DNA of 64,000 nt from Candidatus Saccharimonadota bacterium (GCA_030530605.1 JAUMUO010000002.1:73146-137145); one strand, 5' to 3'. Shown: positions 1-64,000, counted from the first letter of the stretch. The notes: a model not told the origin generated them from the letters alone. Numbers and translations are program-made.

Positions 1-1
1 A

Positions 2-247
2 GAAACACCCGTGCCGGAAGTACAGGAAACGACACCGGAACCAACACCAGAACCAGCCCCTTCGGAAGACCCTGACGACGTTCCAGTTCCAAATACCGCT
101 GACACCACCATCCCGACCACCCCAAACACTGGCTACGACGACGAGGCCGGCGTACTCAACCCCGTTACTTTGCTCTGGGTTCTCGGCTTTACTTCCGTTG
201 CCATCGCAGGCGTCCTTGCCCTCATCAAGAAACACCTGAAAATTTAG
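2..247 (+). CDS. C-terminal fragment of a surface protein with a sortase-type tail
   Basis: The reading frame is open at the window edge, so only the last 82 codons are present. It is Pro/Glu/Thr-rich (a spacer typical of wall-attached proteins), then shows a PNTG motif, about 21 hydrophobic residues and a short basic tail (KKHLKI). That order is the layout of an LPxTG-like sorting signal, and a sortase gene lies at 25380-26429. The alternative is an ordinary C-terminal membrane anchor, since the motif lacks the leading Leu. The function of the missing N-terminal part cannot be judged. Confidence 0.7.
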   Translation, partial: ETPVPEVQETTPEPTPEPAPSEDPDDVPVPNTADTTIPTTPNTGYDDEAGVLNPVTLLWVLGFTSVAIAGVLALIKKHLKI

Positions 248-253
248 CCCTTA

Positions 254-279
254 ATCCCGCGGAAAACCGCGGGATTTTT
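254..279 (+). terminator. Intrinsic terminator after the surface protein
   Basis: A GC-rich hairpin (TCCCGCGG / CCGCGGGA with an AAAA loop) is followed by a T run. It ends the partial gene and directly precedes the promoter of the DUF2207 gene. Confidence 0.85.
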
Positions 280-280
280 G

Positions 281-289
281 TGATATAAT
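281..289 (+). promoter_or_regulatory. Extended -10 promoter, leaderless type
   Basis: TG-A-TATAAT ends 6 nt before the ATG at 296, leaving no room for a ribosome binding site. Confidence 0.75.
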
Positions 290-295
290 GAAATT

Positions 296-2182
296 ATGAC
301 AAAGTTGATTCTTATTTTAGCTACGCTTCTATCGCTTAATTTCACTCCAGTCTCTGCCGCCTCCGACCCCGACCTTTACTTTGAAAATGCGGTCTTTGAT
401 TATTATTTGGAAAAAACTGACACTGGCACCATCATGAAGGTTAAAGAAACCTTGAAAGCCGTTTTTTCCGAACATAGCAGTAGCCACGGCATCACTCGCA
501 CCATCCCATTTACCAACCAAGACGGCAACAATGTCACTTTGGAGAATCTAGATCTTAAAGTCACCAGAAATGGAATTTCCGAACCCATCGCCAAAACAAC
601 CAAGGAAGATGGCTATTATAAAGTCAATGTCGGTACCAAGTCTAAAACTGTCCAGGGTAGGCAAACTTATGTCCTAGAATATGAGTTCAAAAATGTAATT
701 ACTGAATATGATGCCTCCGGAAAGCTCACCACCGAAAATGGCACTTCCCAAGAACTTTATTGGGATACCAACGGTACCGGCTGGCCTAATCGTTTTGAGT
801 CCGTCACCGCCAATGTCCACTTTGCCGGCGACTATAAGGCCAAAACCCCTGCCTATTGTTATACTGGTTCACAGAGGTCCAATTCCAGAAACTGTACCGT
901 AGAAAAAACTAAAGACGGCTTCACCTTCAAAACCACCAAGGCTCTCGGCCGTTACGAGAATATGACTTTTGATATTGAGTTCCCGGCCGGCACTTTCAAA
1001 GTCCCAATTTACTATAATTATTCCTATGTCGTCGCTGCCTGCATCGCCACCGCTCTTGCGATTCTTTCTATCTTCTGTGCCATCAGAAACTACCAAAAAT
1101 ATGCCAAGGAAAAATGTAAATATTACAAAAATCTCCTTGTCGCACCTCAGTATCTTCCGCCAAAAGACCTCACTGTCGCCGAGGCTGCACAGATTTATAT
1201 GGGCACTGCTCAACCAACTCAGACTGCAACACTTCTTGAACTTGCAATCCACCATAAAATCCAACTTGTCTCTGAAAAAACCACTACTAAAATACTTGAC
1301 AAGGAAAAAACTATCTGGAAAGTCAAAATACTAGACCTAAAAGGCATTACTTCTCCAGAAGAGAAAATTTTAAGCATCCTAAATGGCGGCATTATGCCAA
1401 AAGTTGGTAATCTAGTTGAGATTAAAAAACAAACTGCCACCTATACTCTTTCTCGGCTTTCTAGAGAGTACTTCTCCGGTGCTCGTACTATTTTGAAGAG
1501 TAAGAAACTCCTAGAATCCGATGTTAAAGCTGAAACCGGCACCATTAAATCCAGTAAAGAAAATTCCTTCTCCGCCGTCTTTATGTTCCTCCTTGTTATC
1601 GGCTGTATAGCCTTTAGCACTGCCGTCATTGCCGAATCCCCCAACTTTAGTTACGGCCACATCATTTGTAAATACCCTTGCTTTATCGCAACTTGGGCTA
1701 TTGCCATCGTTGCGCTCATTATCGTTTCTACTATCAATTCCAAGGCTCGCAAATACACTATCCGGACCACTGCCGGCCTTGACATGGCTAATTATCTAAA
1801 CGGCCTTGAACTCTATATTGGTATGGCCGAAAAAGAGCGCTTAAAGTTTAATCAATCTGCTAAGAACGCTCCTCGGAATGAAAAGGGTCTAGTCAAACTC
1901 TACGAGAAACTTCTGCCTTACGCCTGTCTATTTAATCTCGAGGATAGCTGGCTAGAAGAAATTCAAAAGTATTACGAAAATCTTAATTACTCTCCAGATT
2001 GGTATAATGGCACTGACATCTTAACCTACAGCGTGCTTTCCAGTATGGTGCGCACTACCTCCAACAATATCGCTAGTAGTACTGCTTGGCACAGTTCATC
2101 TTCCTCCTCTGGCTTCTCCGGTGGCGGTGGAGGTGGTTTCTCCGGCGGCGGGGGCGGCGGCGGTGGTGGCGGCAGTTGGTAA
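296..2182 (+). CDS. DUF2207 family membrane protein
   Basis: This 628-residue protein starts with a signal peptide (residues 1-22), then an extracytoplasmic beta-rich domain (about 25-235) typical of DUF2207 (YciQ-like) proteins. Membrane segments lie near 239-263, 428-446 and 457-476, with a cytoplasmic domain between the first and second. The tail is a Ser run followed by long poly-Gly ending in GSW, a common end for this family. Members are widespread in CPR and Firmicutes; their function is unknown. The start follows a leaderless promoter, and the serS promoter begins 4 nt after the stop. Confidence 0.85.
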   Translation: MTKLILILATLLSLNFTPVSAASDPDLYFENAVFDYYLEKTDTGTIMKVKETLKAVFSEHSSSHGITRTIPFTNQDGNNVTLENLDLKVTRNGISEPIAKTTKEDGYYKVNVGTKSKTVQGRQTYVLEYEFKNVITEYDASGKLTTENGTSQELYWDTNGTGWPNRFESVTANVHFAGDYKAKTPAYCYTGSQRSNSRNCTVEKTKDGFTFKTTKALGRYENMTFDIEFPAGTFKVPIYYNYSYVVAACIATALAILSIFCAIRNYQKYAKEKCKYYKNLLVAPQYLPPKDLTVAEAAQIYMGTAQPTQTATLLELAIHHKIQLVSEKTTTKILDKEKTIWKVKILDLKGITSPEEKILSILNGGIMPKVGNLVEIKKQTATYTLSRLSREYFSGARTILKSKKLLESDVKAETGTIKSSKENSFSAVFMFLLVIGCIAFSTAVIAESPNFSYGHIICKYPCFIATWAIAIVALIIVSTINSKARKYTIRTTAGLDMANYLNGLELYIGMAEKERLKFNQSAKNAPRNEKGLVKLYEKLLPYACLFNLEDSWLEEIQKYYENLNYSPDWYNGTDILTYSVLSSMVRTTSNNIASSTAWHSSSSSSGFSGGGGGGFSGGGGGGGGGGSW

Positions 2183-2186
2183 ACTG

Positions 2187-2195
2187 TGCTATAAT
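2187..2195 (+). promoter_or_regulatory. Extended -10 promoter of serS, leaderless type
   Basis: TG-C-TATAAT ends 6 nt before the ATG at 2202. Confidence 0.75.
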
Positions 2196-2201
2196 AGATT
2201 T

Positions 2202-3449
2202 ATGTTAGACGTTAATTTTATTAGGGAAAACCGTGCTTTAGTGGAGAAAAGCGCGAAGGAAAAAGGTTATGAAGATGTTGACATTGAAAACATCTTAAAA
2301 TTAGACGACAAAAGAAAGTCTTCTCTCCAGGAGGTTGAAAAATTACGAAAAGAGCGAAACGAGACTGCTGCCAAGATGAAAGGCGGCAAGCCTTCCGACG
2401 AGCTTATCAAAAAAGGTAAGGAAATCAAAGAACAGCTTAGCTCCCTAGAAGACGAGCTTAGCAAAATTGAAACCGAGCTAAAAAATAGTCTTAAATCCGT
2501 ACCGAACGTCATCTTGGAAGATGTTCCGCTTGGTGGGGAAGAATGCTCTGTAGAAATTAAAAAATGGGGCGAGCCGAAAAAACAGGGCGTCGACCATCTT
2601 GATTATGCTACGGGTCGCGGTTGGCTAGATTTTGAACGCGGAGCTAAAGTTGCCGGTGCCAAGTTTTATTACTTAAAGGGTGGCCTGGCTCTCCTTGAAA
2701 ATGCCCTGCTTCAATATGGCCTCTCCATCGTTCTAAAACACGGCTTTACTCCTATGGATGTCCCTGATATGGTTTCAAGCAAAGTTCTTGAGGGCGCTGG
2801 CTTTGCCCCAAAGTCTTCCGACCAATCCGATGAATACTACATCGAGGGTGAAGATCTAGTGATGATTGCCACCGCCGAAATGCCGATTACCGGTTATCAT
2901 ATGGACGAAATTCTAGACGAAAAAGATTTACCTCTTAAATATGCCGGTTTCTCTGCCTGCTTCAGAAAAGAGGCCGGGGCCTACGGCAAATACACTCGCG
3001 GTCTTTTCCGTGTCCACCAGTTTAACAAACTAGAAATGTACGTCTTTTGTCTCCCAGAGCAATCTAAAGAAATCCACGAGAAACTGCTCGGCATTGAGGA
3101 AGAAATCTGGCAGGGTCTTAATATCCCTTATCATATTATTAATATCGCTGCTGGCGACCTCGGCGCCCCAGCTGCTAAAAAATACGACCTTGAATACTGG
3201 TCCCCAGTTAATCAAAAGTATCAGGAATTAACGTCTTGTTCCAACTGTACCGATTTCCAGGCTCGCGCTATGAATATCCGGGTCAGGAGAAAAGACGGCA
3301 AAATAGAAACCGTTCATACCCTTAATGGCACTGCGGTTTCTCTAGCCAGAACTATGGTTGCCTTCCTTGAAAACTATGCCAAGGAAAACGGCAAGGTAGA
3401 AATTCCAAAAGTCTTACAACCTTATCTTGGCGGCGCCACTGAACTGTGA
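2202..3449 (+). CDS. serS: Seryl-tRNA synthetase
   Basis: SerRS charges tRNA-Ser with serine in the cytoplasm. The 415-residue product begins MLDVNFIRENR, the usual N-terminus, followed by the antiparallel coiled-coil arm (about residues 30-100). Class II motif 2 (FRKEAGAYGKYTRGLFRVHQF) and motif 3 (GTAVSLARTMVAFLENY) are intact. A longer in-frame start upstream would only add poly-Gly shadow sequence, and the promoter ends 6 nt before this ATG, so the internal ATG was chosen. The stop TGA overlaps the hpf promoter. Confidence 0.97.
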   Translation: MLDVNFIRENRALVEKSAKEKGYEDVDIENILKLDDKRKSSLQEVEKLRKERNETAAKMKGGKPSDELIKKGKEIKEQLSSLEDELSKIETELKNSLKSVPNVILEDVPLGGEECSVEIKKWGEPKKQGVDHLDYATGRGWLDFERGAKVAGAKFYYLKGGLALLENALLQYGLSIVLKHGFTPMDVPDMVSSKVLEGAGFAPKSSDQSDEYYIEGEDLVMIATAEMPITGYHMDEILDEKDLPLKYAGFSACFRKEAGAYGKYTRGLFRVHQFNKLEMYVFCLPEQSKEIHEKLLGIEEEIWQGLNIPYHIINIAAGDLGAPAAKKYDLEYWSPVNQKYQELTSCSNCTDFQARAMNIRVRRKDGKIETVHTLNGTAVSLARTMVAFLENYAKENGKVEIPKVLQPYLGGATEL

Positions 3450-3455
3450 TAAAAT
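3447..3455 (+). promoter_or_regulatory. Extended -10 promoter of hpf
   Basis: TG-A-TAAAAT overlaps the serS stop codon. The start codon of hpf is 18 nt further on and has an AGGAG site, so this mRNA has a short leader. Confidence 0.6.
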
Positions 3456-3473
3456 AGTATAAAAGGAGTTTTT

Positions 3474-3833
3474 ATGATTGAAAAAATAGAAATTACGGGG
3501 AGTAATTACAAGCCTACCGAGAGTTTCAAGAAGTATGCCACAAAGCGTATTGGGAAATTAGATCGCTATCTTCCAAAGGGTAGCAAGAAAGATGTCGTTG
3601 CTAAAATTGTTGTCACCGAAGTAGACCGTGCTCACGGTAATAAATACGAAATTTCCGCCGCTATGGAAATCCCTGGTGGCAAAGTAATCGCTGCTAAAGA
3701 TGAATCTTCCAATGTTTTTGCTGGCGTTGACATCATTGAGGCAAAACTAATGGGGCAAATTCGCCGCTATAAACTAGAGAAGAACCCACACCTTCGTAAA
3801 AACCCTATTAAACGCTTATTCAGGAAAGGATAA
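3474..3833 (+). CDS. hpf: Ribosome hibernation promoting factor, short form
   Basis: At 119 residues this matches the short HPF/YfiA (RaiA) family, which binds the 30S decoding region and stabilises idle ribosomes. The beta-alpha-beta-beta-beta-alpha layout is visible: KIEITGSNYKPTESFKKYATKRIGKLDRYL, then a basic second half ending in RRYKLEKNPHLRK. The long-form dimerisation domain is absent. It has an AGGAG site before ATG and is followed by secA after 2 nt, so the two are likely cotranscribed; hpf-secA adjacency is common in bacteria. Confidence 0.93.
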   Translation: MIEKIEITGSNYKPTESFKKYATKRIGKLDRYLPKGSKKDVVAKIVVTEVDRAHGNKYEISAAMEIPGGKVIAAKDESSNVFAGVDIIEAKLMGQIRRYKLEKNPHLRKNPIKRLFRKG

Positions 3834-3835
3834 AA

Positions 3836-6570
<2,735 letters not shown>

Positions 6571-6571
<1 letters not shown>

Positions 6572-7845
6572 TGAAACACAGCGTAGATGAAGTCTTTCTC
6601 CGAAACGGTGCCAAGGGCTTACTTATCAATGTCCCTGGCGCCAGCGTGATGAATTTCAAAATCCAATTTCGGGGCGGCTGTCGCTATGCTAAAAAACCAG
6701 AACTATATGAAATTGCCCACTTAGTAGAACATCTCAGCTTTGGGGCTAACGCTAGATTCAAAGATGAACAAGCTTTTGAGGCCGAGTTTACTAAAAACGG
6801 AGCCTACCACAATGCCTGGACTTCAGACCTCTCCGTCTGCTATGAAGCCGAGTGCGCTGATTTTGAATGGGAACGCATCTTAGATTTGAACCGCGTTTCT
6901 ATCACTGAGCCACGTTTTAATGAAGAAGAACTAAAAAGCGAAAAGGCCACTGTTCGCGCCGAGCTTACTGGCTATATGAATGATTACACTCGTTTGATTT
7001 GGCCTCGCCTAATGTCTTCTACTGGCGAAAAAGTCCCCACCCTTCGCGAGCGCTTAAATACCGTTTCAAACATCGAGCTAAAAGACATCCGCGAGCATTA
7101 TCGCCGCACGCACACCGCCTCCAACATGCGTTTTGTAATCGCCGGCCGTCTGCCACGCCGTCGCAAACGCCAAATTATTAGAAATCTTGAAGACTGGGGA
7201 TTAAAAGAAGGTTCTCGCCTTGATGTTCCTCTGGACGATCTTCACTCCGGCGACCCAGTTTTAATCCGAAGAAAAGATGCCTCAAATATCACCTTTGGCT
7301 TTTCATTTTTAACCACTAGGAAACTTCCCGCCGAAGAGGTTCGCATTATGGATTGTCTCAACCATATCTTAAATGGCACCACTTCTTCTCGTATTTTTGG
7401 CCAAGCCAGGAAACGCGGCCTGATTTACGGTATGGGTTCTTCACTCACTAATAGCATCCGTAATTCTTCATGGGATTTTGATGGTGAAGTCAACCTTGAA
7501 ACCTCCGAAGAACTTTTCTCACTCATCCAAAAAGAATTGAACAAAGTCTTAAACGGCGAAATCACCGAGTCCGATATCGAGGCTGCCAAATCCTACGCTC
7601 TCGGCCGTCATCAAATGAGCGCTCAAACCGTCTCGCAAATTTCTGACTACTATTCCGATTCTTACTTCCTCGGTGGCGACATTGAAGATTACAGAAAAAT
7701 TCCAAATTACATCAACGCTATTGATAAACCAAAGATCGTTGCGCTCGCTCGTGAATTTGCCGGCTCTGGCATCAAGGGTTTTGCCGCCGTTTCTAGCGCA
7801 GAAAAATCAATCATCACCTCCCTTGCGGGGCATTTAGAAATCTAG
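6571..7845 (+). CDS. M16 family (insulinase-like) zinc peptidase
   Basis: The 424-residue protein has the inverted zinc motif HLVEH at residues 50-54 and a downstream glutamate (about 131, in RAEL) at the spacing expected of M16 enzymes, so it looks catalytically intact. The two-domain fold matches the processing-peptidase-like subfamily. It overlaps secA by one base (TAATG), implying translational coupling; a role in peptide or signal-peptide turnover near the secretion path is only an inference from that position. Confidence 0.88.
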
Positions 7846-7856
7846 AAAGGAGTATT

Positions 7857-9128
7857 ATGAATATAGCAGTTTTAGGATATGGTCTAGAAGGGAAAAGCAT
7901 TGAAAATTATTTCAAGAAAAAAGGCGACAAAGTTGATATTTTTGCCGAATTTCCCCTAAAGAAAAGGTTAGATCCAAAAAAATACGACTATATTTTTCGC
8001 TCGCCTAGTATTCCGGTCCACAAACTTCCAAAAGCTATCTTGCCAAAAGTCAATTCTAGCACAGGGTATTTCTTTTCTTTCTGTCCAGTCCCAATTATTG
8101 GTATCACTGGCACCAAGGGTAAGGGTACCACTTGTACTATGATTACCAAATTACTAGAAGCCCTCAGCAAAAAACCTCACCTCGTCGGCAACATCGGCGA
8201 GCCAGCCCTAGACCATCTAGACGAACTCCCGAAAAATTCTACCGATGATATTGTAGTGTTTGAACTCTCCAGCTTCCAACTTTGGGATCTTAAAAAATCT
8301 CCGGCTGTCTCGGTCGTACTTCGCATTGAGCCAGACCACCTAAACGTCCACAAAGATTTTGATGATTATGTTAGCGCTAAAGCCAACATTGTCCGCCATC
8401 AAAGCCCGTTTGAATCTACCATCTATTTCAAAAACAATGCCGACACCGTAAAAATTGCAAACCAGTCTCCGGCTGAAAAATTCGCCTATCCTATCTCTAG
8501 AAAATCTGCAATCTTAAAAGAATTATTGGACGCGCTCCCACTTGTTGGAGAGCATAACAAAGAGAATTTAGAAGCTGCGCTTCTAGCCGTCTATGCTTAC
8601 TTTAAGCCAGTGACCCGCAAACTTTCCTTCAACGATTTTCTAAAAGAAAATAGGAAGGCTCTAAAATCCGCCATCAAAACTATCACTCCGCTCCCACACC
8701 ACATTGAGCTCGTACGTGAACTAAATAATGTCAAATACTACGATGATTCTTTCTGTACAGTCTTCCCGGCGCTCGACGTCGCACTTAAATCTTTCGACAA
8801 AACCCCGCTAGTCTTAATTGCCGGCGGTAGCAGCAAAGGCACCGACCTCACCCCGGCCAAAAATGCCATCTTTAATAATAAAAACCTGGTAAAAGCCGTC
8901 CTAATCGGCGAAACTGCTAAAGACTTCGCAAAAGGTGAAGACCCCAAAAAATATGTTCTCTCCGGCACCGATTTCAAGAAAGCTATCGAGACCGCCAAAG
9001 AAATCGCCGAAACTACCGGCAAAAAGTCCGTCGTGCTACTCTCACCTTGTGCCGCTTCTTTTGATATGTTCAAATCTTACAAAGACCGTGGTGATAAGTT
9101 TAAAAAAATTGTCAAATCTTTGAAATAA
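7857..9128 (+). CDS. murD: UDP-N-acetylmuramoyl-L-alanine:D-glutamate ligase
   Basis: MurD adds D-Glu to UDP-MurNAc-L-Ala in the cytoplasmic part of peptidoglycan synthesis. The 423-residue protein has an N-terminal Rossmann domain (MNIAVLGYGLEGKSI), the ATP-binding loop GITGTKGKGTT near residue 82, a central Mur ligase domain with HNKENLEAALLA, and a C-terminal domain with VLIAGGSSKGTDL. AAAGGAG precedes the ATG. The gene lies far from the other wall genes at 44-52 kb. Confidence 0.95.
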   Translation: MNIAVLGYGLEGKSIENYFKKKGDKVDIFAEFPLKKRLDPKKYDYIFRSPSIPVHKLPKAILPKVNSSTGYFFSFCPVPIIGITGTKGKGTTCTMITKLLEALSKKPHLVGNIGEPALDHLDELPKNSTDDIVVFELSSFQLWDLKKSPAVSVVLRIEPDHLNVHKDFDDYVSAKANIVRHQSPFESTIYFKNNADTVKIANQSPAEKFAYPISRKSAILKELLDALPLVGEHNKENLEAALLAVYAYFKPVTRKLSFNDFLKENRKALKSAIKTITPLPHHIELVRELNNVKYYDDSFCTVFPALDVALKSFDKTPLVLIAGGSSKGTDLTPAKNAIFNNKNLVKAVLIGETAKDFAKGEDPKKYVLSGTDFKKAIETAKEIAETTGKKSVVLLSPCAASFDMFKSYKDRGDKFKKIVKSLK

Positions 9129-9137
9129 TGATATAAT
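9129..9137 (+). promoter_or_regulatory. Extended -10 promoter
   Basis: TG-A-TATAAT right after murD. The next start (TTG at 9180) is 42 nt away and has a ribosome binding site, so a leadered mRNA is expected. Confidence 0.6.
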
Positions 9138-9179
9138 TAGACCAGTAGATTAACATCACCAAGAAAGGGGGGACAGTCA

Positions 9180-9752
9180 TTGAAGCAAAAAGTCTACTTT
9201 TTGCCGAGAGGTAAAAACGGCTTGTTTGGTCCAACTGGAGAATTTGGAGAAATAGTAGCTGTTACTAAAACTCAACTTCTTAATGAAGCCGAGTCCAAAT
9301 CTCTTAGCGCTCGAACCAAAAATAAACGCCGTGTAAGAGAAAGCCTGATCTTCCGGCCAGTCAAGAACTACAAGAGCTGGAGCCATTTCATCGGAGACTG
9401 TCAGACAATCGGGTACGATTCTATTTCGGGTGTCAATATTGAGCACACCATCAACAAGGCTCTTGAATCACGCGGGATAGAAGAACCGTGTATCGCAGTT
9501 TTTAAGATGAACGACCACTCTTTCGTCTATTCTGAAAGAGGTAAACCCGTAATTTACAATGGCAGACTTTACATTGAGAAAGGAGGAAGTTGGTACAGAG
9601 AGGAAGACGCCGATCGCACCAAAGAAGGCGAATATCTTCTTACAGACACTATCCCATTTCCTAGTGACATGGATGAAGCTTGGAGAGAAATTTGCACCGA
9701 GCGTTATGGGCAGATATGTGATAAGTATCACATAGTGCCAGAAAGGCGGTGA
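9180..9752 (+). CDS. Hypothetical protein, 190 residues
   Basis: I do not recognise a family. The start is a TTG placed 8-9 nt after an AAGGGGGG ribosome binding site; no better ATG exists. The protein is soluble and of mixed composition, with no signal peptide or membrane segment. It stands as a single-gene unit with its own promoter (9129-9137) and an intrinsic terminator (9768-9790), which supports its being a real gene. Confidence 0.7.
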   Translation: MKQKVYFLPRGKNGLFGPTGEFGEIVAVTKTQLLNEAESKSLSARTKNKRRVRESLIFRPVKNYKSWSHFIGDCQTIGYDSISGVNIEHTINKALESRGIEEPCIAVFKMNDHSFVYSERGKPVIYNGRLYIEKGGSWYREEDADRTKEGEYLLTDTIPFPSDMDEAWREICTERYGQICDKYHIVPERR

Positions 9753-9767
9753 TCCTATATCTACTAA

Positions 9768-9790
9768 GGCCGCGGAAACGCGGCCTTTTT
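9768..9790 (+). terminator. Intrinsic terminator
   Basis: GGCCGCG-GAAA-CGCGGCC hairpin followed by five Ts, just after the 190-residue hypothetical gene. Confidence 0.9.
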
Positions 9791-9806
9791 CCTGTGTCAA
9801 AAAATA

Positions 9807-9815
9807 TGCTATAAT
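9807..9815 (+). promoter_or_regulatory. Extended -10 promoter, leaderless type
   Basis: TG-C-TATAAT ends 6 nt before the ATG at 9822. Confidence 0.75.
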
Positions 9816-9821
9816 CATCTT

Positions 9822-10040
9822 ATGATATACGAGGTCAAAGTCACCCCAGGTGTCAAAAAAGATGAGATTATAATAGAAGGCAGCCACATCACCGTCCGCA
9901 CTACCAAGCACCCCACCGGCGGAGAGGCCAACGAAGCCGTCATCAAACTTCTCTCCAAACACTTCCACGCCGCCAAAAGAAACATTATTATCAAAAAAGG
10001 TAACACTAGTAGAAATAAGCTAATCGAAATAGTGGTATAA
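9822..10040 (+). CDS. DUF167 (YggU-like) small protein
   Basis: A 72-residue protein matching the DUF167 family: MIYEVKVTPGVKKDEI, then HITVRTTKHPTGGEANEAVIKLLSKHF and a final basic strand (IIIKKGNTSRNKLIEI). The family is a small alpha/beta fold found in all domains, with no settled function. Its stop codon overlaps the promoter of the next gene. Confidence 0.88.
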   Translation: MIYEVKVTPGVKKDEIIIEGSHITVRTTKHPTGGEANEAVIKLLSKHFHAAKRNIIIKKGNTSRNKLIEIVV

Positions 10041-10041
10041 T
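10033..10041 (+). promoter_or_regulatory. Extended -10 promoter, leaderless type
   Basis: TG-G-TATAAT overlaps the DUF167 stop and ends 6 nt before the ATG at 10048. Confidence 0.75.
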
Positions 10042-10047
10042 TTTACT

Positions 10048-10860
10048 ATGGAACAAGATAAATCACCTGAAAAAATTTCTGAAAAAACTCTCGAAAATCT
10101 TGGTTCTATTGCCATTGAGGCTAAGAAAATCTTAAAAGCAGAAGCTTTAGATGACGTCAAATTTTTTGCTAAAGAATATCGCAACATTGAAAATAATTTC
10201 AGTCAAATAATTAGCAAAAAAGCTCTCTGGAAAAACGAAACTGAATTCAAAATCTGGGAAAACGACGCAGCTGAAGCCTACGAGAAGATGAAATCAGCCG
10301 AAGATGACGCTGGTCTTCTTTCTAACCGTTTTGAACGCGATCGAGTTGAAAACATCAGTCAACCTAAAGTTGAAAATACTATCGAAGTTTATAGCGGACA
10401 TTTTTATGAAACACGCAGCGAAGCCCTAGTAGAAAAACTTAAAAACGAACCAAATAGCGAAGAAACTATCGAAAAGGTTGGTTCCCTCCATGAATACGCC
10501 GCCAAGCACGTTGAAGCTGTACGCAATAGAGAACTTCGAGCAACAGACGTTGAAACTTGGAATCGCAACTGTAGAAAAACTCATAATGAGCTGATAAACC
10601 TTTTAAACGACATTAATTGGATCGCCAAAGAGCGAAATCTTACCCCATTAACTTTCCGTAATTTTGAGACAAACGATTATTACTATGATCGTGGCAAAGA
10701 CATCGGCGGATATACTGACGCTCGTGCCGAATATGACCGTGCCATCGTCGAAAAATACTGTGAAACCGCCTTCTCTAATCTTGGCGGAGCCAGGGAAGAA
10801 ACCCTCACTCCAGAAGTAGCTACCAGCATCCTCGATTTTCATCGTCTTGGCGAAGATTAA
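10048..10860 (+). CDS. Hypothetical helical protein, 270 residues
   Basis: Not recognised. The product is highly charged, rich in Glu, Lys and Asn, with no signal peptide or membrane segment, and appears almost all helical, with a Tyr/Asp cluster near residues 212-230. A leaderless-type promoter precedes it. It converges with the small minus-strand gene at 10886 across a shared terminator hairpin. Confidence 0.7.
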   Translation: MEQDKSPEKISEKTLENLGSIAIEAKKILKAEALDDVKFFAKEYRNIENNFSQIISKKALWKNETEFKIWENDAAEAYEKMKSAEDDAGLLSNRFERDRVENISQPKVENTIEVYSGHFYETRSEALVEKLKNEPNSEETIEKVGSLHEYAAKHVEAVRNRELRATDVETWNRNCRKTHNELINLLNDINWIAKERNLTPLTFRNFETNDYYYDRGKDIGGYTDARAEYDRAIVEKYCETAFSNLGGAREETLTPEVATSILDFHRLGED

Positions 10861-10885
10861 AAAGGCCCCCAATCCATTGGAGGCC
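10859..10885 (-). terminator. Intrinsic terminator of the 85-residue gene
   Basis: On the minus strand GGCCTCCAAT pairs with ATTGGGGGCC (one G-U pair) and is followed by TTTTT. It may also stop the converging plus-strand gene. Confidence 0.75.
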
Positions 10886-11143
10886 CTAACGTACCCTCGG
10901 CGTCCCGAAAATACGCTTTGATATATAGCGGCACACATTTCTTACTTCTTCGTCAGTCATTTCATCTGGAGCACCTAAATACACAAGTTTGTTTACTAAT
11001 CGTTCCTTTTCTTCCGGCTTTAACAAGCCAACTCCATTACAAATGACTTTCGAGAGCTCGTGGCTCACTCCGACTATCGGAAAAACCGTCATATAGAACT
11101 CGTCTTCCGACATATGCTTTATTTTTTCGAAAAACTCTCTCAT
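10886..11143 (-). CDS. Hypothetical protein, 85 residues
   Basis: Not recognised; an acidic-basic helical protein with KPEEKERLVNKLVYLGAPDEMTDEEVRNVCRYI and no membrane segment. The ATG at 11143 is preceded by GAGGGGG at 8 nt; an in-frame GTG three codons upstream lies inside that site and is less likely. A consensus promoter (TTGACT, 17 nt, TGATATAAT) at 11211-11239 and a terminator at its end support a real, independently transcribed gene with a leader of about 60 nt. Confidence 0.7.
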   Translation of the reverse strand: MREFFEKIKHMSEDEFYMTVFPIVGVSHELSKVICNGVGLLKPEEKERLVNKLVYLGAPDEMTDEEVRNVCRYISKRIFGTPRVR

Positions 11144-11210
11144 TTTTTTCACCCCCTCTCTTGTAGAGTCTTTTCAATATTAACGTGCTACTTTTTTAGT
11201 TTGGAACACC

Positions 11211-11239
11211 ATTATATCACAAATCATTAAAAAAGTCAA
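11211..11239 (-). promoter_or_regulatory. Full -35/-10 promoter, minus strand
   Basis: TTGACT, 17-nt spacer, TATAAT with an extended TG. It drives the 85-residue gene and lies back to back with the prfB promoter, whose -10 is 8 nt away. Confidence 0.8.
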
Positions 11240-11243
11240 TATA

Positions 11244-11252
11244 TGTTATAAT
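11244..11252 (+). promoter_or_regulatory. Extended -10 promoter of prfB, leaderless type
   Basis: TG-T-TATAAT ends 6 nt before the ATG at 11259. Confidence 0.75.
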
Positions 11253-11258
11253 ATCTCT

Positions 11259-12314
11259 ATGGAAAAACGCATTGAAAGCCTCCTAGACCAGATAGCGGAA
11301 GCCTGGCAAAAGCTAAACCTCGACGATAAAATCGCCGAGAAAGACGCTTTGGAGCAGGAAATTGCCAGCCCAGACCTCTGGCAAGACCCTGAAAATGCTA
11401 GAAAAAAGAACGAGAAATTCGCCAAACTTCAAAATGAAATAAAGCCTTGGCAAAACCTCAAAAACAGCGCAACCGACCTAAAAGAATTAGCAAGCGAGGA
11501 GGACCTTCTAGAAGAAATTGAGGCTCAAATTGCCGAGCTTGAAAAAACTCTAGAAACCCTCAAAAAAACCCTCAGATTTACCGGGCCTTACGACGGCAAT
11601 AATGCCGTCCTGCGCATTACCTCCGGCGCCGGCGGCACCGAGGCGATGGACTGGGCTGGCATGCTTGAAAGAATGTACCAAAGATATTGTGAGAAAAACA
11701 ACATTAAGATGACCCTATTAGAGCGCCAAGCCGGGGAAGAAGCCGGTATCAAAACCGCCGTTTATGAACTTGCTGGCCAAAATGTCTATGGCCTCCTAAA
11801 ATCTGAGCACGGCGTCCATCGCCTCGTTCGTCTTTCGCCTTTCAACGCCGACAATCTCCGTCAAACCTCTTTTGCTCTCGTCGAAATTCTCCCCATCATT
11901 GAAAGCGACACCGACATCGAAATCAACGACAAAGACCTTCGTATCGATGTTTATCACTCCGGCGGTCACGGCGGTCAGTCTGTCAACACCACTAATTCCG
12001 CCGTTCGTATTACTCACATCCCCACAAACACCGTCGTCGCCATTCAAAACGAGCGTTCTCAACTTCAAAACAAGGAAAAGGCTATGGAAATTTTAAGAGG
12101 CAAGCTCGCCCAAATGAAACTTGAACAACAGGCCGAATCTATTGATAAATTACGAGCCGGCGAATCTGCTTCTTGGGGTCAACAAATCCGAAATTATGTC
12201 CTCCAACCTTATCGTCTCGTTAAAGATACTCGTACCAAACACGAAACCACCGACACTGATGCTGTTTTAGATGGTGAGATTCAGGAATTCATTGATGCTT
12301 TTCTTGAATTGTAA
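11259..12314 (+). CDS. prfB: Peptide chain release factor 2
   Basis: RF2 ends translation at UGA and UAA. The 351-residue protein has the RF2-type N-terminal region (ASPDLWQDPENARKKNEKFAKL), the GGQ peptidyl-tRNA hydrolysis motif in SGGHGGQSVNTTNSAVR near residue 237, and the usual C-terminal helix. The reading frame is continuous, so the in-frame UGA frameshift control known in many bacteria is absent. Its presence fits a standard code with UGA as stop. prfB-ftsE-ftsX is a common gene order. Confidence 0.95.
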   Translation: MEKRIESLLDQIAEAWQKLNLDDKIAEKDALEQEIASPDLWQDPENARKKNEKFAKLQNEIKPWQNLKNSATDLKELASEEDLLEEIEAQIAELEKTLETLKKTLRFTGPYDGNNAVLRITSGAGGTEAMDWAGMLERMYQRYCEKNNIKMTLLERQAGEEAGIKTAVYELAGQNVYGLLKSEHGVHRLVRLSPFNADNLRQTSFALVEILPIIESDTDIEINDKDLRIDVYHSGGHGGQSVNTTNSAVRITHIPTNTVVAIQNERSQLQNKEKAMEILRGKLAQMKLEQQAESIDKLRAGESASWGQQIRNYVLQPYRLVKDTRTKHETTDTDAVLDGEIQEFIDAFLEL

Positions 12315-12323
12315 TCTAGCTTA

Positions 12324-12332
12324 TGCTATCAT
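12324..12332 (+). promoter_or_regulatory. Extended -10 promoter of ftsE, leaderless type
   Basis: TG-C-TATCAT ends 6 nt before the ATG at 12339. Confidence 0.65.
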
Positions 12333-12338
12333 TATTGT

Positions 12339-13370
12339 ATGATATTGCTTGATCACGTCACCAAGAAATACCCTACGGACCCCCGGCCCGCTCTTGATGA
12401 AGTGTCTTTACATATTGAGCCTAATGAATTCGTCTTTATGGTCGGCAAATCTGGCGCCGGCAAATCCACCGTCATCAAAATGATTACCAAAGAGGAAAAC
12501 CCTACTTCTGGCAATATCATCGTCGGTGGTATCGATCTGAAATATGTCAAAAAGCGTTACATCCCGCATTACCGTCGCCGCCTCGGTGTAGTCTTTCAAG
12601 ATTTCAAGCTTCTTCCTAATCGCACTGTCTATGAGAACGTTGCTTTCGCGCTAGAAATTGCTGGTTTTTCCTCTAAAGAAATTAAGAACACTATTCCAAA
12701 AGTCCTTGATATCGTTGAGCTTTCCGACAAAGCCAAAAAGTTTCCGTCCGCCCTTTCTGGCGGGGAAATTCAGCGTGTTGCTATCGCTCGTGCCGTCGCT
12801 CGCCAGCCAAAAATCTTAATCGCCGATGAGCCTACCGCGAACCTTGACGTTCTTACTAAGTCCGAAATCATCAATCTCCTTCAGCGTATCAATGATTCTG
12901 GTACTACTGTTCTTGTCACTACTCACGATGAAAATGTCGTCAATAATTTAAGAAAGCGCGTTATTACTATTAAAGACGGTCGCATCGTTGCTGACCAAAA
13001 AGACGGCGGTGTTTACCGCTTGGACCGCGCTGCCGCCGAAGAAGCCGAGCGAGCCGCACGCGCTATCCGCGCCGCCGAAAACCGTGGTCTTTTTGCCCCC
13101 GAAAAGCCAGAGCCCGTCAAACGCATCCGCACTATCAAAACCGAGAGAACCCCCATTTCCGAGACTCCGCTTTATTCTATCCGTCGTGCCGAAAAGTCGG
13201 CTCCAGTCGAAAGGCCTCAAAGAGCTACACGCTCCAAGAAACCTGCTCCAGTTGTTACTACTTCTATGGATCCTTTTGCTACTCCCATTTCCAGAAAAGC
13301 CCCGAGGAGAGCTTCCAGCCTTGCCACTAAAAGCGTTAGAAAAACAAATTCAAAAAGGAGTGTAATTTAG
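12339..13370 (+). CDS. ftsE: Cell division ABC ATPase FtsE with long C-terminal tail
   Basis: FtsE is the ATPase of the FtsEX complex that activates wall hydrolases at division. The core (about 1-225) has Walker A GKSGAGKST, signature LSGGEIQRVAIARA and Walker B ILIADEPT, plus the H-loop. A tail of about 115 residues, rich in Arg, Ala, Pro and Ser, is extra compared with the usual 220-230 residue FtsE. An AGGAG site for ftsX lies in its last codons. Confidence 0.95.
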   Translation: MILLDHVTKKYPTDPRPALDEVSLHIEPNEFVFMVGKSGAGKSTVIKMITKEENPTSGNIIVGGIDLKYVKKRYIPHYRRRLGVVFQDFKLLPNRTVYENVAFALEIAGFSSKEIKNTIPKVLDIVELSDKAKKFPSALSGGEIQRVAIARAVARQPKILIADEPTANLDVLTKSEIINLLQRINDSGTTVLVTTHDENVVNNLRKRVITIKDGRIVADQKDGGVYRLDRAAAEEAERAARAIRAAENRGLFAPEKPEPVKRIRTIKTERTPISETPLYSIRRAEKSAPVERPQRATRSKKPAPVVTTSMDPFATPISRKAPRRASSLATKSVRKTNSKRSVI

Positions 13371-13371
13371 G

Positions 13372-14436
13372 ATGGGCAAAAACATTTCTTCCGAAGAACG
13401 TCTAGCAAAAAATCGCGCCAAAAAACAAGTTAAGACCACCAAGAAAAATCTTCGTACTATGTCAAAAAATGGCAAGTCCCACAAGGCTCGCTCAGTTCGT
13501 CGCGTAATGAAATATGGTGCTGTTGGCTTCGCCAGAAACATTTGGCTTTCTATCGCTTCTACTTTAGTTATGACCATTACTATTGCCATCATCCTCATTA
13601 CTTTTATGGCTTCAGCCGTACTTTCTAGTACTGCCACTACGCTTGAAGAAAAAATCGACGTCACCATTTTTCTAAAACCCGGCACATCTTCCCAAACTTT
13701 ACAGCAAATGTCAAATCTCCTGATGGAAGATCGGAACGTTCGTCAAGTTGTCGCTAGCACTTCCGAAGATGTCTTCAATAAATTCGTAGAAGAAAATAAA
13801 GACGACGAAGTTCTGATGAAAGCCCTAGAAGACGAAGAAATGAACGCTCTAATGGTCGCCGCTATGCAGGCTACCTTGAGAGTAAAATTGTATGATTTAG
13901 ACGACACTGAAAAAGTTAAGGAAATTGTAGACGGGAGCAAATTGTTTGCCGAAAACCTTGACCCGGATTATCCACCAACCTACGACACCAATCGCACCGA
14001 AATTGACACCATCAACACTTGGGCCGACGTCGCCAACAAGACTGGTTGGGTTCTTTCTGGCGTCTTTATCTTTATTTCCGTCTTGGTCATTTTCAACACT
14101 ATTCGTATGGCCATCTTCTCCCGCAGGGAAGAAATCTATATGATGCGCTTAGTTGGAGCAGACCGCTACTTTATTACCGCCCCGTTTGTAATTGAGTCTC
14201 AAATTTCTGGCATGCTCGCCGGTCTTATTGCCACCACCGCCGTCTATTTCGGTTACAAAGCTATCGCTCCCGCTCTGAAAGATTACGGTGTTGACATCTC
14301 TAAAATTTCCGACATTGCCGAGACCCAAAAGCTGGTCTTAGTCTTTGTTGGCGCTTGTCTTATCGGCATGCTCATCGGCGCCATTTCTGCCGAGCTTGCT
14401 ATCAAAAAATACTTATCTAGAAAAAAGAAAAAATAG
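13372..14436 (+). CDS. ftsX: Cell division permease-like protein FtsX
   Basis: FtsX is the membrane partner of FtsE. The 354-residue protein has a basic cytoplasmic N-terminus, a first membrane segment near 58-83, an extracytoplasmic domain (about 85-220), and three C-terminal segments around GVFIFISVLVIFNTIRMAI and the last 90 residues, with the family motif SRREEIYMMRLVGA. It starts 2 nt after ftsE, with its ribosome binding site inside ftsE. The secreted CHAP hydrolase next door is its likely partner. Confidence 0.94.
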   Translation: MGKNISSEERLAKNRAKKQVKTTKKNLRTMSKNGKSHKARSVRRVMKYGAVGFARNIWLSIASTLVMTITIAIILITFMASAVLSSTATTLEEKIDVTIFLKPGTSSQTLQQMSNLLMEDRNVRQVVASTSEDVFNKFVEENKDDEVLMKALEDEEMNALMVAAMQATLRVKLYDLDDTEKVKEIVDGSKLFAENLDPDYPPTYDTNRTEIDTINTWADVANKTGWVLSGVFIFISVLVIFNTIRMAIFSRREEIYMMRLVGADRYFITAPFVIESQISGMLAGLIATTAVYFGYKAIAPALKDYGVDISKISDIAETQKLVLVFVGACLIGMLIGAISAELAIKKYLSRKKKK

Positions 14437-14464
14437 TTGATTTTTGGCATAAGCGTGTTATAAT
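14437..14464 (+). promoter_or_regulatory. Full promoter of the CHAP hydrolase gene, leaderless type
   Basis: TTGATT, 16-nt spacer, TATAAT with TG one base upstream. The -10 ends 6 nt before the ATG at 14471. Confidence 0.75.
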
Positions 14465-14470
14465 GAGAGT

Positions 14471-15619
14471 ATGTGGAAGTCTCTCAAGCGAACATTACTT
14501 CTTCTAACTGCGAGCGCTTGTCTAACAAGTGGTTATGCTATTAGGATGATTCTAACTTCAGAAATGACAGCTGCTACTGACTACTGTACTTCTGAAGCCT
14601 GTCTTAATGCCAAAAAAGAGGAAGCTGAGAAAACTAAAGCCGCCGAAAACGCTGCCAACACTGCCGCCGAGCATCAAAACGCAGTTGGTAGGCTTAATCA
14701 AGAAATCAATACTAAAGAAGCTCAAATCAATGTCGCTCTTAATAAAATCGCCAGCCTCCGGCAGGAAATCAGTGATAAAATCGCCGCTCTCACCGAGCAA
14801 AAAACTGCCCTTGCCGAAGTTCTAAATGATCTAAACCACGATAAAAACACCGATTTAATCTTACTTATTGCTAGCTCTAAAAATATCACCGATATCACCG
14901 AAAAACAAGCCCGGGAAAGTTCTATTAAAAACCAAATTGCCGCTTATGCTGAAAAAATCGAACAAACCAAGCAAGAACTAGAGCAAGAAAAACAGAGCCA
15001 AGAAATTATCGAAGCCGGGCTTAAAGATGAGCAAGCCCAAATTGCGAACTTGCGAAATGAACAAGCTTCGCTCCAAACTAAATACGAAAACGATGCTGCC
15101 GCCTATGAGGCCGATGCCGAAGAGGCTCGTCGTATTCAGGCCGACGAAATCGCCAAGGCTATCGCCGCTGCCTCTCGTGCCGCTGGCGGTCACGCCGTGG
15201 TATCTGGTGGTTTTGATTCTTATCCTTATGCTGGACAATGCCCCGGGGTTAACTGGCGCTATACCGGCTATGTTGAAACCGCCTATGGTGGCGCACTCTG
15301 CGAATGTACTGGCTACGCTGGTTGGAAGGCCCACGAATACTGGGGTTATTCTATCCCCTGGGCTGCCGACGCAAAAGGCTGGGGTTATTACGCCACGGTT
15401 TATGGCCTCAGATTTGATTCCAACCCCGCCCCTCACACCATTGGTGTTCAATATGCTGGTATCTGGGGTCACGTAGTTTGGATTGAACACGTCAATGGCG
15501 ACGGCACCGTGGATGTTTCCGAATATAACAACACCTATAGTAGCGGTGGCGCTCCTGCTTCTTATGGATACCAGACCGGCGTTCCCGCCTCTGCCTATTA
15601 CTATATCCATTTTGACTAA
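14471..15619 (+). CDS. Secreted coiled-coil CHAP peptidoglycan hydrolase (PcsB-like)
   Basis: The 382-residue protein has a signal peptide, a long coiled coil (about 45-235) and a C-terminal CHAP domain (about 250-382). Likely catalytic residues are Cys279 (ECTGYAGW), His334 (WGHVVW) and Glu351/Asn353 (SEYNN). Coiled coil plus CHAP next to ftsEX is the PcsB arrangement, in which FtsEX gates the hydrolase at the septum; that partnership is inferred from context. The CHAP domain is about 78% identical to that of the protein at 29180. Confidence 0.9.
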   Translation: MWKSLKRTLLLLTASACLTSGYAIRMILTSEMTAATDYCTSEACLNAKKEEAEKTKAAENAANTAAEHQNAVGRLNQEINTKEAQINVALNKIASLRQEISDKIAALTEQKTALAEVLNDLNHDKNTDLILLIASSKNITDITEKQARESSIKNQIAAYAEKIEQTKQELEQEKQSQEIIEAGLKDEQAQIANLRNEQASLQTKYENDAAAYEADAEEARRIQADEIAKAIAAASRAAGGHAVVSGGFDSYPYAGQCPGVNWRYTGYVETAYGGALCECTGYAGWKAHEYWGYSIPWAADAKGWGYYATVYGLRFDSNPAPHTIGVQYAGIWGHVVWIEHVNGDGTVDVSEYNNTYSSGGAPASYGYQTGVPASAYYYIHFD

Positions 15620-15623
15620 AATA

Positions 15624-15632
15624 TGCTATAAT
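15624..15632 (+). promoter_or_regulatory. Extended -10 promoter of ctpA, leaderless type
   Basis: TG-C-TATAAT ends 7 nt before the ATG at 15640. Confidence 0.75.
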
Positions 15633-15639
15633 AAACCTA

Positions 15640-16827
15640 ATGGCAAAAAAGGAATGGAAAAACCCGAAGGTCAATTTATCTAGTGCCATTATTGGTTGCG
15701 CCGCGACTCTAGCACTGGGGCTTTTTGTCGGTCTAAATTGGACCAATATAGCCCCCTACATCGGTTTCAAAAACACCGTCACAAGTTCTAACAAAGATTG
15801 GTCCGCCCTAAATGAAGTCTACACCGCTCTAAACAATAATTTTGATGGTAACCTAGACGAAAAACAGGTCATAGAATGGGCCAAAAAGGGCATTGCCGCC
15901 AGTGTCAAAGACCCCTGGACAGTCTACATGTCTTCAGACGAGGCCAGCGATTTTCAAGACAGCCTCTCCGGCAAAGTCGGTGCCGGTATTGGCGTTTCTT
16001 TCCGTAAAGTTGGCGACTATCTCCGCGTCGTTCGTACCCTTCCTGATAATCCGGCCAGGAAAGCTGGTGTTTTAGCTGGCGATATTATCTACAAGGTTAA
16101 CGACGAAGAGGTTTATAATCTTGATTCTGATGAGGTGGTCACGAAACTCCGTGGTGAAGCTGGTACCAAGGTTAAACTCACCGTCATCCGCGGCAAAGAC
16201 GAAAAGAGCTTTGATCTCGTTCGTGAGGAAATCAATAACGTCTCCGCAGATGTCTCTTACGACGGAGACACTGCTTACATCCTCACCACTCGCTTTGACA
16301 AAGATACTGGCACTCTGATTGAAAAATTTGCCAAAGAATTTGAAGGAAAGGGAATTAAAAAAGTTATTCTGGACCTCCGCGACAATGGTGGCGGCTATGT
16401 TTCTGCCGCAGTTGATTTACTCTCGCTCTGGCTAGATGGCGAGAAAGCCGTAGAGCAAAAGAGCAAAATTGACAGCGACAACACTACTCTTTATACTTCA
16501 CGCGGCAAAGCTATACTGAAAGATATGAAAACTATTATCCTAGTAAACGGCGGGACTGCCTCCGCTTCCGAAATTACCGCCGGCGCTCTTAGAGACCACA
16601 AAAAAGCCACCCTCCTCGGCGAAACCACCTATGGTAAAGGTGTTGTCCAAAGTATGATCAATCTTTCAAATGGCTCGCTTCTTAAAGTTACTTCCGCCCA
16701 CTGGTATACTCCAAACGGCTACAATATCGGCGAATCTGGTTTAGAGCCAGATCAAAAAGTTGAACGCACTTATGATGATATTAACAATGACAAAGACCCA
16801 CAGTTAGAGGCAGCTAAAAAACTATGA
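15640..16827 (+). CDS. ctpA: S41 family C-terminal processing peptidase
   Basis: A 395-residue CtpA/Prc-type serine protease that trims exported proteins. It has an N-terminal membrane anchor (about 12-32), a PDZ domain (about 100-190, with KVGAGIGVSFRKVGDYLRV and PARKAGVLAGD) and the S41 catalytic domain with Ser in GGTASASEITAGAL and Lys in GETTYGKGVVQ. Both catalytic residues are present. Its last codons overlap the next gene by 4 nt (ATGA). Confidence 0.94.
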   Translation: MAKKEWKNPKVNLSSAIIGCAATLALGLFVGLNWTNIAPYIGFKNTVTSSNKDWSALNEVYTALNNNFDGNLDEKQVIEWAKKGIAASVKDPWTVYMSSDEASDFQDSLSGKVGAGIGVSFRKVGDYLRVVRTLPDNPARKAGVLAGDIIYKVNDEEVYNLDSDEVVTKLRGEAGTKVKLTVIRGKDEKSFDLVREEINNVSADVSYDGDTAYILTTRFDKDTGTLIEKFAKEFEGKGIKKVILDLRDNGGGYVSAAVDLLSLWLDGEKAVEQKSKIDSDNTTLYTSRGKAILKDMKTIILVNGGTASASEITAGALRDHKKATLLGETTYGKGVVQSMINLSNGSLLKVTSAHWYTPNGYNIGESGLEPDQKVERTYDDINNDKDPQLEAAKKL

Positions 16828-17558
16828 AACCTGACATAATCTTGCTTCACGGTTATCGCGGTGGTCCATCCGGTCTTAAAGAAATTAGTATTGACCTAGA
16901 AAAAGCCGGATATAAAACCTATCTACCAAGTGTACCGCCTTTTGGTGATTCCTCCCCGCTTAAGTCTTACGACCGTGATAACTATGCTGATTTCGTAGCA
17001 GATTTTATCAAGAAAAATAACCTCCAAAAACCCATCATCATTGGTCACTCTATGGGCTCTATGGTTGCCGCAGCCACCGCTGAAAAATATCCAGACTTAA
17101 TAAACGACAAATTAATCTTCCTTTCGCCAATTTCAAATACTCCTCCTCGCCCTATTGCGGCTTTGAATCCTCTTATCACCGTCCTCCCGCACGGTTTCGT
17201 AGATGTTACCACTACAGCCTATAATATGATACCAAACGGCCTTGAAACCGCTAAAAAAACTATGCGCCTCACCCGCGAAGTTTCTAAAAAATACACTACT
17301 ATAGACGATGTCAAATTAGCTGGTGAATTCTCTATCAAAAATGCCATCCCAAGCTTCAACTTCAAAAAAAATGTTCTCTTTATCGCCGGTAAACACGACC
17401 ATCTAATTTCTCCAAAACACACCAAGGCCCTCGCCGAAAAACTTGGCAAAAAAATGAAATCAAAAGCCATCTTTATCCCTGGTACTGGGCATCTTCTAAA
17501 CTACGAGAAGCCACATGAAACCGCTTCTGAAATCATAAAATTCTTGGAGGTGGTATAA
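16824..17558 (+). CDS. Alpha/beta hydrolase
   Basis: A 244-residue cytoplasmic hydrolase with the oxyanion region LLHGYRGGPSGL, nucleophile elbow GHSMGSM (Ser near 74), Asp in GKHDHLISP and His in GTGHLLNYE, so the triad is complete. It resembles RBBP9/YdeN-type and lysophospholipase-like members; the substrate cannot be told. Start overlaps the ctpA stop (ATGA), implying coupled translation. Confidence 0.85.
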   Translation: MKPDIILLHGYRGGPSGLKEISIDLEKAGYKTYLPSVPPFGDSSPLKSYDRDNYADFVADFIKKNNLQKPIIIGHSMGSMVAAATAEKYPDLINDKLIFLSPISNTPPRPIAALNPLITVLPHGFVDVTTTAYNMIPNGLETAKKTMRLTREVSKKYTTIDDVKLAGEFSIKNAIPSFNFKKNVLFIAGKHDHLISPKHTKALAEKLGKKMKSKAIFIPGTGHLLNYEKPHETASEIIKFLEVV

Positions 17559-17559
17559 T
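17551..17559 (+). promoter_or_regulatory. Extended -10 promoter, leaderless type
   Basis: TG-G-TATAAT overlaps the hydrolase stop and ends 6 nt before the ATG at 17566. Confidence 0.75.
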
Positions 17560-17565
17560 ATAGTT

Positions 17566-18258
17566 ATGGTTAAAGTAGAAGCCGAAAAACCGGCAAAATT
17601 TGCTGAGGGATTAGGTTATCAGAAACTTTCCGTAATTTTCATTATTGCCTGTATCTTCGGCGATGTTTATGAAATAATCTTAAATTTCTGTTTTCATTTT
17701 TTCGGCAACAACGGCGAAATCTTTCTGGAAAGAAGAAGTGCCGTTATCTACGGACCATTTTCTGTCATCTACGGCGTCGGTGCCGTTATTTTAGCTAAAT
17801 TTCTTGCCGAAAGAGGTCTAAAATGGTGGCAAATCTTCATCCGTGGAGCATTGATCTGTGGTATTGCCGAAATCGTCTTGGGTTATCTTCAGATTTTCTT
17901 CACCGGTACTTCTTCCTGGGATTATAGCAGCCATTGGTTAAGCTTTGCAAACGGCCTTTCCTCTCCGCTCATTATTTTCCTCTGGGGTTTTGTTGCTCTA
18001 ATCTTCATCAAATTTATCTATCCTCTTATCTGTAAACTCACCGATAAAATTCCTGCGAAAATCGGTTCGAAAGTACTTAATATCGTCATGATTCTGCTGG
18101 TCATCGATATGCTAATCAGTTTCTCCGCCGTCGTACGCTGGAATTACCGCCACGAGGGCAAGCAACCTTTCACCCCTTATGGCCAGTTCCTAGACAGTGT
18201 CTATCCAGACGATTTTATGAAAAAAGCCTATCCTAATATGGAGTTCATAAAAAAATGA
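17566..18258 (+). CDS. Membrane protein of the putative ABC-transporter type IV (CmpB) family
   Basis: The 230-residue protein has four to five membrane segments and the family signature RRSAVIYGPFSVIYGVGAV near residue 60, followed by conserved W residues in SSWDYSSHWLSF. This matches the family named ABC_trans_CmpB; despite the name its transport role is not established. The glycosyltransferase start overlaps its stop (ATGA). Confidence 0.8.
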   Translation: MVKVEAEKPAKFAEGLGYQKLSVIFIIACIFGDVYEIILNFCFHFFGNNGEIFLERRSAVIYGPFSVIYGVGAVILAKFLAERGLKWWQIFIRGALICGIAEIVLGYLQIFFTGTSSWDYSSHWLSFANGLSSPLIIFLWGFVALIFIKFIYPLICKLTDKIPAKIGSKVLNIVMILLVIDMLISFSAVVRWNYRHEGKQPFTPYGQFLDSVYPDDFMKKAYPNMEFIKK

Positions 18259-19529
18259 AAATCGCAATTTGTTCAGATGCCTACTATCCGATGACTAACG
18301 GCGTAGCCGTCTTCACTACCAACCTTGCCAAAGGTTTAAGACAACTTGGCCACGATGTCATCGTAATTTCTCCAAGTTTCACCGGCAAAAGACATACTAG
18401 AACCGACAAAACCGGCGTGGTTAACCATTTTCTCACTGCTAAACGTTTTTATCTTTATCCCGATCAAATTCACGATATCCCCGATAAAAAAGAAGTTCTA
18501 GGGCTCAAAATGCCTCGCCTAGTTTATAAAAACGGCCTTTGGCTTTCCACTAAACCTCGTCGTGAAATTAAAAAGATTTTGAAAAACTTCAAACCCGATA
18601 TTATACACCTCCAAACTGCCGGACCAGTTGGGCTAGGTGTAATGTCTTATGTTAAAAAGACCAACACGCCACTTATTTCTACTGGGCACTCTTACCCAGA
18701 TAATTTCACTAGCCAATTCAAGTTACTCCGCCCCATCAAGCGTCCGGTCAATAGCGTCGTGCGACACTATCTCAATAGTTTCTTAAAAGACGCCGAATAT
18801 GCCACCATGCCAACCGAGCTCGCTATCGAAGAACTCATACCTAAAAACCGTAAGCATTTCAAAGTCCCAGTAGAAGCGCTCTCAAATGGTGTGGATTTAT
18901 CCGCCTTCAAGCCTGGCAAGCCCTCTAAAAAAATCCGCGAAAAATATCGTCTTGATGAAAACCCCCACCGCATTATCTACATTGGTCGGATTGATCCAGA
19001 AAAAAGTATTGATATAGTTATAAAAGCCTTCAAAGAAGTTTCCGAAAAAATCCCTGATGCCGAATTTATTCTAATCGGTGATGGTGCTGACAAGGCTCGT
19101 CTAGAGAAACTCACCGAGCACCTCGAGCTAGAAGATAAAGTTCGTTTTCTCGGTCGCATTCTTCCACCTGATCTATATGAGCTTTACCGTACTGGCGCCG
19201 TCTTTGCTACCGCTTCCGAAACTGAAACTCAAGGCATCGTCTTAATTGAAGCTGCCGCCACTGGCCTGCCGTTAGTCGCCGTTGATGCTGGTGCCATCAA
19301 AGAAATTTGTAAAAACGGTAAGAATGGTTACCTTTGTAAGCCAGAAGACATCGATGGCATCGCAAAAAGTCTTATCAAAATCTTAAGTGACCCTAAAAAA
19401 CAAAAAGAAATGAGTAAAGCCTCTCTTGAAATCGCCAAAGAGCACGATTTAAACCGCACCCTGAAGCGCTTTGAAGAAATCTACTGTGATATAATAGAAT
19501 CACATGGGAAAGCAGAAAAAACCAACTAA
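18255..19529 (+). CDS. Glycosyltransferase family 4
   Basis: The 424-residue protein has the GT-B layout: N-terminal MKIAICSDAYYPMTNGVAVFTTNLAKGL and C-terminal donor-binding domain with IYIGRIDPEKSIDIVIKAF and the E-x7-E region SETETQGIVLIEAAATGLP. It is closest in style to GDP-mannose or UDP-glucose dependent lipid glycosyltransferases, which make membrane glycolipids; the sugar and acceptor are not determinable. Its end overlaps smpB by 26 nt. Confidence 0.88.
   Translation: MKIAICSDAYYPMTNGVAVFTTNLAKGLRQLGHDVIVISPSFTGKRHTRTDKTGVVNHFLTAKRFYLYPDQIHDIPDKKEVLGLKMPRLVYKNGLWLSTKPRREIKKILKNFKPDIIHLQTAGPVGLGVMSYVKKTNTPLISTGHSYPDNFTSQFKLLRPIKRPVNSVVRHYLNSFLKDAEYATMPTELAIEELIPKNRKHFKVPVEALSNGVDLSAFKPGKPSKKIREKYRLDENPHRIIYIGRIDPEKSIDIVIKAFKEVSEKIPDAEFILIGDGADKARLEKLTEHLELEDKVRFLGRILPPDLYELYRTGAVFATASETETQGIVLIEAAATGLPLVAVDAGAIKEICKNGKNGYLCKPEDIDGIAKSLIKILSDPKKQKEMSKASLEIAKEHDLNRTLKRFEEIYCDIIESHGKAEKTN
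19487..19495 (+). promoter_or_regulatory. Extended -10 promoter of smpB inside the upstream gene
   Basis: TG-A-TATAAT lies in the last codons of the glycosyltransferase gene and ends 8 nt before the smpB ATG at 19504. Confidence 0.65.
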
Positions 19530-19932
19530 TAATGTAACGGTAAATCGCAGGGCACGTTTTGATTATGCGCTCGGCGATGAGCTTTCTTGTGGCATGTCTT
19601 TGACTGGCCCTGAAGTTCGTCTCATCCGCGACCATCACGTCCAACTGAAGGGCTCTTTTATCACCGTTAAAAACGGCGAGCTTTTTCTAAATAACCTCAC
19701 TCTCGGTTCTGAAGTAGCTAGAAACATCCGCCTGCTTGCCACCAAGCGTCAGATTTTGTCTCTATCCCGTGCTCGTCAAGATGGCTATTCTATTGTCCCG
19801 GTAAAACTACTGGCTGGCGGTCGCCATATTAAACTTGTTATTGCCACCGGTAAAGGTAAAAAGAAATACGACAAGCGCCGTACTATCAAAGGTCGTGACT
19901 TGGACCGCGAAGAGAGAAGGGGTCTGAAATGA
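19504..19932 (+). CDS. smpB: SsrA-binding protein SmpB
   Basis: SmpB binds tmRNA and brings it to stalled ribosomes. The 142-residue protein shows NRRARFDY, LTGPEVRLIRDHHVQLKGSFI, a Gly/Lys-rich C-terminal region (KGKKKYDKRRTIKGRD) and expected length. The start overlaps the upstream gene by 26 nt, with a leaderless-type promoter inside that gene. No tmRNA gene could be identified with certainty in this window. Confidence 0.95.
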   Translation: MGKQKKPTNNVTVNRRARFDYALGDELSCGMSLTGPEVRLIRDHHVQLKGSFITVKNGELFLNNLTLGSEVARNIRLLATKRQILSLSRARQDGYSIVPVKLLAGGRHIKLVIATGKGKKKYDKRRTIKGRDLDREERRGLK

Positions 19933-20732
19933 ATTATAAAATTTTCTCCTGGAATGTTAATGGTGTCCGTGCCGTCCTCAGGAAAAATGCCTTACAAAAT
20001 TTAATCGCCAACAAGCAGCCAGACATCCTCTGTCTTCAAGAAACCAAAGCTAAAGAAGGCCAGGCTGAAACAGATTTTGAAGAGTATGAAGAAATTTGGA
20101 ACTCCGCCAAGCGCCCCGGCTATTCCGGCACTGCTATTTTTACTAAAAAATCCCCACTCTCCGTTCAAAAAGGTCTGCCGGAAGATTTGTGTATCAAATA
20201 CGATTGGGGTGCTGATTTATACGGCACTCCTCTAGATGAAGGCCGTGTTTTAACCGCCGAATTTCCAGAATTTTTCCTAGTTACCGTTTACACTCCTAAT
20301 TCCAAACCGGATTTATCACGTCTAAAACTTCGCGAGTTACTTTGGGACCCAGCTTTTCTAGCCTTCCTAAAAGACCTCGAAAAAACTAAGCCCGTAGTAG
20401 TCTGCGGTGATTTTAATGCTGCCCATACTGAAATTGACCTTGCTCGTCCTAAAGATAATGAGAAAAACGCCGGCTATACTCCTGAGGAACGAAAGGGAAT
20501 CGATAACCTAGTTTCTGCCGGCTTCATTGATACTTTCCGCGAGTTCAATCCTGACACTAGGCGCTACACTTGGTGGTCTCACTGGAATCATGCCCGCGAA
20601 AACAATGTTGGTTGGCGCATTGATTATTTCTTTATCTCAAACAGCCTTAAAGACAACTTGAAATCAGCCGAAATTTATGAAAACATTATGGGCTCGGACC
20701 ACTGCCCAATTAGTATAGAATTGGAGTTTTAA
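19929..20732 (+). CDS. xth: Exodeoxyribonuclease III family AP endonuclease
   Basis: A 267-residue base-excision repair nuclease. Motifs of the EEP superfamily are intact: SWNVNGVRA, LCLQETKA (metal-binding Glu), VCGDFNAAHTEIDL, and the terminal GSDHCPI with catalytic His. It overlaps smpB by 4 nt (ATGA), and the next gene starts on its last base. Confidence 0.95.
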   Translation: MNYKIFSWNVNGVRAVLRKNALQNLIANKQPDILCLQETKAKEGQAETDFEEYEEIWNSAKRPGYSGTAIFTKKSPLSVQKGLPEDLCIKYDWGADLYGTPLDEGRVLTAEFPEFFLVTVYTPNSKPDLSRLKLRELLWDPAFLAFLKDLEKTKPVVVCGDFNAAHTEIDLARPKDNEKNAGYTPEERKGIDNLVSAGFIDTFREFNPDTRRYTWWSHWNHARENNVGWRIDYFFISNSLKDNLKSAEIYENIMGSDHCPISIELEF

Positions 20733-21511
20733 TGGACTTTTGGAAGAAAATCACCGCCCCACTCGAAAAAGATTTAGAGTGGAATTTCCCCGAACAAAAA
20801 TCTGGCACTGTCGCCATCATTGGTGGTAACAACAATAATTTCTCCTACGAAGTAAAACTAGCTGAATATCTCAGCAACAACTACTCGGTAGAAAAAGTCG
20901 AAACTTATTTTCCAGATGAGCTCAAAAAAAGTCTGCCAAATATCCCTGGCATTAATTTCCTAGAAAGTACCGAATCTGGCTCATTCAAAAAATCTGAAGC
21001 TCTAAACTCGGCCTTTCAGACATCTGATTTTACGATTCTTCCTGGAGATTTTTCTAAAAATTCCGCCACCAATATCGCTATTTCCGAGGCTCTAAAAACC
21101 GCAACTTCTCCGGTAGTTTTATCACGCGATGCCATTGATTTACTCACTCCAAACTTTGCTGAATTTATTGAAGACCATCAACTTTTTGTCATTGCTTCAA
21201 TGGCTCAACTCCAAAAGATTTTTCGCTCTCTTTTATACCCAAAAATGATTTTACTAAAAGCCCCCCTGATGCAAACCGCCGAAACACTCCACAAGTTCAC
21301 TCTGAGTTACGAAAACTGCACTATTATTACCATTCTTGAAGGCCAAATTGTTCTTGCGAGTCAAGGCAAAGTAGTTATTATCCCGCTCGAAAAAACCAAA
21401 CTTAACGCTCTTACTTTCTTCACTGGCAATCTCCCTGGAGATATCACCGCTTATAATCTTTGGAACCCCGGGAAGCCCCTAGAAGCCTCTGCTTCCGCTC
21501 TATTTCACTAA
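20732..21511 (+). CDS. Degenerate NAD(P)HX dehydratase / ribokinase-fold-like protein
   Basis: Annotation is tentative. The 259-residue protein has a glycine-rich start (GTVAIIGGNNNN), a region like the NnrD (YjeF C-terminal) fold (SDFTILPGDF, then SPVVLSRDAIDLL), but it lacks the catalytic GPGxG and NAGD-type motifs. It may have lost catalysis or belong to another fold. Start shares a base with the xth stop (TAATG), and its end overlaps the converging glycosyltransferase by 12 nt. Confidence 0.5.
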   Translation: MDFWKKITAPLEKDLEWNFPEQKSGTVAIIGGNNNNFSYEVKLAEYLSNNYSVEKVETYFPDELKKSLPNIPGINFLESTESGSFKKSEALNSAFQTSDFTILPGDFSKNSATNIAISEALKTATSPVVLSRDAIDLLTPNFAEFIEDHQLFVIASMAQLQKIFRSLLYPKMILLKAPLMQTAETLHKFTLSYENCTIITILEGQIVLASQGKVVIIPLEKTKLNALTFFTGNLPGDITAYNLWNPGKPLEASASALFH

Positions 21512-22735
21512 ACTATTGTAGAGCTTTATTAGCTTCTTAATCTGTACCGATTGTAAAACCTCATCGCGTTCAACTAAACATAATTTGCTCTTTTTTTCTA
21601 GCTCACCTAGATTAGAAGCTAAATCATCTATCGCCTTTGCCATTTCAGCTGGGGAAGGACCTTTGGCTAACACCCCACCTTTACCAGTCACTTCAAGAAG
21701 ATCTGGATCGCAAATCAAAGCCGGAAGCCCCATCGCTCTTGCTTCCAAAATCGTCATCGGCTGATTATCAAAACCATAGGACACCACTACCGAAAGCTGT
21801 GCGTCCTTCATCCGCTCCAGCATCTTCGTATGGTCCGTTCGGCCATAGAATTTCACCGGCAAATCGTGTGACTTCACATATTTTTCCGCCTTCTTTAGAT
21901 CATTGCCATCACCATAAACTTCCAAAGCCACCAGTGTCTTCACTAAGGTTAATGCCTCAAGAAACGGCATCATTCGCTTTTCTTTTGACACCCGCGAATT
22001 CCAGAACAACCGAAGCGGGGAATTGCCGTCATATTCTCGCACGACTGGTTTATTAAAATCAAGCCCGGCTTTTTCAAAACTATCTTTCAGCACATCATCC
22101 GAAATCGCATTTGAAATCACATAAAATGGTTTCGAAACGCCATAATGCTGTAATTTATCCTTAAAATGTTTGGACGGTGTAATCACCATATCAGCAAAGT
22201 TCGCGTGATTCACCATTAAAGTCCACATCCTCGCTCGCACCACTGTCGGCGCCAAATAATCATCACGCCGAATTTTAATCGGATGTGGCACGCCACATTT
22301 ATGTAACCGACAAAGCAAAGCCCCACCGAGCGTCTTAAACGGGTGTGGGATATTTGTCTCTGCCGCCACGTCTTCTCGCCCGTGCATCGTCTGTACTAAA
22401 GGCTTCTTAAATTCTCGTGCCAGTTGCATCCCGGCAAGAGAACAAGCCCCCTCATAATGGACGTGAACTAGGTCAAAATCAAAATCTGGATAAGTTTCAA
22501 GTATAGCTTTTTTTACTTTCCGAATTCGCTTAGCAAATGGCGCCCCGCCCGGTCGCAAGTGCTTAAAACTCGGTACCGCAAACACCCCCTCCGGCACTTT
22601 CGAACCAGGACGTGCCGGACAAAAAACTTCGCTTTCAATTCCATTTTTATCTAGATATTCTCTCTGCGCGTTAATGGAAGAAGGGATCCCGCCCGGAACT
22701 TCTAAAAATACATCTGTAAAAATCGCCACTTTCAT
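21500..22735 (-). CDS. Glycosyltransferase family 4
   Basis: The 411-residue protein begins MKVAIFTDVFLEVPGGIPSSI and has a GT-B C-terminal domain with LFWNSRVSKEKRMMPFLEAL and SYGFDNQPMTILEARAMGLPALI. This is the layout of lipid or wall-polymer glycosyltransferases. A longer in-frame start would run into tRNA-Leu, so the internal ATG was chosen. It may be cotranscribed with the tRNA 25 nt upstream. The 3' end overlaps the converging gene. Confidence 0.87.
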   Translation of the reverse strand: MKVAIFTDVFLEVPGGIPSSINAQREYLDKNGIESEVFCPARPGSKVPEGVFAVPSFKHLRPGGAPFAKRIRKVKKAILETYPDFDFDLVHVHYEGACSLAGMQLAREFKKPLVQTMHGREDVAAETNIPHPFKTLGGALLCRLHKCGVPHPIKIRRDDYLAPTVVRARMWTLMVNHANFADMVITPSKHFKDKLQHYGVSKPFYVISNAISDDVLKDSFEKAGLDFNKPVVREYDGNSPLRLFWNSRVSKEKRMMPFLEALTLVKTLVALEVYGDGNDLKKAEKYVKSHDLPVKFYGRTDHTKMLERMKDAQLSVVVSYGFDNQPMTILEARAMGLPALICDPDLLEVTGKGGVLAKGPSPAEMAKAIDDLASNLGELEKKSKLCLVERDEVLQSVQIKKLIKLYNSLVK

Positions 22736-22759
22736 ATTATGCCGGCTTTCAATTTGAAT

Positions 22760-22845
22760 TGGTGGGCGGGGAGGGACTCGAACCCTCACGACCAGAGGTC
22801 ACCAGATTTTGAGTCTAGCGCGTCTACCAGTTCCGCCACTCGCCC
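22760..22845 (-). tRNA. tRNA-Leu (anticodon CAA)
   Basis: On the minus strand the sequence runs GGGCGAGTGG to CCCGCCC-A-CCA. The anticodon stem CTAGA/TCTGG encloses the loop CTCAAAA, giving CAA (Leu, UUG). A long variable arm and the GGTTCGAGTCC T-arm are present and CCA is encoded. The acceptor stem has one A-C mismatch at pair 6-67. Confidence 0.95.
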
Positions 22846-22854
22846 AACAAACCT

Positions 22855-22863
22855 ATTATATCA
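22855..22863 (-). promoter_or_regulatory. Extended -10 promoter of tRNA-Leu
   Basis: TG-A-TATAAT on the minus strand ends 9 nt before the mature tRNA 5' end. Confidence 0.7.
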
Positions 22864-22869
22864 TATCCC

Positions 22870-23862
22870 TTAGAGTGAGACAACGAGATTCCTAATCTGC
22901 TCTCTTGTCAAATTCTTGCCATAGCTAGTTAACTTGTACAAAATTCCACCATTTACCCAAACCGCTGAACCTGTATCGCTATAATACGTAATACCTTGTT
23001 CATGCATCGTTGAATAATTTGTAGAGTAATTTACTTTTACATAATTATTTAGTACTGCTACAGAATCCCAAGTTGAATTTTCTTCTGTTAATACAAAGTA
23101 AGCATCATTTGGGCCAACAAATTTCATTGTAATCTTGTTATCCTTGTCCGCCGCTACGGTCTCCATAGAATAGCCTCTTGGCACGAAATCTGGATATTCC
23201 GCATCAATACCAGTTTGTATCGCGGCGACTTTTACCGAGATATTTGGCATATTCACCACTACAAAAGTCACCAAGCCGGCTATTGCCGCCGCTGAACAAC
23301 CAAGCGCAATAAAGAATCGTGCTCCACGGCGTTTTTTCATTGGTTTACTTGAAGCATCCATCGTCGCGACTTTTTTCATCGCAAGTCTTGCTGCATCCGC
23401 GGAAGCCTTGGAAGCACTTGCGGGTTTTATTGCTGGCTTCCTAACTCTTGCCACTGGTTTTTTAGCGACCGCTGTTGTTTTTCTGGCAGTTACTACTGGT
23501 TTCTTATCTGTATCGCTAAACCTCTTTATTGAATCAACTCTTTTTACTTTATTAATCTTAATAGGCGTACGTTTAGAAGATTCGGAAATCGCCTTTTTTA
23601 ATTCAGCTGCTTTTGCTTTAGTCTTAAATGCTGATTTACCAGATTTAACTTCTCCACTTTTTATCGAAATTTTCACTGGTTCTTTTACTGAAATCTTCTT
23701 CGCTGAAACTTTAGCTGGGGCCTTCTTGCTAGGCCTCTTAATGTCCATGACTTTTTTTGCTACTGGTTTATGTACATACTTGCGCGAAAGGGTAACCGAC
23801 TTTTGAAGCTTCGGCCTCGTGTACGAACTGGACGATTTAGCTTTAGTAGCAGTTTTTTGCAT
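22870..23862 (-). CDS. Single-pass membrane protein with Lys-rich cytoplasmic region
   Basis: The 330-residue product has a very basic, low-complexity N-terminal half (Lys/Ala/Val/Ser, residues 1-180), one membrane segment (about 184-208) and an outer domain of about 120 residues. The outer domain (FVPRGYSMETV, then AVWVNGGILYKLTSYGKNLTREQIRNLV) resembles DUF4367-type domains seen on anti-sigma-like and surface proteins; this is a weak match by eye. The basic part might bind DNA or anionic polymers. AGAGAGG precedes the ATG. Confidence 0.7.
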   Translation of the reverse strand: MQKTATKAKSSSSYTRPKLQKSVTLSRKYVHKPVAKKVMDIKRPSKKAPAKVSAKKISVKEPVKISIKSGEVKSGKSAFKTKAKAAELKKAISESSKRTPIKINKVKRVDSIKRFSDTDKKPVVTARKTTAVAKKPVARVRKPAIKPASASKASADAARLAMKKVATMDASSKPMKKRRGARFFIALGCSAAAIAGLVTFVVVNMPNISVKVAAIQTGIDAEYPDFVPRGYSMETVAADKDNKITMKFVGPNDAYFVLTEENSTWDSVAVLNNYVKVNYSTNYSTMHEQGITYYSDTGSAVWVNGGILYKLTSYGKNLTREQIRNLVVSL

Positions 23863-23897
23863 CAGTCAACCTCTCTTTTTTCATTGTGATTACACTT

Positions 23898-23926
23898 ATT
23901 ATAACCGGAAGGGGAATAAAAAACAA
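23898..23926 (-). promoter_or_regulatory. Promoter of the Lys-rich membrane protein gene
   Basis: On the minus strand TTGTTT, 17-nt spacer, TATAAT. The leader to the ATG at 23862 is about 30 nt. Confidence 0.6.
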
Positions 23927-23948
23927 GAGCGTTTTTACATAAAATTTA

Positions 23949-23957
23949 TGGTATAAT
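23949..23957 (+). promoter_or_regulatory. Extended -10 promoter, near-leaderless
   Basis: TG-G-TATAAT ends 10 nt before the ATG at 23968. Confidence 0.7.
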
Positions 23958-23967
23958 TAATATAAAT

Positions 23968-25383
23968 ATGGACAAAGAGCGCCGGAAGAAAATTCAGACC
24001 ACCAAACTTATCATAACCGAAATTTTTATGCTTCTTATTATTGTGTTGACTGTTGTAATTTTAACTTTTATAGTTATGGGCTATCACTTAAACGAAGATG
24101 GGAAGCTTGAACAATCTGGCCTTGTCCAAGTAGATTCTTTTCCCACTGGCGCCACCGTTACCATAGATGATGAAGTCCTCCCAAACGAAACTAATACTAG
24201 CAAAATTTTACCAGAGGGCGACCATAATATTCAGCTTAAAAAAGAGGGCTATACCTCCTGGTCTAAAACCGTTACTCTCCACTCTGGCTTTTTAACTAAA
24301 CTCTCTTACCCCCATCTCTATAAAGAAAATCCCAAAACCGAAGTTGTAACAGAATTTAAAGAAAAACCTCTCCTTTTCTTACCTTCCAAAAATCGTAATC
24401 TTGGTCTCCTAAAATACCCTGGCGGCCAGCTCACGACCTTAAACCTAGAATCAAAATCTCCAAAAGAAACCACGATTAATCTGTCTGAAATTATCAAAAA
24501 CTCTACCATAGAAGACCTAGATGCGGCCAAAATCACCGACTGGAGCAATAGTGGCGAACGTATTATTCTTTCCACTAAGACTGGATTCTTTATTATTGAC
24601 CTCGAGCACCCAGAATATAGTCTTGATTTGTCTGCTGAATTTGACATTAAAATTTCCGACTTACATTTCTTGAACGACCAGGGCGATCGGCTAGGCGTTC
24701 TCGAAAATAATAACTTCCGCACCATCTCTTTATCCGATAAAAAACTTTCTGATATTCTTGCTAAAAACGTCCTATCCTTCAGTAATAGTGGTTCCAAAGT
24801 TGTTCTCATAGCTAAAAAACCCGAGGAAAGTAAAAAAATTATTCTCTATGACATTTCCAGCAAATCCGAGATATTTTTAGCCGACTCTTTGGCTGAAAAT
24901 ACTCAGGCCTTCATCTCCGAATATGCTGGTCGTTTCACTTTGGTATTTATCAGCGACAACGTTGTCACCGTCCGCCGTGGCGATTTACCGACCGAAAATA
25001 TCACTAAAGAAAATCCTTTAAGTGAGCCGATCGGCAAATATACCCTTGATTTTGGCACGCCCAAAGATTTTGATTTTAGAGGCAAAAATCAGCTCGTCGT
25101 CACCTCATCTGGCAATAATATCGCTGTCTTTGACTTGGAAAATTATAAACTCACCACTTATTCCGTGGAAGCTGATTTGACATTTTGGGTATCAGAATAT
25201 ACAATAGGCACAGTTTCAGGTGGTAAACTCGTCTTGCGTGATTTCGACAATACTAATTCTGTCACATTTAAAGATGCCGAGAGCGATTTCCAGGCCGTAA
25301 TCACTAAAGATAATAGCTACCTGTACTATATTTCCAAAGATAATTCTGAAAACTTAAATCTAGTAAGGGATCTCATCAAATGA
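23968..25383 (+). CDS. PEGA domain membrane-anchored beta-propeller-like protein
   Basis: The 471-residue protein has an N-terminal membrane anchor (about 12-38), a PEGA domain (about 50-115: VDSFPTGATVTIDD, LPEGDHNIQLKKEGY) and repeated beta strands with ITDWSNSGERIILST, LSFSNSGSKVVLIAK and ITKDNSYLYYISKD that look like WD40/propeller blades. A surface role is likely. The sortase start overlaps its stop (ATGA), so the two are probably made together. Confidence 0.8.
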   Translation: MDKERRKKIQTTKLIITEIFMLLIIVLTVVILTFIVMGYHLNEDGKLEQSGLVQVDSFPTGATVTIDDEVLPNETNTSKILPEGDHNIQLKKEGYTSWSKTVTLHSGFLTKLSYPHLYKENPKTEVVTEFKEKPLLFLPSKNRNLGLLKYPGGQLTTLNLESKSPKETTINLSEIIKNSTIEDLDAAKITDWSNSGERIILSTKTGFFIIDLEHPEYSLDLSAEFDIKISDLHFLNDQGDRLGVLENNNFRTISLSDKKLSDILAKNVLSFSNSGSKVVLIAKKPEESKKIILYDISSKSEIFLADSLAENTQAFISEYAGRFTLVFISDNVVTVRRGDLPTENITKENPLSEPIGKYTLDFGTPKDFDFRGKNQLVVTSSGNNIAVFDLENYKLTTYSVEADLTFWVSEYTIGTVSGGKLVLRDFDNTNSVTFKDAESDFQAVITKDNSYLYYISKDNSENLNLVRDLIK

Positions 25384-26429
25384 ACGATAAAAACGGTGGG
25401 CAACTAAATTCAAGTGAGCAGCAAAGAAAGACTGCTTCTGAAATCGCCAGAAAAAAAGTTTTGGCGGCGTATAAGCATATACCTGTTGCTGACAACCCTA
25501 CCGACGATTTGAGAAAATATCACTCCGCCTGGCAAAATTATTACCAAAAGTATTATTCCGATTATTATTCTAAAGCGGCCAAAGATTATATCGAAAAACA
25601 CCAGCCAAAGTCTGTAACCACTCCGCCAGCCCCCACTCCAGCCGCCGTTCTCAAAAACACCGTCGAAGAAAAAGCCAGCGACAAAGCGATGAAAAAACGT
25701 CGCTTCAAAAAATACCGCCCAATTATGATTGGAGCAGCCGTCACTCTTGTACTTCTATTCTTACAATATAATCGTCTGATTTTCGCTCCGCTCGCTGCCT
25801 ATGTTTCACCGGGGAACGAAGTTGACACTTCTATCACCGCTATCGATCCTACCATTTCCCAAAATGTTGGCGATGAAGAGCGTCTAATTATCCCGAAATT
25901 GAACATTGATGTCCCGATTCTCTTTGGCGTTGCTAACGATTCTGATTCAATGATGGAAGGTATGAATCACGGCGTTGTTCATTGGTCTATACCTGGAGCC
26001 TCAGCTATGCCTGGCCAAATCGGCAATATGGTTATCACCGGCCACTCCGCTGGCGATATCTACACTTCTAACCAGTATAAATTCATCTTCTCCGGTCTTG
26101 AGCGCCTGACTGAAAATGACCTCATCTATATTGATTACGGCGGTGTGCGTTATACTTATTCAGTCACCGGTCTAGAAACCGTTGACCCCTCCGAAGTCTC
26201 TAAACTCATTTATGAAACCAACAAACCTATGCTTACCCTCATCACTTGCGTTCCGCTTGGCACTTCGCGTTACCGTCTCCTAGTTTCTGCCGAGCAAATT
26301 GCACCAGCCCCCTCCGGCTCCGCTCAAGAAGAAATCCCTGAAAACCTCGACGATAACCTCAAGATGGTTGGCAACGCCCCTACCTTCTTTGAAGTCATCG
26401 GTAGCTTCTTCTTTGGCAAGAAAAACTAG
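25380..26429 (+). CDS. Sortase family transpeptidase
   Basis: Sortases attach surface proteins covalently. The 349-residue protein has a cytoplasmic N-terminus, a membrane segment (about 115-137) and a C-terminal sortase domain with catalytic His in VITGHSAG, Cys in LTLITCVPLG and Arg in SRYRLLV. The order and spacing fit class D/E-like sortases. The partial protein at 2-247, with its PNTG-hydrophobic-basic tail, is a candidate substrate. Confidence 0.9.
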   Translation: MNDKNGGQLNSSEQQRKTASEIARKKVLAAYKHIPVADNPTDDLRKYHSAWQNYYQKYYSDYYSKAAKDYIEKHQPKSVTTPPAPTPAAVLKNTVEEKASDKAMKKRRFKKYRPIMIGAAVTLVLLFLQYNRLIFAPLAAYVSPGNEVDTSITAIDPTISQNVGDEERLIIPKLNIDVPILFGVANDSDSMMEGMNHGVVHWSIPGASAMPGQIGNMVITGHSAGDIYTSNQYKFIFSGLERLTENDLIYIDYGGVRYTYSVTGLETVDPSEVSKLIYETNKPMLTLITCVPLGTSRYRLLVSAEQIAPAPSGSAQEEIPENLDDNLKMVGNAPTFFEVIGSFFFGKKN

Positions 26430-26446
26430 CCAGTCTCGCCCCTATA

Positions 26447-26455
26447 TGTTATAAT
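26447..26455 (+). promoter_or_regulatory. Extended -10 promoter of gltX, leaderless type
   Basis: TG-T-TATAAT ends 7 nt before the ATG at 26463. Confidence 0.75.
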
Positions 26456-26462
26456 TTTATTT

Positions 26463-27896
26463 ATGGAAAAAGCTATTACTCGTTTTGCTCCCAGCCCTAC
26501 TGGTTACATCCATATTGGGAACGTCCGGAGCGCTATCTACCCTTATCTTTTAGCCAAACAAACCGGCGGCACTTTTATTCTGCGTATTGAAGACACCGAC
26601 AGGGCCCGCTTTGTAGAAGGTGCTACTGACCTTATCAAAGAAACTTTGCTCTGGCTAGGTCTTAATTGGGATGAAGGTCCAGATATCGGTGGTCCACACG
26701 CCCCCTATTTCCAAACCGAACGGAAAGAATCCTATATTGCCTGGGCCAAAAAGTTAATCGAAAAAGGCCTCGCTTATGCTGACCCAACCCCGTCCGAAAA
26801 AATTGACGAATATAGAAAAGCAGACACCGCAAAGAAAATCCCTTATCTTTATCGTAACCATCGCCCAGAAGAAACTGTAGAATGGCAAGAAGGTATCCCC
26901 ATCCGCTTCAAGACCACTCCAAAGAGCTATGAGTGGACCGACGAAGTTATGGGCGATATGAAATCCGGCCCAGAAGTGTTAGACGATATCATTTTGATTA
27001 AAAAAGATGGCTTACCTACCTACAACTTTGCCCATATTATTGATGACTTAGAAATGGGTGTCACTCACGTCATCCGTGGCCAGGAATATCTTTCCTCTAT
27101 GCCAAATTATCTAGCTCTTTATGAAGCCCTAGAAATCCCCCGTCCAAAATTCGTTTCACTCCCTCATATCCTCGCTCCCCAAGGGAACAAAAAATTGTCT
27201 AAACGCGACGGCGCTAAATCTGTCACCGACTATAAGTCAGACGGTGTCCTTCCAGAAGCTATGCTAAATTATCTTGCCTGCCTCGGCTGGAACGACGGCA
27301 CTGAACAAGAAATTTATACAATGGAAGAATTATTAGAAAAATTCTCCCTTGAGAGAATCCAAAATTCCGGCGCTCGCTTTGATGAAACTAAACTTCTCTG
27401 GGTAAATGGTATGTGGATTCGCAAAATCCACGATGAAGAGGGAAACGACACTCTTTATGCTAAAATTGCTCCTGAATTTTGGCCAGAATCTGCCAATAAT
27501 TATCCTGAAGATTATCGTAAAAAAGTCCTTAATATCATTTACGACCGTCTAAAGCTACTTTCTGATCTAAAAACTTATACAAACTATTTCTTTGAAGAAC
27601 CCGTAGTAGACCGCGAGATGATTACCAAAAATAAGTTCTTGAAAAAAATGTCTGAGGATGAAATCAAAGGTTTGCTAAACACTGTTTCTACTCGACTCTC
27701 AGGTGAAGAAGATTGGTCTGCCGACAATCTCCAAAATGTCTTAAACGAGCTCCTCGAAGAAACCGGTAAAAAACCTGCTGAACTATTTAGTTTAATTAGA
27801 ATTGCTATTTCTTTTGCCCCATTTTCACCGGCTCTTCCGCTTACATTAGAAACTCTTGGAAAAGACCGTGTGCTTGCTCGTCTAAATATGCTATAA
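26463..27896 (+). CDS. gltX: Glutamyl-tRNA synthetase
   Basis: A 477-residue class I synthetase charging tRNA-Glu (and possibly tRNA-Gln for later amidation). Signatures are the HIGH-type RFAPSPTGYIHIGNVRSA at the N-terminus and the KMSKS-type KLSKRDGAKSV near residue 245. Length and domain order are normal. The promoter of the next gene overlaps its stop codon. Confidence 0.96.
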   Translation: MEKAITRFAPSPTGYIHIGNVRSAIYPYLLAKQTGGTFILRIEDTDRARFVEGATDLIKETLLWLGLNWDEGPDIGGPHAPYFQTERKESYIAWAKKLIEKGLAYADPTPSEKIDEYRKADTAKKIPYLYRNHRPEETVEWQEGIPIRFKTTPKSYEWTDEVMGDMKSGPEVLDDIILIKKDGLPTYNFAHIIDDLEMGVTHVIRGQEYLSSMPNYLALYEALEIPRPKFVSLPHILAPQGNKKLSKRDGAKSVTDYKSDGVLPEAMLNYLACLGWNDGTEQEIYTMEELLEKFSLERIQNSGARFDETKLLWVNGMWIRKIHDEEGNDTLYAKIAPEFWPESANNYPEDYRKKVLNIIYDRLKLLSDLKTYTNYFFEEPVVDREMITKNKFLKKMSEDEIKGLLNTVSTRLSGEEDWSADNLQNVLNELLEETGKKPAELFSLIRIAISFAPFSPALPLTLETLGKDRVLARLNML

Positions 27897-27897
27897 T
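27889..27897 (+). promoter_or_regulatory. Extended -10 promoter, leaderless type
   Basis: TG-C-TATAAT overlaps the gltX stop and ends 6 nt before the ATG at 27904. Confidence 0.75.
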
Positions 27898-27903
27898 AAG
27901 CAT

Positions 27904-29142
27904 ATGGATAATAAGACTATTGAAATCACCGACGCAGAAACCAAAGAAAACGTAAAGCCTAAAAAGGTCGAAAAGCCAAAAAAATCCAATAATCAAACTT
28001 CCAAAAAGAAGCTCATCATTATCTGCATAATTCTTTTTGTACTTGTTACCGGCGGCGTTGTCGCAGCTATGCTTCTTCTAAACAGAAAACCAGATGATAA
28101 AGCCTCAGACAACAATAACACTACTGCCGAAGCTCCTAGATACTATAGCCGTCTATCTGGTCTCGAAATTGACACCGATGAACTGAACAATTCACCAATT
28201 TTCTGTATCCAAGTACCCAACGGCACCGACGGTGCTCGTCCACACGCCGGTTTACAAGAAGCTTCCATCGTTTACGAAGCTATCGCTGAGGCTGGCATCA
28301 CTCGTTTTGCCGCTGTCTTCCAAAATCCCACTAACACCGCTATCGGCCCGATTCGCTCACTTCGTCTTTATTACCTAGAGTGGGATACTCCGTTTGGTTG
28401 TACCGTTGTCCACGCCGGTGGAGCTGATGATGCTATCGCTGCTCTCCGTTCCGGCGGTTACAGCGAAATCGATGAAGGTGCCTACAACTGGCGCGACGGC
28501 TCCGATTATATTGCTCCTAATAATCTCTTCACCGACGCAAAAAACCTCAATCTGTTTATTGACGAAAATAATATCGAGAAAAACGGCACAAACGCCAAGG
28601 TTTATCCTCGTTTAACCCCAGAAGATGCTAAAAAAATTCGTGAAGAAAACCAAAAAAGAGCTGCTAATACTACCGACGAAAATGGCAATGTTGTAAAAAG
28701 CAACACGCCGCTTGTAACCGAAATTGCTATCAATTTTGGCAACTTCCCAGATTTTAATACTCGCTACACTTATGACCCGACAACTGGTCTTTATGCCCGT
28801 TCTTATGAAACTGGCGAAAAAGAAATGTCCTATAACTGTACCAAGAAAATTCCAGTTATGTCACGCGACTGCGAACAGGTCCAAATTATGCCTAGTGCCG
28901 TCGTGGCTATGGAGGTAGAAGAAGGCCTCGCCGACGATAATTACCATCAAGTTATTCAAGCTATCGGAGAGGGGACTGCTTATATTTTCCAAAACGGCCA
29001 AGCTATAAAAGGTACCTGGTCTAAAGCTTCTGCCGCCTCTCAAATCGTCTTCAAAGACGAAGAGGGAAACGAAATCTCCTTTGCCCCGGGTCAGCTCTGG
29101 ATTTCCGCCATCCCTCGCAGTGTCGGCAGTGTTGAATATTAA
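27904..29142 (+). CDS. DUF3048 (YerB-like) extracytoplasmic protein
   Basis: The 412-residue protein has a Lys-rich cytoplasmic start, one membrane segment (about 37-59), and the DUF3048 domain with ARPHAGLQEASIVYEAIAEAGITRF and GPIRSLRLYYLEWDTPFGCTVVHAGG. A second conserved block lies near the C-terminus (GTAYIFQNGQAIKGTWSK). The family is secreted or lipid-anchored in Firmicutes; its molecular role is not established. Confidence 0.88.
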   Translation: MDNKTIEITDAETKENVKPKKVEKPKKSNNQTSKKKLIIICIILFVLVTGGVVAAMLLLNRKPDDKASDNNNTTAEAPRYYSRLSGLEIDTDELNNSPIFCIQVPNGTDGARPHAGLQEASIVYEAIAEAGITRFAAVFQNPTNTAIGPIRSLRLYYLEWDTPFGCTVVHAGGADDAIAALRSGGYSEIDEGAYNWRDGSDYIAPNNLFTDAKNLNLFIDENNIEKNGTNAKVYPRLTPEDAKKIREENQKRAANTTDENGNVVKSNTPLVTEIAINFGNFPDFNTRYTYDPTTGLYARSYETGEKEMSYNCTKKIPVMSRDCEQVQIMPSAVVAMEVEEGLADDNYHQVIQAIGEGTAYIFQNGQAIKGTWSKASAASQIVFKDEEGNEISFAPGQLWISAIPRSVGSVEY

Positions 29143-29154
29143 AAATTCCTATAC

Positions 29155-29160
29155 TATAAT
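29155..29160 (+). promoter_or_regulatory. -10 element of the second CHAP gene
   Basis: TATAAT lies 19 nt before the ATG at 29180, with an AGGAG site at 29171-29175, so this mRNA has a short leader. Confidence 0.6.
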
Positions 29161-29179
29161 ATTGAAAAATAGGAGTTTT

Positions 29180-30106
29180 ATGGCTAATATTATGCAATCT
29201 ATTAAGACCAGAAAAACTATTTATTTTCTTGGTTCAATTCTAGTTTTGCTATGTGCTTTAATAGTCTGGAATATAGTATCCACTAAGGAAACTCCCCAAT
29301 CTCCAACGCCAGTAAACGCTGTTGAAAAACCGACCACGGGAAAACCTACGGGGAATAAAAAAACTGTAGAAGAGAATCAAACCACCAAAGATAATGCTAC
29401 TACAGAAGATTCTTCTCAAACTACAGAATCCGTCCCTAGCCAAACTCATGAAGTAATAGAAATCGTTAGGACAGAGTCTACTAATCAAGTTAAGGAGCCG
29501 TCGGGGTCCGTAAAAGAAGAAAATCCAAAGCAATCTGAACCAAAACCAGCTGAAAACGACGAAAAACTTCCAAACAACGAAAGAACAGAAACGGGAAAAA
29601 CCACCACAGAGACAGAGCCAGCAAAGACAGATAATGAAATTGCTAAAAAACTTGCCGAAGCGGCACGTGCGGCTGGAGTTAGAGCTAGTACTACCTACAC
29701 AGACACATACCCATACGCTAAGGACTGCCCAGAAATAAACTGGCGCTATACTGGCGAAGTCAAAACCGCATACGGAGGCAGTCTTTGTGAAACCACTAGT
29801 TATGTCGGGTGGAAAGTTCACGAATATTGGAGCTACTCTATTCCTTGGGCCGCCAATGCTAAAGATTGGGGTTATTACGCCACCGCTTATGGCCTAAGAT
29901 TTGACTCCAACCCTGCCCCATACACTGTCGGGGTTCAATACATCGGTGCCTGGGGTCATGTAGTTTGGGTTGAGCAAGTCAATAACGACGGTACTGTAGA
30001 TATTTCAGAATACAACAATACTTATAGTAGTGGCAACACTCCTAATTCCTACGGCTATCAGACTAGTGTTCCGGCTTCCACTTACTACTATATTCATTTT
30101 GACTAA
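29180..30106 (+). CDS. CHAP-domain paralogue lacking the likely catalytic cysteine
   Basis: The 308-residue protein has a membrane anchor (about 13-33), a Thr/Glu/Lys/Pro-rich linker (34-150) and a CHAP domain (about 172-308) about 78% identical to that of the 14471 gene. The residue aligned with Cys279 there is Thr205 here (CETTSY against CECTGY); only the neighbouring Cys203 remains, while His260 and SEYNN are kept. It may be an inactive regulator or binding form, unless Cys203 serves instead. The ATG with AGGAG at 5 nt was chosen over upstream in-frame codons. Confidence 0.85.
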   Translation: MANIMQSIKTRKTIYFLGSILVLLCALIVWNIVSTKETPQSPTPVNAVEKPTTGKPTGNKKTVEENQTTKDNATTEDSSQTTESVPSQTHEVIEIVRTESTNQVKEPSGSVKEENPKQSEPKPAENDEKLPNNERTETGKTTTETEPAKTDNEIAKKLAEAARAAGVRASTTYTDTYPYAKDCPEINWRYTGEVKTAYGGSLCETTSYVGWKVHEYWSYSIPWAANAKDWGYYATAYGLRFDSNPAPYTVGVQYIGAWGHVVWVEQVNNDGTVDISEYNNTYSSGNTPNSYGYQTSVPASTYYYIHFD

Positions 30107-30125
30107 GTCTAAACGGCGGGAGTTT

Positions 30126-30161
30126 GGCGAGCATAGCTCGCCAATTCGCTTCGCGAGCGAA
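30126..30161 (+). repeat. Double-hairpin palindromic element
   Basis: Two adjacent palindromes: GGCGAGC-ATA-GCTCGCC and TTCGCT-TCGCG-AGCGAA. The first is closely like the palindrome at 32657-32673 on the other side of hppA. There is no T run, so it is not a standard terminator. Confidence 0.6.
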
Positions 30162-30197
30162 CCCTGCGGCTCCCATTCCTTGCGGAAAGACCAATCC

Positions 30198-30217
30198 AAA
30201 AAAGACCCTAAAGGGTC
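30198..30217 (-). terminator. Intrinsic terminator after tRNA-Glu
   Basis: On the minus strand GACCC-TTTA-GGGTC is followed by six Ts, 11 nt past the tRNA CCA end. Confidence 0.75.
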
Positions 30218-30227
30218 ATTTTCGAAT

Positions 30228-30304
30228 TGGTGACTCCTGCGGGAGTCGAACCCGCGATTTTCTGGATGAGAACCAGACGTCCTGGACCACTAGACGAAGG
30301 AGCC
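30228..30304 (-). tRNA. tRNA-Glu (anticodon CTC)
   Basis: Minus-strand cloverleaf with acceptor GGCTCCT/AGGAGTC (one G-U), anticodon stem TCTGG/CCAGA and loop TTCTCAT giving CTC (Glu, GAG). T-arm GCGGGTTCGACTCCCGC is perfect and CCA is encoded. Confidence 0.96.
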
Positions 30305-30312
30305 GTGCAACA

Positions 30313-30321
30313 ATCTTATCA
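30313..30321 (-). promoter_or_regulatory. Extended -10 promoter of tRNA-Glu
   Basis: TG-A-TAAGAT on the minus strand ends 8 nt before the tRNA 5' end. Confidence 0.55.
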
Positions 30322-30343
30322 TATTTCAAACAAAAAATCAATG

Positions 30344-30369
30344 AAAAAGACCCAGCAAACTTCGCTGGG
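30344..30369 (-). terminator. Intrinsic terminator after hppA
   Basis: On the minus strand CCCAGC-GAAGTTT-GCTGGG is followed by TCTTTTT. Confidence 0.85.
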
Positions 30370-30383
30370 CCTCCTCAAAAGAA

Positions 30384-32594
30384 CTAAGCGATTTTTAAGA
30401 TGTGTGGTAACTGCATCATCACCGTCTGACTAGATTGTACTGCTACCATATTAGCCAAGTTGTAAGACTGGAATGCAGGAACTAGCGTATTTGAAGACTC
30501 CGACATTAACTTAATGACAATATCAAGATCGACTCCAACTACATCCTTTCTGGTATCCCCAGCCGTATCACCCTGAACCGTAGTATCGTGAAGTGTCTGA
30601 TACTCAACAGAATCTTTGTCAGTATAGCCTTCAACCTCTCCACTTTCAACTCGCTTTTTGGCGTTATCCCAAGCTCCGCCAGAGACTGCCATAAACACAG
30701 CTCTCGGGATAGCCATAATAGCCGCACCGATCAAAAATCCCAAAACGAATTCCGGGCCAAAGACAAAACCACAAATCGGCGGTATTATCATAGTTAAGAC
30801 AACCGGCATCAACATATACCTAAGGGACTGGTCCGCCTGCAATTCTACCAACTTAACATAATCCGGCCTCTTGGTTCCAGCCATAACTTCATCATCCATC
30901 ATTTCCTGACCAGCCTTCGCCATTACCTGTGCAGCCTTTATGGTATTCTTAGTCAAAATTGAAATGAACAATTCTATTATTCCACCACCAGCAATAGCGC
31001 CAATCAAGATGATAGTTAAGAACCTTGCTAAAGCCTCCGAACTTGATAAATCCGGCAGCTTATACGATCCGATATATGTCATAATCAATGCTACTACCGC
31101 ATAAGCTGCGCCTGCAATCGCTAAGCCTTTACCTATTGCAGCCGTAACATTACCTACCGCATCAAGGGCATCGGTAATCTTGCGCACCCACGATGGAAGT
31201 TGGCAACTCTCTGCAATGCCACCAGCATTGTCAGCTACCGGTCCAAAGGCATCAATCGTTACAATTACACCCGACACCGATAACATCGAGACTGCACCAA
31301 TAGCAATCCCATACGACCCACAAAAAACATAGGTTATAAACATCGAGATTGCAATCGCTGCCACGCTAGAGAATGCCGCATGTGAAGCTATTGCGTCTCC
31401 AAGCGTAAATAGAAACGCCGGGCCAAACTTTGCTGCCTCTACTAAATCCTTCACGGGTTTCTTATCCGGGCTAGTGAAGTACTCCGTGATTATTGATATT
31501 ATCACGATAGTCAACAGCCCCAATACACTTGCTACCCATACTGAAATCCAACCTTTCGAGAACGAAGACGGAAGATTAACTCCGCCGAAACAAAATCTCG
31601 CCAGGATTAAACTCATTAAAACCACAAAGCCTACTGCTATGTAAGTGGCTTTATTAAGCTCTGCCTCCGGGTCAATTTCATCTTTACCATGGTTGTTTTT
31701 CCATTGTACGTAACCAACTCCTGCCATCGAGCCGACCAATCCAAAAATACAAATCAGCAACGGGTATTTAGTCATAGAGTCAAGTAAAACATAGTCTCTA
31801 CCTGTCGCAATTACAATCTGGACAGCAATAGTGATCGCTGCTACTGGAGTAGCCACAAATGACTCAAGCAAATCTGAGATATTCCCCAGAATATCATTTA
31901 CACAATCGCCAATAAAGTCCGCTACCGAATTTGGAATTCGGAAATCGTCCTCCAGAAGATGATGTAGGACTTTACCAACGATGTCAGCCGAAATATCAGC
32001 CGCCTTGGTAAAATTACCACCAGCAACACGATGAAACATCCCAACAATTGAGCAACCCATGCTGTAAGTCATCAGACGCATTGTTACCGGGTTACAAAGA
32101 TGCCCCAGGTTAATCAATCCATGGCTAGTCGCCTCCAGCTTAATCCCTCCCGCGGCAGTAATTATTATTCCGATTCCCAACATTCCAAATGCCGGGACTG
32201 AAATACCACTTGTACTGCCAGCCATAAGCGCAACACTCTCCGTCTTAGCAAGAGATTTAGTCTGCTCTGCCATATTGGTAGTTCGTACGTTACCATAAGT
32301 CCCACCACTAAGCCCAATTTTACAAGCTATTGAACTTAACACTACTCCGAGTATACAGGTAAGTCCTGAAAGATACTCCATAAAAAGTGTGTAGACTGCA
32401 GCCACAATCAACACTGTCGGGATAATTATTCGATATTCCCGTTTAACAAATTTGTTTGCGCCAGACCGAATCACTCCGGACAGCCACACCATATCTTCGC
32501 TTCCTTCATCCAGTGACTTCAGCCTAAGATAGTTATGGCCTACAAACGTCAGGGCGATGGCCACTACTACAAAAGTCAGTAGATATACAACCAT
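30384..32594 (-). CDS. hppA: Membrane-bound ion-translocating pyrophosphatase
   Basis: A 736-residue, about 16-segment integral pyrophosphatase that couples PPi hydrolysis to proton or sodium export. Conserved blocks: KAADISADIVGKV, the Asp set in DFIGDCVND, FGPVADNAGGIAESCQLP, TDALDAVGNVTAAIGKG and GDTAGDTRKD. Key Asp and Lys residues are kept, but flanking positions differ from the canonical family (VGKVL for VGKVE; LEDDFRIPN for PEDDPRNPA). AAAGGAG precedes the ATG. GC-rich palindromic elements flank the gene at both ends. Confidence 0.92.
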   Translation of the reverse strand: MVVYLLTFVVVAIALTFVGHNYLRLKSLDEGSEDMVWLSGVIRSGANKFVKREYRIIIPTVLIVAAVYTLFMEYLSGLTCILGVVLSSIACKIGLSGGTYGNVRTTNMAEQTKSLAKTESVALMAGSTSGISVPAFGMLGIGIIITAAGGIKLEATSHGLINLGHLCNPVTMRLMTYSMGCSIVGMFHRVAGGNFTKAADISADIVGKVLHHLLEDDFRIPNSVADFIGDCVNDILGNISDLLESFVATPVAAITIAVQIVIATGRDYVLLDSMTKYPLLICIFGLVGSMAGVGYVQWKNNHGKDEIDPEAELNKATYIAVGFVVLMSLILARFCFGGVNLPSSFSKGWISVWVASVLGLLTIVIISIITEYFTSPDKKPVKDLVEAAKFGPAFLFTLGDAIASHAAFSSVAAIAISMFITYVFCGSYGIAIGAVSMLSVSGVIVTIDAFGPVADNAGGIAESCQLPSWVRKITDALDAVGNVTAAIGKGLAIAGAAYAVVALIMTYIGSYKLPDLSSSEALARFLTIILIGAIAGGGIIELFISILTKNTIKAAQVMAKAGQEMMDDEVMAGTKRPDYVKLVELQADQSLRYMLMPVVLTMIIPPICGFVFGPEFVLGFLIGAAIMAIPRAVFMAVSGGAWDNAKKRVESGEVEGYTDKDSVEYQTLHDTTVQGDTAGDTRKDVVGVDLDIVIKLMSESSNTLVPAFQSYNLANMVAVQSSQTVMMQLPHILKIA

Positions 32595-32656
32595 CCAAAA
32601 TCACTCCTTTCTGTAAAAGAACTAAGTGGGCCAAAGCCCACCATTGACAAGCTACC

Positions 32657-32694
32657 GGCGAGTGAAACTCGCCAACTTCGAAGTTCGCGAGCCT
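32657..32694 (+). repeat. Multi-hairpin palindromic element upstream of hppA
   Basis: GGCGAGT-GAA-ACTCGCC, then the palindrome AACTTCGAAGTT and CGAG-CCTG-CTCG just after. It shares the GGCGAG...CTCGCCAA core with the element at 30126. Confidence 0.6.
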
Positions 32695-32879
32695 GCTCGA
32701 CGGCCCGTCATGTGCAATTTTCGTTACACACTCTCAAGATTATACTACTTCTTAAACGAAAAATCAACCGTTTTACCTCTGTTATTCTTATGCTTAATAA
32801 CCATATGATATACGCTTTATCACCCATCAAGACAGCCACACCCTCTAGACCTCTAGACCTTTTCTTTTTACCAAAAAAG

Positions 32880-32888
32880 TGTTATAAT
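32880..32888 (+). promoter_or_regulatory. Extended -10 promoter of der, leaderless type
   Basis: TG-T-TATAAT ends 6 nt before the ATG at 32895. Confidence 0.75.
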
Positions 32889-32894
32889 TTTTAC

Positions 32895-34316
32895 ATGAAA
32901 AATTTACCGATTGTCGCCTTAATTGGCCAAACCAACGCTGGCAAATCTAGCCTTTTGAATCGTTTTGCGCACAAAAATATCGCTATCGTGGCTCGCGAAG
33001 AGGGAACCACAAGAGATAATGTTTATGCTAGGATAGACGATCGGTTTTTACTAGTTGACACCGCTGGTCTTAAAAAGCCCGATGATGATTTTGAAGCTTC
33101 CATCCAAGATCAAATCGAAGACGCTATTGCCTCTGCTAATATCATCTGTGTTGTTGTAGATTCCACAAAATACTTCAACGACAAAGACCGCAGTATCGCC
33201 CGCTCCGCTCTCCGTTCTAAAAAACCTGTTTTTCTAATTTTGAATAAATCAGACCGTGGCGAAGCTCTTGATATTAATGGATTTCGCGCTCTCGGCATCC
33301 CAGAAGACCACATCTTCCGCACTTCCGCCACCACCGGCCAGGGAATCAGCGAATTAAGAGAGGCTTTAAGCTTAGCACTAAGCAATTTTTCAGACGCTTC
33401 GCTCGCGTCAGGTTCTCTTCAGTCATCCAGCCTTGGCTCCGCCGCGAGCCATCGCGTACTCACCAATGTGGATGACTTCATCGAACCTGGCTCGCTCGCA
33501 CTGTCTGAAAAACTCCTTAGTACTAAACTTAAAATCGCTTTAATTGGCCGGCCAAATGTCGGGAAATCGAGCTTATTTAACGCCCTCGGCAAAAAGCAGC
33601 AAGCCATTGTCAGCTCCAAACAGGGAACCACCCGCGATATTAACCGTGTAGAAGTAAAATACAAGGGCAAAACTCTTGAAATTCTTGACACTGCTGGTCT
33701 ACGCAAGCCCGGCAAACGCGAAGTTGGCATTGAAAAATTTAGCGCCCTCCGCACTCTTGCCGCTATCGAAGAAGCCGATGTTTGCGCCCTTCTCATTGAT
33801 TCCACCGAGCCCCACGCCAAACTAGACCAAACTTTAGCTGGCGAAATTATCAAAGCCGGCAAGGGAATTGTACTCGTCGTCACTAAAACCGACCTCGTAG
33901 ATGACACCGAAAAAATCCTAGACGACCTCGAATATGATTTTGACTTCTTACCTTATGCCCCTGTAATTCTCACTAGCTCTGAAACCGGCAAAAATGTTAC
34001 TAAACTCTTTGAAATGGCCCTAAAAATCGATGAAGAACGCCACCACGAAATGAAGACTTCCGAGCTCAACAAAATTCTGAGAGAAGCCGTCGCTTCTCAC
34101 CCGCCAGCTGGTCTCAAGAACACTCACCCCAAGCCTAAATACATCGTCCAAACCGATACTTGCCCACCCTGGTTCGTTATCCACGGCCACGATTTGAAAC
34201 TTCTCCACTGGTCCTACAAACGTTTCTTAGAGCGCAAAATTCGTGAGGCTTATCCTTACATTGGCACCCCTATTATGTTCTCTTTCCGTGAAAACGGGAA
34301 AAAGGAGGAAAAGTGA
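32895..34316 (+). CDS. der: Ribosome-assembly GTPase Der (EngA)
   Basis: Der has two GTPase domains and a KH-like C-terminal domain and acts in 50S assembly. Both are present in 473 residues: G1 of domain 1 is LIGQTNAGKSS, domain 2 is the canonical LIGRPNVGKSS, each followed by GTTRD and DTAGLxKP. The linker between domains (about residues 160-210) is unusually long and low-complexity, and its DNA is a nested palindrome (33386-33512). The promoter 6 nt before this ATG rules out the longer upstream start. Confidence 0.94.
   Translation: MKNLPIVALIGQTNAGKSSLLNRFAHKNIAIVAREEGTTRDNVYARIDDRFLLVDTAGLKKPDDDFEASIQDQIEDAIASANIICVVVDSTKYFNDKDRSIARSALRSKKPVFLILNKSDRGEALDINGFRALGIPEDHIFRTSATTGQGISELREALSLALSNFSDASLASGSLQSSSLGSAASHRVLTNVDDFIEPGSLALSEKLLSTKLKIALIGRPNVGKSSLFNALGKKQQAIVSSKQGTTRDINRVEVKYKGKTLEILDTAGLRKPGKREVGIEKFSALRTLAAIEEADVCALLIDSTEPHAKLDQTLAGEIIKAGKGIVLVVTKTDLVDDTEKILDDLEYDFDFLPYAPVILTSSETGKNVTKLFEMALKIDEERHHEMKTSELNKILREAVASHPPAGLKNTHPKPKYIVQTDTCPPWFVIHGHDLKLLHWSYKRFLERKIREAYPYIGTPIMFSFRENGKKEEK
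33386..33512 (+). repeat. 127-bp nested palindromic element inside der
   Basis: The outer arms TTTTTCAGAC (33386-33395) and GTCTGAAAAA (33503-33512) are perfect inverted repeats. Inside are CAGGTTC/GAACCTG (33409 and 33483), GTCATCCA/TGGATGAC (33422 and 33469) and TGGCTC/GAGCCA. The element is read through in frame and encodes the long interdomain linker. Confidence 0.75.
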
Positions 34317-34828
34317 AACTAGTTGTTGGTTTTGGTAATCCCGGCAACGAGTATAATTTTACTCGCCACAACTCCGGCTTTCTTGCCCTAGATTTTTATG
34401 CCAAAGTTAAAGGTTTAACTTGGGAAACCCACCCCAAATTTGGCGCTATCTACCTAAAAGACGAGGACCGCATCTTTATTAAACCCCAGGGGTTCTACAA
34501 TACTTCTGGTGTACCAGTCAAAGCTTTTCAGAATTTCTACAAAATTGACACCAAAGATATTTTAGTAGTCTGTGATGATTTTAACCTGGATTTTGGCAAA
34601 CTTCGCCGTCGCGAAAAGGGTTCCGCCGGCGGCAATAACGGCCTCAAATCCGTTATCGCCGAACTAAAAACCGAAGATTTCAAAAGACTCCGCATTGGCA
34701 CCGGTAACGATGAGCTCAGAAAGAAAATCGGCGACGTGGATTTTGTGCTCTCTAAATTTACTCCCGAGGAAAAAACCAAATTACCCGAAATCTTAAAACA
34801 AGTTTCTGAAGAACTCTCATCTTTTTAG
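34313..34828 (+). CDS. pth: Peptidyl-tRNA hydrolase
   Basis: Pth frees tRNA from dropped peptidyl-tRNAs. The 171-residue protein has GFGNPGNEYNFTRHNSGF with catalytic His19 and Asn9, and VCDDFNLDFGKLRRR. At the position of the conserved His in GGHNG (E. coli His113) it has Asn (GGNNG, residue 108). The start is a GTG overlapping the der stop, after AGGAGG. Its 3' end overlaps the converging dprA by 12 nt. Confidence 0.93.
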   Translation: MKLVVGFGNPGNEYNFTRHNSGFLALDFYAKVKGLTWETHPKFGAIYLKDEDRIFIKPQGFYNTSGVPVKAFQNFYKIDTKDILVVCDDFNLDFGKLRRREKGSAGGNNGLKSVIAELKTEDFKRLRIGTGNDELRKKIGDVDFVLSKFTPEEKTKLPEILKQVSEELSSF

Positions 34829-35743
34829 ATCCCAAGTGTTCATACCCAGTGGCCGGACTAGGCCCCTGATTTCCAACATCGTAATTGCTTGCGAAAACTC
34901 CGCCCCCGAGATACCAAGTTTCTCCACAATCTTTTCGCCATCCGTATTGCCAGAAAAAATCTCTTGAACTATCGCCTTCTCCACCGGTGAGCCAGCAAAC
35001 ACTGGCATTTTTCGCGACTTCTTTTCTCCCGGTAGTCCACCAGGGAACAAGACCTCTAAAATGTCTCCTGGCTTCGTATAAAGATGCGCCCCCTCGGCGA
35101 TCAGACGATTACACCCAGCTGAAGTCTTTCGGGTTAAATCCCCCGGCGCCACAAATAGCTCCACCCCCATCTCGATTGCGTGCGAAGCAGTATTTAGAGA
35201 GCCGCTTCTCTCCGCCGCCTCCGCCACCAATACCGCATCAGACAAGCCAGCAATCAACCTGTTACGATAGAGAAACGAAGTTCGGCAATTTAACTCTCTA
35301 AAGCCGTTTTTCATTGTCTCATCTGGCCCCAACGGCGCCTCTACCTCGCTCCTCGGCGCGTACTCCGAAATCACCGCCCCGCCCTTCTCGATAATTTCCT
35401 CTGCTAATGCCTGATGTTCCTCCGGATAAAGTCGGTCAATCGGCGTACCAAGAATCGCTACGGTTTTCCCTCCCGCATCCAACGCCCCTCTCGCCGCAAT
35501 CGAGTCTATCCCGTAGGCTAACCCCGACACAATTAAAACCCCCGCCGAAGCTAACTCATAGGCCGCCTCATAGGCAATTTTTTCGCCATAAGAAGTGCAT
35601 TTTCTTGCCCCCACAATCCCCACCGTTTTAGACACATTTTCCGGCATTTTTCCAATAAAATATAACATTTTAGGCTTAAGCGCAATAGCGTCTAACACCT
35701 CTGTAAATTTCGCCTCCAGGGGTCGAATTTGGTTGATTTTCAT
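34817..35743 (-). CDS. dprA: DNA processing protein DprA (Smf)
   Basis: DprA loads RecA on incoming single-stranded DNA during natural transformation. The 308-residue protein has the Rossmann-like core with VGIVGARKCTSYG, VSGLAYGIDSIAARGAL, VAILGTPIDRLYP and SFLYRNRLIAGLSDAVLVAEA, and a C-terminal winged-helix-like region (IVEKLGISGAEFSQAITMLEIRGLV). The ATG at 35743 (MKINQIRPL) fits the family start; longer in-frame starts run into the promoter of the adjacent RNA gene. Confidence 0.93.
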   Translation of the reverse strand: MKINQIRPLEAKFTEVLDAIALKPKMLYFIGKMPENVSKTVGIVGARKCTSYGEKIAYEAAYELASAGVLIVSGLAYGIDSIAARGALDAGGKTVAILGTPIDRLYPEEHQALAEEIIEKGGAVISEYAPRSEVEAPLGPDETMKNGFRELNCRTSFLYRNRLIAGLSDAVLVAEAAERSGSLNTASHAIEMGVELFVAPGDLTRKTSAGCNRLIAEGAHLYTKPGDILEVLFPGGLPGEKKSRKMPVFAGSPVEKAIVQEIFSGNTDGEKIVEKLGISGAEFSQAITMLEIRGLVRPLGMNTWDLKR

Positions 35744-35762
35744 AAAAACTGTGAAAAAAGTG

Positions 35763-35791
35763 TTGACTTTTATTTTTTTGTGTGATATAAT
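35763..35791 (+). promoter_or_regulatory. Consensus promoter of the structured RNA gene
   Basis: TTGACT, exactly 17 nt, TATAAT with extended TG. It is among the strongest promoters in the window and has no coding sequence downstream until topA. Confidence 0.9.
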
Positions 35792-35797
35792 CTCATC

Positions 35798-36143
35798 AGT
35801 TGGGCATTTACTAAATGTCCACACCGCACCTAAAAAATCATAATTCTACTTCCATTGTAGCGCGTCTCGCGTGAAAATGGAAGTCTGAATTGCTGTGTTC
35901 TCAAACGCTTTTCGGGCTTACAATTTCTTATGATGGTACCCACCATCCCGGTTGTAAGTTTTAATAAGTATTACCTCCACTTAAGAATTGCACTTTGAGA
36001 ATATAGCAATCCCCATAACCGGCGGACCCCGTTTTGTGTGAGGTGGGTCGCGCTTCCGGGGTGGACCCGGTATCTAACAAAGGAAGTGTTATGGGGCGAA
36101 AAAGGCCCTAGAATAAAGCCCACCCATATTCTAGGGCCTTTTT
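35798..36143 (+). ncRNA. Structured non-coding RNA, about 346 nt, family unassigned
   Basis: A consensus promoter and a 17-bp-stem terminator bracket a non-coding stretch with many helices: GGGCATTT/AAATGTCC (35802-35820), CTTCCAT/ATGGAAG (35849-35883), a 15-bp helix between 35890-35904 and 35995-36009 (two G-U), CTTACAA/TTGTAAG (35917-35958) and CCCCATAAC/GTTATGGGG (36011-36096). Size and strength suggest a housekeeping RNA, but I found none of the conserved core words of RNase P, tmRNA or SRP RNA, so no name is given. Confidence 0.8.
36099..36143 (+). terminator. Intrinsic terminator of the structured RNA
   Basis: A 17-bp perfect stem (AAAAAGGCCCTAGAATA with its complement) around an 11-nt loop ends in five Ts. 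Confidence 0.93.
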
Positions 36144-36167
36144 GGTGCTTGCTAAAATCACAATCTA

Positions 36168-36176
36168 TGATAATAT
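36168..36176 (+). promoter_or_regulatory. Extended -10 promoter of topA, leaderless type
   Basis: TG-A-TAATAT ends 7 nt before the ATG at 36184; an overlapping TATAAT at 36174-36179 is an alternative. Confidence 0.6.
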
Positions 36177-36183
36177 AATAAAT

Positions 36184-38481
36184 ATGTCTAAAAATCTCGT
36201 AATCGTAGAGTCTCCGGCCAAAGCCAAAACTATCGAGAAGTATCTTGGCAAGGATTTTCATGTTTTGTCCTCTGTTGGACACATCCGAAAAGATACTAAA
36301 GTCAATCCTGAAAACGATTTTGAGGTTACTTATGAAATTGACGAAGATCACAAAAATATTGTAGCGGAACTGAAAAAAGAGGCCAAAAAAGCCGACACCA
36401 TCTGGCTCGCAACTGATGAAGACCGCGAAGGGGAATCTATTTCTTGGCACTTACTAGAGGTGCTAGAACTCCCGAAAAACACTCACCGCATCACTTTCCA
36501 CGAAATCACCGAGCCGGCCCTTAAAGAGGCTATCAAGCACCCTAGAACCGTTGATATGGCAATGGTGGAAAGCCAGCAAGCCCGCCAGACTCTTGATATG
36601 CTGGTTGGTTATGATTTATCAGGGGTAGTTCGCAAAAAAGTCCCTGGTGCTATCTCCGCTGGCCGCGTCCAAAGCCCGGCTCTCCGCCTCATTGTTGAAA
36701 AAGAACGCGAAATTGAGAAATTTGAAAACAGCTCTACCTACAAGGTTACTGGCGAATTTACTACTAAAACCGCCAAGGAAGAGCCATTTACTGCCACCCT
36801 TAACAATTCCCAGCCTACTTCCGAAAACGCCGCTAAAAAGCTCCTAGAGGGCTTAAACGGCCAAAAATGGCAGGTGGAGGACATTGAACAAACCGAGGGG
36901 ACTAAAGCTAACCCCGTCCCGTTCGCTACCGCCGCTCTTCAAATAGAGGCCAACGCCCGGCTCGGCTTCTCCTCTACCACCACTATGCGCGCCGCTCAAG
37001 GGCTCTACCAGGCTGGCCACATTACTTACCATCGTACCGATTCTCTTAACCTCAGTAAACAGGCTCTCGGCCAAATTGCCAAATATATCGAGAACGAATA
37101 CGGCAAAGAATACCTCAGAGTTCGTAATTTCAAAACTAAATCGGCTGGCGCCCAAGAGGCTCACGAGGCTATCCGCCCCACTCACATTGAAAAAATCTCG
37201 GCTGGCGCTAACGAATATGAGAAAAAACTCTATCATTTAATCCGTTCTCGCACCCTCGCCACCCAGATGGCTAACGCCAAAGTGGCCAAAACCACCGTAA
37301 AACTTAGCCACGATTTTGTCGCCAAAGGCGAAGTGGTCATCTTTGACGGTTTTCTCAAGGTTTATGGCAACGCCAAAGATACCGAACTTCCACCTCTTAA
37401 AAAGGGCGAAGAAATCGAAATGTTGAAAATCGCCGCCAGAGAAACCTTTGCCAAGCCTCCCGCCAGATACACCGAAGGCTCGCTAGTCAAGAAACTAGAA
37501 GAACTCGGCATTGGCCGCCCGTCCACCTACGCCTCAATTATGTCCGCCATCCAGTCTCGCGGTTATGTCAAAAAAGGCGAGTCCGAGGGTGAGCCTCGCG
37601 AGGTCAAAGAAATCGTTCTTGAAAAGGGCAAAATTACGGATCAAACCGTCTCTGAAAGGACCGGCGCAACCAAAGGCAAACTTCTCCCGACCCCTGTTGG
37701 CGAGCTCGTTTCGGACTTTCTGACCGACCATTTTGAAGAAATTGTCGATTATGGTTTTACTGCTGATATCGAAACCGATCTTGATAAAATCGCCGAGAAA
37801 AAACTCGGTCGCGTGAAGATGCTTAAAGATTTTTATGGTCCTTTCTCTAAACTCATTAAAAGTTCCGACGAAATCAACAGATATAACAACGCCACCGCTC
37901 TTGGCACCGACCCGAAAACGAACAAACCAATCTATGCCAAAATCGGCAAAAACGGCGGATTTATCCAGCTTGGCGACAACGAAAAAGAAACTGGTGAAAA
38001 GCCCCGCTTTGCACCACTTCCAAAGGGTAAAACCGTTAAAACTGTCACCTTTGAGGAAGCTCTAAAACAGCTGGCCCTCCCGGCTCTCCCTCGCACCCTC
38101 GGCACCGCCAAGGACGGCACCGAAATCATCGCCGCCGCCGGCCCCTTCGGCCCATACTTAAAATGTGGCAAATACAACATCCCTGTTAAGGGTTACGACC
38201 CCTATAAAATCACCTTCAAAGACGCCGAGGAAATTTACCAAAAGAAAATCGACAGCATCATTGCCGACTGGGGTGATATTATGATTATTATCGGTGCTTA
38301 CGGTCCTTATGTCAAAGGTCCCGGCCGTTTTAACAATGTCAAAATTCCAAAAGAACAAGACCCCAGGAAAATCACCAAAGAAGAAGCCGAAAAAATGCTA
38401 GCTGAAAAGCCCAAATCTCGCCGCCGCGCACCCCATAAAGTCGCCCGCAAAAAATCCACCAAGAAAAAATCCAAAAAGTAG
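36184..38481 (+). CDS. topA: DNA topoisomerase I
   Basis: A 765-residue type IA topoisomerase that relaxes negative supercoils. It has the Toprim domain (VIVESPAKAKTIEKYL, then DEDREGESISWHLLE), the active-site Tyr in GHITYHRTDSLNLS, and ARYTEGSLVKKLEELGIGRPSTYASI. The C-terminus has TopA C-terminal repeats (GPFGPYLKCGKY, GAYGPYVKGPGRF) and a Lys/Arg tail in place of cysteine zinc fingers. The longer upstream in-frame start is excluded by the promoter. Confidence 0.95.
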   Translation: MSKNLVIVESPAKAKTIEKYLGKDFHVLSSVGHIRKDTKVNPENDFEVTYEIDEDHKNIVAELKKEAKKADTIWLATDEDREGESISWHLLEVLELPKNTHRITFHEITEPALKEAIKHPRTVDMAMVESQQARQTLDMLVGYDLSGVVRKKVPGAISAGRVQSPALRLIVEKEREIEKFENSSTYKVTGEFTTKTAKEEPFTATLNNSQPTSENAAKKLLEGLNGQKWQVEDIEQTEGTKANPVPFATAALQIEANARLGFSSTTTMRAAQGLYQAGHITYHRTDSLNLSKQALGQIAKYIENEYGKEYLRVRNFKTKSAGAQEAHEAIRPTHIEKISAGANEYEKKLYHLIRSRTLATQMANAKVAKTTVKLSHDFVAKGEVVIFDGFLKVYGNAKDTELPPLKKGEEIEMLKIAARETFAKPPARYTEGSLVKKLEELGIGRPSTYASIMSAIQSRGYVKKGESEGEPREVKEIVLEKGKITDQTVSERTGATKGKLLPTPVGELVSDFLTDHFEEIVDYGFTADIETDLDKIAEKKLGRVKMLKDFYGPFSKLIKSSDEINRYNNATALGTDPKTNKPIYAKIGKNGGFIQLGDNEKETGEKPRFAPLPKGKTVKTVTFEEALKQLALPALPRTLGTAKDGTEIIAAAGPFGPYLKCGKYNIPVKGYDPYKITFKDAEEIYQKKIDSIIADWGDIMIIIGAYGPYVKGPGRFNNVKIPKEQDPRKITKEEAEKMLAEKPKSRRRAPHKVARKKSTKKKSKK

Positions 38482-38504
38482 CCACTGCTAGAGGGCTATT
38501 TTTA

Positions 38505-38513
38505 TGCTATAAT
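38505..38513 (+). promoter_or_regulatory. Extended -10 promoter of the HD gene
   Basis: TG-C-TATAAT; the ATG at 38564 is about 44 nt past the expected start site and has an AAAGGAGGAG site, so this mRNA is leadered. Confidence 0.65.
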
Positions 38514-38563
38514 CAATCCAAGTAACTATCGTTAAGTTCTTTTTCATCAAAGGAGGAGATATT

Positions 38564-39223
38564 ATGAAAGATCAGGATGCTTCTAAAATGTTCACCTATG
38601 TTCGTGGTGCCTGTAGTGATGGTCTCCATCCGGAGACTATGAAAGCTCTGGGCGAGATGCGTAGAAGGCATGATGGCCAAACCAGGAGATCCGGCCAGCC
38701 CTACATTGTTCACCCCTTGTCACTCATCTGCCTGGCTCTCGGGCTGGGACTTCGTGACGATAGCCTGCTTGCGATGTTGGCCTACCACGATGTAATCGAG
38801 GATGCCAAAATCCTTGTCAGCGAACTTGACACCACCAACGAAATTAAGCTCGATGTTGAATGTATCACCTTTAGAAAGGACCCTCACGAGACTAAGCTTG
38901 AGGCCAAACGACGCTACTATGATAATCTCATCAAGCGCAGAAATTCTGCCATCGGCAAAGCTTTGGATCGGTGCGACAACCTTTCTACTATGGAAGAAGA
39001 TATGACCGAAGAGTCCATCATTAAAAATGTTTATGAAACTCATTATTTTCTTCTACCGATATTAAAAGACGCTAAGGAAATCTGGCCGGTTTATGCTAAC
39101 CAACTCCACGTCCTTCGGTTTATGCTCAAAGCTCTGAATAATACTCTTGCCGCCGCCCACGGAGTGGATCTCACTGGCCCTATCCCGGATGATGAAACAC
39201 TCTTAAAGATTTTTGGCGGCTGA
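38564..39223 (+). CDS. RelA/SpoT-type HD hydrolase domain protein, stand-alone
   Basis: The 219-residue protein has the HD hydrolase residues of Rel/SpoT: His in PYIVHPLS, HD and ED in AYHDVIEDA, and the D-R-x-x-N motif in KALDRCDNLSTM. There is no synthetase or TGS domain. Architecture fits a small alarmone hydrolase, which would degrade (p)ppGpp; that is inference. A full Rel-type enzyme is at 59013. It has a strong ribosome binding site and is followed by a terminator. Confidence 0.8.
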   Translation: MKDQDASKMFTYVRGACSDGLHPETMKALGEMRRRHDGQTRRSGQPYIVHPLSLICLALGLGLRDDSLLAMLAYHDVIEDAKILVSELDTTNEIKLDVECITFRKDPHETKLEAKRRYYDNLIKRRNSAIGKALDRCDNLSTMEEDMTEESIIKNVYETHYFLLPILKDAKEIWPVYANQLHVLRFMLKALNNTLAAAHGVDLTGPIPDDETLLKIFGG

Positions 39224-39242
39224 CTTGTTCACCTCCTTTCTA

Positions 39243-39276
39243 CTCCCCCTCGAGATGCACCGAGGGGGAGGTTTTT
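39243..39276 (+). terminator. Intrinsic terminator after the HD gene
   Basis: CTCCCCCTCG / CGAGGGGGAG hairpin followed by GTTTTT. Confidence 0.9.
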
Positions 39277-39292
39277 ATTGTAAATAATACTA

Positions 39293-39321
39293 TTGACGCC
39301 GACACAAAGAAGTGTTATTAT
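39293..39321 (+). promoter_or_regulatory. Full promoter of the sigma4-HARE gene
   Basis: TTGACG, 17-nt spacer, TATTAT with extended TG. The leader is about 40 nt, with AAAGGA before the ATG. Confidence 0.8.
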
Positions 39322-39368
39322 AGGCTAAATGTTTATCAGTATTTAACCGGTGGATCAAAGGAATTTAG

Positions 39369-40403
39369 ATGGAACAGAACGCCAAAACTATTGAAGAAGC
39401 AATCAAAGGAAGTCTTAGTATTATTGAGCAAGATCGCGAGCGCGAGATTATCTCTCGTCGTTTTGGCCTTACTGGTTACAAAGAAACTCTTGAGCAAATT
39501 GGTGATATGCTCTCTATCACTCGTGAGCGTGTCCGTCAACTCGAAAAAGCCATCTTAATTCGCCTCCGTGTCGTCTCTGAAGATGATGAAATTCCTGCCC
39601 TCCCGGCCGCCGAAAAACTTCTTATCCGTAATCTTACCGAGATGGGCCGCGTTGCCAAAGTGTCCGACCTCGCTGATAAAGTTTATGGCCGAGAAACTAC
39701 CCCAGCCGAGCGTGCTGGTCTTAGTTTTATCGCCTCTGTTTCTAGTGGTTTAACCGTCGTTGATGAAAACGACCGCTATTTCCAGGCTATCGGCATCGCC
39801 GAGTATGGCGACGACCGCGAAATCAAGAAAAAAGTTGATGAAATTATTGAGGTTATCAAAAAGAACAAAGCCCCAATGACTTTAGACGAACTAGACAGCC
39901 AGCTAAATTACGAACATCCTTCTCACATTGCTGCTATTGCCAGTGTTTCTAAACTCCTCGCCACTCTTAATGGCCTCTGGGGTCTTGCCAAATGGCCGAC
40001 CGTCAACCCTAAGAATATCCGCGACAAAATTTACGTTGTTCTTGAGAATAATAAAGAACCAATGCACTTCTCTGATATTGCCAAGACTATTTCAGAATCT
40101 AATTTCAAGAGAAAAAATGTCACCGTCCAGGCTATCCACAACGAGCTTATTAAAGATTCTCGCTTCGTCTTAATTGGCCGCGGTATCTATGCTCTTGATT
40201 CTTGGGGCTACAAAAAGGGTACCGTTTCTGAGATTATCACCAGTATCTTAAAAGAAGCTGGCAAGCCGCTTACTCGCGAGGAAATCGTTCGCGAAGTTCT
40301 TCACTCTCGCAAAGTTAAAGAAACTACTATTCTCTTAAACCTTCAAAACAAAAAATACTTCGAAAAAGTCGACCGCAACGCTTATACTATTGCTAAAAAA
40401 TAG
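39369..40403 (+). CDS. Sigma-70 region 4 fused to HARE-HTH domain(s)
   Basis: The 344-residue protein starts with a sigma region 4 helix-turn-helix (residues 18-67: DREREIISRRFGLTG, LEQIGDMLSITRERVRQLEKAI) but lacks regions 1-3, so it cannot act as an ordinary sigma factor. The rest contains winged helices, including HARE-HTH-like modules (IRDKIYVVLENNKEPMHFSDIAKTI and ITSILKEAGKPLTREEIVREVL), the fold of the RNA polymerase delta subunit. It probably contacts RNA polymerase or promoter DNA as a regulator. Confidence 0.8.
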   Translation: MEQNAKTIEEAIKGSLSIIEQDREREIISRRFGLTGYKETLEQIGDMLSITRERVRQLEKAILIRLRVVSEDDEIPALPAAEKLLIRNLTEMGRVAKVSDLADKVYGRETTPAERAGLSFIASVSSGLTVVDENDRYFQAIGIAEYGDDREIKKKVDEIIEVIKKNKAPMTLDELDSQLNYEHPSHIAAIASVSKLLATLNGLWGLAKWPTVNPKNIRDKIYVVLENNKEPMHFSDIAKTISESNFKRKNVTVQAIHNELIKDSRFVLIGRGIYALDSWGYKKGTVSEIITSILKEAGKPLTREEIVREVLHSRKVKETTILLNLQNKKYFEKVDRNAYTIAKK

Positions 40404-40409
40404 ATTTTG

Positions 40410-40418
40410 TGGTATAAT
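40410..40418 (+). promoter_or_regulatory. Extended -10 promoter
   Basis: TG-G-TATAAT just after the sigma4-HARE gene; the candidate TTG start is 19 nt downstream with a CCGGGG site. Confidence 0.6.
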
Positions 40419-40437
40419 CTAATAACCGGGGTGTATT

Positions 40438-40908
40438 TTGACATTTAAAGGGGGCATTTGGATTGGCACTATAACCTTATTTATTATAGGTGTAGTCGTG
40501 CTGGTTTGTCTGCTCTGTTATGTCGCCATAGCTGACAAGAAAGATGCTAAAAGAACCGAGACAATCGCCGAATGGCTTGAGAGCGCTGAACACCACACCT
40601 GTGCGAGTATGTCCGGTACCGGCGTTGTCACGGAAATAAAAAGGGCTTTTACCGAGATACAGCAAGTCCTAGATATTTGGAACGAACTCTACGGCGAAAA
40701 TCAAGAGCTTCTGTCCGACCAGAAAGACGTCGAACGACTCTTCAAGCTCGCCGTCAACAACATCGACGCCTCCTGCCATCAATTTCGGCAGGGCGAATGT
40801 TCAAAAGATGAGTTCCTAAAAGAACTCGATCATCAAATATTACTTCTGAACGAGCTACTAAGGAATTTAGCCAAGCTTGCTAACCTTAGAAAACTTGGTT
40901 ATGTCTAA
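40438..40908 (+). CDS. Hypothetical small membrane protein, 156 residues
   Basis: Not recognised. One N-terminal membrane segment (about 7-31) is followed by a charged, mostly helical region with coiled-coil character (IKRAFTEIQQVLDIWNELYGENQELL, then HQILLLNELLRNLAKLANL). The start is a TTG after CCGGGG; no ATG lies near. It sits alone between its own promoter and a terminator. Confidence 0.65.
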   Translation: MTFKGGIWIGTITLFIIGVVVLVCLLCYVAIADKKDAKRTETIAEWLESAEHHTCASMSGTGVVTEIKRAFTEIQQVLDIWNELYGENQELLSDQKDVERLFKLAVNNIDASCHQFRQGECSKDEFLKELDHQILLLNELLRNLAKLANLRKLGYV

Positions 40909-40931
40909 TAAAAAAACACCCCCTTACTACC

Positions 40932-40958
40932 GGGAGGCGCAAAGTCGCCTCCCATTTT
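40932..40958 (+). terminator. Intrinsic terminator
   Basis: GGGAGGCG-CAAAGT-CGCCTCCC followed by ATTTTC. Confidence 0.8.
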
Positions 40959-40974
40959 CATATTCAAAATTTTA

Positions 40975-40983
40975 TGATAAAAT
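40975..40983 (+). promoter_or_regulatory. Extended -10 promoter, leaderless type
   Basis: TG-A-TAAAAT ends 6 nt before the ATG at 40990. Confidence 0.65.
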
Positions 40984-40989
40984 TAAAGT

Positions 40990-43827
40990 ATGTTGGCAGA
41001 TATTTTACACTTTATTCTGATGCCGATAGTCTGGGTTCCAATCGTTGGGATTTTGGGCTTTTTAACCTATAAAAATTACCAGAAAGCCAATGCCAGAAAA
41101 AGTTTAAATGTTGATTCTGTCCTTCTTATGCTCGAGATTCCTCGTACTAATGATAAAAAAGAGCTTGCCGCCGAGCAGTTATTTGCTTCACTCCACGGTA
41201 TCTTAAGAGATAAAAACGAGCTCAAAAGAAATGGCGGTGTTCAGGAACATCTTAGCTTCGAAATTGTTTCTACTAGCGGCCAAATCCGTTTCTATGTCTG
41301 GGTACCAAAAATTCTCCAAAGCTTCGTAGAGGGTCAAATTTACGCTCAATATCCTACTGTTCAGATTCATCGCGTCAAAGAAGATTATGTTGATGCCGCC
41401 AGAGAAAGTCATCCGGTTGTTTACACTTCTGAGATTATCCTCACCGAAAATGAGGCTCTCCCGATTAAAACCTTTGAAAACTTTGAGGTAGACCCGCTTG
41501 CTGGCATTACCGGCACCCTTGCTAAACTAAGTGCCGAAAATAACGAGGAGCTTTGGATTCAAATCGAAACCCGCCCCATTCCGGATGACTGGCACAAATC
41601 CACAACCGACAAATGGGTCCAAAAAATGAAGTCTGGTCGCAAAAACGTTAATTTCCTCGGCATCGACTGGTACTGGGTCATTACCGCTTTCGGAGCGCTC
41701 TTTAAACCCCCAGAAGGAGGCTCTGGCTCTGAAACCAAGCCAGAACTTTCCGAACGCGTTAAAACTCAAATCGAAAAAGCCGAAGAAAAAGCTACCAAAC
41801 TTGGCTATGAGGTTAAGATTCGCCTAGCATACCTCGGTCAGGACCAGACCGACGCCAAGCTCAACATGCAAGCTCTCGTTGGTACTTTCAAACAATTTAA
41901 CTCTACCAACTTAAATGGTTTTACTTCCACCCCTGGTTCGTTTGATCCCGCTGCTCTAAATGCTTACAAAAATCGCGAATTTTTAGGCTCTGGCTTTATC
42001 TTAAACATCTCTGAACTTGCCTCGGTTTACCACCTCCCGCACACCTCTGTTGAAACACCAAATATCGTCTGGGCCAACTCTAAGACCGCTGAGCCTCCGG
42101 CTTCTCTCCCGGTTCTAACAGGGAACAGCATTACCGACGAAAATATCTCCGCCTTCGGTCTTACTAATTTCCGTGGCATTAATCATCAATTTGGTTTACT
42201 CCGTCGCGACCGCTCACGTCACGTTTATATCATTGGCCAAACTGGGGCAGGGAAAAGCGGCATGCTTGAACTATTTGCTCTCTCTGACATCTTCTACAAC
42301 CAGGGTTATTGTATCATCGACCCCCACGGCGACTTCGCCATCAATAACCTCCGTTACGTGCCAAAATCTCGCATTAAAGATGTAGTCTACTTCAACCCTG
42401 CCGACCGAGAATTCCCAGTGGCCTTCAACCCGCTTGAAATTTCCGATCCAAGTAGAAAGCCTAATGTCTGTTCCGAGGTCATCGGCGTTCTTAAGCGTAT
42501 GTTCGGCGATTCTTGGGGTCCGCGTCTCGAGCATATTCTCCGCTACACTCTCCTTGCTCTTCTAGACCGTCCTGAGACCACCTTGCTCGATATTTCTCGC
42601 CTGCTCACCGACAAAGATTTCCGAAAAGAAACTCTCGAGTATTGCCAAGATGTCACCGTCCTTCAGTTCTGGAAGCACGAGTTTGGTCAATGGAACGAAA
42701 AACAGGTCAACGAGTCTATCGCCCCTGTTCTCAACAAGGTAGGTGCCTTTACTGCCAACCCTATCATCCGAAATATCATTGGCCAACCAAAGTCCAGCTT
42801 TGATGTTCGTCGTATTATGGATGAAGGCAAAATCCTCGTTGTAAATCTCTCCAAAGGCCTCATCGGCGAAGACAACGCTGGTATTCTTGGTTCCTTCCTC
42901 GTCACTAAAGTTCAGCTTGCCGCTATGTCTCGCTCTGATATTCCTAATGTCGCCGACCGTCGCCCGTTCTATCTTTATGTGGACGAGTTCCAAAACTTCG
43001 CCACCGACAGCTTTGCTGTAATTCTCTCTGAGGCTAGAAAATATGGTCTCAACCTCACTGTCGCTAACCAATATATTTCCCAGATGACCGAATCTGTCCG
43101 CGACGCCGTCTTTGGCAACGTCGGTACCACTATTTCTTTCCGTGTCTCCGCCGACGACGCCCCTGTTCTAGTCAAACAATTTGAGCCTACTTTTGAGGCC
43201 CAAGACCTCTTACAAATGAACAACCGCCACTTCATTATCTCTATGATTATTAACGGCGAAAAGGTCCCGGCCTTCTCTGCCACCACCTTGTCAATCCCGC
43301 CAACCCCAGAGGATAATTTTGCCGCTATTATTGAAAATTCTAGAAAAGGTTATGCCAGAAGCAGGGAAGAAGTTGAAAAAGAAATCCGCGACACTATTGA
43401 ACAGTCTGAGAAATATAAGAAGGAACTTTCGGATTCCGGCCGTGCTGCTGGCGAGGCAGGAGCAGGGAATAACGACCGACTCACAGACGGTCAGGAAATT
43501 TCTATCTCCCACGATTCCCCTGTTTTCCAATATCAACCCGTACAAAAACCGAACTTAAAAAAGCCTCGTCCAGTCAAACCATCCACCCCTAAAGACGATT
43601 TCCGTCGCCAGAATCTTTCTCCAGACACTGCCGAAGGCAAGACCGACCGCCCAACTCTAAAAGATCTTGGCAAAATGGTCGCCGAAAAACAGGGAAATGA
43701 AAAGTCGGAAAATTCTAAGCCTGAAAGCCAGGGAAGCACTAAGCCTAAAAAACCTTACAAGCACTATAATAAGAACCGCCGCCACTATAAAAAAGGCCCA
43801 AAAGCCCCTAATAATTCCAATTCATAG
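40990..43827 (+). CDS. TraD/TrwB-like type IV secretion coupling ATPase
   Basis: The 945-residue protein has an N-terminal membrane segment (about 8-25), a mixed domain to about 400, then a RecA-like motor: Walker A GQTGAGKS near 416, VVYFNPADREFPVAFNPLE, and Walker B YLYVDEFQNF near 662. It ends in a long disordered Pro/Lys-rich tail. Such ATPases feed DNA or protein to type IV secretion or pilus machines. No other secretion genes are nearby, so the substrate and partners are unknown. Confidence 0.85.
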   Translation: MLADILHFILMPIVWVPIVGILGFLTYKNYQKANARKSLNVDSVLLMLEIPRTNDKKELAAEQLFASLHGILRDKNELKRNGGVQEHLSFEIVSTSGQIRFYVWVPKILQSFVEGQIYAQYPTVQIHRVKEDYVDAARESHPVVYTSEIILTENEALPIKTFENFEVDPLAGITGTLAKLSAENNEELWIQIETRPIPDDWHKSTTDKWVQKMKSGRKNVNFLGIDWYWVITAFGALFKPPEGGSGSETKPELSERVKTQIEKAEEKATKLGYEVKIRLAYLGQDQTDAKLNMQALVGTFKQFNSTNLNGFTSTPGSFDPAALNAYKNREFLGSGFILNISELASVYHLPHTSVETPNIVWANSKTAEPPASLPVLTGNSITDENISAFGLTNFRGINHQFGLLRRDRSRHVYIIGQTGAGKSGMLELFALSDIFYNQGYCIIDPHGDFAINNLRYVPKSRIKDVVYFNPADREFPVAFNPLEISDPSRKPNVCSEVIGVLKRMFGDSWGPRLEHILRYTLLALLDRPETTLLDISRLLTDKDFRKETLEYCQDVTVLQFWKHEFGQWNEKQVNESIAPVLNKVGAFTANPIIRNIIGQPKSSFDVRRIMDEGKILVVNLSKGLIGEDNAGILGSFLVTKVQLAAMSRSDIPNVADRRPFYLYVDEFQNFATDSFAVILSEARKYGLNLTVANQYISQMTESVRDAVFGNVGTTISFRVSADDAPVLVKQFEPTFEAQDLLQMNNRHFIISMIINGEKVPAFSATTLSIPPTPEDNFAAIIENSRKGYARSREEVEKEIRDTIEQSEKYKKELSDSGRAAGEAGAGNNDRLTDGQEISISHDSPVFQYQPVQKPNLKKPRPVKPSTPKDDFRRQNLSPDTAEGKTDRPTLKDLGKMVAEKQGNEKSENSKPESQGSTKPKKPYKHYNKNRRHYKKGPKAPNNSNS

Positions 43828-43895
43828 TTCTCCACCCCTGTTAATTACCTACTTCACCTCTATTTTTGTGCCTACTATACCCTGTTGCTCCCCCT

Positions 43896-43925
43896 GTTCT
43901 ACCCCTGTTATAACAGGGGTAGAAC
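43896..43925. repeat. 30-bp perfect palindrome
   Basis: GTTCTACCCCTGTTA is followed directly by its exact reverse complement. There is no loop and no T run. Partial copies of the half-site (CCCCTGTT) lie at about 43834, 43879 and 43891. Confidence 0.9.
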
Positions 43926-44137
43926 TCTATAAAGCCAAAGTAAGGCCATTTAGAGGCTTTTTAAGCGTCACAAAGCATAAGCAATATACAAAGACGTCTA
44001 AGTAGGGAAATGCGGCTAAAAACGCAGGGAAATGCGAAATAAAAGCAAATCCTGGCCAGACCTCCAAAAACCCGCCAAATCCAGACGTATGAGTTATCAA
44101 CTTTTCCTTCAATCTCCAATGTCGCACAATGTATATT

Positions 44138-44256
44138 TTACGGCTTTAAGCCTGTGGCTCAAAGCCGAAAGGCAAACTCGCGAGGAATCGAGCGAGGAAA
44201 CTTACGGCTTTTAACCAGTGGCTTAACAACTCGTGAGGAATTAAGCGAGGGAACTT
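44138..44256. repeat. Two imperfect tandem direct repeats of about 55-64 bp
   Basis: Copy 1 (44138-44201) and copy 2 (44202-44256) share TTACGGCTTT, AA/CC and GTGGCT words, then AACTCG-GAGGAAT and AAGCGAGG/GAGCGAGG, ending in GAAACTT or GAACTT. Confidence 0.6.
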
Positions 44257-44399
44257 GTATTTACCTATTATAAGCTACACCAAATTTGTTCAAAACCCAC
44301 TTTACAGAGGTCGTACCGTGAAATTTCCACATTTCACAGCCAAAAATTTCAAATTTGACTTTTCCCTACTTTTATTCCCTATTTATGATTTTACCACTG

Positions 44400-45137
44400 C
44401 TATTCCCCCTCGTTTTCCCCCTCATAGACCGGAATTTCATCCGGGTTTTCTTCCCCGTTCGATTCCCCTTCCCGAACAAAAACCGAACTATTTTCCTCTT
44501 CCTCTGGGGCCACCTCTTCTACTTCTTCTACTCCTATTTCCACCTCTGTTTCTTCCCTGTTATTTTCAGCCGGTTCTTCCTCTTTCTTTCCCTCTTCGGC
44601 CTGCATCGCCCCCTTATAATAACCTTTGCCTTCCACTCTTAAATCCACATACTCCACCCCTTTGAATCCCAGCCCCTTAAGGTAGCGCAACATCCGTTCC
44701 AAATCTTCTGCTGAAACTCCTGCGCCACGGTCTAAAGACAATTTGAAATACCCTTCAAAACCGTCCACGTAAACGTCCACTTCACGAGTCTTATTCCGTG
44801 GCAATACCGCCCGCGTCAGTTTTATTTGGTATTCTTTCAAATCTTGTTCCAAATTGCCCACAAACTCACGCGCCTTCCTAGAAACCCCCACCGACGCCTC
44901 ATCTACAATTTCTATGGTTGGCTTTGCCACATTATTGCCACTATCATCAGAAGATTTTTGCTCTCGACGCATCCCCTTGATTACCGTAAAAACCCCCATA
45001 AAAATCACCGCAATCACCGCAAAAAATATCAGCACTGAAGTAATTTTCCGCTTCTTCACTTTTTCGTGATACTGGAGGCGCTCCGATTCAGACTCGGCTA
45101 TTTCCCTTTTCCCACCAATGGTTTTACCAACCCGCAT
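44400..45137 (-). CDS. Divergent FtsQ-like division protein
   Basis: The 245-residue protein has a cytoplasmic start, one membrane segment (about 33-54) and an outer domain whose end (LERMLRYLKGLGFKGVEYVDLRVEGKGYYK) resembles the last part of FtsQ/DivIB, where a VDLR-type strand is conserved. The POTRA half seems reduced. The last 60 residues are strongly acidic. Its place directly after murG, overlapping by one base (TAATG), is the usual ftsQ position. The name is withheld because similarity is weak. Confidence 0.65.
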   Translation of the reverse strand: MRVGKTIGGKREIAESESERLQYHEKVKKRKITSVLIFFAVIAVIFMGVFTVIKGMRREQKSSDDSGNNVAKPTIEIVDEASVGVSRKAREFVGNLEQDLKEYQIKLTRAVLPRNKTREVDVYVDGFEGYFKLSLDRGAGVSAEDLERMLRYLKGLGFKGVEYVDLRVEGKGYYKGAMQAEEGKKEEEPAENNREETEVEIGVEEVEEVAPEEEENSSVFVREGESNGEENPDEIPVYEGENEGE

Positions 45138-46375
45138 TACTTCCCTTCCTCAGATGGCCCAGCCACTTCAATCAAAATCTTTGCTAGCCTTTCTGCTGAA
45201 TCCGTTGCTGAAGTATCGTGTAAATTCTTCGCCAAAGCTGCTCGCACCTTCGGACTTCTTATTAATTTTCTTACAATCTCCAGTAATTTCTCCGGTTTCT
45301 TCACCATTTCTTCATCCGAAATCACTTCTGCTGCCGAAAGTTTTGAAAGTCTTTCCGCATTTTTTACCTGATGCCCACCAGGAAGCGCCGCATATGGCAC
45401 TAAAATCACCGCTTTAGAAAGAGCTGCCATCTCGGCTATCGTTGTTGCGCCAGCCCGTGAAATAATCACATCCGCCGCTCCCAAAAGTTCAAACATCGCC
45501 GAATTAAATGCCCACATCCTGAAATTAGATTTCAACTTGGCCTTTTCATAAATCTCATATTTCTTTAGGTCTATCATACTCTCATATTGCGTCCGCCCGG
45601 CCACTAGCCCTACCGACGTAAACTTCAACATCTCCGGCAAAATCTCCCGCACCGAAACATTGATATGCTGCGCACCCTGCGAACCACCAGTAATAATCAC
45701 TAACGGTTCTTCCGGATCAAACCCGAAAGTCCGCTTCAATTCTTTTTGACGCGTCGGCGAAACTTTCTTAAATTCCTCCGCCACCGGCACGCCCACAAAC
45801 TTAAATCTTTCGTCCTTAAATTCTTCATTTACCCCCACCGCGACCACGCGAGCCTTCTTCACCAATAATCGATTCGCAAGCCCAAACACCGCATCGCTCT
45901 CGTGTACTACATACGGAATTCTAAGAATCTTACAAGCAATCCCTACCGGAAGCCCTACAAAGCCGCCTTTAAGAAATACCACATCTGGCCGATTTTTCTT
46001 ACCGAGCATCCTGAAGAAACTCTGGAAAATTCCAGCAATAAATCCAAAGAAGCCCACGATATTCAAAAGTATCAAATCCCGAAATGCCACCCACGGGTGT
46101 TCCATATAATCAATAAATTTCCAGCCCGCATAACGACGAAACTTACCCGAAAGAACTTTGCGCACCCGAATATACTGTCTCTTTCCAGATAGTCTATCTT
46201 CTTCACCCCACGACACGCCAATCTCTGTTGTAATTTTCATAACATTAGCATAGTATTTCCTATCCGTCCAAAACTCTACTCGCGTTCGTGGCTTCAATTT
46301 TAGAAGCTCTCTCACCACTGCCACTGCCGGCGTAATATGTCCTCCACTACCGCCTCCAACAACTAAAACCTTCAT
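45137..46375 (-). CDS. murG: UDP-GlcNAc:lipid I N-acetylglucosaminyltransferase
   Basis: MurG makes lipid II from lipid I on the inner membrane face. The 412-residue GT-B protein has VLVVGGGSGGHITPAVAV, the acceptor-loop region, VIITGGSQGAQHIN and VIISRAGATTIAEMAAL with ILVPYAALPGGHQVKNAERL. It overlaps ftsW by 4 nt and the ftsQ-like gene by 1 nt in the minus-strand dcw arm. Confidence 0.95.
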   Translation of the reverse strand: MKVLVVGGGSGGHITPAVAVVRELLKLKPRTRVEFWTDRKYYANVMKITTEIGVSWGEEDRLSGKRQYIRVRKVLSGKFRRYAGWKFIDYMEHPWVAFRDLILLNIVGFFGFIAGIFQSFFRMLGKKNRPDVVFLKGGFVGLPVGIACKILRIPYVVHESDAVFGLANRLLVKKARVVAVGVNEEFKDERFKFVGVPVAEEFKKVSPTRQKELKRTFGFDPEEPLVIITGGSQGAQHINVSVREILPEMLKFTSVGLVAGRTQYESMIDLKKYEIYEKAKLKSNFRMWAFNSAMFELLGAADVIISRAGATTIAEMAALSKAVILVPYAALPGGHQVKNAERLSKLSAAEVISDEEMVKKPEKLLEIVRKLIRSPKVRAALAKNLHDTSATDSAERLAKILIEVAGPSEEGK

Positions 46376-47511
46376 CTAACAATCCTTTCTGTATAACTTG
46401 AACATTGCGAAGCAAGCCCGAGAGCAAACGCCACAAACATCATCGATGTCCCACCATAAGAAAGTAGCGGCAAAGTAATACCAGTGAGCGGTATCAACCC
46501 TGTCATCGCGGCCACATTTACCACTACCTGCGCCATCACCCAACCAAACACTCCCGCTACCATAATTCCCTTTTCCGCGTCTAAAAATGGAATCATTTTT
46601 AGAAGTCTCATTAAAAGAAATGTAAATGCTAAAATCAAAAGACATAGACCAAAGAAACCAAATGTTTCACCCATCACCGCAAACACCGAGTCGTTAATCG
46701 ACTCCGGTAAATAACCAGTCGCTTGTACCGAATTCCCAACCCCCACTCCAAATAAACCGCCAGTACCAATCGCGAGCAAAGCATTGTCAATGTGGTATGA
46801 AGAGTCTGAATCTCCACCACCTTTGAAAGTCGAAAGTCTTTCCATCCGGTGCGGCGAAATCACAATCGACATTACACCAAGAAACCCTAAAATCCCCACG
46901 GCCGCTACAAAATACCGAAGCCTTACCCCGGACATAAACAACGTTGCTAAGATAATCGCCACAATTGTTAAGCCCGTACCAAGGTCTTTTTGAAAAATCA
47001 CTACAAAGAATAAGGAAAGTCCTGAAACCAAAATGTATGGCCACCAGAAACCCCAAAATGATTCTAGTTCCCCTTCTTCTTTTCTTCTTGCCATTAAATC
47101 CGCTAGATAAATCACCAGTGCCACCTTCAAAAATTCTGCCGGCTGAAAACTAAACCCTGCTGTGCCAATCCATCTACAACCACCCAACTGACAAATCGCA
47201 AGTGATGATTTCATTAAAGCCAAGCCCGCCAACGCTGCGTTCAAAATCAGCGCTACGAGCATAATCCACTTGGCATATTTATGTAAAAATTTCACCGGCA
47301 GTTTAGTCGCAATAAAGAACGCGATGATTGAAAGCCCCACTGAAATTAATTGGTGAATAAAGAAATAATTATCCGAGTATTTTTCTACTCCAAGCGCCGA
47401 ATTCAAAAAGTTCGCACGCTGTGGCCCAATCGCAAAAATCACGACCAACCCCACCGCCATCAACGTGAGAGTTACAAGACCTATAAAATAATCGGCTTTA
47501 TGCTTACGCAT
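46372..47511 (-). CDS. ftsW: SEDS peptidoglycan glycosyltransferase FtsW
   Basis: The 379-residue polytopic protein (about ten membrane segments) polymerises lipid II at the septum with its partner PBP. Family marks: GCRWIGTAGFSFQPAEFLKVALVIYLADLMARR and GITLPLLSYGGTSMMFVAFALGLA. It lies between mraY and murG. It has its own leaderless-type promoter within the 46-nt gap after mraY. Confidence 0.95.
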   Translation of the reverse strand: MRKHKADYFIGLVTLTLMAVGLVVIFAIGPQRANFLNSALGVEKYSDNYFFIHQLISVGLSIIAFFIATKLPVKFLHKYAKWIMLVALILNAALAGLALMKSSLAICQLGGCRWIGTAGFSFQPAEFLKVALVIYLADLMARRKEEGELESFWGFWWPYILVSGLSLFFVVIFQKDLGTGLTIVAIILATLFMSGVRLRYFVAAVGILGFLGVMSIVISPHRMERLSTFKGGGDSDSSYHIDNALLAIGTGGLFGVGVGNSVQATGYLPESINDSVFAVMGETFGFFGLCLLILAFTFLLMRLLKMIPFLDAEKGIMVAGVFGWVMAQVVVNVAAMTGLIPLTGITLPLLSYGGTSMMFVAFALGLASQCSSYTERIVR

Positions 47512-47517
47512 ATCTTA

Positions 47518-47526
47518 ATTATACCA
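47518..47526 (-). promoter_or_regulatory. Extended -10 promoter of ftsW, leaderless type
   Basis: On the minus strand TG-G-TATAAT ends 6 nt before the ATG at 47511. Confidence 0.75.
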
Positions 47527-47557
47527 TAAAGACTATAAAACCGGAAACCGCAGAGCA

Positions 47558-48586
47558 CTAGCGCGAAATGATTCCACCAATTGCCGCTAAGAACACGCCC
47601 ACAATTGCCAGCACGCCCGAAATCACCCAAAATCGCATCACAATCTTAGCTTCGCCCCAACCCTTTGCCTCAAGATGATGATGTATCGGCGCAGAAATGA
47701 AAATCTTCCGATGAAAAACTTTTTTGGAAATAATCTGAATTAAAGACGAGCCCGCCTCTACCACCAAAAGCCCGCCAATAATCGGAAGTAGGAGCAACGA
47801 GTTTGTCATCATCGCCACTGCTCCCAGCCCAGCACCGAGCGCAAACGAGCCAACATCCCCCATCATAAATCGCGCCGGCGGAACATTGAACCAAACATAA
47901 GAAAGCAGCCATCCACAAACCGTGAAACAAAATGCCGCCAACATCCATTGCCCCTGGAACAACGCAATCACTCCAAATGAGCCATAAGAAATCATCGCAA
48001 TTCCCCCAGCCAAACCATCCAAGCCGTCTGATATGTTCACCGCGTTGGATGTTGCCACCACCGCAAACGCAAACACGAAAATCATAAACCACTCTGGAAG
48101 CGGCCACTCGCCAATAAACGGCACGTGTATCGAGCTCCATCCAAGTTTAACTGCAAAATACCAACCAAGCGCTACCCCCACGATCGTAATTAAAATAAGT
48201 TTTACTGATGCGCGCAAGCCCGCTGCTCCCTTGCCGGAACCAAACACATTAATCAAATCATCAATTAAACCTACAATTCCACCCGCAACAAAGGCAATTA
48301 GCGGCAACCAAGTTTGTCCTCTTTCCCAATTACAAAGCAGCGTCACAAACCAAACCGTAATCACTCCAATAATGCCCGCCATCGTCGGAAATGCTCGGCG
48401 GAACTTATGCGCGTGAAGTTTCGTCATCACCGGTAATGCCTCGTGGGTCAAAGTTTCTTTTTTCTGTTTCTTCCACCACTTATACTTGTAAGCAAAATAA
48501 GTATAAATTGGCGTCAAAAACATCGCGAGCAGAAACGCGCCAAGTGCTAAAACCAGCCCATAAAACATTTCGCCCTTAATGCTCAT
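47558..48586 (-). CDS. mraY: Phospho-MurNAc-pentapeptide transferase
   Basis: MraY makes lipid I. The 342-residue, ten-segment protein has the family signatures TMAGIIGVITVWF, GLIDDLINVF (DD motif), NAVNISDGLDGLAGGIAMISY and the HHH loop in APIHHHLEAKGWGE. The start shares a base with the ftsI stop (TAATG), implying coupled translation. Confidence 0.96.
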   Translation of the reverse strand: MSIKGEMFYGLVLALGAFLLAMFLTPIYTYFAYKYKWWKKQKKETLTHEALPVMTKLHAHKFRRAFPTMAGIIGVITVWFVTLLCNWERGQTWLPLIAFVAGGIVGLIDDLINVFGSGKGAAGLRASVKLILITIVGVALGWYFAVKLGWSSIHVPFIGEWPLPEWFMIFVFAFAVVATSNAVNISDGLDGLAGGIAMISYGSFGVIALFQGQWMLAAFCFTVCGWLLSYVWFNVPPARFMMGDVGSFALGAGLGAVAMMTNSLLLLPIIGGLLVVEAGSSLIQIISKKVFHRKIFISAPIHHHLEAKGWGEAKIVMRFWVISGVLAIVGVFLAAIGGIISR

Positions 48587-50316
48587 TATTCCGCGCCTCC
48601 TTTATTCGGCTTAATTCTTAAATAATCTATCATCCACATTTTCAAATCTTCAAATACCGGACGAACTTCTTCCTCTGAGGAAGTTGTCCTTCCCTTTTCC
48701 CACATTTTAACAATTATAACATACTCTGGGTGGTCTTGAGAAGCCCCACCAAAGCCAATATAGCCCGAAACGAATTCATCCATCACATAGGCCCCGTCGC
48801 GAATTGCTTGCGCTGTACCGGTCTTACCGCCAAAGTAGTATTCCTCGGGGTCACCCATCCACCACCGTGTATCGTGAAGCATCCCTCGCATTGTCGCCGA
48901 AGTTTCCGGAGTCACCGTCGTCCGCACCGGCTCTTTTTTCTCGGCTTTTTTGAAATTACCATTTTTATCAATATACCCTGCTATCACAGTCGGTTGATAA
49001 TAATAACCTCCATTTATCAAAGAGGACCACCCCGATGCCACTTGTACCATTGTCACATTTAAGCCCTGCCCAAAGGTCATATTAGCATAAGTTGAATTAT
49101 AAGCATACTCGGAATCTGGCGGCACCACCGTCCCAGTGTTTTCATAAAGTTCAATTCCCGTCGGCTGACCCAAACCATAATGGTTGTAATAATAATCATA
49201 CAAAAGCTCCTTCCCTCTCTGCGTAATCTCAGTTGTGCTACCGCCGAGCAACCTAAGTGCTTGTACACTACCAGTATTAAGCGACCACTGGAGCGCTGTC
49301 CGCATTGTAATCTCACCTAGCTGTTTTTCCTTCTGGGCATTATCAATCGGCCATCCATCTACCATTGTCGTGCCCTCGTTGTAATAAGTCGTTTCTGGCG
49401 TCATTTTACCTTCATTAATCGCCGACGCCATTGTAAAACCTTTACAGATACTTCCCGGCTCATACGGAGTTTCCAAAACATCATTGACATAAACACTCGC
49501 GTCTTCTACTGCTCCATAATTTGCCGGGCTATAAGACGGAAATGAAACCATCGCCATTACCTTCCCCGAATTCGGGTCATAAACCATCGCCGAACCGTGC
49601 GAAATCCCCAAATCTTTCATATGCTGTGAGAGCACATCTTCCACCTTTTTCTGGATATTTCTATCTACCGTAAGAACAATGTTCTTCCCATCTTCAGCCG
49701 GAATTCTGATATTATCATCACCTATTGAAAGAGCTACTTTATTCACATCCGTAATAGTTTTAAGCATCCCGTTTTTACCTGCCAATTCTTTATTTAATGC
49801 CCCCTCCACACCATATTGCCCAACCCCATCTGCATTTACAAAACCAAGCGTCGAAGCTGCCAAATCTCCCTCCGCATACACCCTCTGATTAGAAGATTTC
49901 ACATAAGCCCCACCAGGAACTTCTTCAGCAATTTTCAAATAATCTGCTCGCGGTATGTTCTTTGCTATCACTAAATATCTCCGCGACTCGTCCTCAAAAA
50001 TCTCATCCACCGACGAAACTGCCCATCTAGATTTCTCTATTTTTGAAAGCAACTCCGAAACTGCCTCCCGACTTACTGTTTGCGGATCTACTATTACCGA
50101 AAACACCGTCGTATTCAAAACCACCGGCACCGGCTCTTCCCCGTCCAGCATATAAATTTCACCTCGTTTTGCTACGATATCATAAAGCGACGTATGCTCC
50201 GCCTCTGCTTTTGCTACATAAAAATCGTGCTCTAGAATTTGAATCTGAAAAAGCTTCGTCAGTATTACTGCTACCGCTAAAACAAGGCATAAGCGTAGAA
50301 ACTTAACACGTTTCAT
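48586..50316 (-). CDS. ftsI: Septal class B penicillin-binding protein (FtsI/PBP2)
   Basis: A 576-residue transpeptidase that crosslinks septal wall. It has an N-terminal anchor, the PBP dimer domain (AKRGEIYMLDG onward) and transpeptidase motifs SxxK (EPGSICKGF), SxN (WSLNTGS) and KTG (GGKTGTAQ). The ATG at 50316 (MKRVKFLRL) lies 6 nt from the -10; a longer start would sit in the promoter. It heads the minus-strand dcw arm. Confidence 0.95.
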   Translation of the reverse strand: MKRVKFLRLCLVLAVAVILTKLFQIQILEHDFYVAKAEAEHTSLYDIVAKRGEIYMLDGEEPVPVVLNTTVFSVIVDPQTVSREAVSELLSKIEKSRWAVSSVDEIFEDESRRYLVIAKNIPRADYLKIAEEVPGGAYVKSSNQRVYAEGDLAASTLGFVNADGVGQYGVEGALNKELAGKNGMLKTITDVNKVALSIGDDNIRIPAEDGKNIVLTVDRNIQKKVEDVLSQHMKDLGISHGSAMVYDPNSGKVMAMVSFPSYSPANYGAVEDASVYVNDVLETPYEPGSICKGFTMASAINEGKMTPETTYYNEGTTMVDGWPIDNAQKEKQLGEITMRTALQWSLNTGSVQALRLLGGSTTEITQRGKELLYDYYYNHYGLGQPTGIELYENTGTVVPPDSEYAYNSTYANMTFGQGLNVTMVQVASGWSSLINGGYYYQPTVIAGYIDKNGNFKKAEKKEPVRTTVTPETSATMRGMLHDTRWWMGDPEEYYFGGKTGTAQAIRDGAYVMDEFVSGYIGFGGASQDHPEYVIIVKMWEKGRTTSSEEEVRPVFEDLKMWMIDYLRIKPNKGGAE

Positions 50317-50322
50317 ATCTTT

Positions 50323-50331
50323 ATTATACCA
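50323..50331 (-). promoter_or_regulatory. Extended -10 promoter of ftsI, leaderless type
   Basis: On the minus strand TG-G-TATAAT ends 6 nt before the ATG at 50316. Confidence 0.75.
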
Positions 50332-50349
50332 CAAGCAAAATCAAAACTC

Positions 50350-50389
50350 TGTTCGGTTTTTTTGTTCGGTTTTACTACGCTTTGTTCGG
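50350..50389. repeat. Three TGTTCGG direct repeats upstream of ftsI
   Basis: TGTTCGG occurs at 50350-50356, 50363-50369 and 50383-50389, each followed by T or G runs. They overlap or lie just upstream of the ftsI -35 position, so they could be operator half-sites. Confidence 0.5.
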
Positions 50390-50444
50390 GGGAAAACTCT
50401 GGACAAAAAGTGGAAAAGTTTATGCTAAAAACCCGAAAAAACTC

Positions 50445-50473
50445 TTGCAAAATATTTTCTAATCGTTTATACT
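50445..50473 (+). promoter_or_regulatory. Promoter in the ftsI-rsmH gap
   Basis: TTGCAA, exactly 17 nt, TATACT. No gene follows for 310 nt, so it may drive a non-coding RNA or a long rsmH leader. Confidence 0.55.
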
Positions 50474-50479
50474 TAAATC

Positions 50480-50700
50480 AATGGATATCAAAGACAAAAA
50501 TCCATAAAACAAAAAGCACGTTAATATCGTTTGAGGTTGGCCAAATGGGAGTTTTGGTGCGGGTTTAGGACACTCGAAATCAAAACCGTATGCACCTCCA
50601 TTAACACCTCCCAATTAACTCTAATAAATCAACTAATGCACAATAACCTCTCAACTGCCAGGATATGAGATAAACTCCGGTTTATCAGATCGTGGTAAAC
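50480..50700 (+). ncRNA. Candidate structured RNA between ftsI and rsmH
   Basis: Downstream of the promoter at 50445 a nested stem can form: TGGGAG/CTCCCA (50546 and 50608), GGTGC/GCACC (50556 and 50592) and GGTTT/AAACC (50562 and 50583). A second hairpin GATAAAC/GTTTATC follows near 50670. No T-run terminator is seen, so the 3' end is a guess. Confidence 0.35.
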
Positions 50701-50773
50701 GTTATTGTAATAAACAAAAATCGAACAAACACAAACACACTAAAATTCTCATTTGGGCGATCTCAAACAATGG

Positions 50774-50781
50774 TGTATAAT
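50774..50781 (+). promoter_or_regulatory. -10 promoter of rsmH, near-leaderless
   Basis: TG directly followed by TATAAT, ending 10 nt before the ATG at 50792. Confidence 0.65.
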
Positions 50782-50791
50782 ATATACACAA

Positions 50792-51673
50792 ATGAAGACA
50801 TTTCATAATCCTGTATTGTTATCGGAAACAGTGGCAGTCCTAAATCCAAAGGTTGGAGAATCTTACTTAGATCTCACCGCTGGATATGCCGGACACGCCA
50901 GTCAGATTTTGGCGATAACGCGGAATTATAAAAATTCGGTCCTCGTAGATAGAGATGAAAATTCCATTAATTTCTTGAAGGCAAAGTACCAAAATGGTGA
51001 AGCCCCAGAAATCATCCACGACGACTTTTATAGCGCTGCGTTTTCTCTTATCACGTGTGGAAATAAATTCGATATGATACTAGCAGATTTTGGGGTGTCC
51101 TCTCCGCAGCTAGACAACAAAGAGCGTGGCTTTTCATATATAGAAGATGGCCCTCTTGATATGCGTATGGACCCGTCAAAGGGTAAAACTGCCGCTGATA
51201 TTGTTAATCACGGCGGGCTATCAGAGCTTATAGGCATTTTCACTAAATATGGCGAATTAAGTCCCGGTCTTTCCCGAAAAGTTGCTTTGCGTATTATTAA
51301 GTCTCGGCCACTAAATACCACTATGGCCCTAGCGGAAACAGTTAAAACTGTTCTTCCCCGCCGTGGTCGTATCCATCCCGAAGCCCGTGTATTCCAAGCC
51401 ATCCGTATTGCCGTCAACGACGAGCTTAGTATCATAGAAAAAACGCTGCCACTTCTGCCTGATTTATTGAATCCAGGTGGGCGCGTCGCAATCATCACTT
51501 TTCACAGTCTAGAAGATCGGTTAGTAAAAAATTATTTCAAGGAAGCGACTTCCTATGGCGAAGAATCTCAGCTTGAAATAATCACTAAAAACCCAGTCGT
51601 GCCGGAGAGTTTGGAGCTCGGTATCAACCCTCGTGCTCGCTCCGCGAAACTTCGCGCCGCTCGCCGAGTTTAG
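50792..51673 (+). CDS. rsmH: 16S rRNA (cytosine-1402-N4) methyltransferase
   Basis: RsmH (MraW) methylates C1402 of 16S rRNA. The 293-residue protein shows HNPVLLSETVAVL, LDLTAGYAGHA (SAM loop), ILADFGVSSPQLD, RGFSYIEDGPLDMRMD and ITFHSLEDRLVKNYF. The internal ATG at 50792 is preferred over a longer frame because it follows the -10 and fits the family start. It heads the plus-strand dcw arm. Confidence 0.96.
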   Translation: MKTFHNPVLLSETVAVLNPKVGESYLDLTAGYAGHASQILAITRNYKNSVLVDRDENSINFLKAKYQNGEAPEIIHDDFYSAAFSLITCGNKFDMILADFGVSSPQLDNKERGFSYIEDGPLDMRMDPSKGKTAADIVNHGGLSELIGIFTKYGELSPGLSRKVALRIIKSRPLNTTMALAETVKTVLPRRGRIHPEARVFQAIRIAVNDELSIIEKTLPLLPDLLNPGGRVAIITFHSLEDRLVKNYFKEATSYGEESQLEIITKNPVVPESLELGINPRARSAKLRAARRV

Positions 51674-51712
51674 ATACAAATAAAAACAACAAAAATAAAA
51701 AAGGAGGCAAAT

Positions 51713-51778
51713 ATGCCACGTCAAATCATTGTTGCGAACAAATCTCGCGTACAAAAAATCAAGGTTAACTTCCGTTAA
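51713..51778 (+). CDS. Small basic ORF, 21 codons
   Basis: MPRQIIVANKSRVQKIKVNF plus R, then TAA. A perfect AAGGAGG lies 6 nt before the ATG, one of the strongest ribosome binding sites in a window where many genes lack one. The peptide is basic with no membrane segment. It could be a small protein or a leader peptide acting on ftsL; I do not recognise it. Confidence 0.5.
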   Translation: MPRQIIVANKSRVQKIKVNFR

Positions 51779-52010
51779 ATAGTCCTTGAGGTACCTTAGG
51801 GGCTGTCAAAAGCCCCATATGGGGACTAGTTCGCTAAACGAATTATTCCCTGCCCAAAAGATATTAGAGTTGTCTTTGGAGTGTGGAAAATATGACCTTC
51901 CCGGAAAGGAGATACCGCGCCGGTGGCGACGCGCTCCCTTCCGGTCTATATCGGGCCAATTGCCGAGCAGGCAGGCGGACCGCACCAAAATAAAAAATTA
52001 ACAAGAAGTG
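51779..52010 (+). ncRNA. Structured leader between the small ORF and ftsL
   Basis: Non-coding stretch with TAGTCC/GGACTA (51780 and 51823) enclosing GGGGCT/AGCCCC, and a long stem CCGGAAAGGAG/CTCCCTTCCGG (51901 and 51934, one mismatch) capped by a GC-rich hairpin. It may be a cis-acting leader or processed RNA; no family was recognised. Confidence 0.4.
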
Positions 52011-52026
52011 GAGTAAAAAACAAAAA

Positions 52027-52383
52027 ATGCGATCAGGAGAATATACATCAAGACGCGGAACTAATAGCTACATTAGTTCTAGTTGGACCAGAAACCGTAA
52101 TACTATTCGTCACGAAAGAAAAGGTCTCGGCCCAGTCAGTCTTATTGGTATGTTCTTAATGCTTATTACCGTTATGGGTATGATTTATCTTACTCAAGGT
52201 ACCAAAGCCACTTCTTATGATTACACCCTAAATGAACTCGATAGCGAAATCGCTGAACTCACCGCTGAGAAAGAAGACCTCGCCGTTGAAAAAGCTCGTC
52301 TCACCTCTATTGCCACTTCCAATGATTCTCAAGTCGCCGCCGCCATGCCTTCCGCTTCCCCATCCGGCTATGTTAATGAGTAA
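52027..52383 (+). CDS. FtsL-like division protein
   Basis: A 118-residue protein with a basic N-terminus (about 1-34), one membrane segment (about 36-56), a short coiled coil (LNELDSEIAELTAEKEDLAVEKARL) and an Ala/Ser/Pro tail. This is the FtsL/DivIC layout, and the place after rsmH is the usual ftsL slot. Primary similarity is too weak for a firm symbol. The ribosome binding site is poor (GGAG about 14 nt away). Confidence 0.7.
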   Translation: MRSGEYTSRRGTNSYISSSWTRNRNTIRHERKGLGPVSLIGMFLMLITVMGMIYLTQGTKATSYDYTLNELDSEIAELTAEKEDLAVEKARLTSIATSNDSQVAAAMPSASPSGYVNE

Positions 52384-52468
52384 ACTTTTCCAGCACTACC
52401 TTTTTGACCACTATAAAAATGAACAAAAAATCACCCGAAAAACAGCCCCAAAAAATCATTTTTTACAA

Positions 52469-52474
52469 TATAAT
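52469..52474 (+). promoter_or_regulatory. Candidate promoter of the DGR template RNA
   Basis: TATAAT in an AT-rich run, followed by TATTAT at 52476-52481. No good -35 or extended TG is seen. It lies just before the structured leader of the template repeat. Confidence 0.45.
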
Positions 52475-52481
52475 ATATTAT

Positions 52482-52735
52482 AGAAGGAGTATCCGGTCCC
52501 CTGAAGGCATATCGCCCTCGAGGATAGCCTTTTGCCCGACCGGCTCAATAGGAAGATGGGAGATACCCTTGAAAAATTAAAATTCAAGACACATACAGAT
52601 TAGTGCGAGTTTCCTACGGGAAGCTCTGCGACCCCAAGTTGTCTCCAAATATACCAGTTCTGTTCGTTGTTACTGTGTGTGGGTACGGCGAAAGTTCAGG
52701 TGAGTCGGAATTCAACTGGCAAAAATCGTACTTAA
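52482..52735 (+). ncRNA. Structured 5' leader of the DGR template RNA
   Basis: A non-coding stretch with CCGGTC/GACCGG (52493 and 52538) enclosing AAGGC-TATC/GATA-GCCTT, then CTTGAA/TTCAAG, AGTTTCC/GGGAAGCT, and a closing helix CCAGTT/AACTGG (52654 and 52714) that ends 16 nt before the template repeat. It most likely forms one transcript with the repeat. In the Bordetella phage DGR the RNA beside the template is needed for cDNA synthesis; a similar role here is inferred. Confidence 0.5.
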
Positions 52736-52959
52736 GCAGGTTTCTCGTACTCCGGGAACTGGAATGGTACGAATGATAGCGCCAGCAACGTTGGTTCCAA
52801 CGGGAACTATTGGTCCGCCTCTGTTTACAATACCAACAACGGCTACAACCTGAACGTCAATTCGTCCTATGTGAACCCCCAGAACAACAACAACAAGAAC
52901 AACGGGAACGCCGTACGTTGCGTACGTTCTTAGTAGTCTTTCCCCCAGCATCTTCCTTC
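52736..52959 (+). repeat. DGR template repeat (TR)
   Basis: A 224-bp non-coding copy of the 3' end of the target gene, read on the plus strand. It differs from the variable repeat (55196-55419, minus strand) at 24 sites, and each is an adenine here (14 to T or more, the rest mainly to G). Its sense strand is full of AAC codons, the substrate for adenine mutagenesis. Both copies continue 27-35 bp past the target stop codon. Confidence 0.97.
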
Positions 52960-53037
52960 AAAAAGCACTCCTTTGAAATCGAGCCTCTCGCCCACGCTTG
53001 CGTGACCGAAGGACCAATGAGGCTCCAAAACCAAATC

Positions 53038-54183
53038 TTAAAATTTGTACTCCCACCCCACTGATTCAAAGACTTTACTGTTCAATTTTTTTGAACGAAG
53101 GTGCTTCCCCATCCCAAGATACGACGTTATTGATTCATCGTCTCTATAGTTATTCATATATTCCTCAACTGCTCGATAAAAATTTGCCACGAACCTTTTC
53201 CCAGGCAACAATCGGTCTCTATAAACTTTTACTCCTAAGAACGGCGCTCCTTTATAGACCGGCTGTATATAAATCTTGTCTGGGTGCATCCTATGCCCCA
53301 TATCTTCTAAAAATTCTGGTACCACTTGTTCAAACATCAATTTCGCGTATTCAAACTCTTCCTCCGGCACGATAATATAAAAATCGTCCACATACCGCCC
53401 ATAATATTTAAATCCCAGGTCAAACTTCATAAATCTATCAAACGGATCAAGGTTGATATTCGACAATAGCTGCGAGGTTAAATTTCCAATTACAATTCCC
53501 TGCCCCACTGGCTGACAAAACAAACTTTTATTATTTGGTAATGGCTTCCACTCTTTTTTCCCACCTGCCATCCTCACTCTATAAACTGGATCGTCAAAAA
53601 TCACTTCCCGCCACAGAAACCGACAAATCTCATACTCCCAACCCCTTTCTGGAAACTGTCTATCAAGCCCCCACAAAATTCTCTCAAATAAAAGTTCTCG
53701 ATTCAGACTCATAAAATACCCCGAAATATCACCTTTCAGTATATATGCTTCTCTAGTTCCTGCCTGTGTCGCTTTTTCCATAAAATGTTGCATCCTTTGT
53801 GCTCCCAAAAGCGTACCTTTACCATCTCGGCAAGAATAAGAATCATAAATAAAATGCCTATCCCACCAGTATCCATTCATCGCGTACAAAAAATGGTGCA
53901 CAATTCTATCCCTAAATGGCGCCGCAAAAATTTCTCGTATCACCGGGTTATGCGTAATGAACGCTTTCCCTCGGCTCGGATGATAAATTCTGTGAATAAT
54001 ATCATAATCGAGCTGCTTCAAATTCTCATAAAAATACATTTCAAATTTATGTTCATCTTCCGTTCGCATCTTGGCTCGCTTGGCCATATTATAAGATTGC
54101 CAAAGCGCATCCAGCAGGTCATCGTCACACTCTGGGATTCTCATAAATTGATTTTTCGAAGTTCTACTTTTATTTGTTCTCAT
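53038..54183 (-). CDS. DGR reverse transcriptase
   Basis: The 381-residue enzyme copies the template RNA into mutated cDNA. RT motifs are visible: ILKGDISGYFMSLN (catalytic Asp152), QGIVIGNLTSQLLSN (232-238 is IGNLTSQ, the variant typical of DGR RTs rather than the QG...GG.. form of group II introns) and YVDD (264-267). No maturase or endonuclease domain follows. It overlaps the accessory gene by 4 nt (ATGA) and lies between template and variable repeats, converging with the template RNA. Confidence 0.96.
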   Translation of the reverse strand: MRTNKSRTSKNQFMRIPECDDDLLDALWQSYNMAKRAKMRTEDEHKFEMYFYENLKQLDYDIIHRIYHPSRGKAFITHNPVIREIFAAPFRDRIVHHFLYAMNGYWWDRHFIYDSYSCRDGKGTLLGAQRMQHFMEKATQAGTREAYILKGDISGYFMSLNRELLFERILWGLDRQFPERGWEYEICRFLWREVIFDDPVYRVRMAGGKKEWKPLPNNKSLFCQPVGQGIVIGNLTSQLLSNINLDPFDRFMKFDLGFKYYGRYVDDFYIIVPEEEFEYAKLMFEQVVPEFLEDMGHRMHPDKIYIQPVYKGAPFLGVKVYRDRLLPGKRFVANFYRAVEEYMNNYRDDESITSYLGMGKHLRSKKLNSKVFESVGWEYKF

Positions 54184-55142
54184 TTCTTGTTTTTACCTTT
54201 GTGCTCGTTTTCAATTTTCTGTACTGCTAATTTTTTCTTTTCAAAAATAATTTGGTTGCGCAATTTAGACAAAAGTCCTGCTATTTCTAATTGTTTATCA
54301 TCGTTCATAATTCTAAGTGGTGAAAGCATTAAAAAGTATCCGTCTGCCCTATCCACATTTTCCATTGCAAAATCTAAAAACGCTTCCGCATCACCATCAC
54401 TCTTTGCTATCACGGTATATTCTACTCCGATATCTCTAATCAATCCTGCCAGTTCTCTGCCAATCATCAATTTTGGCAAATCGCTCATATCCTTAAACGC
54501 CCAAAAAATTGTCCTAAAAGTTTCTTTTATATCCTCAAAAAGATTTGGCATCATTTCTTTTGGTTTTATCATTTCGTTCGCTCGCTCCACTAATGCCTGA
54601 GTTTGTTTTCTTAGCAAATTATATTCGTCGGTCTTAATTCTTTTCCCCAGACTAAAAGTGTAGATTTCATCTTTCGCATCAACTAATTCAACTCCTACCC
54701 GTTCTAGTTTTTCTGCCAAAGTTTTGATATTTGGCACACTTACAAATCCTTCCCTGCTCTGAAATTGATAATCTTTATCAGCCTGCAACTTGGCTTTAGA
54801 ACCTATTTTATTTTTATACAAAGCGTCAAAATATACCGCTGAACGCCCAAACGCCTTATACCACGAGTTTTTTGATGGCGACTTTATAAATATCATTTCG
54901 GTCTGATTTTTCTTTTCCCGCTGAAGCACTATTCGCTTCTTTTCGTAGTAGCGCAAAGACTCTTTTCTTCCCTCAGATGAACTTTGCGATGCTGGCGCAG
55001 TCACTTTCTCGAGTGTTGGCTCCAGCGGCACCAAAGGCGCCGCTGTCGCAAGTTCCTCCGGCTTTTGGGCCGGAGGAACTGTCTTCTTTGCCGCTCCAAA
55101 GAGCGGCAAAGAATCTATTTCTGCCTGTATTTTTTTACCCAT
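54180..55142 (-). CDS. DGR accessory protein: MutS-I-like region plus Avd-like helical bundle
   Basis: The 320-residue protein has a disordered Pro/Ala-rich start, a middle region (about 90-175: MIFIKSPSKNSWYKAFGRSAVYFDALY, then GFVSVPNIKTLAEKLERVGVELV) resembling mismatch-recognition domain I of MutS, and a C-terminal helical part (about 215-305) with the pattern of Avd four-helix proteins (LPKLMIGRELAGLIRDIG, FLDFAMENVDRADGYFLML). Both assignments are by eye. Coupling to the RT (4-nt overlap) and position support an Avd role. GGAGG lies 7 nt before the ATG. Confidence 0.7.
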   Translation of the reverse strand: MGKKIQAEIDSLPLFGAAKKTVPPAQKPEELATAAPLVPLEPTLEKVTAPASQSSSEGRKESLRYYEKKRIVLQREKKNQTEMIFIKSPSKNSWYKAFGRSAVYFDALYKNKIGSKAKLQADKDYQFQSREGFVSVPNIKTLAEKLERVGVELVDAKDEIYTFSLGKRIKTDEYNLLRKQTQALVERANEMIKPKEMMPNLFEDIKETFRTIFWAFKDMSDLPKLMIGRELAGLIRDIGVEYTVIAKSDGDAEAFLDFAMENVDRADGYFLMLSPLRIMNDDKQLEIAGLLSKLRNQIIFEKKKLAVQKIENEHKGKNKK

Positions 55143-55160
55143 CTCAATTCCTCCATCTTA

Positions 55161-55194
55161 CTTGATGCTTATCATTATAACTCTTTTCATCAAG
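55161..55194. repeat. Inverted repeat between target and accessory genes
   Basis: CTTGATG (55161-55167) and CATCAAG (55188-55194) flank a TATAAT on the minus strand. The repeat starts 2 bp beyond the variable repeat. Confidence 0.6.
55174..55179 (-). promoter_or_regulatory. Candidate promoter of the accessory-RT operon
   Basis: TATAAT on the minus strand, 31 nt before the accessory ATG, inside the CTTGATG inverted repeat. Confidence 0.5.
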
Positions 55195-55195
55195 A

Positions 55196-55419
55196 GAAGG
55201 AAGATGCTGGGGGAAAGACTACTAAGAACGTACGCAACGTACGGCGAACCCGCGGTACTTGTCGTAGTAGTACTGGGGGTACACATAGGACGAATTGACG
55301 CTCAGGTAGTAGCCGCTGTCGGTATTGAAAACAGAGGCGGACCAATAGAACCCGTAGGAACCAACGAAGCTGGCGCTACCATCCGTACCATCCCAGTACC
55401 CGGAGTACGAGAAACCTGC
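55196..55419 (-). repeat. DGR variable repeat (VR)
   Basis: The 3' end of the target gene plus 27 bp beyond the stop. All 24 differences from the template repeat are at template adenines, altering 20 residues between 516 and 566. The last 49-50 bp are identical to the template in spite of adenines and contain CGTACG-TTG-CGTACG (55229-55243), which can form a hairpin; this tail fits the invariant initiation region of DGRs. Confidence 0.97.
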
Positions 55420-56943
55420 ATTGTTATTAGCTGTATTAGTAGCAAGTGGTGAAGCGGCTTCCAAATATACTTTGTTTTTTACAGTCGAGTTATTGTTGCG
55501 ATAATTATATGCTGTTTCGGAGTTACTCCAACCACTGGAACCATATTGTTTAACGAGATAGGTGAAATCGTTATCACTACCAACTGAAGAAATTGAGCCA
55601 GAGGTAGTATTTGGGGTATGTGGTAGATGCCAATTTGCTGGGCAGATGTCTCGAGTGGAGGTACCGTGGTCTATTCCGTCATTATAATAGGAATAGCCTA
55701 AAGTAGCAGTGTAGAAGTTGTAGTAGCCAGTGTCGCTGTCGTTAGTGTAGCTAGCATTTTTAGTTCTGAACCGGGTTTTAGCGTGAGCGTCTATGGTAGC
55801 GTCTGAGGTGAAGTTCGCTGTTCCTGGGGTGCCACTTACATTTGGAACCTGTGTAATTGTGCCGGTTCCTTGTTTGCCGGCTGGCGGGAGATAGTAGGTG
55901 TTGGTATCTTCTGCTGGGATATTGGTGTCGGAAGAAGTGAGAGCAAGGCCGGAGTTATCTGAAACAGTAGAACCAATGGTGAGGTTTTGCATCATCCAGC
56001 ATTTACCATCTGGAAGTTTCTTTACGGCGTACTGTTTACTATCTCGCACGTCGGTGAGCATAACAGAAGCATTAGCGGCTAAACTTGAACAGCCGGTCCA
56101 ACCTTGCATTGTGTCTTCACCATAGCCGTCTTGTTCCCAAATCGCATAAAGATTAGCTGTTTCGCCCGAAGCCGCCAAATCTGTCACAGCAGCCTCATCG
56201 GCATAATCCACATCCGCCGCCGTACCGACGCCGTTTACCGCCGTGCCAGTCTTCCCTGTCGCTTGAGTCGCCCAGCCGAGGAACTTATAACCATCTCTTT
56301 CAAATGAATTCGCGGTCAAAGCCGTCGCTACCGCCGGCGCAATTTTCTGGTCTGTCATTGTTCCTGTACCACCGTTCGCATCGAAATGGACAGTATATTT
56401 CAAACACTCCGAATTTACCATTGCCGTATAAAGCACCTGGCCAGTATAGCTACCTGGCGCACTGCTACTTGTTACCTTTACACCGTAATAAATCGGCAGA
56501 GAAGTCGCCGTGCCAGTGTAAAGCGGCGTCCCAGGATTTGCGGAATAGGCCGGCAAGCCGTAATAAGTGTCCCCACCTGTGATGTTCAAGCCCCAGGTAT
56601 TACTGGAGAGCGCTGCGGCCGTCTCACCTATGCTTGCGGAAACAGTCGGGATAGAAGACGAGGTCGCGGCGTTTGTAAGCGCGGTACTTCCCCCATTTAC
56701 TGCGGAAACATATAAATTTACACCCTCTGCACAGTTCGTCGTGATCGTCAGAGTGTCTTGACCAGTCGCCACCGTACCGGTGCTAGACGGCAAGATTTTC
56801 CCGAAAGAAACCTTACCGCCGGCGTTGTTCGATATTGTCACGGTTGTTTCTGCAAAAACCTCAGCAGAACAAAATACCGCAGCAAACACTGCCGGCAAAA
56901 ATACCATTAAAACCTTAATAAACTTGTTTACCCATTTCCGCAT
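55222..56943 (-). CDS. Secreted DGR target protein (InlB repeat and FISUMP-type variable domain)
   Basis: The 573-residue protein has a signal peptide (1-31), a Thr/Ser-rich beta domain (32-180), an InlB-type repeat (183-270: VHFDANGGTGTM, GYKFLGWA, LYAIWE) and a C-terminal domain (277-573) like the Fibrobacter major paralogous (FISUMP) family: CWMMQNL, CPANWHLPH, FYWSAS, GFAVRCVR. The last 60 residues are the variable repeat; many varied sites are Tyr, Phe or Asp. No wall anchor follows. AAGGAGG precedes the ATG. It probably binds a variable surface ligand. Confidence 0.93.
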   Translation of the reverse strand: MRKWVNKFIKVLMVFLPAVFAAVFCSAEVFAETTVTISNNAGGKVSFGKILPSSTGTVATGQDTLTITTNCAEGVNLYVSAVNGGSTALTNAATSSSIPTVSASIGETAAALSSNTWGLNITGGDTYYGLPAYSANPGTPLYTGTATSLPIYYGVKVTSSSAPGSYTGQVLYTAMVNSECLKYTVHFDANGGTGTMTDQKIAPAVATALTANSFERDGYKFLGWATQATGKTGTAVNGVGTAADVDYADEAAVTDLAASGETANLYAIWEQDGYGEDTMQGWTGCSSLAANASVMLTDVRDSKQYAVKKLPDGKCWMMQNLTIGSTVSDNSGLALTSSDTNIPAEDTNTYYLPPAGKQGTGTITQVPNVSGTPGTANFTSDATIDAHAKTRFRTKNASYTNDSDTGYYNFYTATLGYSYYNDGIDHGTSTRDICPANWHLPHTPNTTSGSISSVGSDNDFTYLVKQYGSSGWSNSETAYNYRNNNSTVKNKVYLEAASPLATNTANNNAGFSYSGYWDGTDGSASFVGSYGFYWSASVFNTDSGYYLSVNSSYVYPQYYYDKYRGFAVRCVRS

Positions 56944-56977
56944 AGGTTACAAACCTCCTTATTGTGTTTATGTATCT

Positions 56978-56986
56978 ATTTTAGCA
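56978..56986 (-). promoter_or_regulatory. Extended -10 promoter of the DGR target gene
   Basis: TG-C-TAAAAT on the minus strand, about 35 nt before the ATG at 56943; the gene also has a full AAGGAGG site. Confidence 0.6.
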
Positions 56987-57023
56987 CAAGCCTTTCGCCC
57001 GCGCAACCTTTTTTTCTAAAATT

Positions 57024-58004
57024 TTAACCTCTTGGCGGTTCGCCTTCGGCATCCTCTAGCAACTTCTTAGATTTAATCTCGTATCTCTTCCCGTTCACCG
57101 GCGAGACATAATAATCTTCATTAATCAAATTCACTAGCATCGACAAATCTTTATCATCCATAATAATAATAGAGCCATCGTCATCCGTCATTAATTCTAA
57201 ATGCATCTCATCCGCATAATCAATCACCTGTTCCTGCGTCATCTCCTCGGCGATATCCATCGCCTGAACTTTTTTCAAAATCGGCTTCTTATCCGCGAGT
57301 AACGTATCTAAAGTCAAACCCTCCGCAAAAGATAACTTATATTTCTCCGAAAGCTCCTTAGCCTTTTCTTCCGCGAGCACCTGCGACTTATAATCATACT
57401 GGAACAGCGCCTCAAACTTCGTCTGGTTAAAGATAATCACATCCTCGCCAATAATCGCCACTTGGTTGTCGCTTGGCATTTTCAAAGCCACTTCCGCTGA
57501 AAACGGTTCAAACGATTCCCCGTTTAGTTCCCAGCTAGACCCAGCCTTGAGCGCCGAAGATGCCGAGATTCCCTTCGCGATATAAAAACTTTTTGTTTCC
57601 CCGCTCTCCGCATCCGGATAAGAAAACTTCGCAAGTATCCCCTTAATTTTCTTAAACCCATATTCATTGTCCGAGAAGAAATCCATATCGCGATATTCTT
57701 GCTCAATCAAGTGAAGCAAAGTTTCCGCTCGCCCTACTTTAGAAAGTTTTGTCCGATAAATTACCTTTTCTTCCCCGTCGCTTTTCTCATATTCACGGCA
57801 CTCCAAACCTTTGTCCGCTTCTTCAATAATATATTTAACTGCCTCGTTCAAGAAAAGTTCCTTAACTGAGCTCGTCAAAGCATCTGAATAACGCACCTTA
57901 TACGGGGTATAATTTTTATTGAACAGGAATAGTTCTACTGAAACATTATTCTTAATCTCATCTACTTCGTTCGCCCAGTGAAATACGTCAAAACTTTCTT
58001 CCAT
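57024..58004 (-). CDS. DUF4868 / KwaB-like protein
   Basis: The 326-residue soluble, acidic protein resembles DUF4868, the family of KwaB from the Kiwa anti-phage system: VIIFNQTKFEALFQYDYK in the middle and DYYVSPVNGKRYEIKSKKLL at the end, preceded by helical segments. The match is from memory of the family pattern. No KwaA-like membrane protein is adjacent. The ATG at 58004 has GGAGG at 5 nt; a TTG 4 codons upstream lies within that site. Confidence 0.55.
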   Translation of the reverse strand: MEESFDVFHWANEVDEIKNNVSVELFLFNKNYTPYKVRYSDALTSSVKELFLNEAVKYIIEEADKGLECREYEKSDGEEKVIYRTKLSKVGRAETLLHLIEQEYRDMDFFSDNEYGFKKIKGILAKFSYPDAESGETKSFYIAKGISASSALKAGSSWELNGESFEPFSAEVALKMPSDNQVAIIGEDVIIFNQTKFEALFQYDYKSQVLAEEKAKELSEKYKLSFAEGLTLDTLLADKKPILKKVQAMDIAEEMTQEQVIDYADEMHLELMTDDDGSIIIMDDKDLSMLVNLINEDYYVSPVNGKRYEIKSKKLLEDAEGEPPRG

Positions 58005-58025
58005 CTTTTCCTCCAATTAGATTTA

Positions 58026-58034
58026 TGGTATAAT
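58026..58034 (+). promoter_or_regulatory. Extended -10 promoter of rnhA
   Basis: TG-G-TATAAT ends 10 nt before the ATG at 58045. It overlaps the minus-strand -10 of the DUF4868 gene. Confidence 0.7.
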
Positions 58035-58041
58035 TATATCA
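58033..58041 (-). promoter_or_regulatory. Extended -10 promoter of the DUF4868 gene
   Basis: TG-A-TATAAT on the minus strand (-10 at 58033-58038), sharing two bases with the plus-strand -10 of rnhA. Confidence 0.65.
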
Positions 58042-58044
58042 CAT

Positions 58045-58464
58045 ATGTTAGTGTTGTGGACAGATGGAAGTGCAAGTCCAAATCCCGGTCCGGGCGGATT
58101 TGCTGTGTTATCTGATGATGGCACCCCGCTTGCCCTCGGTTCTGATAAGAACACCTCTAACATAAAGATGGAGGCCTCCGCTATTATTGCCGCTATGAAA
58201 TATGCCGACGGCAAGCCGTGCGAGATTCACACCGATTCAGAGTTTTGGATTAATGTTTTAACCAAATGGGCTCCAGGTTGGGAAACAAACGGTTGGCGGA
58301 AAAAGTCCGGCGAGATTAAAAATCTCGACCTTGTCAAAGAAGCCTATGCTCTTTACAAGAAAGGCAACGTTAATTTAGTATTTGTCCGCGGTCACGTCGG
58401 CACCGCCTTAAACGAAAAGGCCGACGAATGGGCAAACAAAGCCCGGAAAGGAGCTACTTTATGA
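58045..58464 (+). CDS. rnhA: Ribonuclease HI
   Basis: RNase HI cuts RNA in RNA-DNA hybrids. The 139-residue protein has LWTDGSASPNPGPGGFAV (first Asp), KMEASAIIAAM (Glu), IHTDSEFWINVL (Asp) and VRGHVGTALNEKADEWANKA (His, Asp). All four catalytic acids and the histidine are present. The last codons overlap the next start (ATGA). Confidence 0.96.
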   Translation: MLVLWTDGSASPNPGPGGFAVLSDDGTPLALGSDKNTSNIKMEASAIIAAMKYADGKPCEIHTDSEFWINVLTKWAPGWETNGWRKKSGEIKNLDLVKEAYALYKKGNVNLVFVRGHVGTALNEKADEWANKARKGATL

Positions 58465-59000
58465 AAACTGCTGTAGCAAAAGTTAAAATCAAAAGTCGCG
58501 AACAGCTAGAAGACAAGATGAGCGAAATCGATCTTGAGTTCGAACCTATGGTCTGGCAACACGACCGGGTTTATCTTCCTCGTGGCTATAAAGCCGGCAA
58601 CAATATGCCCCGTATGATTATGCGCACCGAGATGAAGGCAATTGATCGCCCGCCTAAGTATGAGCTAATCTTAAAGCGTCACATTGAGGATTCTGGCATT
58701 GATGTCGTAGATCGCGTCATCGTCAGTGATTATGTATCTATGGTAAACATTATTCATCAACTAGGTTTTGAGCTAAAGTCCGAAGTTTCTCGCCGCCGTC
58801 AAATCTTGCCTATCGGCGAAGACACCCGCATGTGTCTAGACAAAGTCGATCGCGTTTCCGGCTACTACCTCAAGCTTGAAACCAAGCTAAAAGACGACGA
58901 CAAAATTTCCGATGTTATGGACGACCTCGAGCGTACCCTTATGGTCTTTGGCCAAGACCCCCGCGCCCAAATTGAGCAGCCATACTTTGCTTTAATGTAA
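58461..59000 (+). CDS. CYTH domain protein (CyaB/ThTPase-like)
   Basis: The 179-residue protein fits the CYTH triphosphate tunnel metalloenzyme fold: KTAVAKVKIKSREQLEDKM with a K/E-type start, a central strand set (MIMRTEMKA, YELILKRHIEDSG) and VSGYYLKLETKLKDDDK, then a C-terminal helix. Members act on triphosphates (ATP, ThTP, PPPi); the substrate is unknown. AAAGGAG precedes the ATG, which overlaps the rnhA stop. Confidence 0.75.
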   Translation: MKTAVAKVKIKSREQLEDKMSEIDLEFEPMVWQHDRVYLPRGYKAGNNMPRMIMRTEMKAIDRPPKYELILKRHIEDSGIDVVDRVIVSDYVSMVNIIHQLGFELKSEVSRRRQILPIGEDTRMCLDKVDRVSGYYLKLETKLKDDDKISDVMDDLERTLMVFGQDPRAQIEQPYFALM

Positions 59001-59012
59001 AGGATTTTTCTA

Positions 59013-60437
59013 GTGGCTGATAAAAAACGCATTGAAAAAGCTATTGAGATGGCGACCAAAGCCCACGAGGGTCAGATGCGCAAGTCTGGTGACCCATATA
59101 TTTCCCATCCAATTGCGGTGATGAAAATCGTGGAAGACTGGGGGATGGATGAAGACACGATTATCGCGGCAGTTTTACACGACACGGTAGAAGATACCGA
59201 TATAACTTTGGAAGATATCAAAAAGGAATTCGGTGAGCAAGTAGCATTTTTAGTGGACGGGGTGACAAAACTCAGCAATGCGCGTTCGGGGATGCGCGAT
59301 ATTGATACTTATCTTCCAGAAACAAAAGATAATTTGCTACGTCTCTTAGTGGCGATGGGCTCGGACATTAGGGTACTAATTATTAAATTAGCAGATAGAT
59401 TACATAACCTTCGGACGCTTTCGGCACTTCCGCCGGAAAAACAACGCAAGATTGCGAAAGAATCTCTTGAAGTTTTCGCGCCACTCGCGGACCGGTTGAA
59501 CATGGGGCGGTTACGCGTGGAGATGGCGGATATCTCGTTTTCTTATGTGGACCCAAAAAGATTTCGTGAGTTACAAAACTTGATTGAAGAATATAACAAG
59601 TCAGCAGCCACGGCGTTGAAGAAAGTGCGAAAAGAGGTGGCAGAGGCGTTGGGGCGTGAAAAAATTAAGTTCACGATAGATGGGCGAGTAAAATCAGTAT
59701 ACTCTTTGCATAAAAAATTGGCCAAACACAATCAAAATATGGGCGAAATTTATGATTTGACGGCACTAAGGGTGATAGTTACCGACATTACAGATTGTTA
59801 TTTAACACTAGGTGTAATTCACTCGCTGTATACGCCGATGACCGGCCGGATTAAAGATTATATTGCGGTGCCGAAACAAAATGGCTATCAATCTATTCAT
59901 ACCACAGTAATTACGAAAGACAAACGGATTATTGAGTTCCAGATTCGGACGCGCGAAATGCACGAGTATGCTGAGCGAGGGTTGGCGGCGAGTTTTTATT
60001 ATAACGAGCAGAAACTCACAGAAAATTATCGTACTGGGAAAATCCAACATTTGCCGACTTCGCTACTTTGGATAACAGAGCTTCAGAATACGGCGGCCAA
60101 GCTTCGTGCGGGTAAGAAGGTAGACATTAAAAAGTTGAAACTTAATCTGTTTGCGGATAAAATTTTTGTCTATACGCCGAAGGGAGACATTATAGATTTG
60201 CCAAAGGGGGCTTTGCCACTTGATTTTGCTTATCGCCTACACTCGGAAATTGGAGAACACGTGATGGGGGTGAAGATAAATGGCAAGATGAGTAACCTGA
60301 ACAAAAAACTTGAACACGGGGACGTGGTGGAAATTTTGACCTCGAAAAAACAGATGGTAAAAGAATCGTGGTTTGATAAAATTGTCACGCCGCACGCTAG
60401 GCAGAAACTGCGCCAGCAGCTAAATAAATTACATTAA
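59013..60437 (+). CDS. rel: Rel-type (p)ppGpp synthetase/hydrolase, short form
   Basis: The 474-residue protein has an HD hydrolase domain (YISHPIAVM, AAVLHDTVEDTDI, KLADRLHNLRTL), a synthetase domain (GRVKSVYSLHKKL, YDLTALRVIV, NGYQSIHTTV, EFQIRTREMHEYAERG) and a TGS domain (IFVYTPKGDIIDLPKGALPLDFAYRLHSEIG). It ends there, without the helical and ACT regions of long RelA/SpoT. The start is GTG after AAAGGA. After about 30 codons its codon choice shifts to G- and A-ending codons, unlike its neighbours. Confidence 0.95.
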   Translation: MADKKRIEKAIEMATKAHEGQMRKSGDPYISHPIAVMKIVEDWGMDEDTIIAAVLHDTVEDTDITLEDIKKEFGEQVAFLVDGVTKLSNARSGMRDIDTYLPETKDNLLRLLVAMGSDIRVLIIKLADRLHNLRTLSALPPEKQRKIAKESLEVFAPLADRLNMGRLRVEMADISFSYVDPKRFRELQNLIEEYNKSAATALKKVRKEVAEALGREKIKFTIDGRVKSVYSLHKKLAKHNQNMGEIYDLTALRVIVTDITDCYLTLGVIHSLYTPMTGRIKDYIAVPKQNGYQSIHTTVITKDKRIIEFQIRTREMHEYAERGLAASFYYNEQKLTENYRTGKIQHLPTSLLWITELQNTAAKLRAGKKVDIKKLKLNLFADKIFVYTPKGDIIDLPKGALPLDFAYRLHSEIGEHVMGVKINGKMSNLNKKLEHGDVVEILTSKKQMVKESWFDKIVTPHARQKLRQQLNKLH

Positions 60438-60439
60438 AC

Positions 60440-61282
60440 TTATTTTAGTTTCTCAAGTAATTCCGAAAGTTCCTTCTCGTCCTTACAAGAGAAAGTCACC
60501 GACCTTGCCGCCACCCGGACTTTCGCACCGTATTTTTCAGAAAGTATCATTTCTTGTTTGGCCTGCGCATCTGTCTTCACAGCTACCGCCGAACTCTTTT
60601 TGCGATTCGCCGCAATAAATTGTTCAACTCTTCTTGCGCTCCAACCCTCAGAAACAATCAAAGGCACTGCCTTTTCTATCACGCTTTTGTCTGCCGTAAT
60701 TAATGGCCGCATCACCCCCTCCGAAAGACCATTTTCCACCATCGCCTTCTTGGCATCTTCCGGCAAATTCAAAAGTCGCATCGTGTTCATCACCGAAGAC
60801 TCGCTCTTCCCTACTCTCTCGGCAATTTCTTTTACTGATAAATTAAATTGGCTTTTAAGCTTTGCGTAAGCCGTCGCAAGTTCAATCGGATTCAAATCTT
60901 CACGCTGGGCATTTTCAATAATTGAAAGCTCCAACCGATTTTGTGAATCTATCGTCCGCACAATCGCCGGCACCGTCTCAAGCCCTGCCATCTTAGCCGC
61001 GCGCCATCTTCTCTCTCCCGCCACAATTACATATTTACCATCTTCTTCAATTACCACTAGCGGCTGTAAAACTCCATGCTGTTTAATAGACGCCGCCAGC
61101 TCCGCCAAAGATTCTTCCGTAAAAGTCTGCCGCGGCTGATTTTCATCGCGCGTGATTTCTGAAACTTTTATTTCCAAAAGCTTTGAGACTTCTTTGTCGG
61201 ACTCCGCTGTAATATCAAATTCTTCGTCCACCAAATCTGTCGGGATTAAACTTGAAAATCCTCGCCCAAGACCTCTTGCCAT
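60440..61282 (-). CDS. parB: Chromosome partitioning protein ParB
   Basis: The 280-residue CTP-dependent parS-binding clamp has LGRGFSSLIP, the N-terminal domain with DENQPRQTF and VAGERRWRAAKMAG (GERRWRA, CTP motif), and a helix-turn-helix (LSVKEIAERVGKSESSVMNTMRLL). It overlaps the parA stop by one base (TAATG). Its 3' end faces rel with a 2-bp gap. Confidence 0.95.
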   Translation of the reverse strand: MARGLGRGFSSLIPTDLVDEEFDITAESDKEVSKLLEIKVSEITRDENQPRQTFTEESLAELAASIKQHGVLQPLVVIEEDGKYVIVAGERRWRAAKMAGLETVPAIVRTIDSQNRLELSIIENAQREDLNPIELATAYAKLKSQFNLSVKEIAERVGKSESSVMNTMRLLNLPEDAKKAMVENGLSEGVMRPLITADKSVIEKAVPLIVSEGWSARRVEQFIAANRKKSSAVAVKTDAQAKQEMILSEKYGAKVRVAARSVTFSCKDEKELSELLEKLK

Positions 61283-62058
61283 TATTTCTTCCTCCTACCG
61301 GTTCTTTCTTCAACTTCTTTTGCAAATTCTTTGTATGCCCTTGCTCCCCGCGACAACGCATCATATCCGCCCACCGGCGCCCCGTGGCTTGGTGCTTCTG
61401 CCACTCTCACGTTTCTCGGTATCGTAGTTTCAAAAGTTAAGTCCTTAAAGTATTTCTTGATTTCTTCATACACCTGCGAGGAAAGCGAAGTTCTCTTGTC
61501 ATACATCGTCGCCACCACACCGAGCAGTTTGAGTTGCTGATTCCCGGCTTTCTTTACCAACTTCATTGTTTCAAGCAACTGCGCCACACCTTCCAAGGCA
61601 TAGAACTCCGTCTGAACCGGCAGCAGTAAATAATCCGCCGCAATCATCGCATTTACCGTAAGAAGTGACAGACTCGGCGGACAATCAATAATAATGTAAT
61701 CATATTCATTAGCAACTGCAGCAACCGCCTTTTTAAGCTGGGTAAATTTCTGCTTCAAGCCCGCCATCTCCACTTCCGCGTTAGCCAAATCCGTAGAAGT
61801 CGGCGCCACTGTTAAGTTCTTATATTTGGTTTCCACCTTTACTTCAGAAAGCGTAGCTTCGCCCATCGCCACATCCGTCATGGTCTTATCAAGATTTTCT
61901 TTGTCTATCCCGAGCCCAGAGGTGGCATTTCCCTGGGGATCAAAATCAATCAAAAGTGTTTTGAACTTGTCTTTACCAAGATAATAAGCAAGATTAACAG
62001 CTGTCGTAGTTTTCCCGACACCTCCTTTTTGATTGGAAACACAAATCACTGTTGCCAT
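61282..62058 (-). CDS. parA: Chromosome partitioning ATPase ParA (Soj)
   Basis: The 258-residue ParA ATPase has the deviant Walker A NQKGGVGKTTTAVNLAYYL, DFDPQGNATSGLG, and IIIDCPPSLSLLTVNA. It moves ParB-bound origin DNA. A leaderless-type promoter lies 8 nt upstream. Chromosomal parAB often lies near oriC, but dnaA and an origin were not seen in this window. Confidence 0.96.
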   Translation of the reverse strand: MATVICVSNQKGGVGKTTTAVNLAYYLGKDKFKTLLIDFDPQGNATSGLGIDKENLDKTMTDVAMGEATLSEVKVETKYKNLTVAPTSTDLANAEVEMAGLKQKFTQLKKAVAAVANEYDYIIIDCPPSLSLLTVNAMIAADYLLLPVQTEFYALEGVAQLLETMKLVKKAGNQQLKLLGVVATMYDKRTSLSSQVYEEIKKYFKDLTFETTIPRNVRVAEAPSHGAPVGGYDALSRGARAYKEFAKEVEERTGRRKK

Positions 62059-62066
62059 ATGTAACC

Positions 62067-62075
62067 ATTATAACA
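62067..62075 (-). promoter_or_regulatory. Extended -10 promoter of parA, leaderless type
   Basis: On the minus strand TG-T-TATAAT ends 8 nt before the ATG at 62058, just after the rplU terminator T run. Confidence 0.7.
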
Positions 62076-62076
62076 C

Positions 62077-62098
62077 AAAAAAGCTCCCGTTTGGGAGC
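62077..62098 (-). terminator. Intrinsic terminator after rplU
   Basis: On the minus strand GCTCCC-AAAC-GGGAGC is followed by six Ts. A shorter T run on the other strand could make it bidirectional. Confidence 0.85.
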
Positions 62099-62104
62099 CT
62101 TTTG

Positions 62105-62413
62105 TTATTTAATTGAAGTAATTTCAATTTCAGAGTATTTCTGGCGGTGACCATTTTCCTTGTGAACACGCTTCTTAGAGTGGTAACGAATCACGCGGAC
62201 TTTGTCGCCCTTGACCAATTCTTCTCTAACTTTGGCCGAGACCTTTACTCCTTTGACTTCTGGTGAACCAACCGTAGTTTTTTCACCGTCAATCACGAGA
62301 AGAGCAGGCAGCTCGAGCTCTTTAGTTCCTTCCGGGAGGAGGTCCACCCGTAGGGTCTCTTTTTCCTCAACGAGATATTGCTTCCCGGAAATGAGGACAA
62401 CTGCTTTCTTCAT
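62105..62413 (-). CDS. rplU: Large ribosomal subunit protein bL21
   Basis: The 102-residue protein matches bL21: KKAVVLISGKQYLVEEKETLRVDLLPEG at the start and VIRYHSKKRVHKENGHRQKYSEIEI at the end. bL27 (rpmA), the usual neighbour, is not adjacent on the downstream side. A TGCTAGAAT -10 and an AAGGA site precede it, and a terminator follows. Confidence 0.95.
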   Translation of the reverse strand: MKKAVVLISGKQYLVEEKETLRVDLLPEGTKELELPALLVIDGEKTTVGSPEVKGVKVSAKVREELVKGDKVRVIRYHSKKRVHKENGHRQKYSEIEITSIK

Positions 62414-62440
62414 ATTATTCCTTTTTAATTAACTTTATTT

Positions 62441-62449
62441 ATTCTAGCA
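62441..62449 (-). promoter_or_regulatory. Extended -10 promoter of rplU
   Basis: TG-C-TAGAAT on the minus strand; the leader to the ATG at 62413 is about 20 nt with an AAGGA site. Confidence 0.55.
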
Positions 62450-62455
62450 CACTTC

Positions 62456-64000
62456 TTAGATTTTTTCAAGAGAGATCGTTACCTGCTGGTCACCAATCGT
62501 TGCAATCTCATCATAGGCAAAATTGCCATCCGAAACCAGCTCAGTTGCTAACACCTCAGACTTCACATTTTCAACATACTCCGGAGCAACTGAAACCGAA
62601 ACCGAGAGTTTAATTCTATCATCAACTAAGAGTCCCGCCTTCTTTCTTGCCGCCTGGACTGCCCTAATCACCTCGCGCGAGAAACCTTCCGCCGCAAGCT
62701 CCGGCGTAATCGTCTTATCGAGCTTCGTTTCTTTGCCGTTTTCAACTTTCTTAACATTAAGTTCGTCTAAAATCATCTTCTCATATTCTGGCGAAAGTTT
62801 CTCACCAGCATAGACAAACAGCGACAAAGGCTGGCGCACCTTTACCTGTGGCTCATCCGCCGTCTTGGTCATCCGAAGCGAAAGCCCTTCCGAGATAATC
62901 TCTCTGGTTCTTTCCATTTCTTCTACCACGGCAGTATCAATCTCGCCCGCTTCCGGCCAGTCCAAAAGATGTACCGAGTCGGAAGAGCCAGTCAACTTCT
63001 GGTATAATTCCTCAGCTAGAAACGGTACAAACGGCGCCAAAATCTGGGAAAGATAAAGCAAAACATAGTAAAGCGTAGCGTATGCCTCTTCCTTGTCGCT
63101 ATCATCTTCAGACTTCCAGAAACGCCGCCTTGAACGCCGCACAAACCAGTTCGAAAGATCATCAATAAACGGCAACACAGAAGAAAGCGCCTTCGGGATA
63201 TTATACTCTTCCATACCTTCAGTAATTTCGTTGCGAAGCATATGCACCTTCGACACAATCCAGATGTCTAGAAAATTCTGAAATGGTTCTTTCGAAGGGC
63301 GTTCGGAGGCTGCTGCCGAGAAGAAGCGCTCGAGCCCCGTGAAGACGGGCGCGAGAGACGCGGCCCGAGAAAGAAGCCATTTAGAATTTTCTGGCTGGAA
63401 TTTATCGACGTTAGCGTAAGTGCGGAAAAAGTCATACACATTCCAAATACCGGATAATTTTCTAGCAGTGTCAGACACATCCTTATCAAGTAGCGCAAAA
63501 TCCTCACCCGAAAGCACCGGCGAAGAAAGCAGTAGTAACCGAAGAGAATCTGCCGAATACTTATCCATTAATTCATTTGGGTCAGTAAAGTTCCCTAGCG
63601 ACTTGCTCATCTTTCGTCCGTCGTTCCCAGCCAAAGTGCCAGTAGTAATCACATTTTTATAGGCGTTATGTCCAAACAGAGCGGTATTAACACAGTGTAC
63701 ATAATAGAACCAAGCACGCACCTGTCCGACATATTCCACGATGAAATCTGCCGGATAATTCTTTTCAAATTTTTCCTTATTCTCAAACGGATAGTGAAGC
63801 TGAGCAAACGGCATCGAACCACTCTCAAACCAACAGTCTAAAACTTTCTCAATTCGTTTGAAGTGTTCACCATCAATATCAAACTCAATCTCATCCACCC
63901 ACGGCCGGTGATAATCTTCTAGTCGCACGCCCGAGAGCTCATAAAGCTCGTCATAGCTACCGACTACCTTAACCGTTCCTTTGTCGCCCTTCCAAACTGG
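62456..64000 (-). CDS. ileS: Isoleucyl-tRNA synthetase, C-terminal part
   Basis: The frame is open at the window edge, so about 515 C-terminal residues are present. It shows VLDCWFESGSMPFAQLHYPF, FIVEYVGQVRAWFYYVH and the KMSKS loop DGRKMSKSLGNF, followed by the anticodon-binding domain (SLRMTKTADEPQVKVRQPL). The style fits the eukaryote-like IleRS class known from many CPR and some other bacteria; members of that class tend to resist mupirocin. The HIGH motif lies outside the window. Confidence 0.92.
   Translation of the reverse strand, partial: PVWKGDKGTVKVVGSYDELYELSGVRLEDYHRPWVDEIEFDIDGEHFKRIEKVLDCWFESGSMPFAQLHYPFENKEKFEKNYPADFIVEYVGQVRAWFYYVHCVNTALFGHNAYKNVITTGTLAGNDGRKMSKSLGNFTDPNELMDKYSADSLRLLLLSSPVLSGEDFALLDKDVSDTARKLSGIWNVYDFFRTYANVDKFQPENSKWLLSRAASLAPVFTGLERFFSAAASERPSKEPFQNFLDIWIVSKVHMLRNEITEGMEEYNIPKALSSVLPFIDDLSNWFVRRSRRRFWKSEDDSDKEEAYATLYYVLLYLSQILAPFVPFLAEELYQKLTGSSDSVHLLDWPEAGEIDTAVVEEMERTREIISEGLSLRMTKTADEPQVKVRQPLSLFVYAGEKLSPEYEKMILDELNVKKVENGKETKLDKTITPELAAEGFSREVIRAVQAARKKAGLLVDDRIKLSVSVSVAPEYVENVKSEVLATELVSDGNFAYDEIATIGDQQVTISLEKI

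What the first reader, a model, noticed from the sequence alone, without database searches (positions are those of the whole stretch)
52469..56986. Complete diversity-generating retroelement with 24 of 24 changes at template adenines
The repeats at 52736-52959 (plus) and 55196-55419 (minus) are both 224 bp and align without gaps. I counted 24 differences and every one is an A in the template copy, changed mostly to T or G and once to C. They alter 20 residues of the target protein. With a DGR-type RT (IGNLTSQ, YVDD) between the repeats this is a full DGR, apparently active in the recent past because no other kind of mutation has accumulated.
Basis: partly seen in the sequence, partly recalled or inferred. 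Interest (0 to 1): 0.95.

Follow-up and report, generated by a model that had tools for sequence, protein, structure and literature searches.

The report
Protein-diversifying retroelement with unusual RNA layout
A tiny, probably host-dependent Saccharibacteria-type bacterium carries three copies of a known genetic device that deliberately scrambles surface-binding proteins; in its genus the RNA template is made from the strand opposite the enzyme gene and carries a folded leader that I could not find described.

Summary
It is a complete diversity-generating retroelement (DGR): intact RT, Avd-like accessory protein, secreted target with a C-type-lectin-like variable domain. Beyond the finding: (1) the 0.68-Mb genome holds three such DGRs plus a fourth TR2-related variable segment in another gene; over the four pairs 82 of 82 differences are at template A. 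(2) That fourth segment and VR2 differ at 27 template-A sites, yet the 578 bp beside them are identical, so diversification was recent. (3) In this genus 91 of 95 TRs lie 3' of the RT on the opposite strand; elsewhere in the phylum 17 of 21 have the usual layout. (4) Many TRs are preceded by a folded leader: a covarying 7-bp helix, a second hairpin, and a YNMG-capped hairpin at fixed distance. A model of it found the same place in 6 of 8 hits in unseen loci. Rfam has no match. Canonical DGRs are described with the structured RNA 3' of TR. Kind known; RNA layout is a new variant. Leader function is inferred, untested.

The parts
52469..52474 (+). TATAAT, probable -10 of the template-RNA promoter, about 265 nt 5' of TR
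   Evidence: TATAAT within 350 nt 5' of TR in 58 of 94 genus leaders against 0.25 expected per 350 nt on the other strand; the generic sigma-70 scan did not list it
52559..52646 (+). Structured leader element: P1 52559-52565/52640-52646, P2 52568-52573/52583-52588, P3 52604-52614/52619-52630 with UACG loop 52615-52618
   Evidence: fold z = -3.5; P1 covariation over 33 hits; P2/P3 counts; unseen-locus test; no Rfam match
52736..52959 (+). Template repeat TR1
52981..53025 (+). Hairpin 3' of TR (GAGCCTC/GAGGCTC), between TR and RT stop
   Evidence: role unknown
53038..54183 (-). DGR reverse transcriptase, 381 aa, IGNLTSQ and YVDD
   Evidence: ORF; closest solved structure is the BPP-1 DGR RT 8ub7_A, E 1.8e-21
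54180..55142 (-). Accessory protein, 320 aa: alpha/beta domain (about 80-165) plus Avd-like four-helix bundle (about 197-310); overlaps the RT start by 4 bp
   Evidence: AlphaFold2 pLDDT 87.5; VIA Z 12.9 to BPP-1 Avd 4dwl and 8ub7_E, 15.5 to 2gsc, 14.0 to 2rld
55161..55194 (.). Hairpin CTTGATG/CATCAAG just downstream of VR in the target
   Evidence: comparable in position to the stem-loop downstream of IMH in BPP-1
55196..55419 (-). Variable repeat VR1; 55246-55196 is the unchanged 3' end (IMH-like) running past the stop codon
55222..56943 (-). Target gene, 573 aa: signal peptide, List-Bact repeat, FISUMP (Fib_succ_major) domain ending in VR1
   Evidence: Pfam PF09603 43.3 bits, PF09479 38 bits; C-type-lectin-like matches 8q4e Z 8.1, 8oks Z 7.7

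Best explanation
A chromosomal DGR. The TR RNA is made from its own promoter on the + strand, starting near 52480, running through the folded leader (52559-52646) and the TR towards the 3' end of the convergent RT gene. RT plus the Avd-like accessory protein copy it into cDNA with random bases opposite template adenines (mostly AAC), and the cDNA replaces VR1, rewriting up to about 20 residues of the binding face of a secreted lectin-like protein. Shown: parts, A-only pattern, recent activity, conserved covarying leader linked to the TR. Inferred: that the leader recruits the RT-accessory complex or stops cDNA synthesis; that the target binds the bacterium's host or prey cell.
For: 24/24 here; 82/82 over four TR/VR pairs of the genome; 694 of 761 mismatches at A in 32 unseen loci with scoring blind to the letter. 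RT nearest to bRT, accessory fold nearest to Avd and its S23 relatives, target lectin-like. TR 3' of and opposite to RT in 61/63 and 30/32 genus loci against 3/21 in the rest of the phylum. Leader helix P1: 98.3% paired, 57 double-changed cells against 13.3 shuffled, all 7 pairs covary; P3 with YNMG loop 17/32 against 0.7 expected, mostly 21-26 nt from P1'; 6 of 8 model hits in unseen loci lie just 5' of the TR on its strand, p about 2e-9. In L058 and L064, where TR sits elsewhere or is flipped, the leader stays with the TR.
Against: No transcript, cDNA or read data. The leader is clear in roughly a third to a half of the loci; others have diverged or lack it. The region 3' of TR is about as folded as the leader (mean z -1.22 against -1.33), so a 3' recognition structure, possibly running antisense into the RT gene, is not excluded. 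The leader was found by eye first; only the L099-L138 test is free of that.
Confidence: 0.9

Rival explanations
1. The same DGR, but the leader is a regulatory element (promoter-proximal riboswitch or attenuator) of the TR RNA rather than part of the RT complex.
For: It lies near the 5' end of what looks like a separate transcript with its own TATAAT.
Against: It is fixed relative to TR rather than to any ORF, follows the TR when RT orientation changes, no Rfam regulatory family matches, and terminator-like hairpins lie 3' of the TR, hardly ever 5' of it (13 against 2 of 95).
Confidence: 0.25
2. The repeat is a decayed or inactive DGR whose last round was long ago.
For: No read-level variation could be examined.
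Against: RT, accessory and target ORFs are intact in all three copies; zero non-A differences in four pairs; 27 template-A differences beside 578 identical bp.
Confidence: 0.05
3. The A-biased differences arose by ordinary mutation plus selection, or by an editing enzyme, not by reverse transcription.
For: Only A changes are seen.
Against: A goes to T, G and C; a DGR-type RT adjoins every pair; TRs of different species differ mostly at non-A sites (TR1 vs L007: 17 of 21).
Confidence: 0.01

Closest known systems
Bordetella phage BPP-1 DGR (bRT, Avd, TR/VR, IMH)
   Same: RT nearest in PDB, Avd-fold accessory, A-specific TR/VR, lectin-like target, hairpin next to VR
   Different: TR is on the opposite strand 3' of RT with its own promoter-like site and a folded leader 5' of TR; in BPP-1 a spacer 3' of TR, between TR and brt, folds and recruits bRT-Avd (PMC12875486, PMC8867640). 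Accessory has an extra N-terminal alpha/beta domain
Patescibacteria (CPR) DGRs, clade 2 of Roux et al. 2021 (PMC8144416)
   Same: Cell-encoded DGR in the same phylum
   Different: Most phylum relatives sampled here have TR 5' of RT on the same strand (17/21) and give no leader hit at E below 1; the target here has recognisable secretion and FISUMP domains
Nanoarchaeal multi-DGR genomes (Paul et al. 2015, PMC4372165)
   Same: Several paralogous DGRs in a tiny genome and extra VRs elsewhere
   Different: Bacterial, three DGRs, lectin-like instead of orphan targets
Inverted-RT cassette G5 of Yan et al. 2019 (PMC6642488)
   Same: RT inverted relative to other parts is a known minor pattern
   Different: Here it is the rule across a genus and coupled to a conserved leader; in most loci the VR is in RT orientation and only the TR is inverted

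Membership tests
Diversity-generating retroelement | DGR-type reverse transcriptase with intact active site | tested here: met
   IGNLTSQ, YVDD; 8ub7_A E 1.8e-21, next 6me0 at 1.7e-6. No RT tree was built
Diversity-generating retroelement | TR/VR pair differing at template adenines | tested here: met
   24/24; 82/82 in the genome
Diversity-generating retroelement | VR at the end of a target gene with a ligand-binding fold | tested here: met
   Last 65 codons of the 573-aa target; top nine structural matches are mostly C-type-lectin-like, best Z 8.1; model pLDDT 73, so moderate strength
Diversity-generating retroelement | Accessory protein (Avd or other) | tested here: met
   Avd-fold four-helix bundle, Z 12.9, rmsd 2.1 over 109
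Diversity-generating retroelement | Unmutated homing site (IMH) and nearby hairpin | tested here: met
   No change in last ~50 bp of VR; hairpin 55161-55194
Diversity-generating retroelement | Mutagenic retrohoming through cDNA | not testable with these tools
   Needs experiment; sequence gives only its footprint
BPP-1-type RNA layout | Structured RNA trailing the TR, between TR and RT, same strand | tested here: not met
   TR is opposite to RT; gap of 81 nt in the window, 1-132 nt in relatives; structured leader lies 5' of TR. A structure reaching antisense into the RT gene is not excluded
MutS-like (MSL) DGR accessory proteins | MutS domain I homology of the N-terminal domain | tested here: inconclusive
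   hhalign to MutS_I probability 7.9%, E 0.0044 over 75 columns; Pfam MutS_I in 1 of 35 members at E 0.04

The most novel reading that the evidence does not exclude
A clade of Saccharibacteria-type DGRs whose template RNA is a separate, convergently transcribed small RNA recognised through a 5' three-way junction instead of a 3' spacer, so that cDNA start and stop are controlled differently from BPP-1; and whose products can be copied into another gene (the C8 segment lacks the homing end and looks like a stored copy of an earlier VR2).
Probability: 0.45. Interest if true: 0.75.

Novelty: new variant of a known kind. Interest (0 to 1): 0.55.

Why it matters
How DGR RNAs are recognised is known from one phage system. 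A second layout, with a compact conserved leader and what looks like a discrete RNA, gives a direct comparison for what starts and stops cDNA synthesis and may be simpler to rebuild in E. coli. Three recently active diversifiers in a 0.68-Mb genome, all aimed at secreted lectin-like proteins, fit the idea that tiny epibiotic bacteria spend scarce genome space on changing how they bind partner cells.

Tried and rejected
Whole leader folded as one (52470-52740): z only -1.0, so the signal is local. MAFFT did not align P2 and P3; the covariance model therefore holds P1 only, and P2/P3 were tested by counting. The strict motif scan hit only one leader (L128, a doubtful one) among the 32 unseen loci with a TR/VR pair, while the covariance model found six; so the strict pattern is too narrow for distant relatives. 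Prophage origin: the phage RTs listed are at most 35% identical and the neighbours are cell-wall and division genes. Viral contigs had no relative. A dinucleotide-shuffle fold survey timed out and was replaced by mononucleotide shuffles. The profile match of the accessory to GGA1 is taken as a helical-bundle coincidence. I considered the C8 segment as an active second target of TR2; it lacks the last 68 bp of TR2/VR2 with the homing end, so a copied block is likelier.

Full report
CHECK OF THE OBSERVATION. The two repeats were found mechanically as the only inverted pair of 30 nt or more in 50-60 kb. Aligned, they are 224 nt without gaps, 24 differences, all at A of the + strand copy: 15 to T, 8 to G, 1 to C. 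Flanks lose similarity at once on both sides. 36 of 60 A are unchanged; changed ones run from TR position 22 to 173 and none lie in the last 50 nt, which in the target gene spans the end of the ORF and its stop codon and goes 26 nt beyond it.

PARTS. RT 381 aa with IGNLTSQ and YVDD; the nearest solved protein is the Bordetella BPP-1 DGR RT, with a group II maturase far behind. The accessory gene overlaps the RT start by 4 bp. Its AlphaFold2 model (pLDDT 87.5) has a disordered N-terminus, an alpha/beta domain, and a four-helix bundle that matches the S23-like proteins 2gsc and 2rld and BPP-1 Avd itself (Z 12.9-15.5, rmsd about 2). The tool warns that helical bundles can reach Z 13 by common arrangement, but six of the top seven entries are S23/Avd family members. 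Two of 35 relatives also touch Pfam bAvd weakly (E 0.17). The N-terminal domain may be MutS-I-like, not settled. The target has a signal peptide (by eye), a Listeria-Bacteroides repeat and a FISUMP domain; its end folds lectin-like, best matches Legionella Lcl C-terminal domain and Bdellovibrio Bd2740, with a mediocre model.

THREE DGRs IN ONE GENOME. TR1 searched against the own genome (0.68 Mb) gave six places. Two more full DGRs exist: DGR2 on contig C2 (accessory L008:4445-5263, RT L008:5260-6405, TR2 L008:6718-6459 minus, target L008:9975-7747 minus with VR2 7939-7680) and DGR3 on C5 (target L010:3587-5332, accessory 5395-6399, RT 6396-7544, TR3 7841-7611 minus). RTs are 68% and 56% identical to that of DGR1. 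Each VR matches its own TR with differences only at A: 19/19, 18/18. A fourth segment lies in the middle of a 1192-aa protein on C8 (L009:7010-7201), 21/21 at A of TR2. Searches with TR2 and TR3 found no further places. Sum 82/82. First A of AAC is changed in 42/64, second in 26/64, lone A in 5/46, AAG never (0/8).

RECENT ACTIVITY. The C8 segment and VR2 differ at 27 sites, all template A of TR2, but the 578 bp upstream are identical. So after that block was shared, at least one VR was rewritten while the flank took no substitution. The C8 block ends at the stop-codon position and lacks the last 68 bp of TR2, the homing end. I infer that C8 holds a copied earlier state of VR2. Assembly error cannot be fully excluded without reads.

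GENUS-WIDE LAYOUT. 94 of 174 genomes of the genus carry an RT relative, up to four per genome. The organism is placed as Saccharibacteria-type because the closest named relative is a Ca. Saccharibacteria MAG from roe deer jejunum (L007, RT 76% identical). I read 95 loci with a TR/VR pair. In the first set the pair search favoured A mismatches and demanded 75%: 1285 of 1357 at A, not an independent test. In 32 loci read later with blind scoring, 694 of 761 are at A. TR lies 3' of RT on the opposite strand in 61/63 and 30/32. In 21 pairs from elsewhere in the phylum, 17 have TR 5' of RT on the same strand and 3 the inverted layout. A reversed RT is a known rare cassette (PMC6642488); here it is the rule.

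THE LEADER. Upstream of many TRs I saw a recurring pattern: TATAAT (58 of 94 leaders), then a 7-bp helix whose 5' strand is followed by CNCU and whose 3' strand is preceded by AAGN. In the window it folds at z -3.5 into P1, P2 and P3 with a UACG loop. A covariance model with P1 only, from 11 sequences, found DGR2 and many relatives and, in 40 loci not seen before, 8 hits of which 6 (the best five included) sit 15-125 nt 5' of the TR on its strand; chance about 2e-9. Single scores in that test are modest (13-24 bits). On 33 hits all seven P1 pairs show double changes: 57 cells against 13.3 in shuffles, 98.3% paired, and slid partners drop to about 50%. Hits were chosen partly for pairing, so the pairing percentage is inflated, the kinds of change less so. 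P2 occurs in 25/32 (7.8 expected), P3 with a YNMG loop in 17/32 (0.7 expected), the loop mostly 21-26 nt from P1'. No hit in the 28 phylum loci at E below 1, none in Rfam. In L058 and L064, with different RT/TR arrangement, the leader keeps its place 5' of TR.

MECHANISM. Published DGR RNA keeps its folded part 3' of TR, where the RT-Avd complex binds and cDNA is primed; a motif in the upstream avd sequence stops synthesis (PMC12875486, PMC8867640). Here 81 nt (1-132 in relatives) separate TR from the convergent RT stop, in 13 of 95 loci with a strict terminator-like hairpin (0 in shuffles). So the TR RNA is probably a separate small RNA and the leader is the best candidate for recognition or for the stop signal. 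The 3' side is also folded in many loci, so this remains an inference.

LITERATURE LIMITS. The papers on CPR DGRs (Paul 2017), DGR classification (Wu 2018) and the RNA-bound structure (Handa 2025) were not held; text searches found no description of such a leader. It could be described there. That MutS-like (MSL) accessory genes have been reported in DGRs is from memory.

Noticed in passing
L009:5061-8639: 1192-aa protein on C8 with three FISUMP/lectin-like domains; only the first carries the TR2-related segment, in mid-protein; the other two resemble variable domains without a known TR in this assembly.
   Followed up: partly
L036:2444-2604: A second leader-model hit sits just 5' of a short extra TR-like piece between the RT and the main TR, like a duplicated or remnant TR RNA.
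   Followed up: no
L064 and L058: Rare loci in which TR has a different position or orientation relative to RT, yet the leader stays 5' of TR.
   Followed up: partly
G163:C5, G166:C31, G172:C16, G139:C22: RT relatives whose match is split in two pieces within one long frame (415-672 aa), suggesting an insertion near the middle of the RT in a sub-group.
   Followed up: no
window:45137-51673: The DGR lies beside a cell-wall and division gene cluster (murG, ftsW, mraY, ftsI-like, rsmH by eye), not in an evident prophage.
   Followed up: partly
TRs of the three DGRs (window:52736-52959; L008:6459-6718; L010:7611-7841): The AAG (Lys) codon in each TR is never changed (0 of 8 A), as A>T at its first base would give a stop; lone A are rarely changed compared with AAC.
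   Followed up: partly
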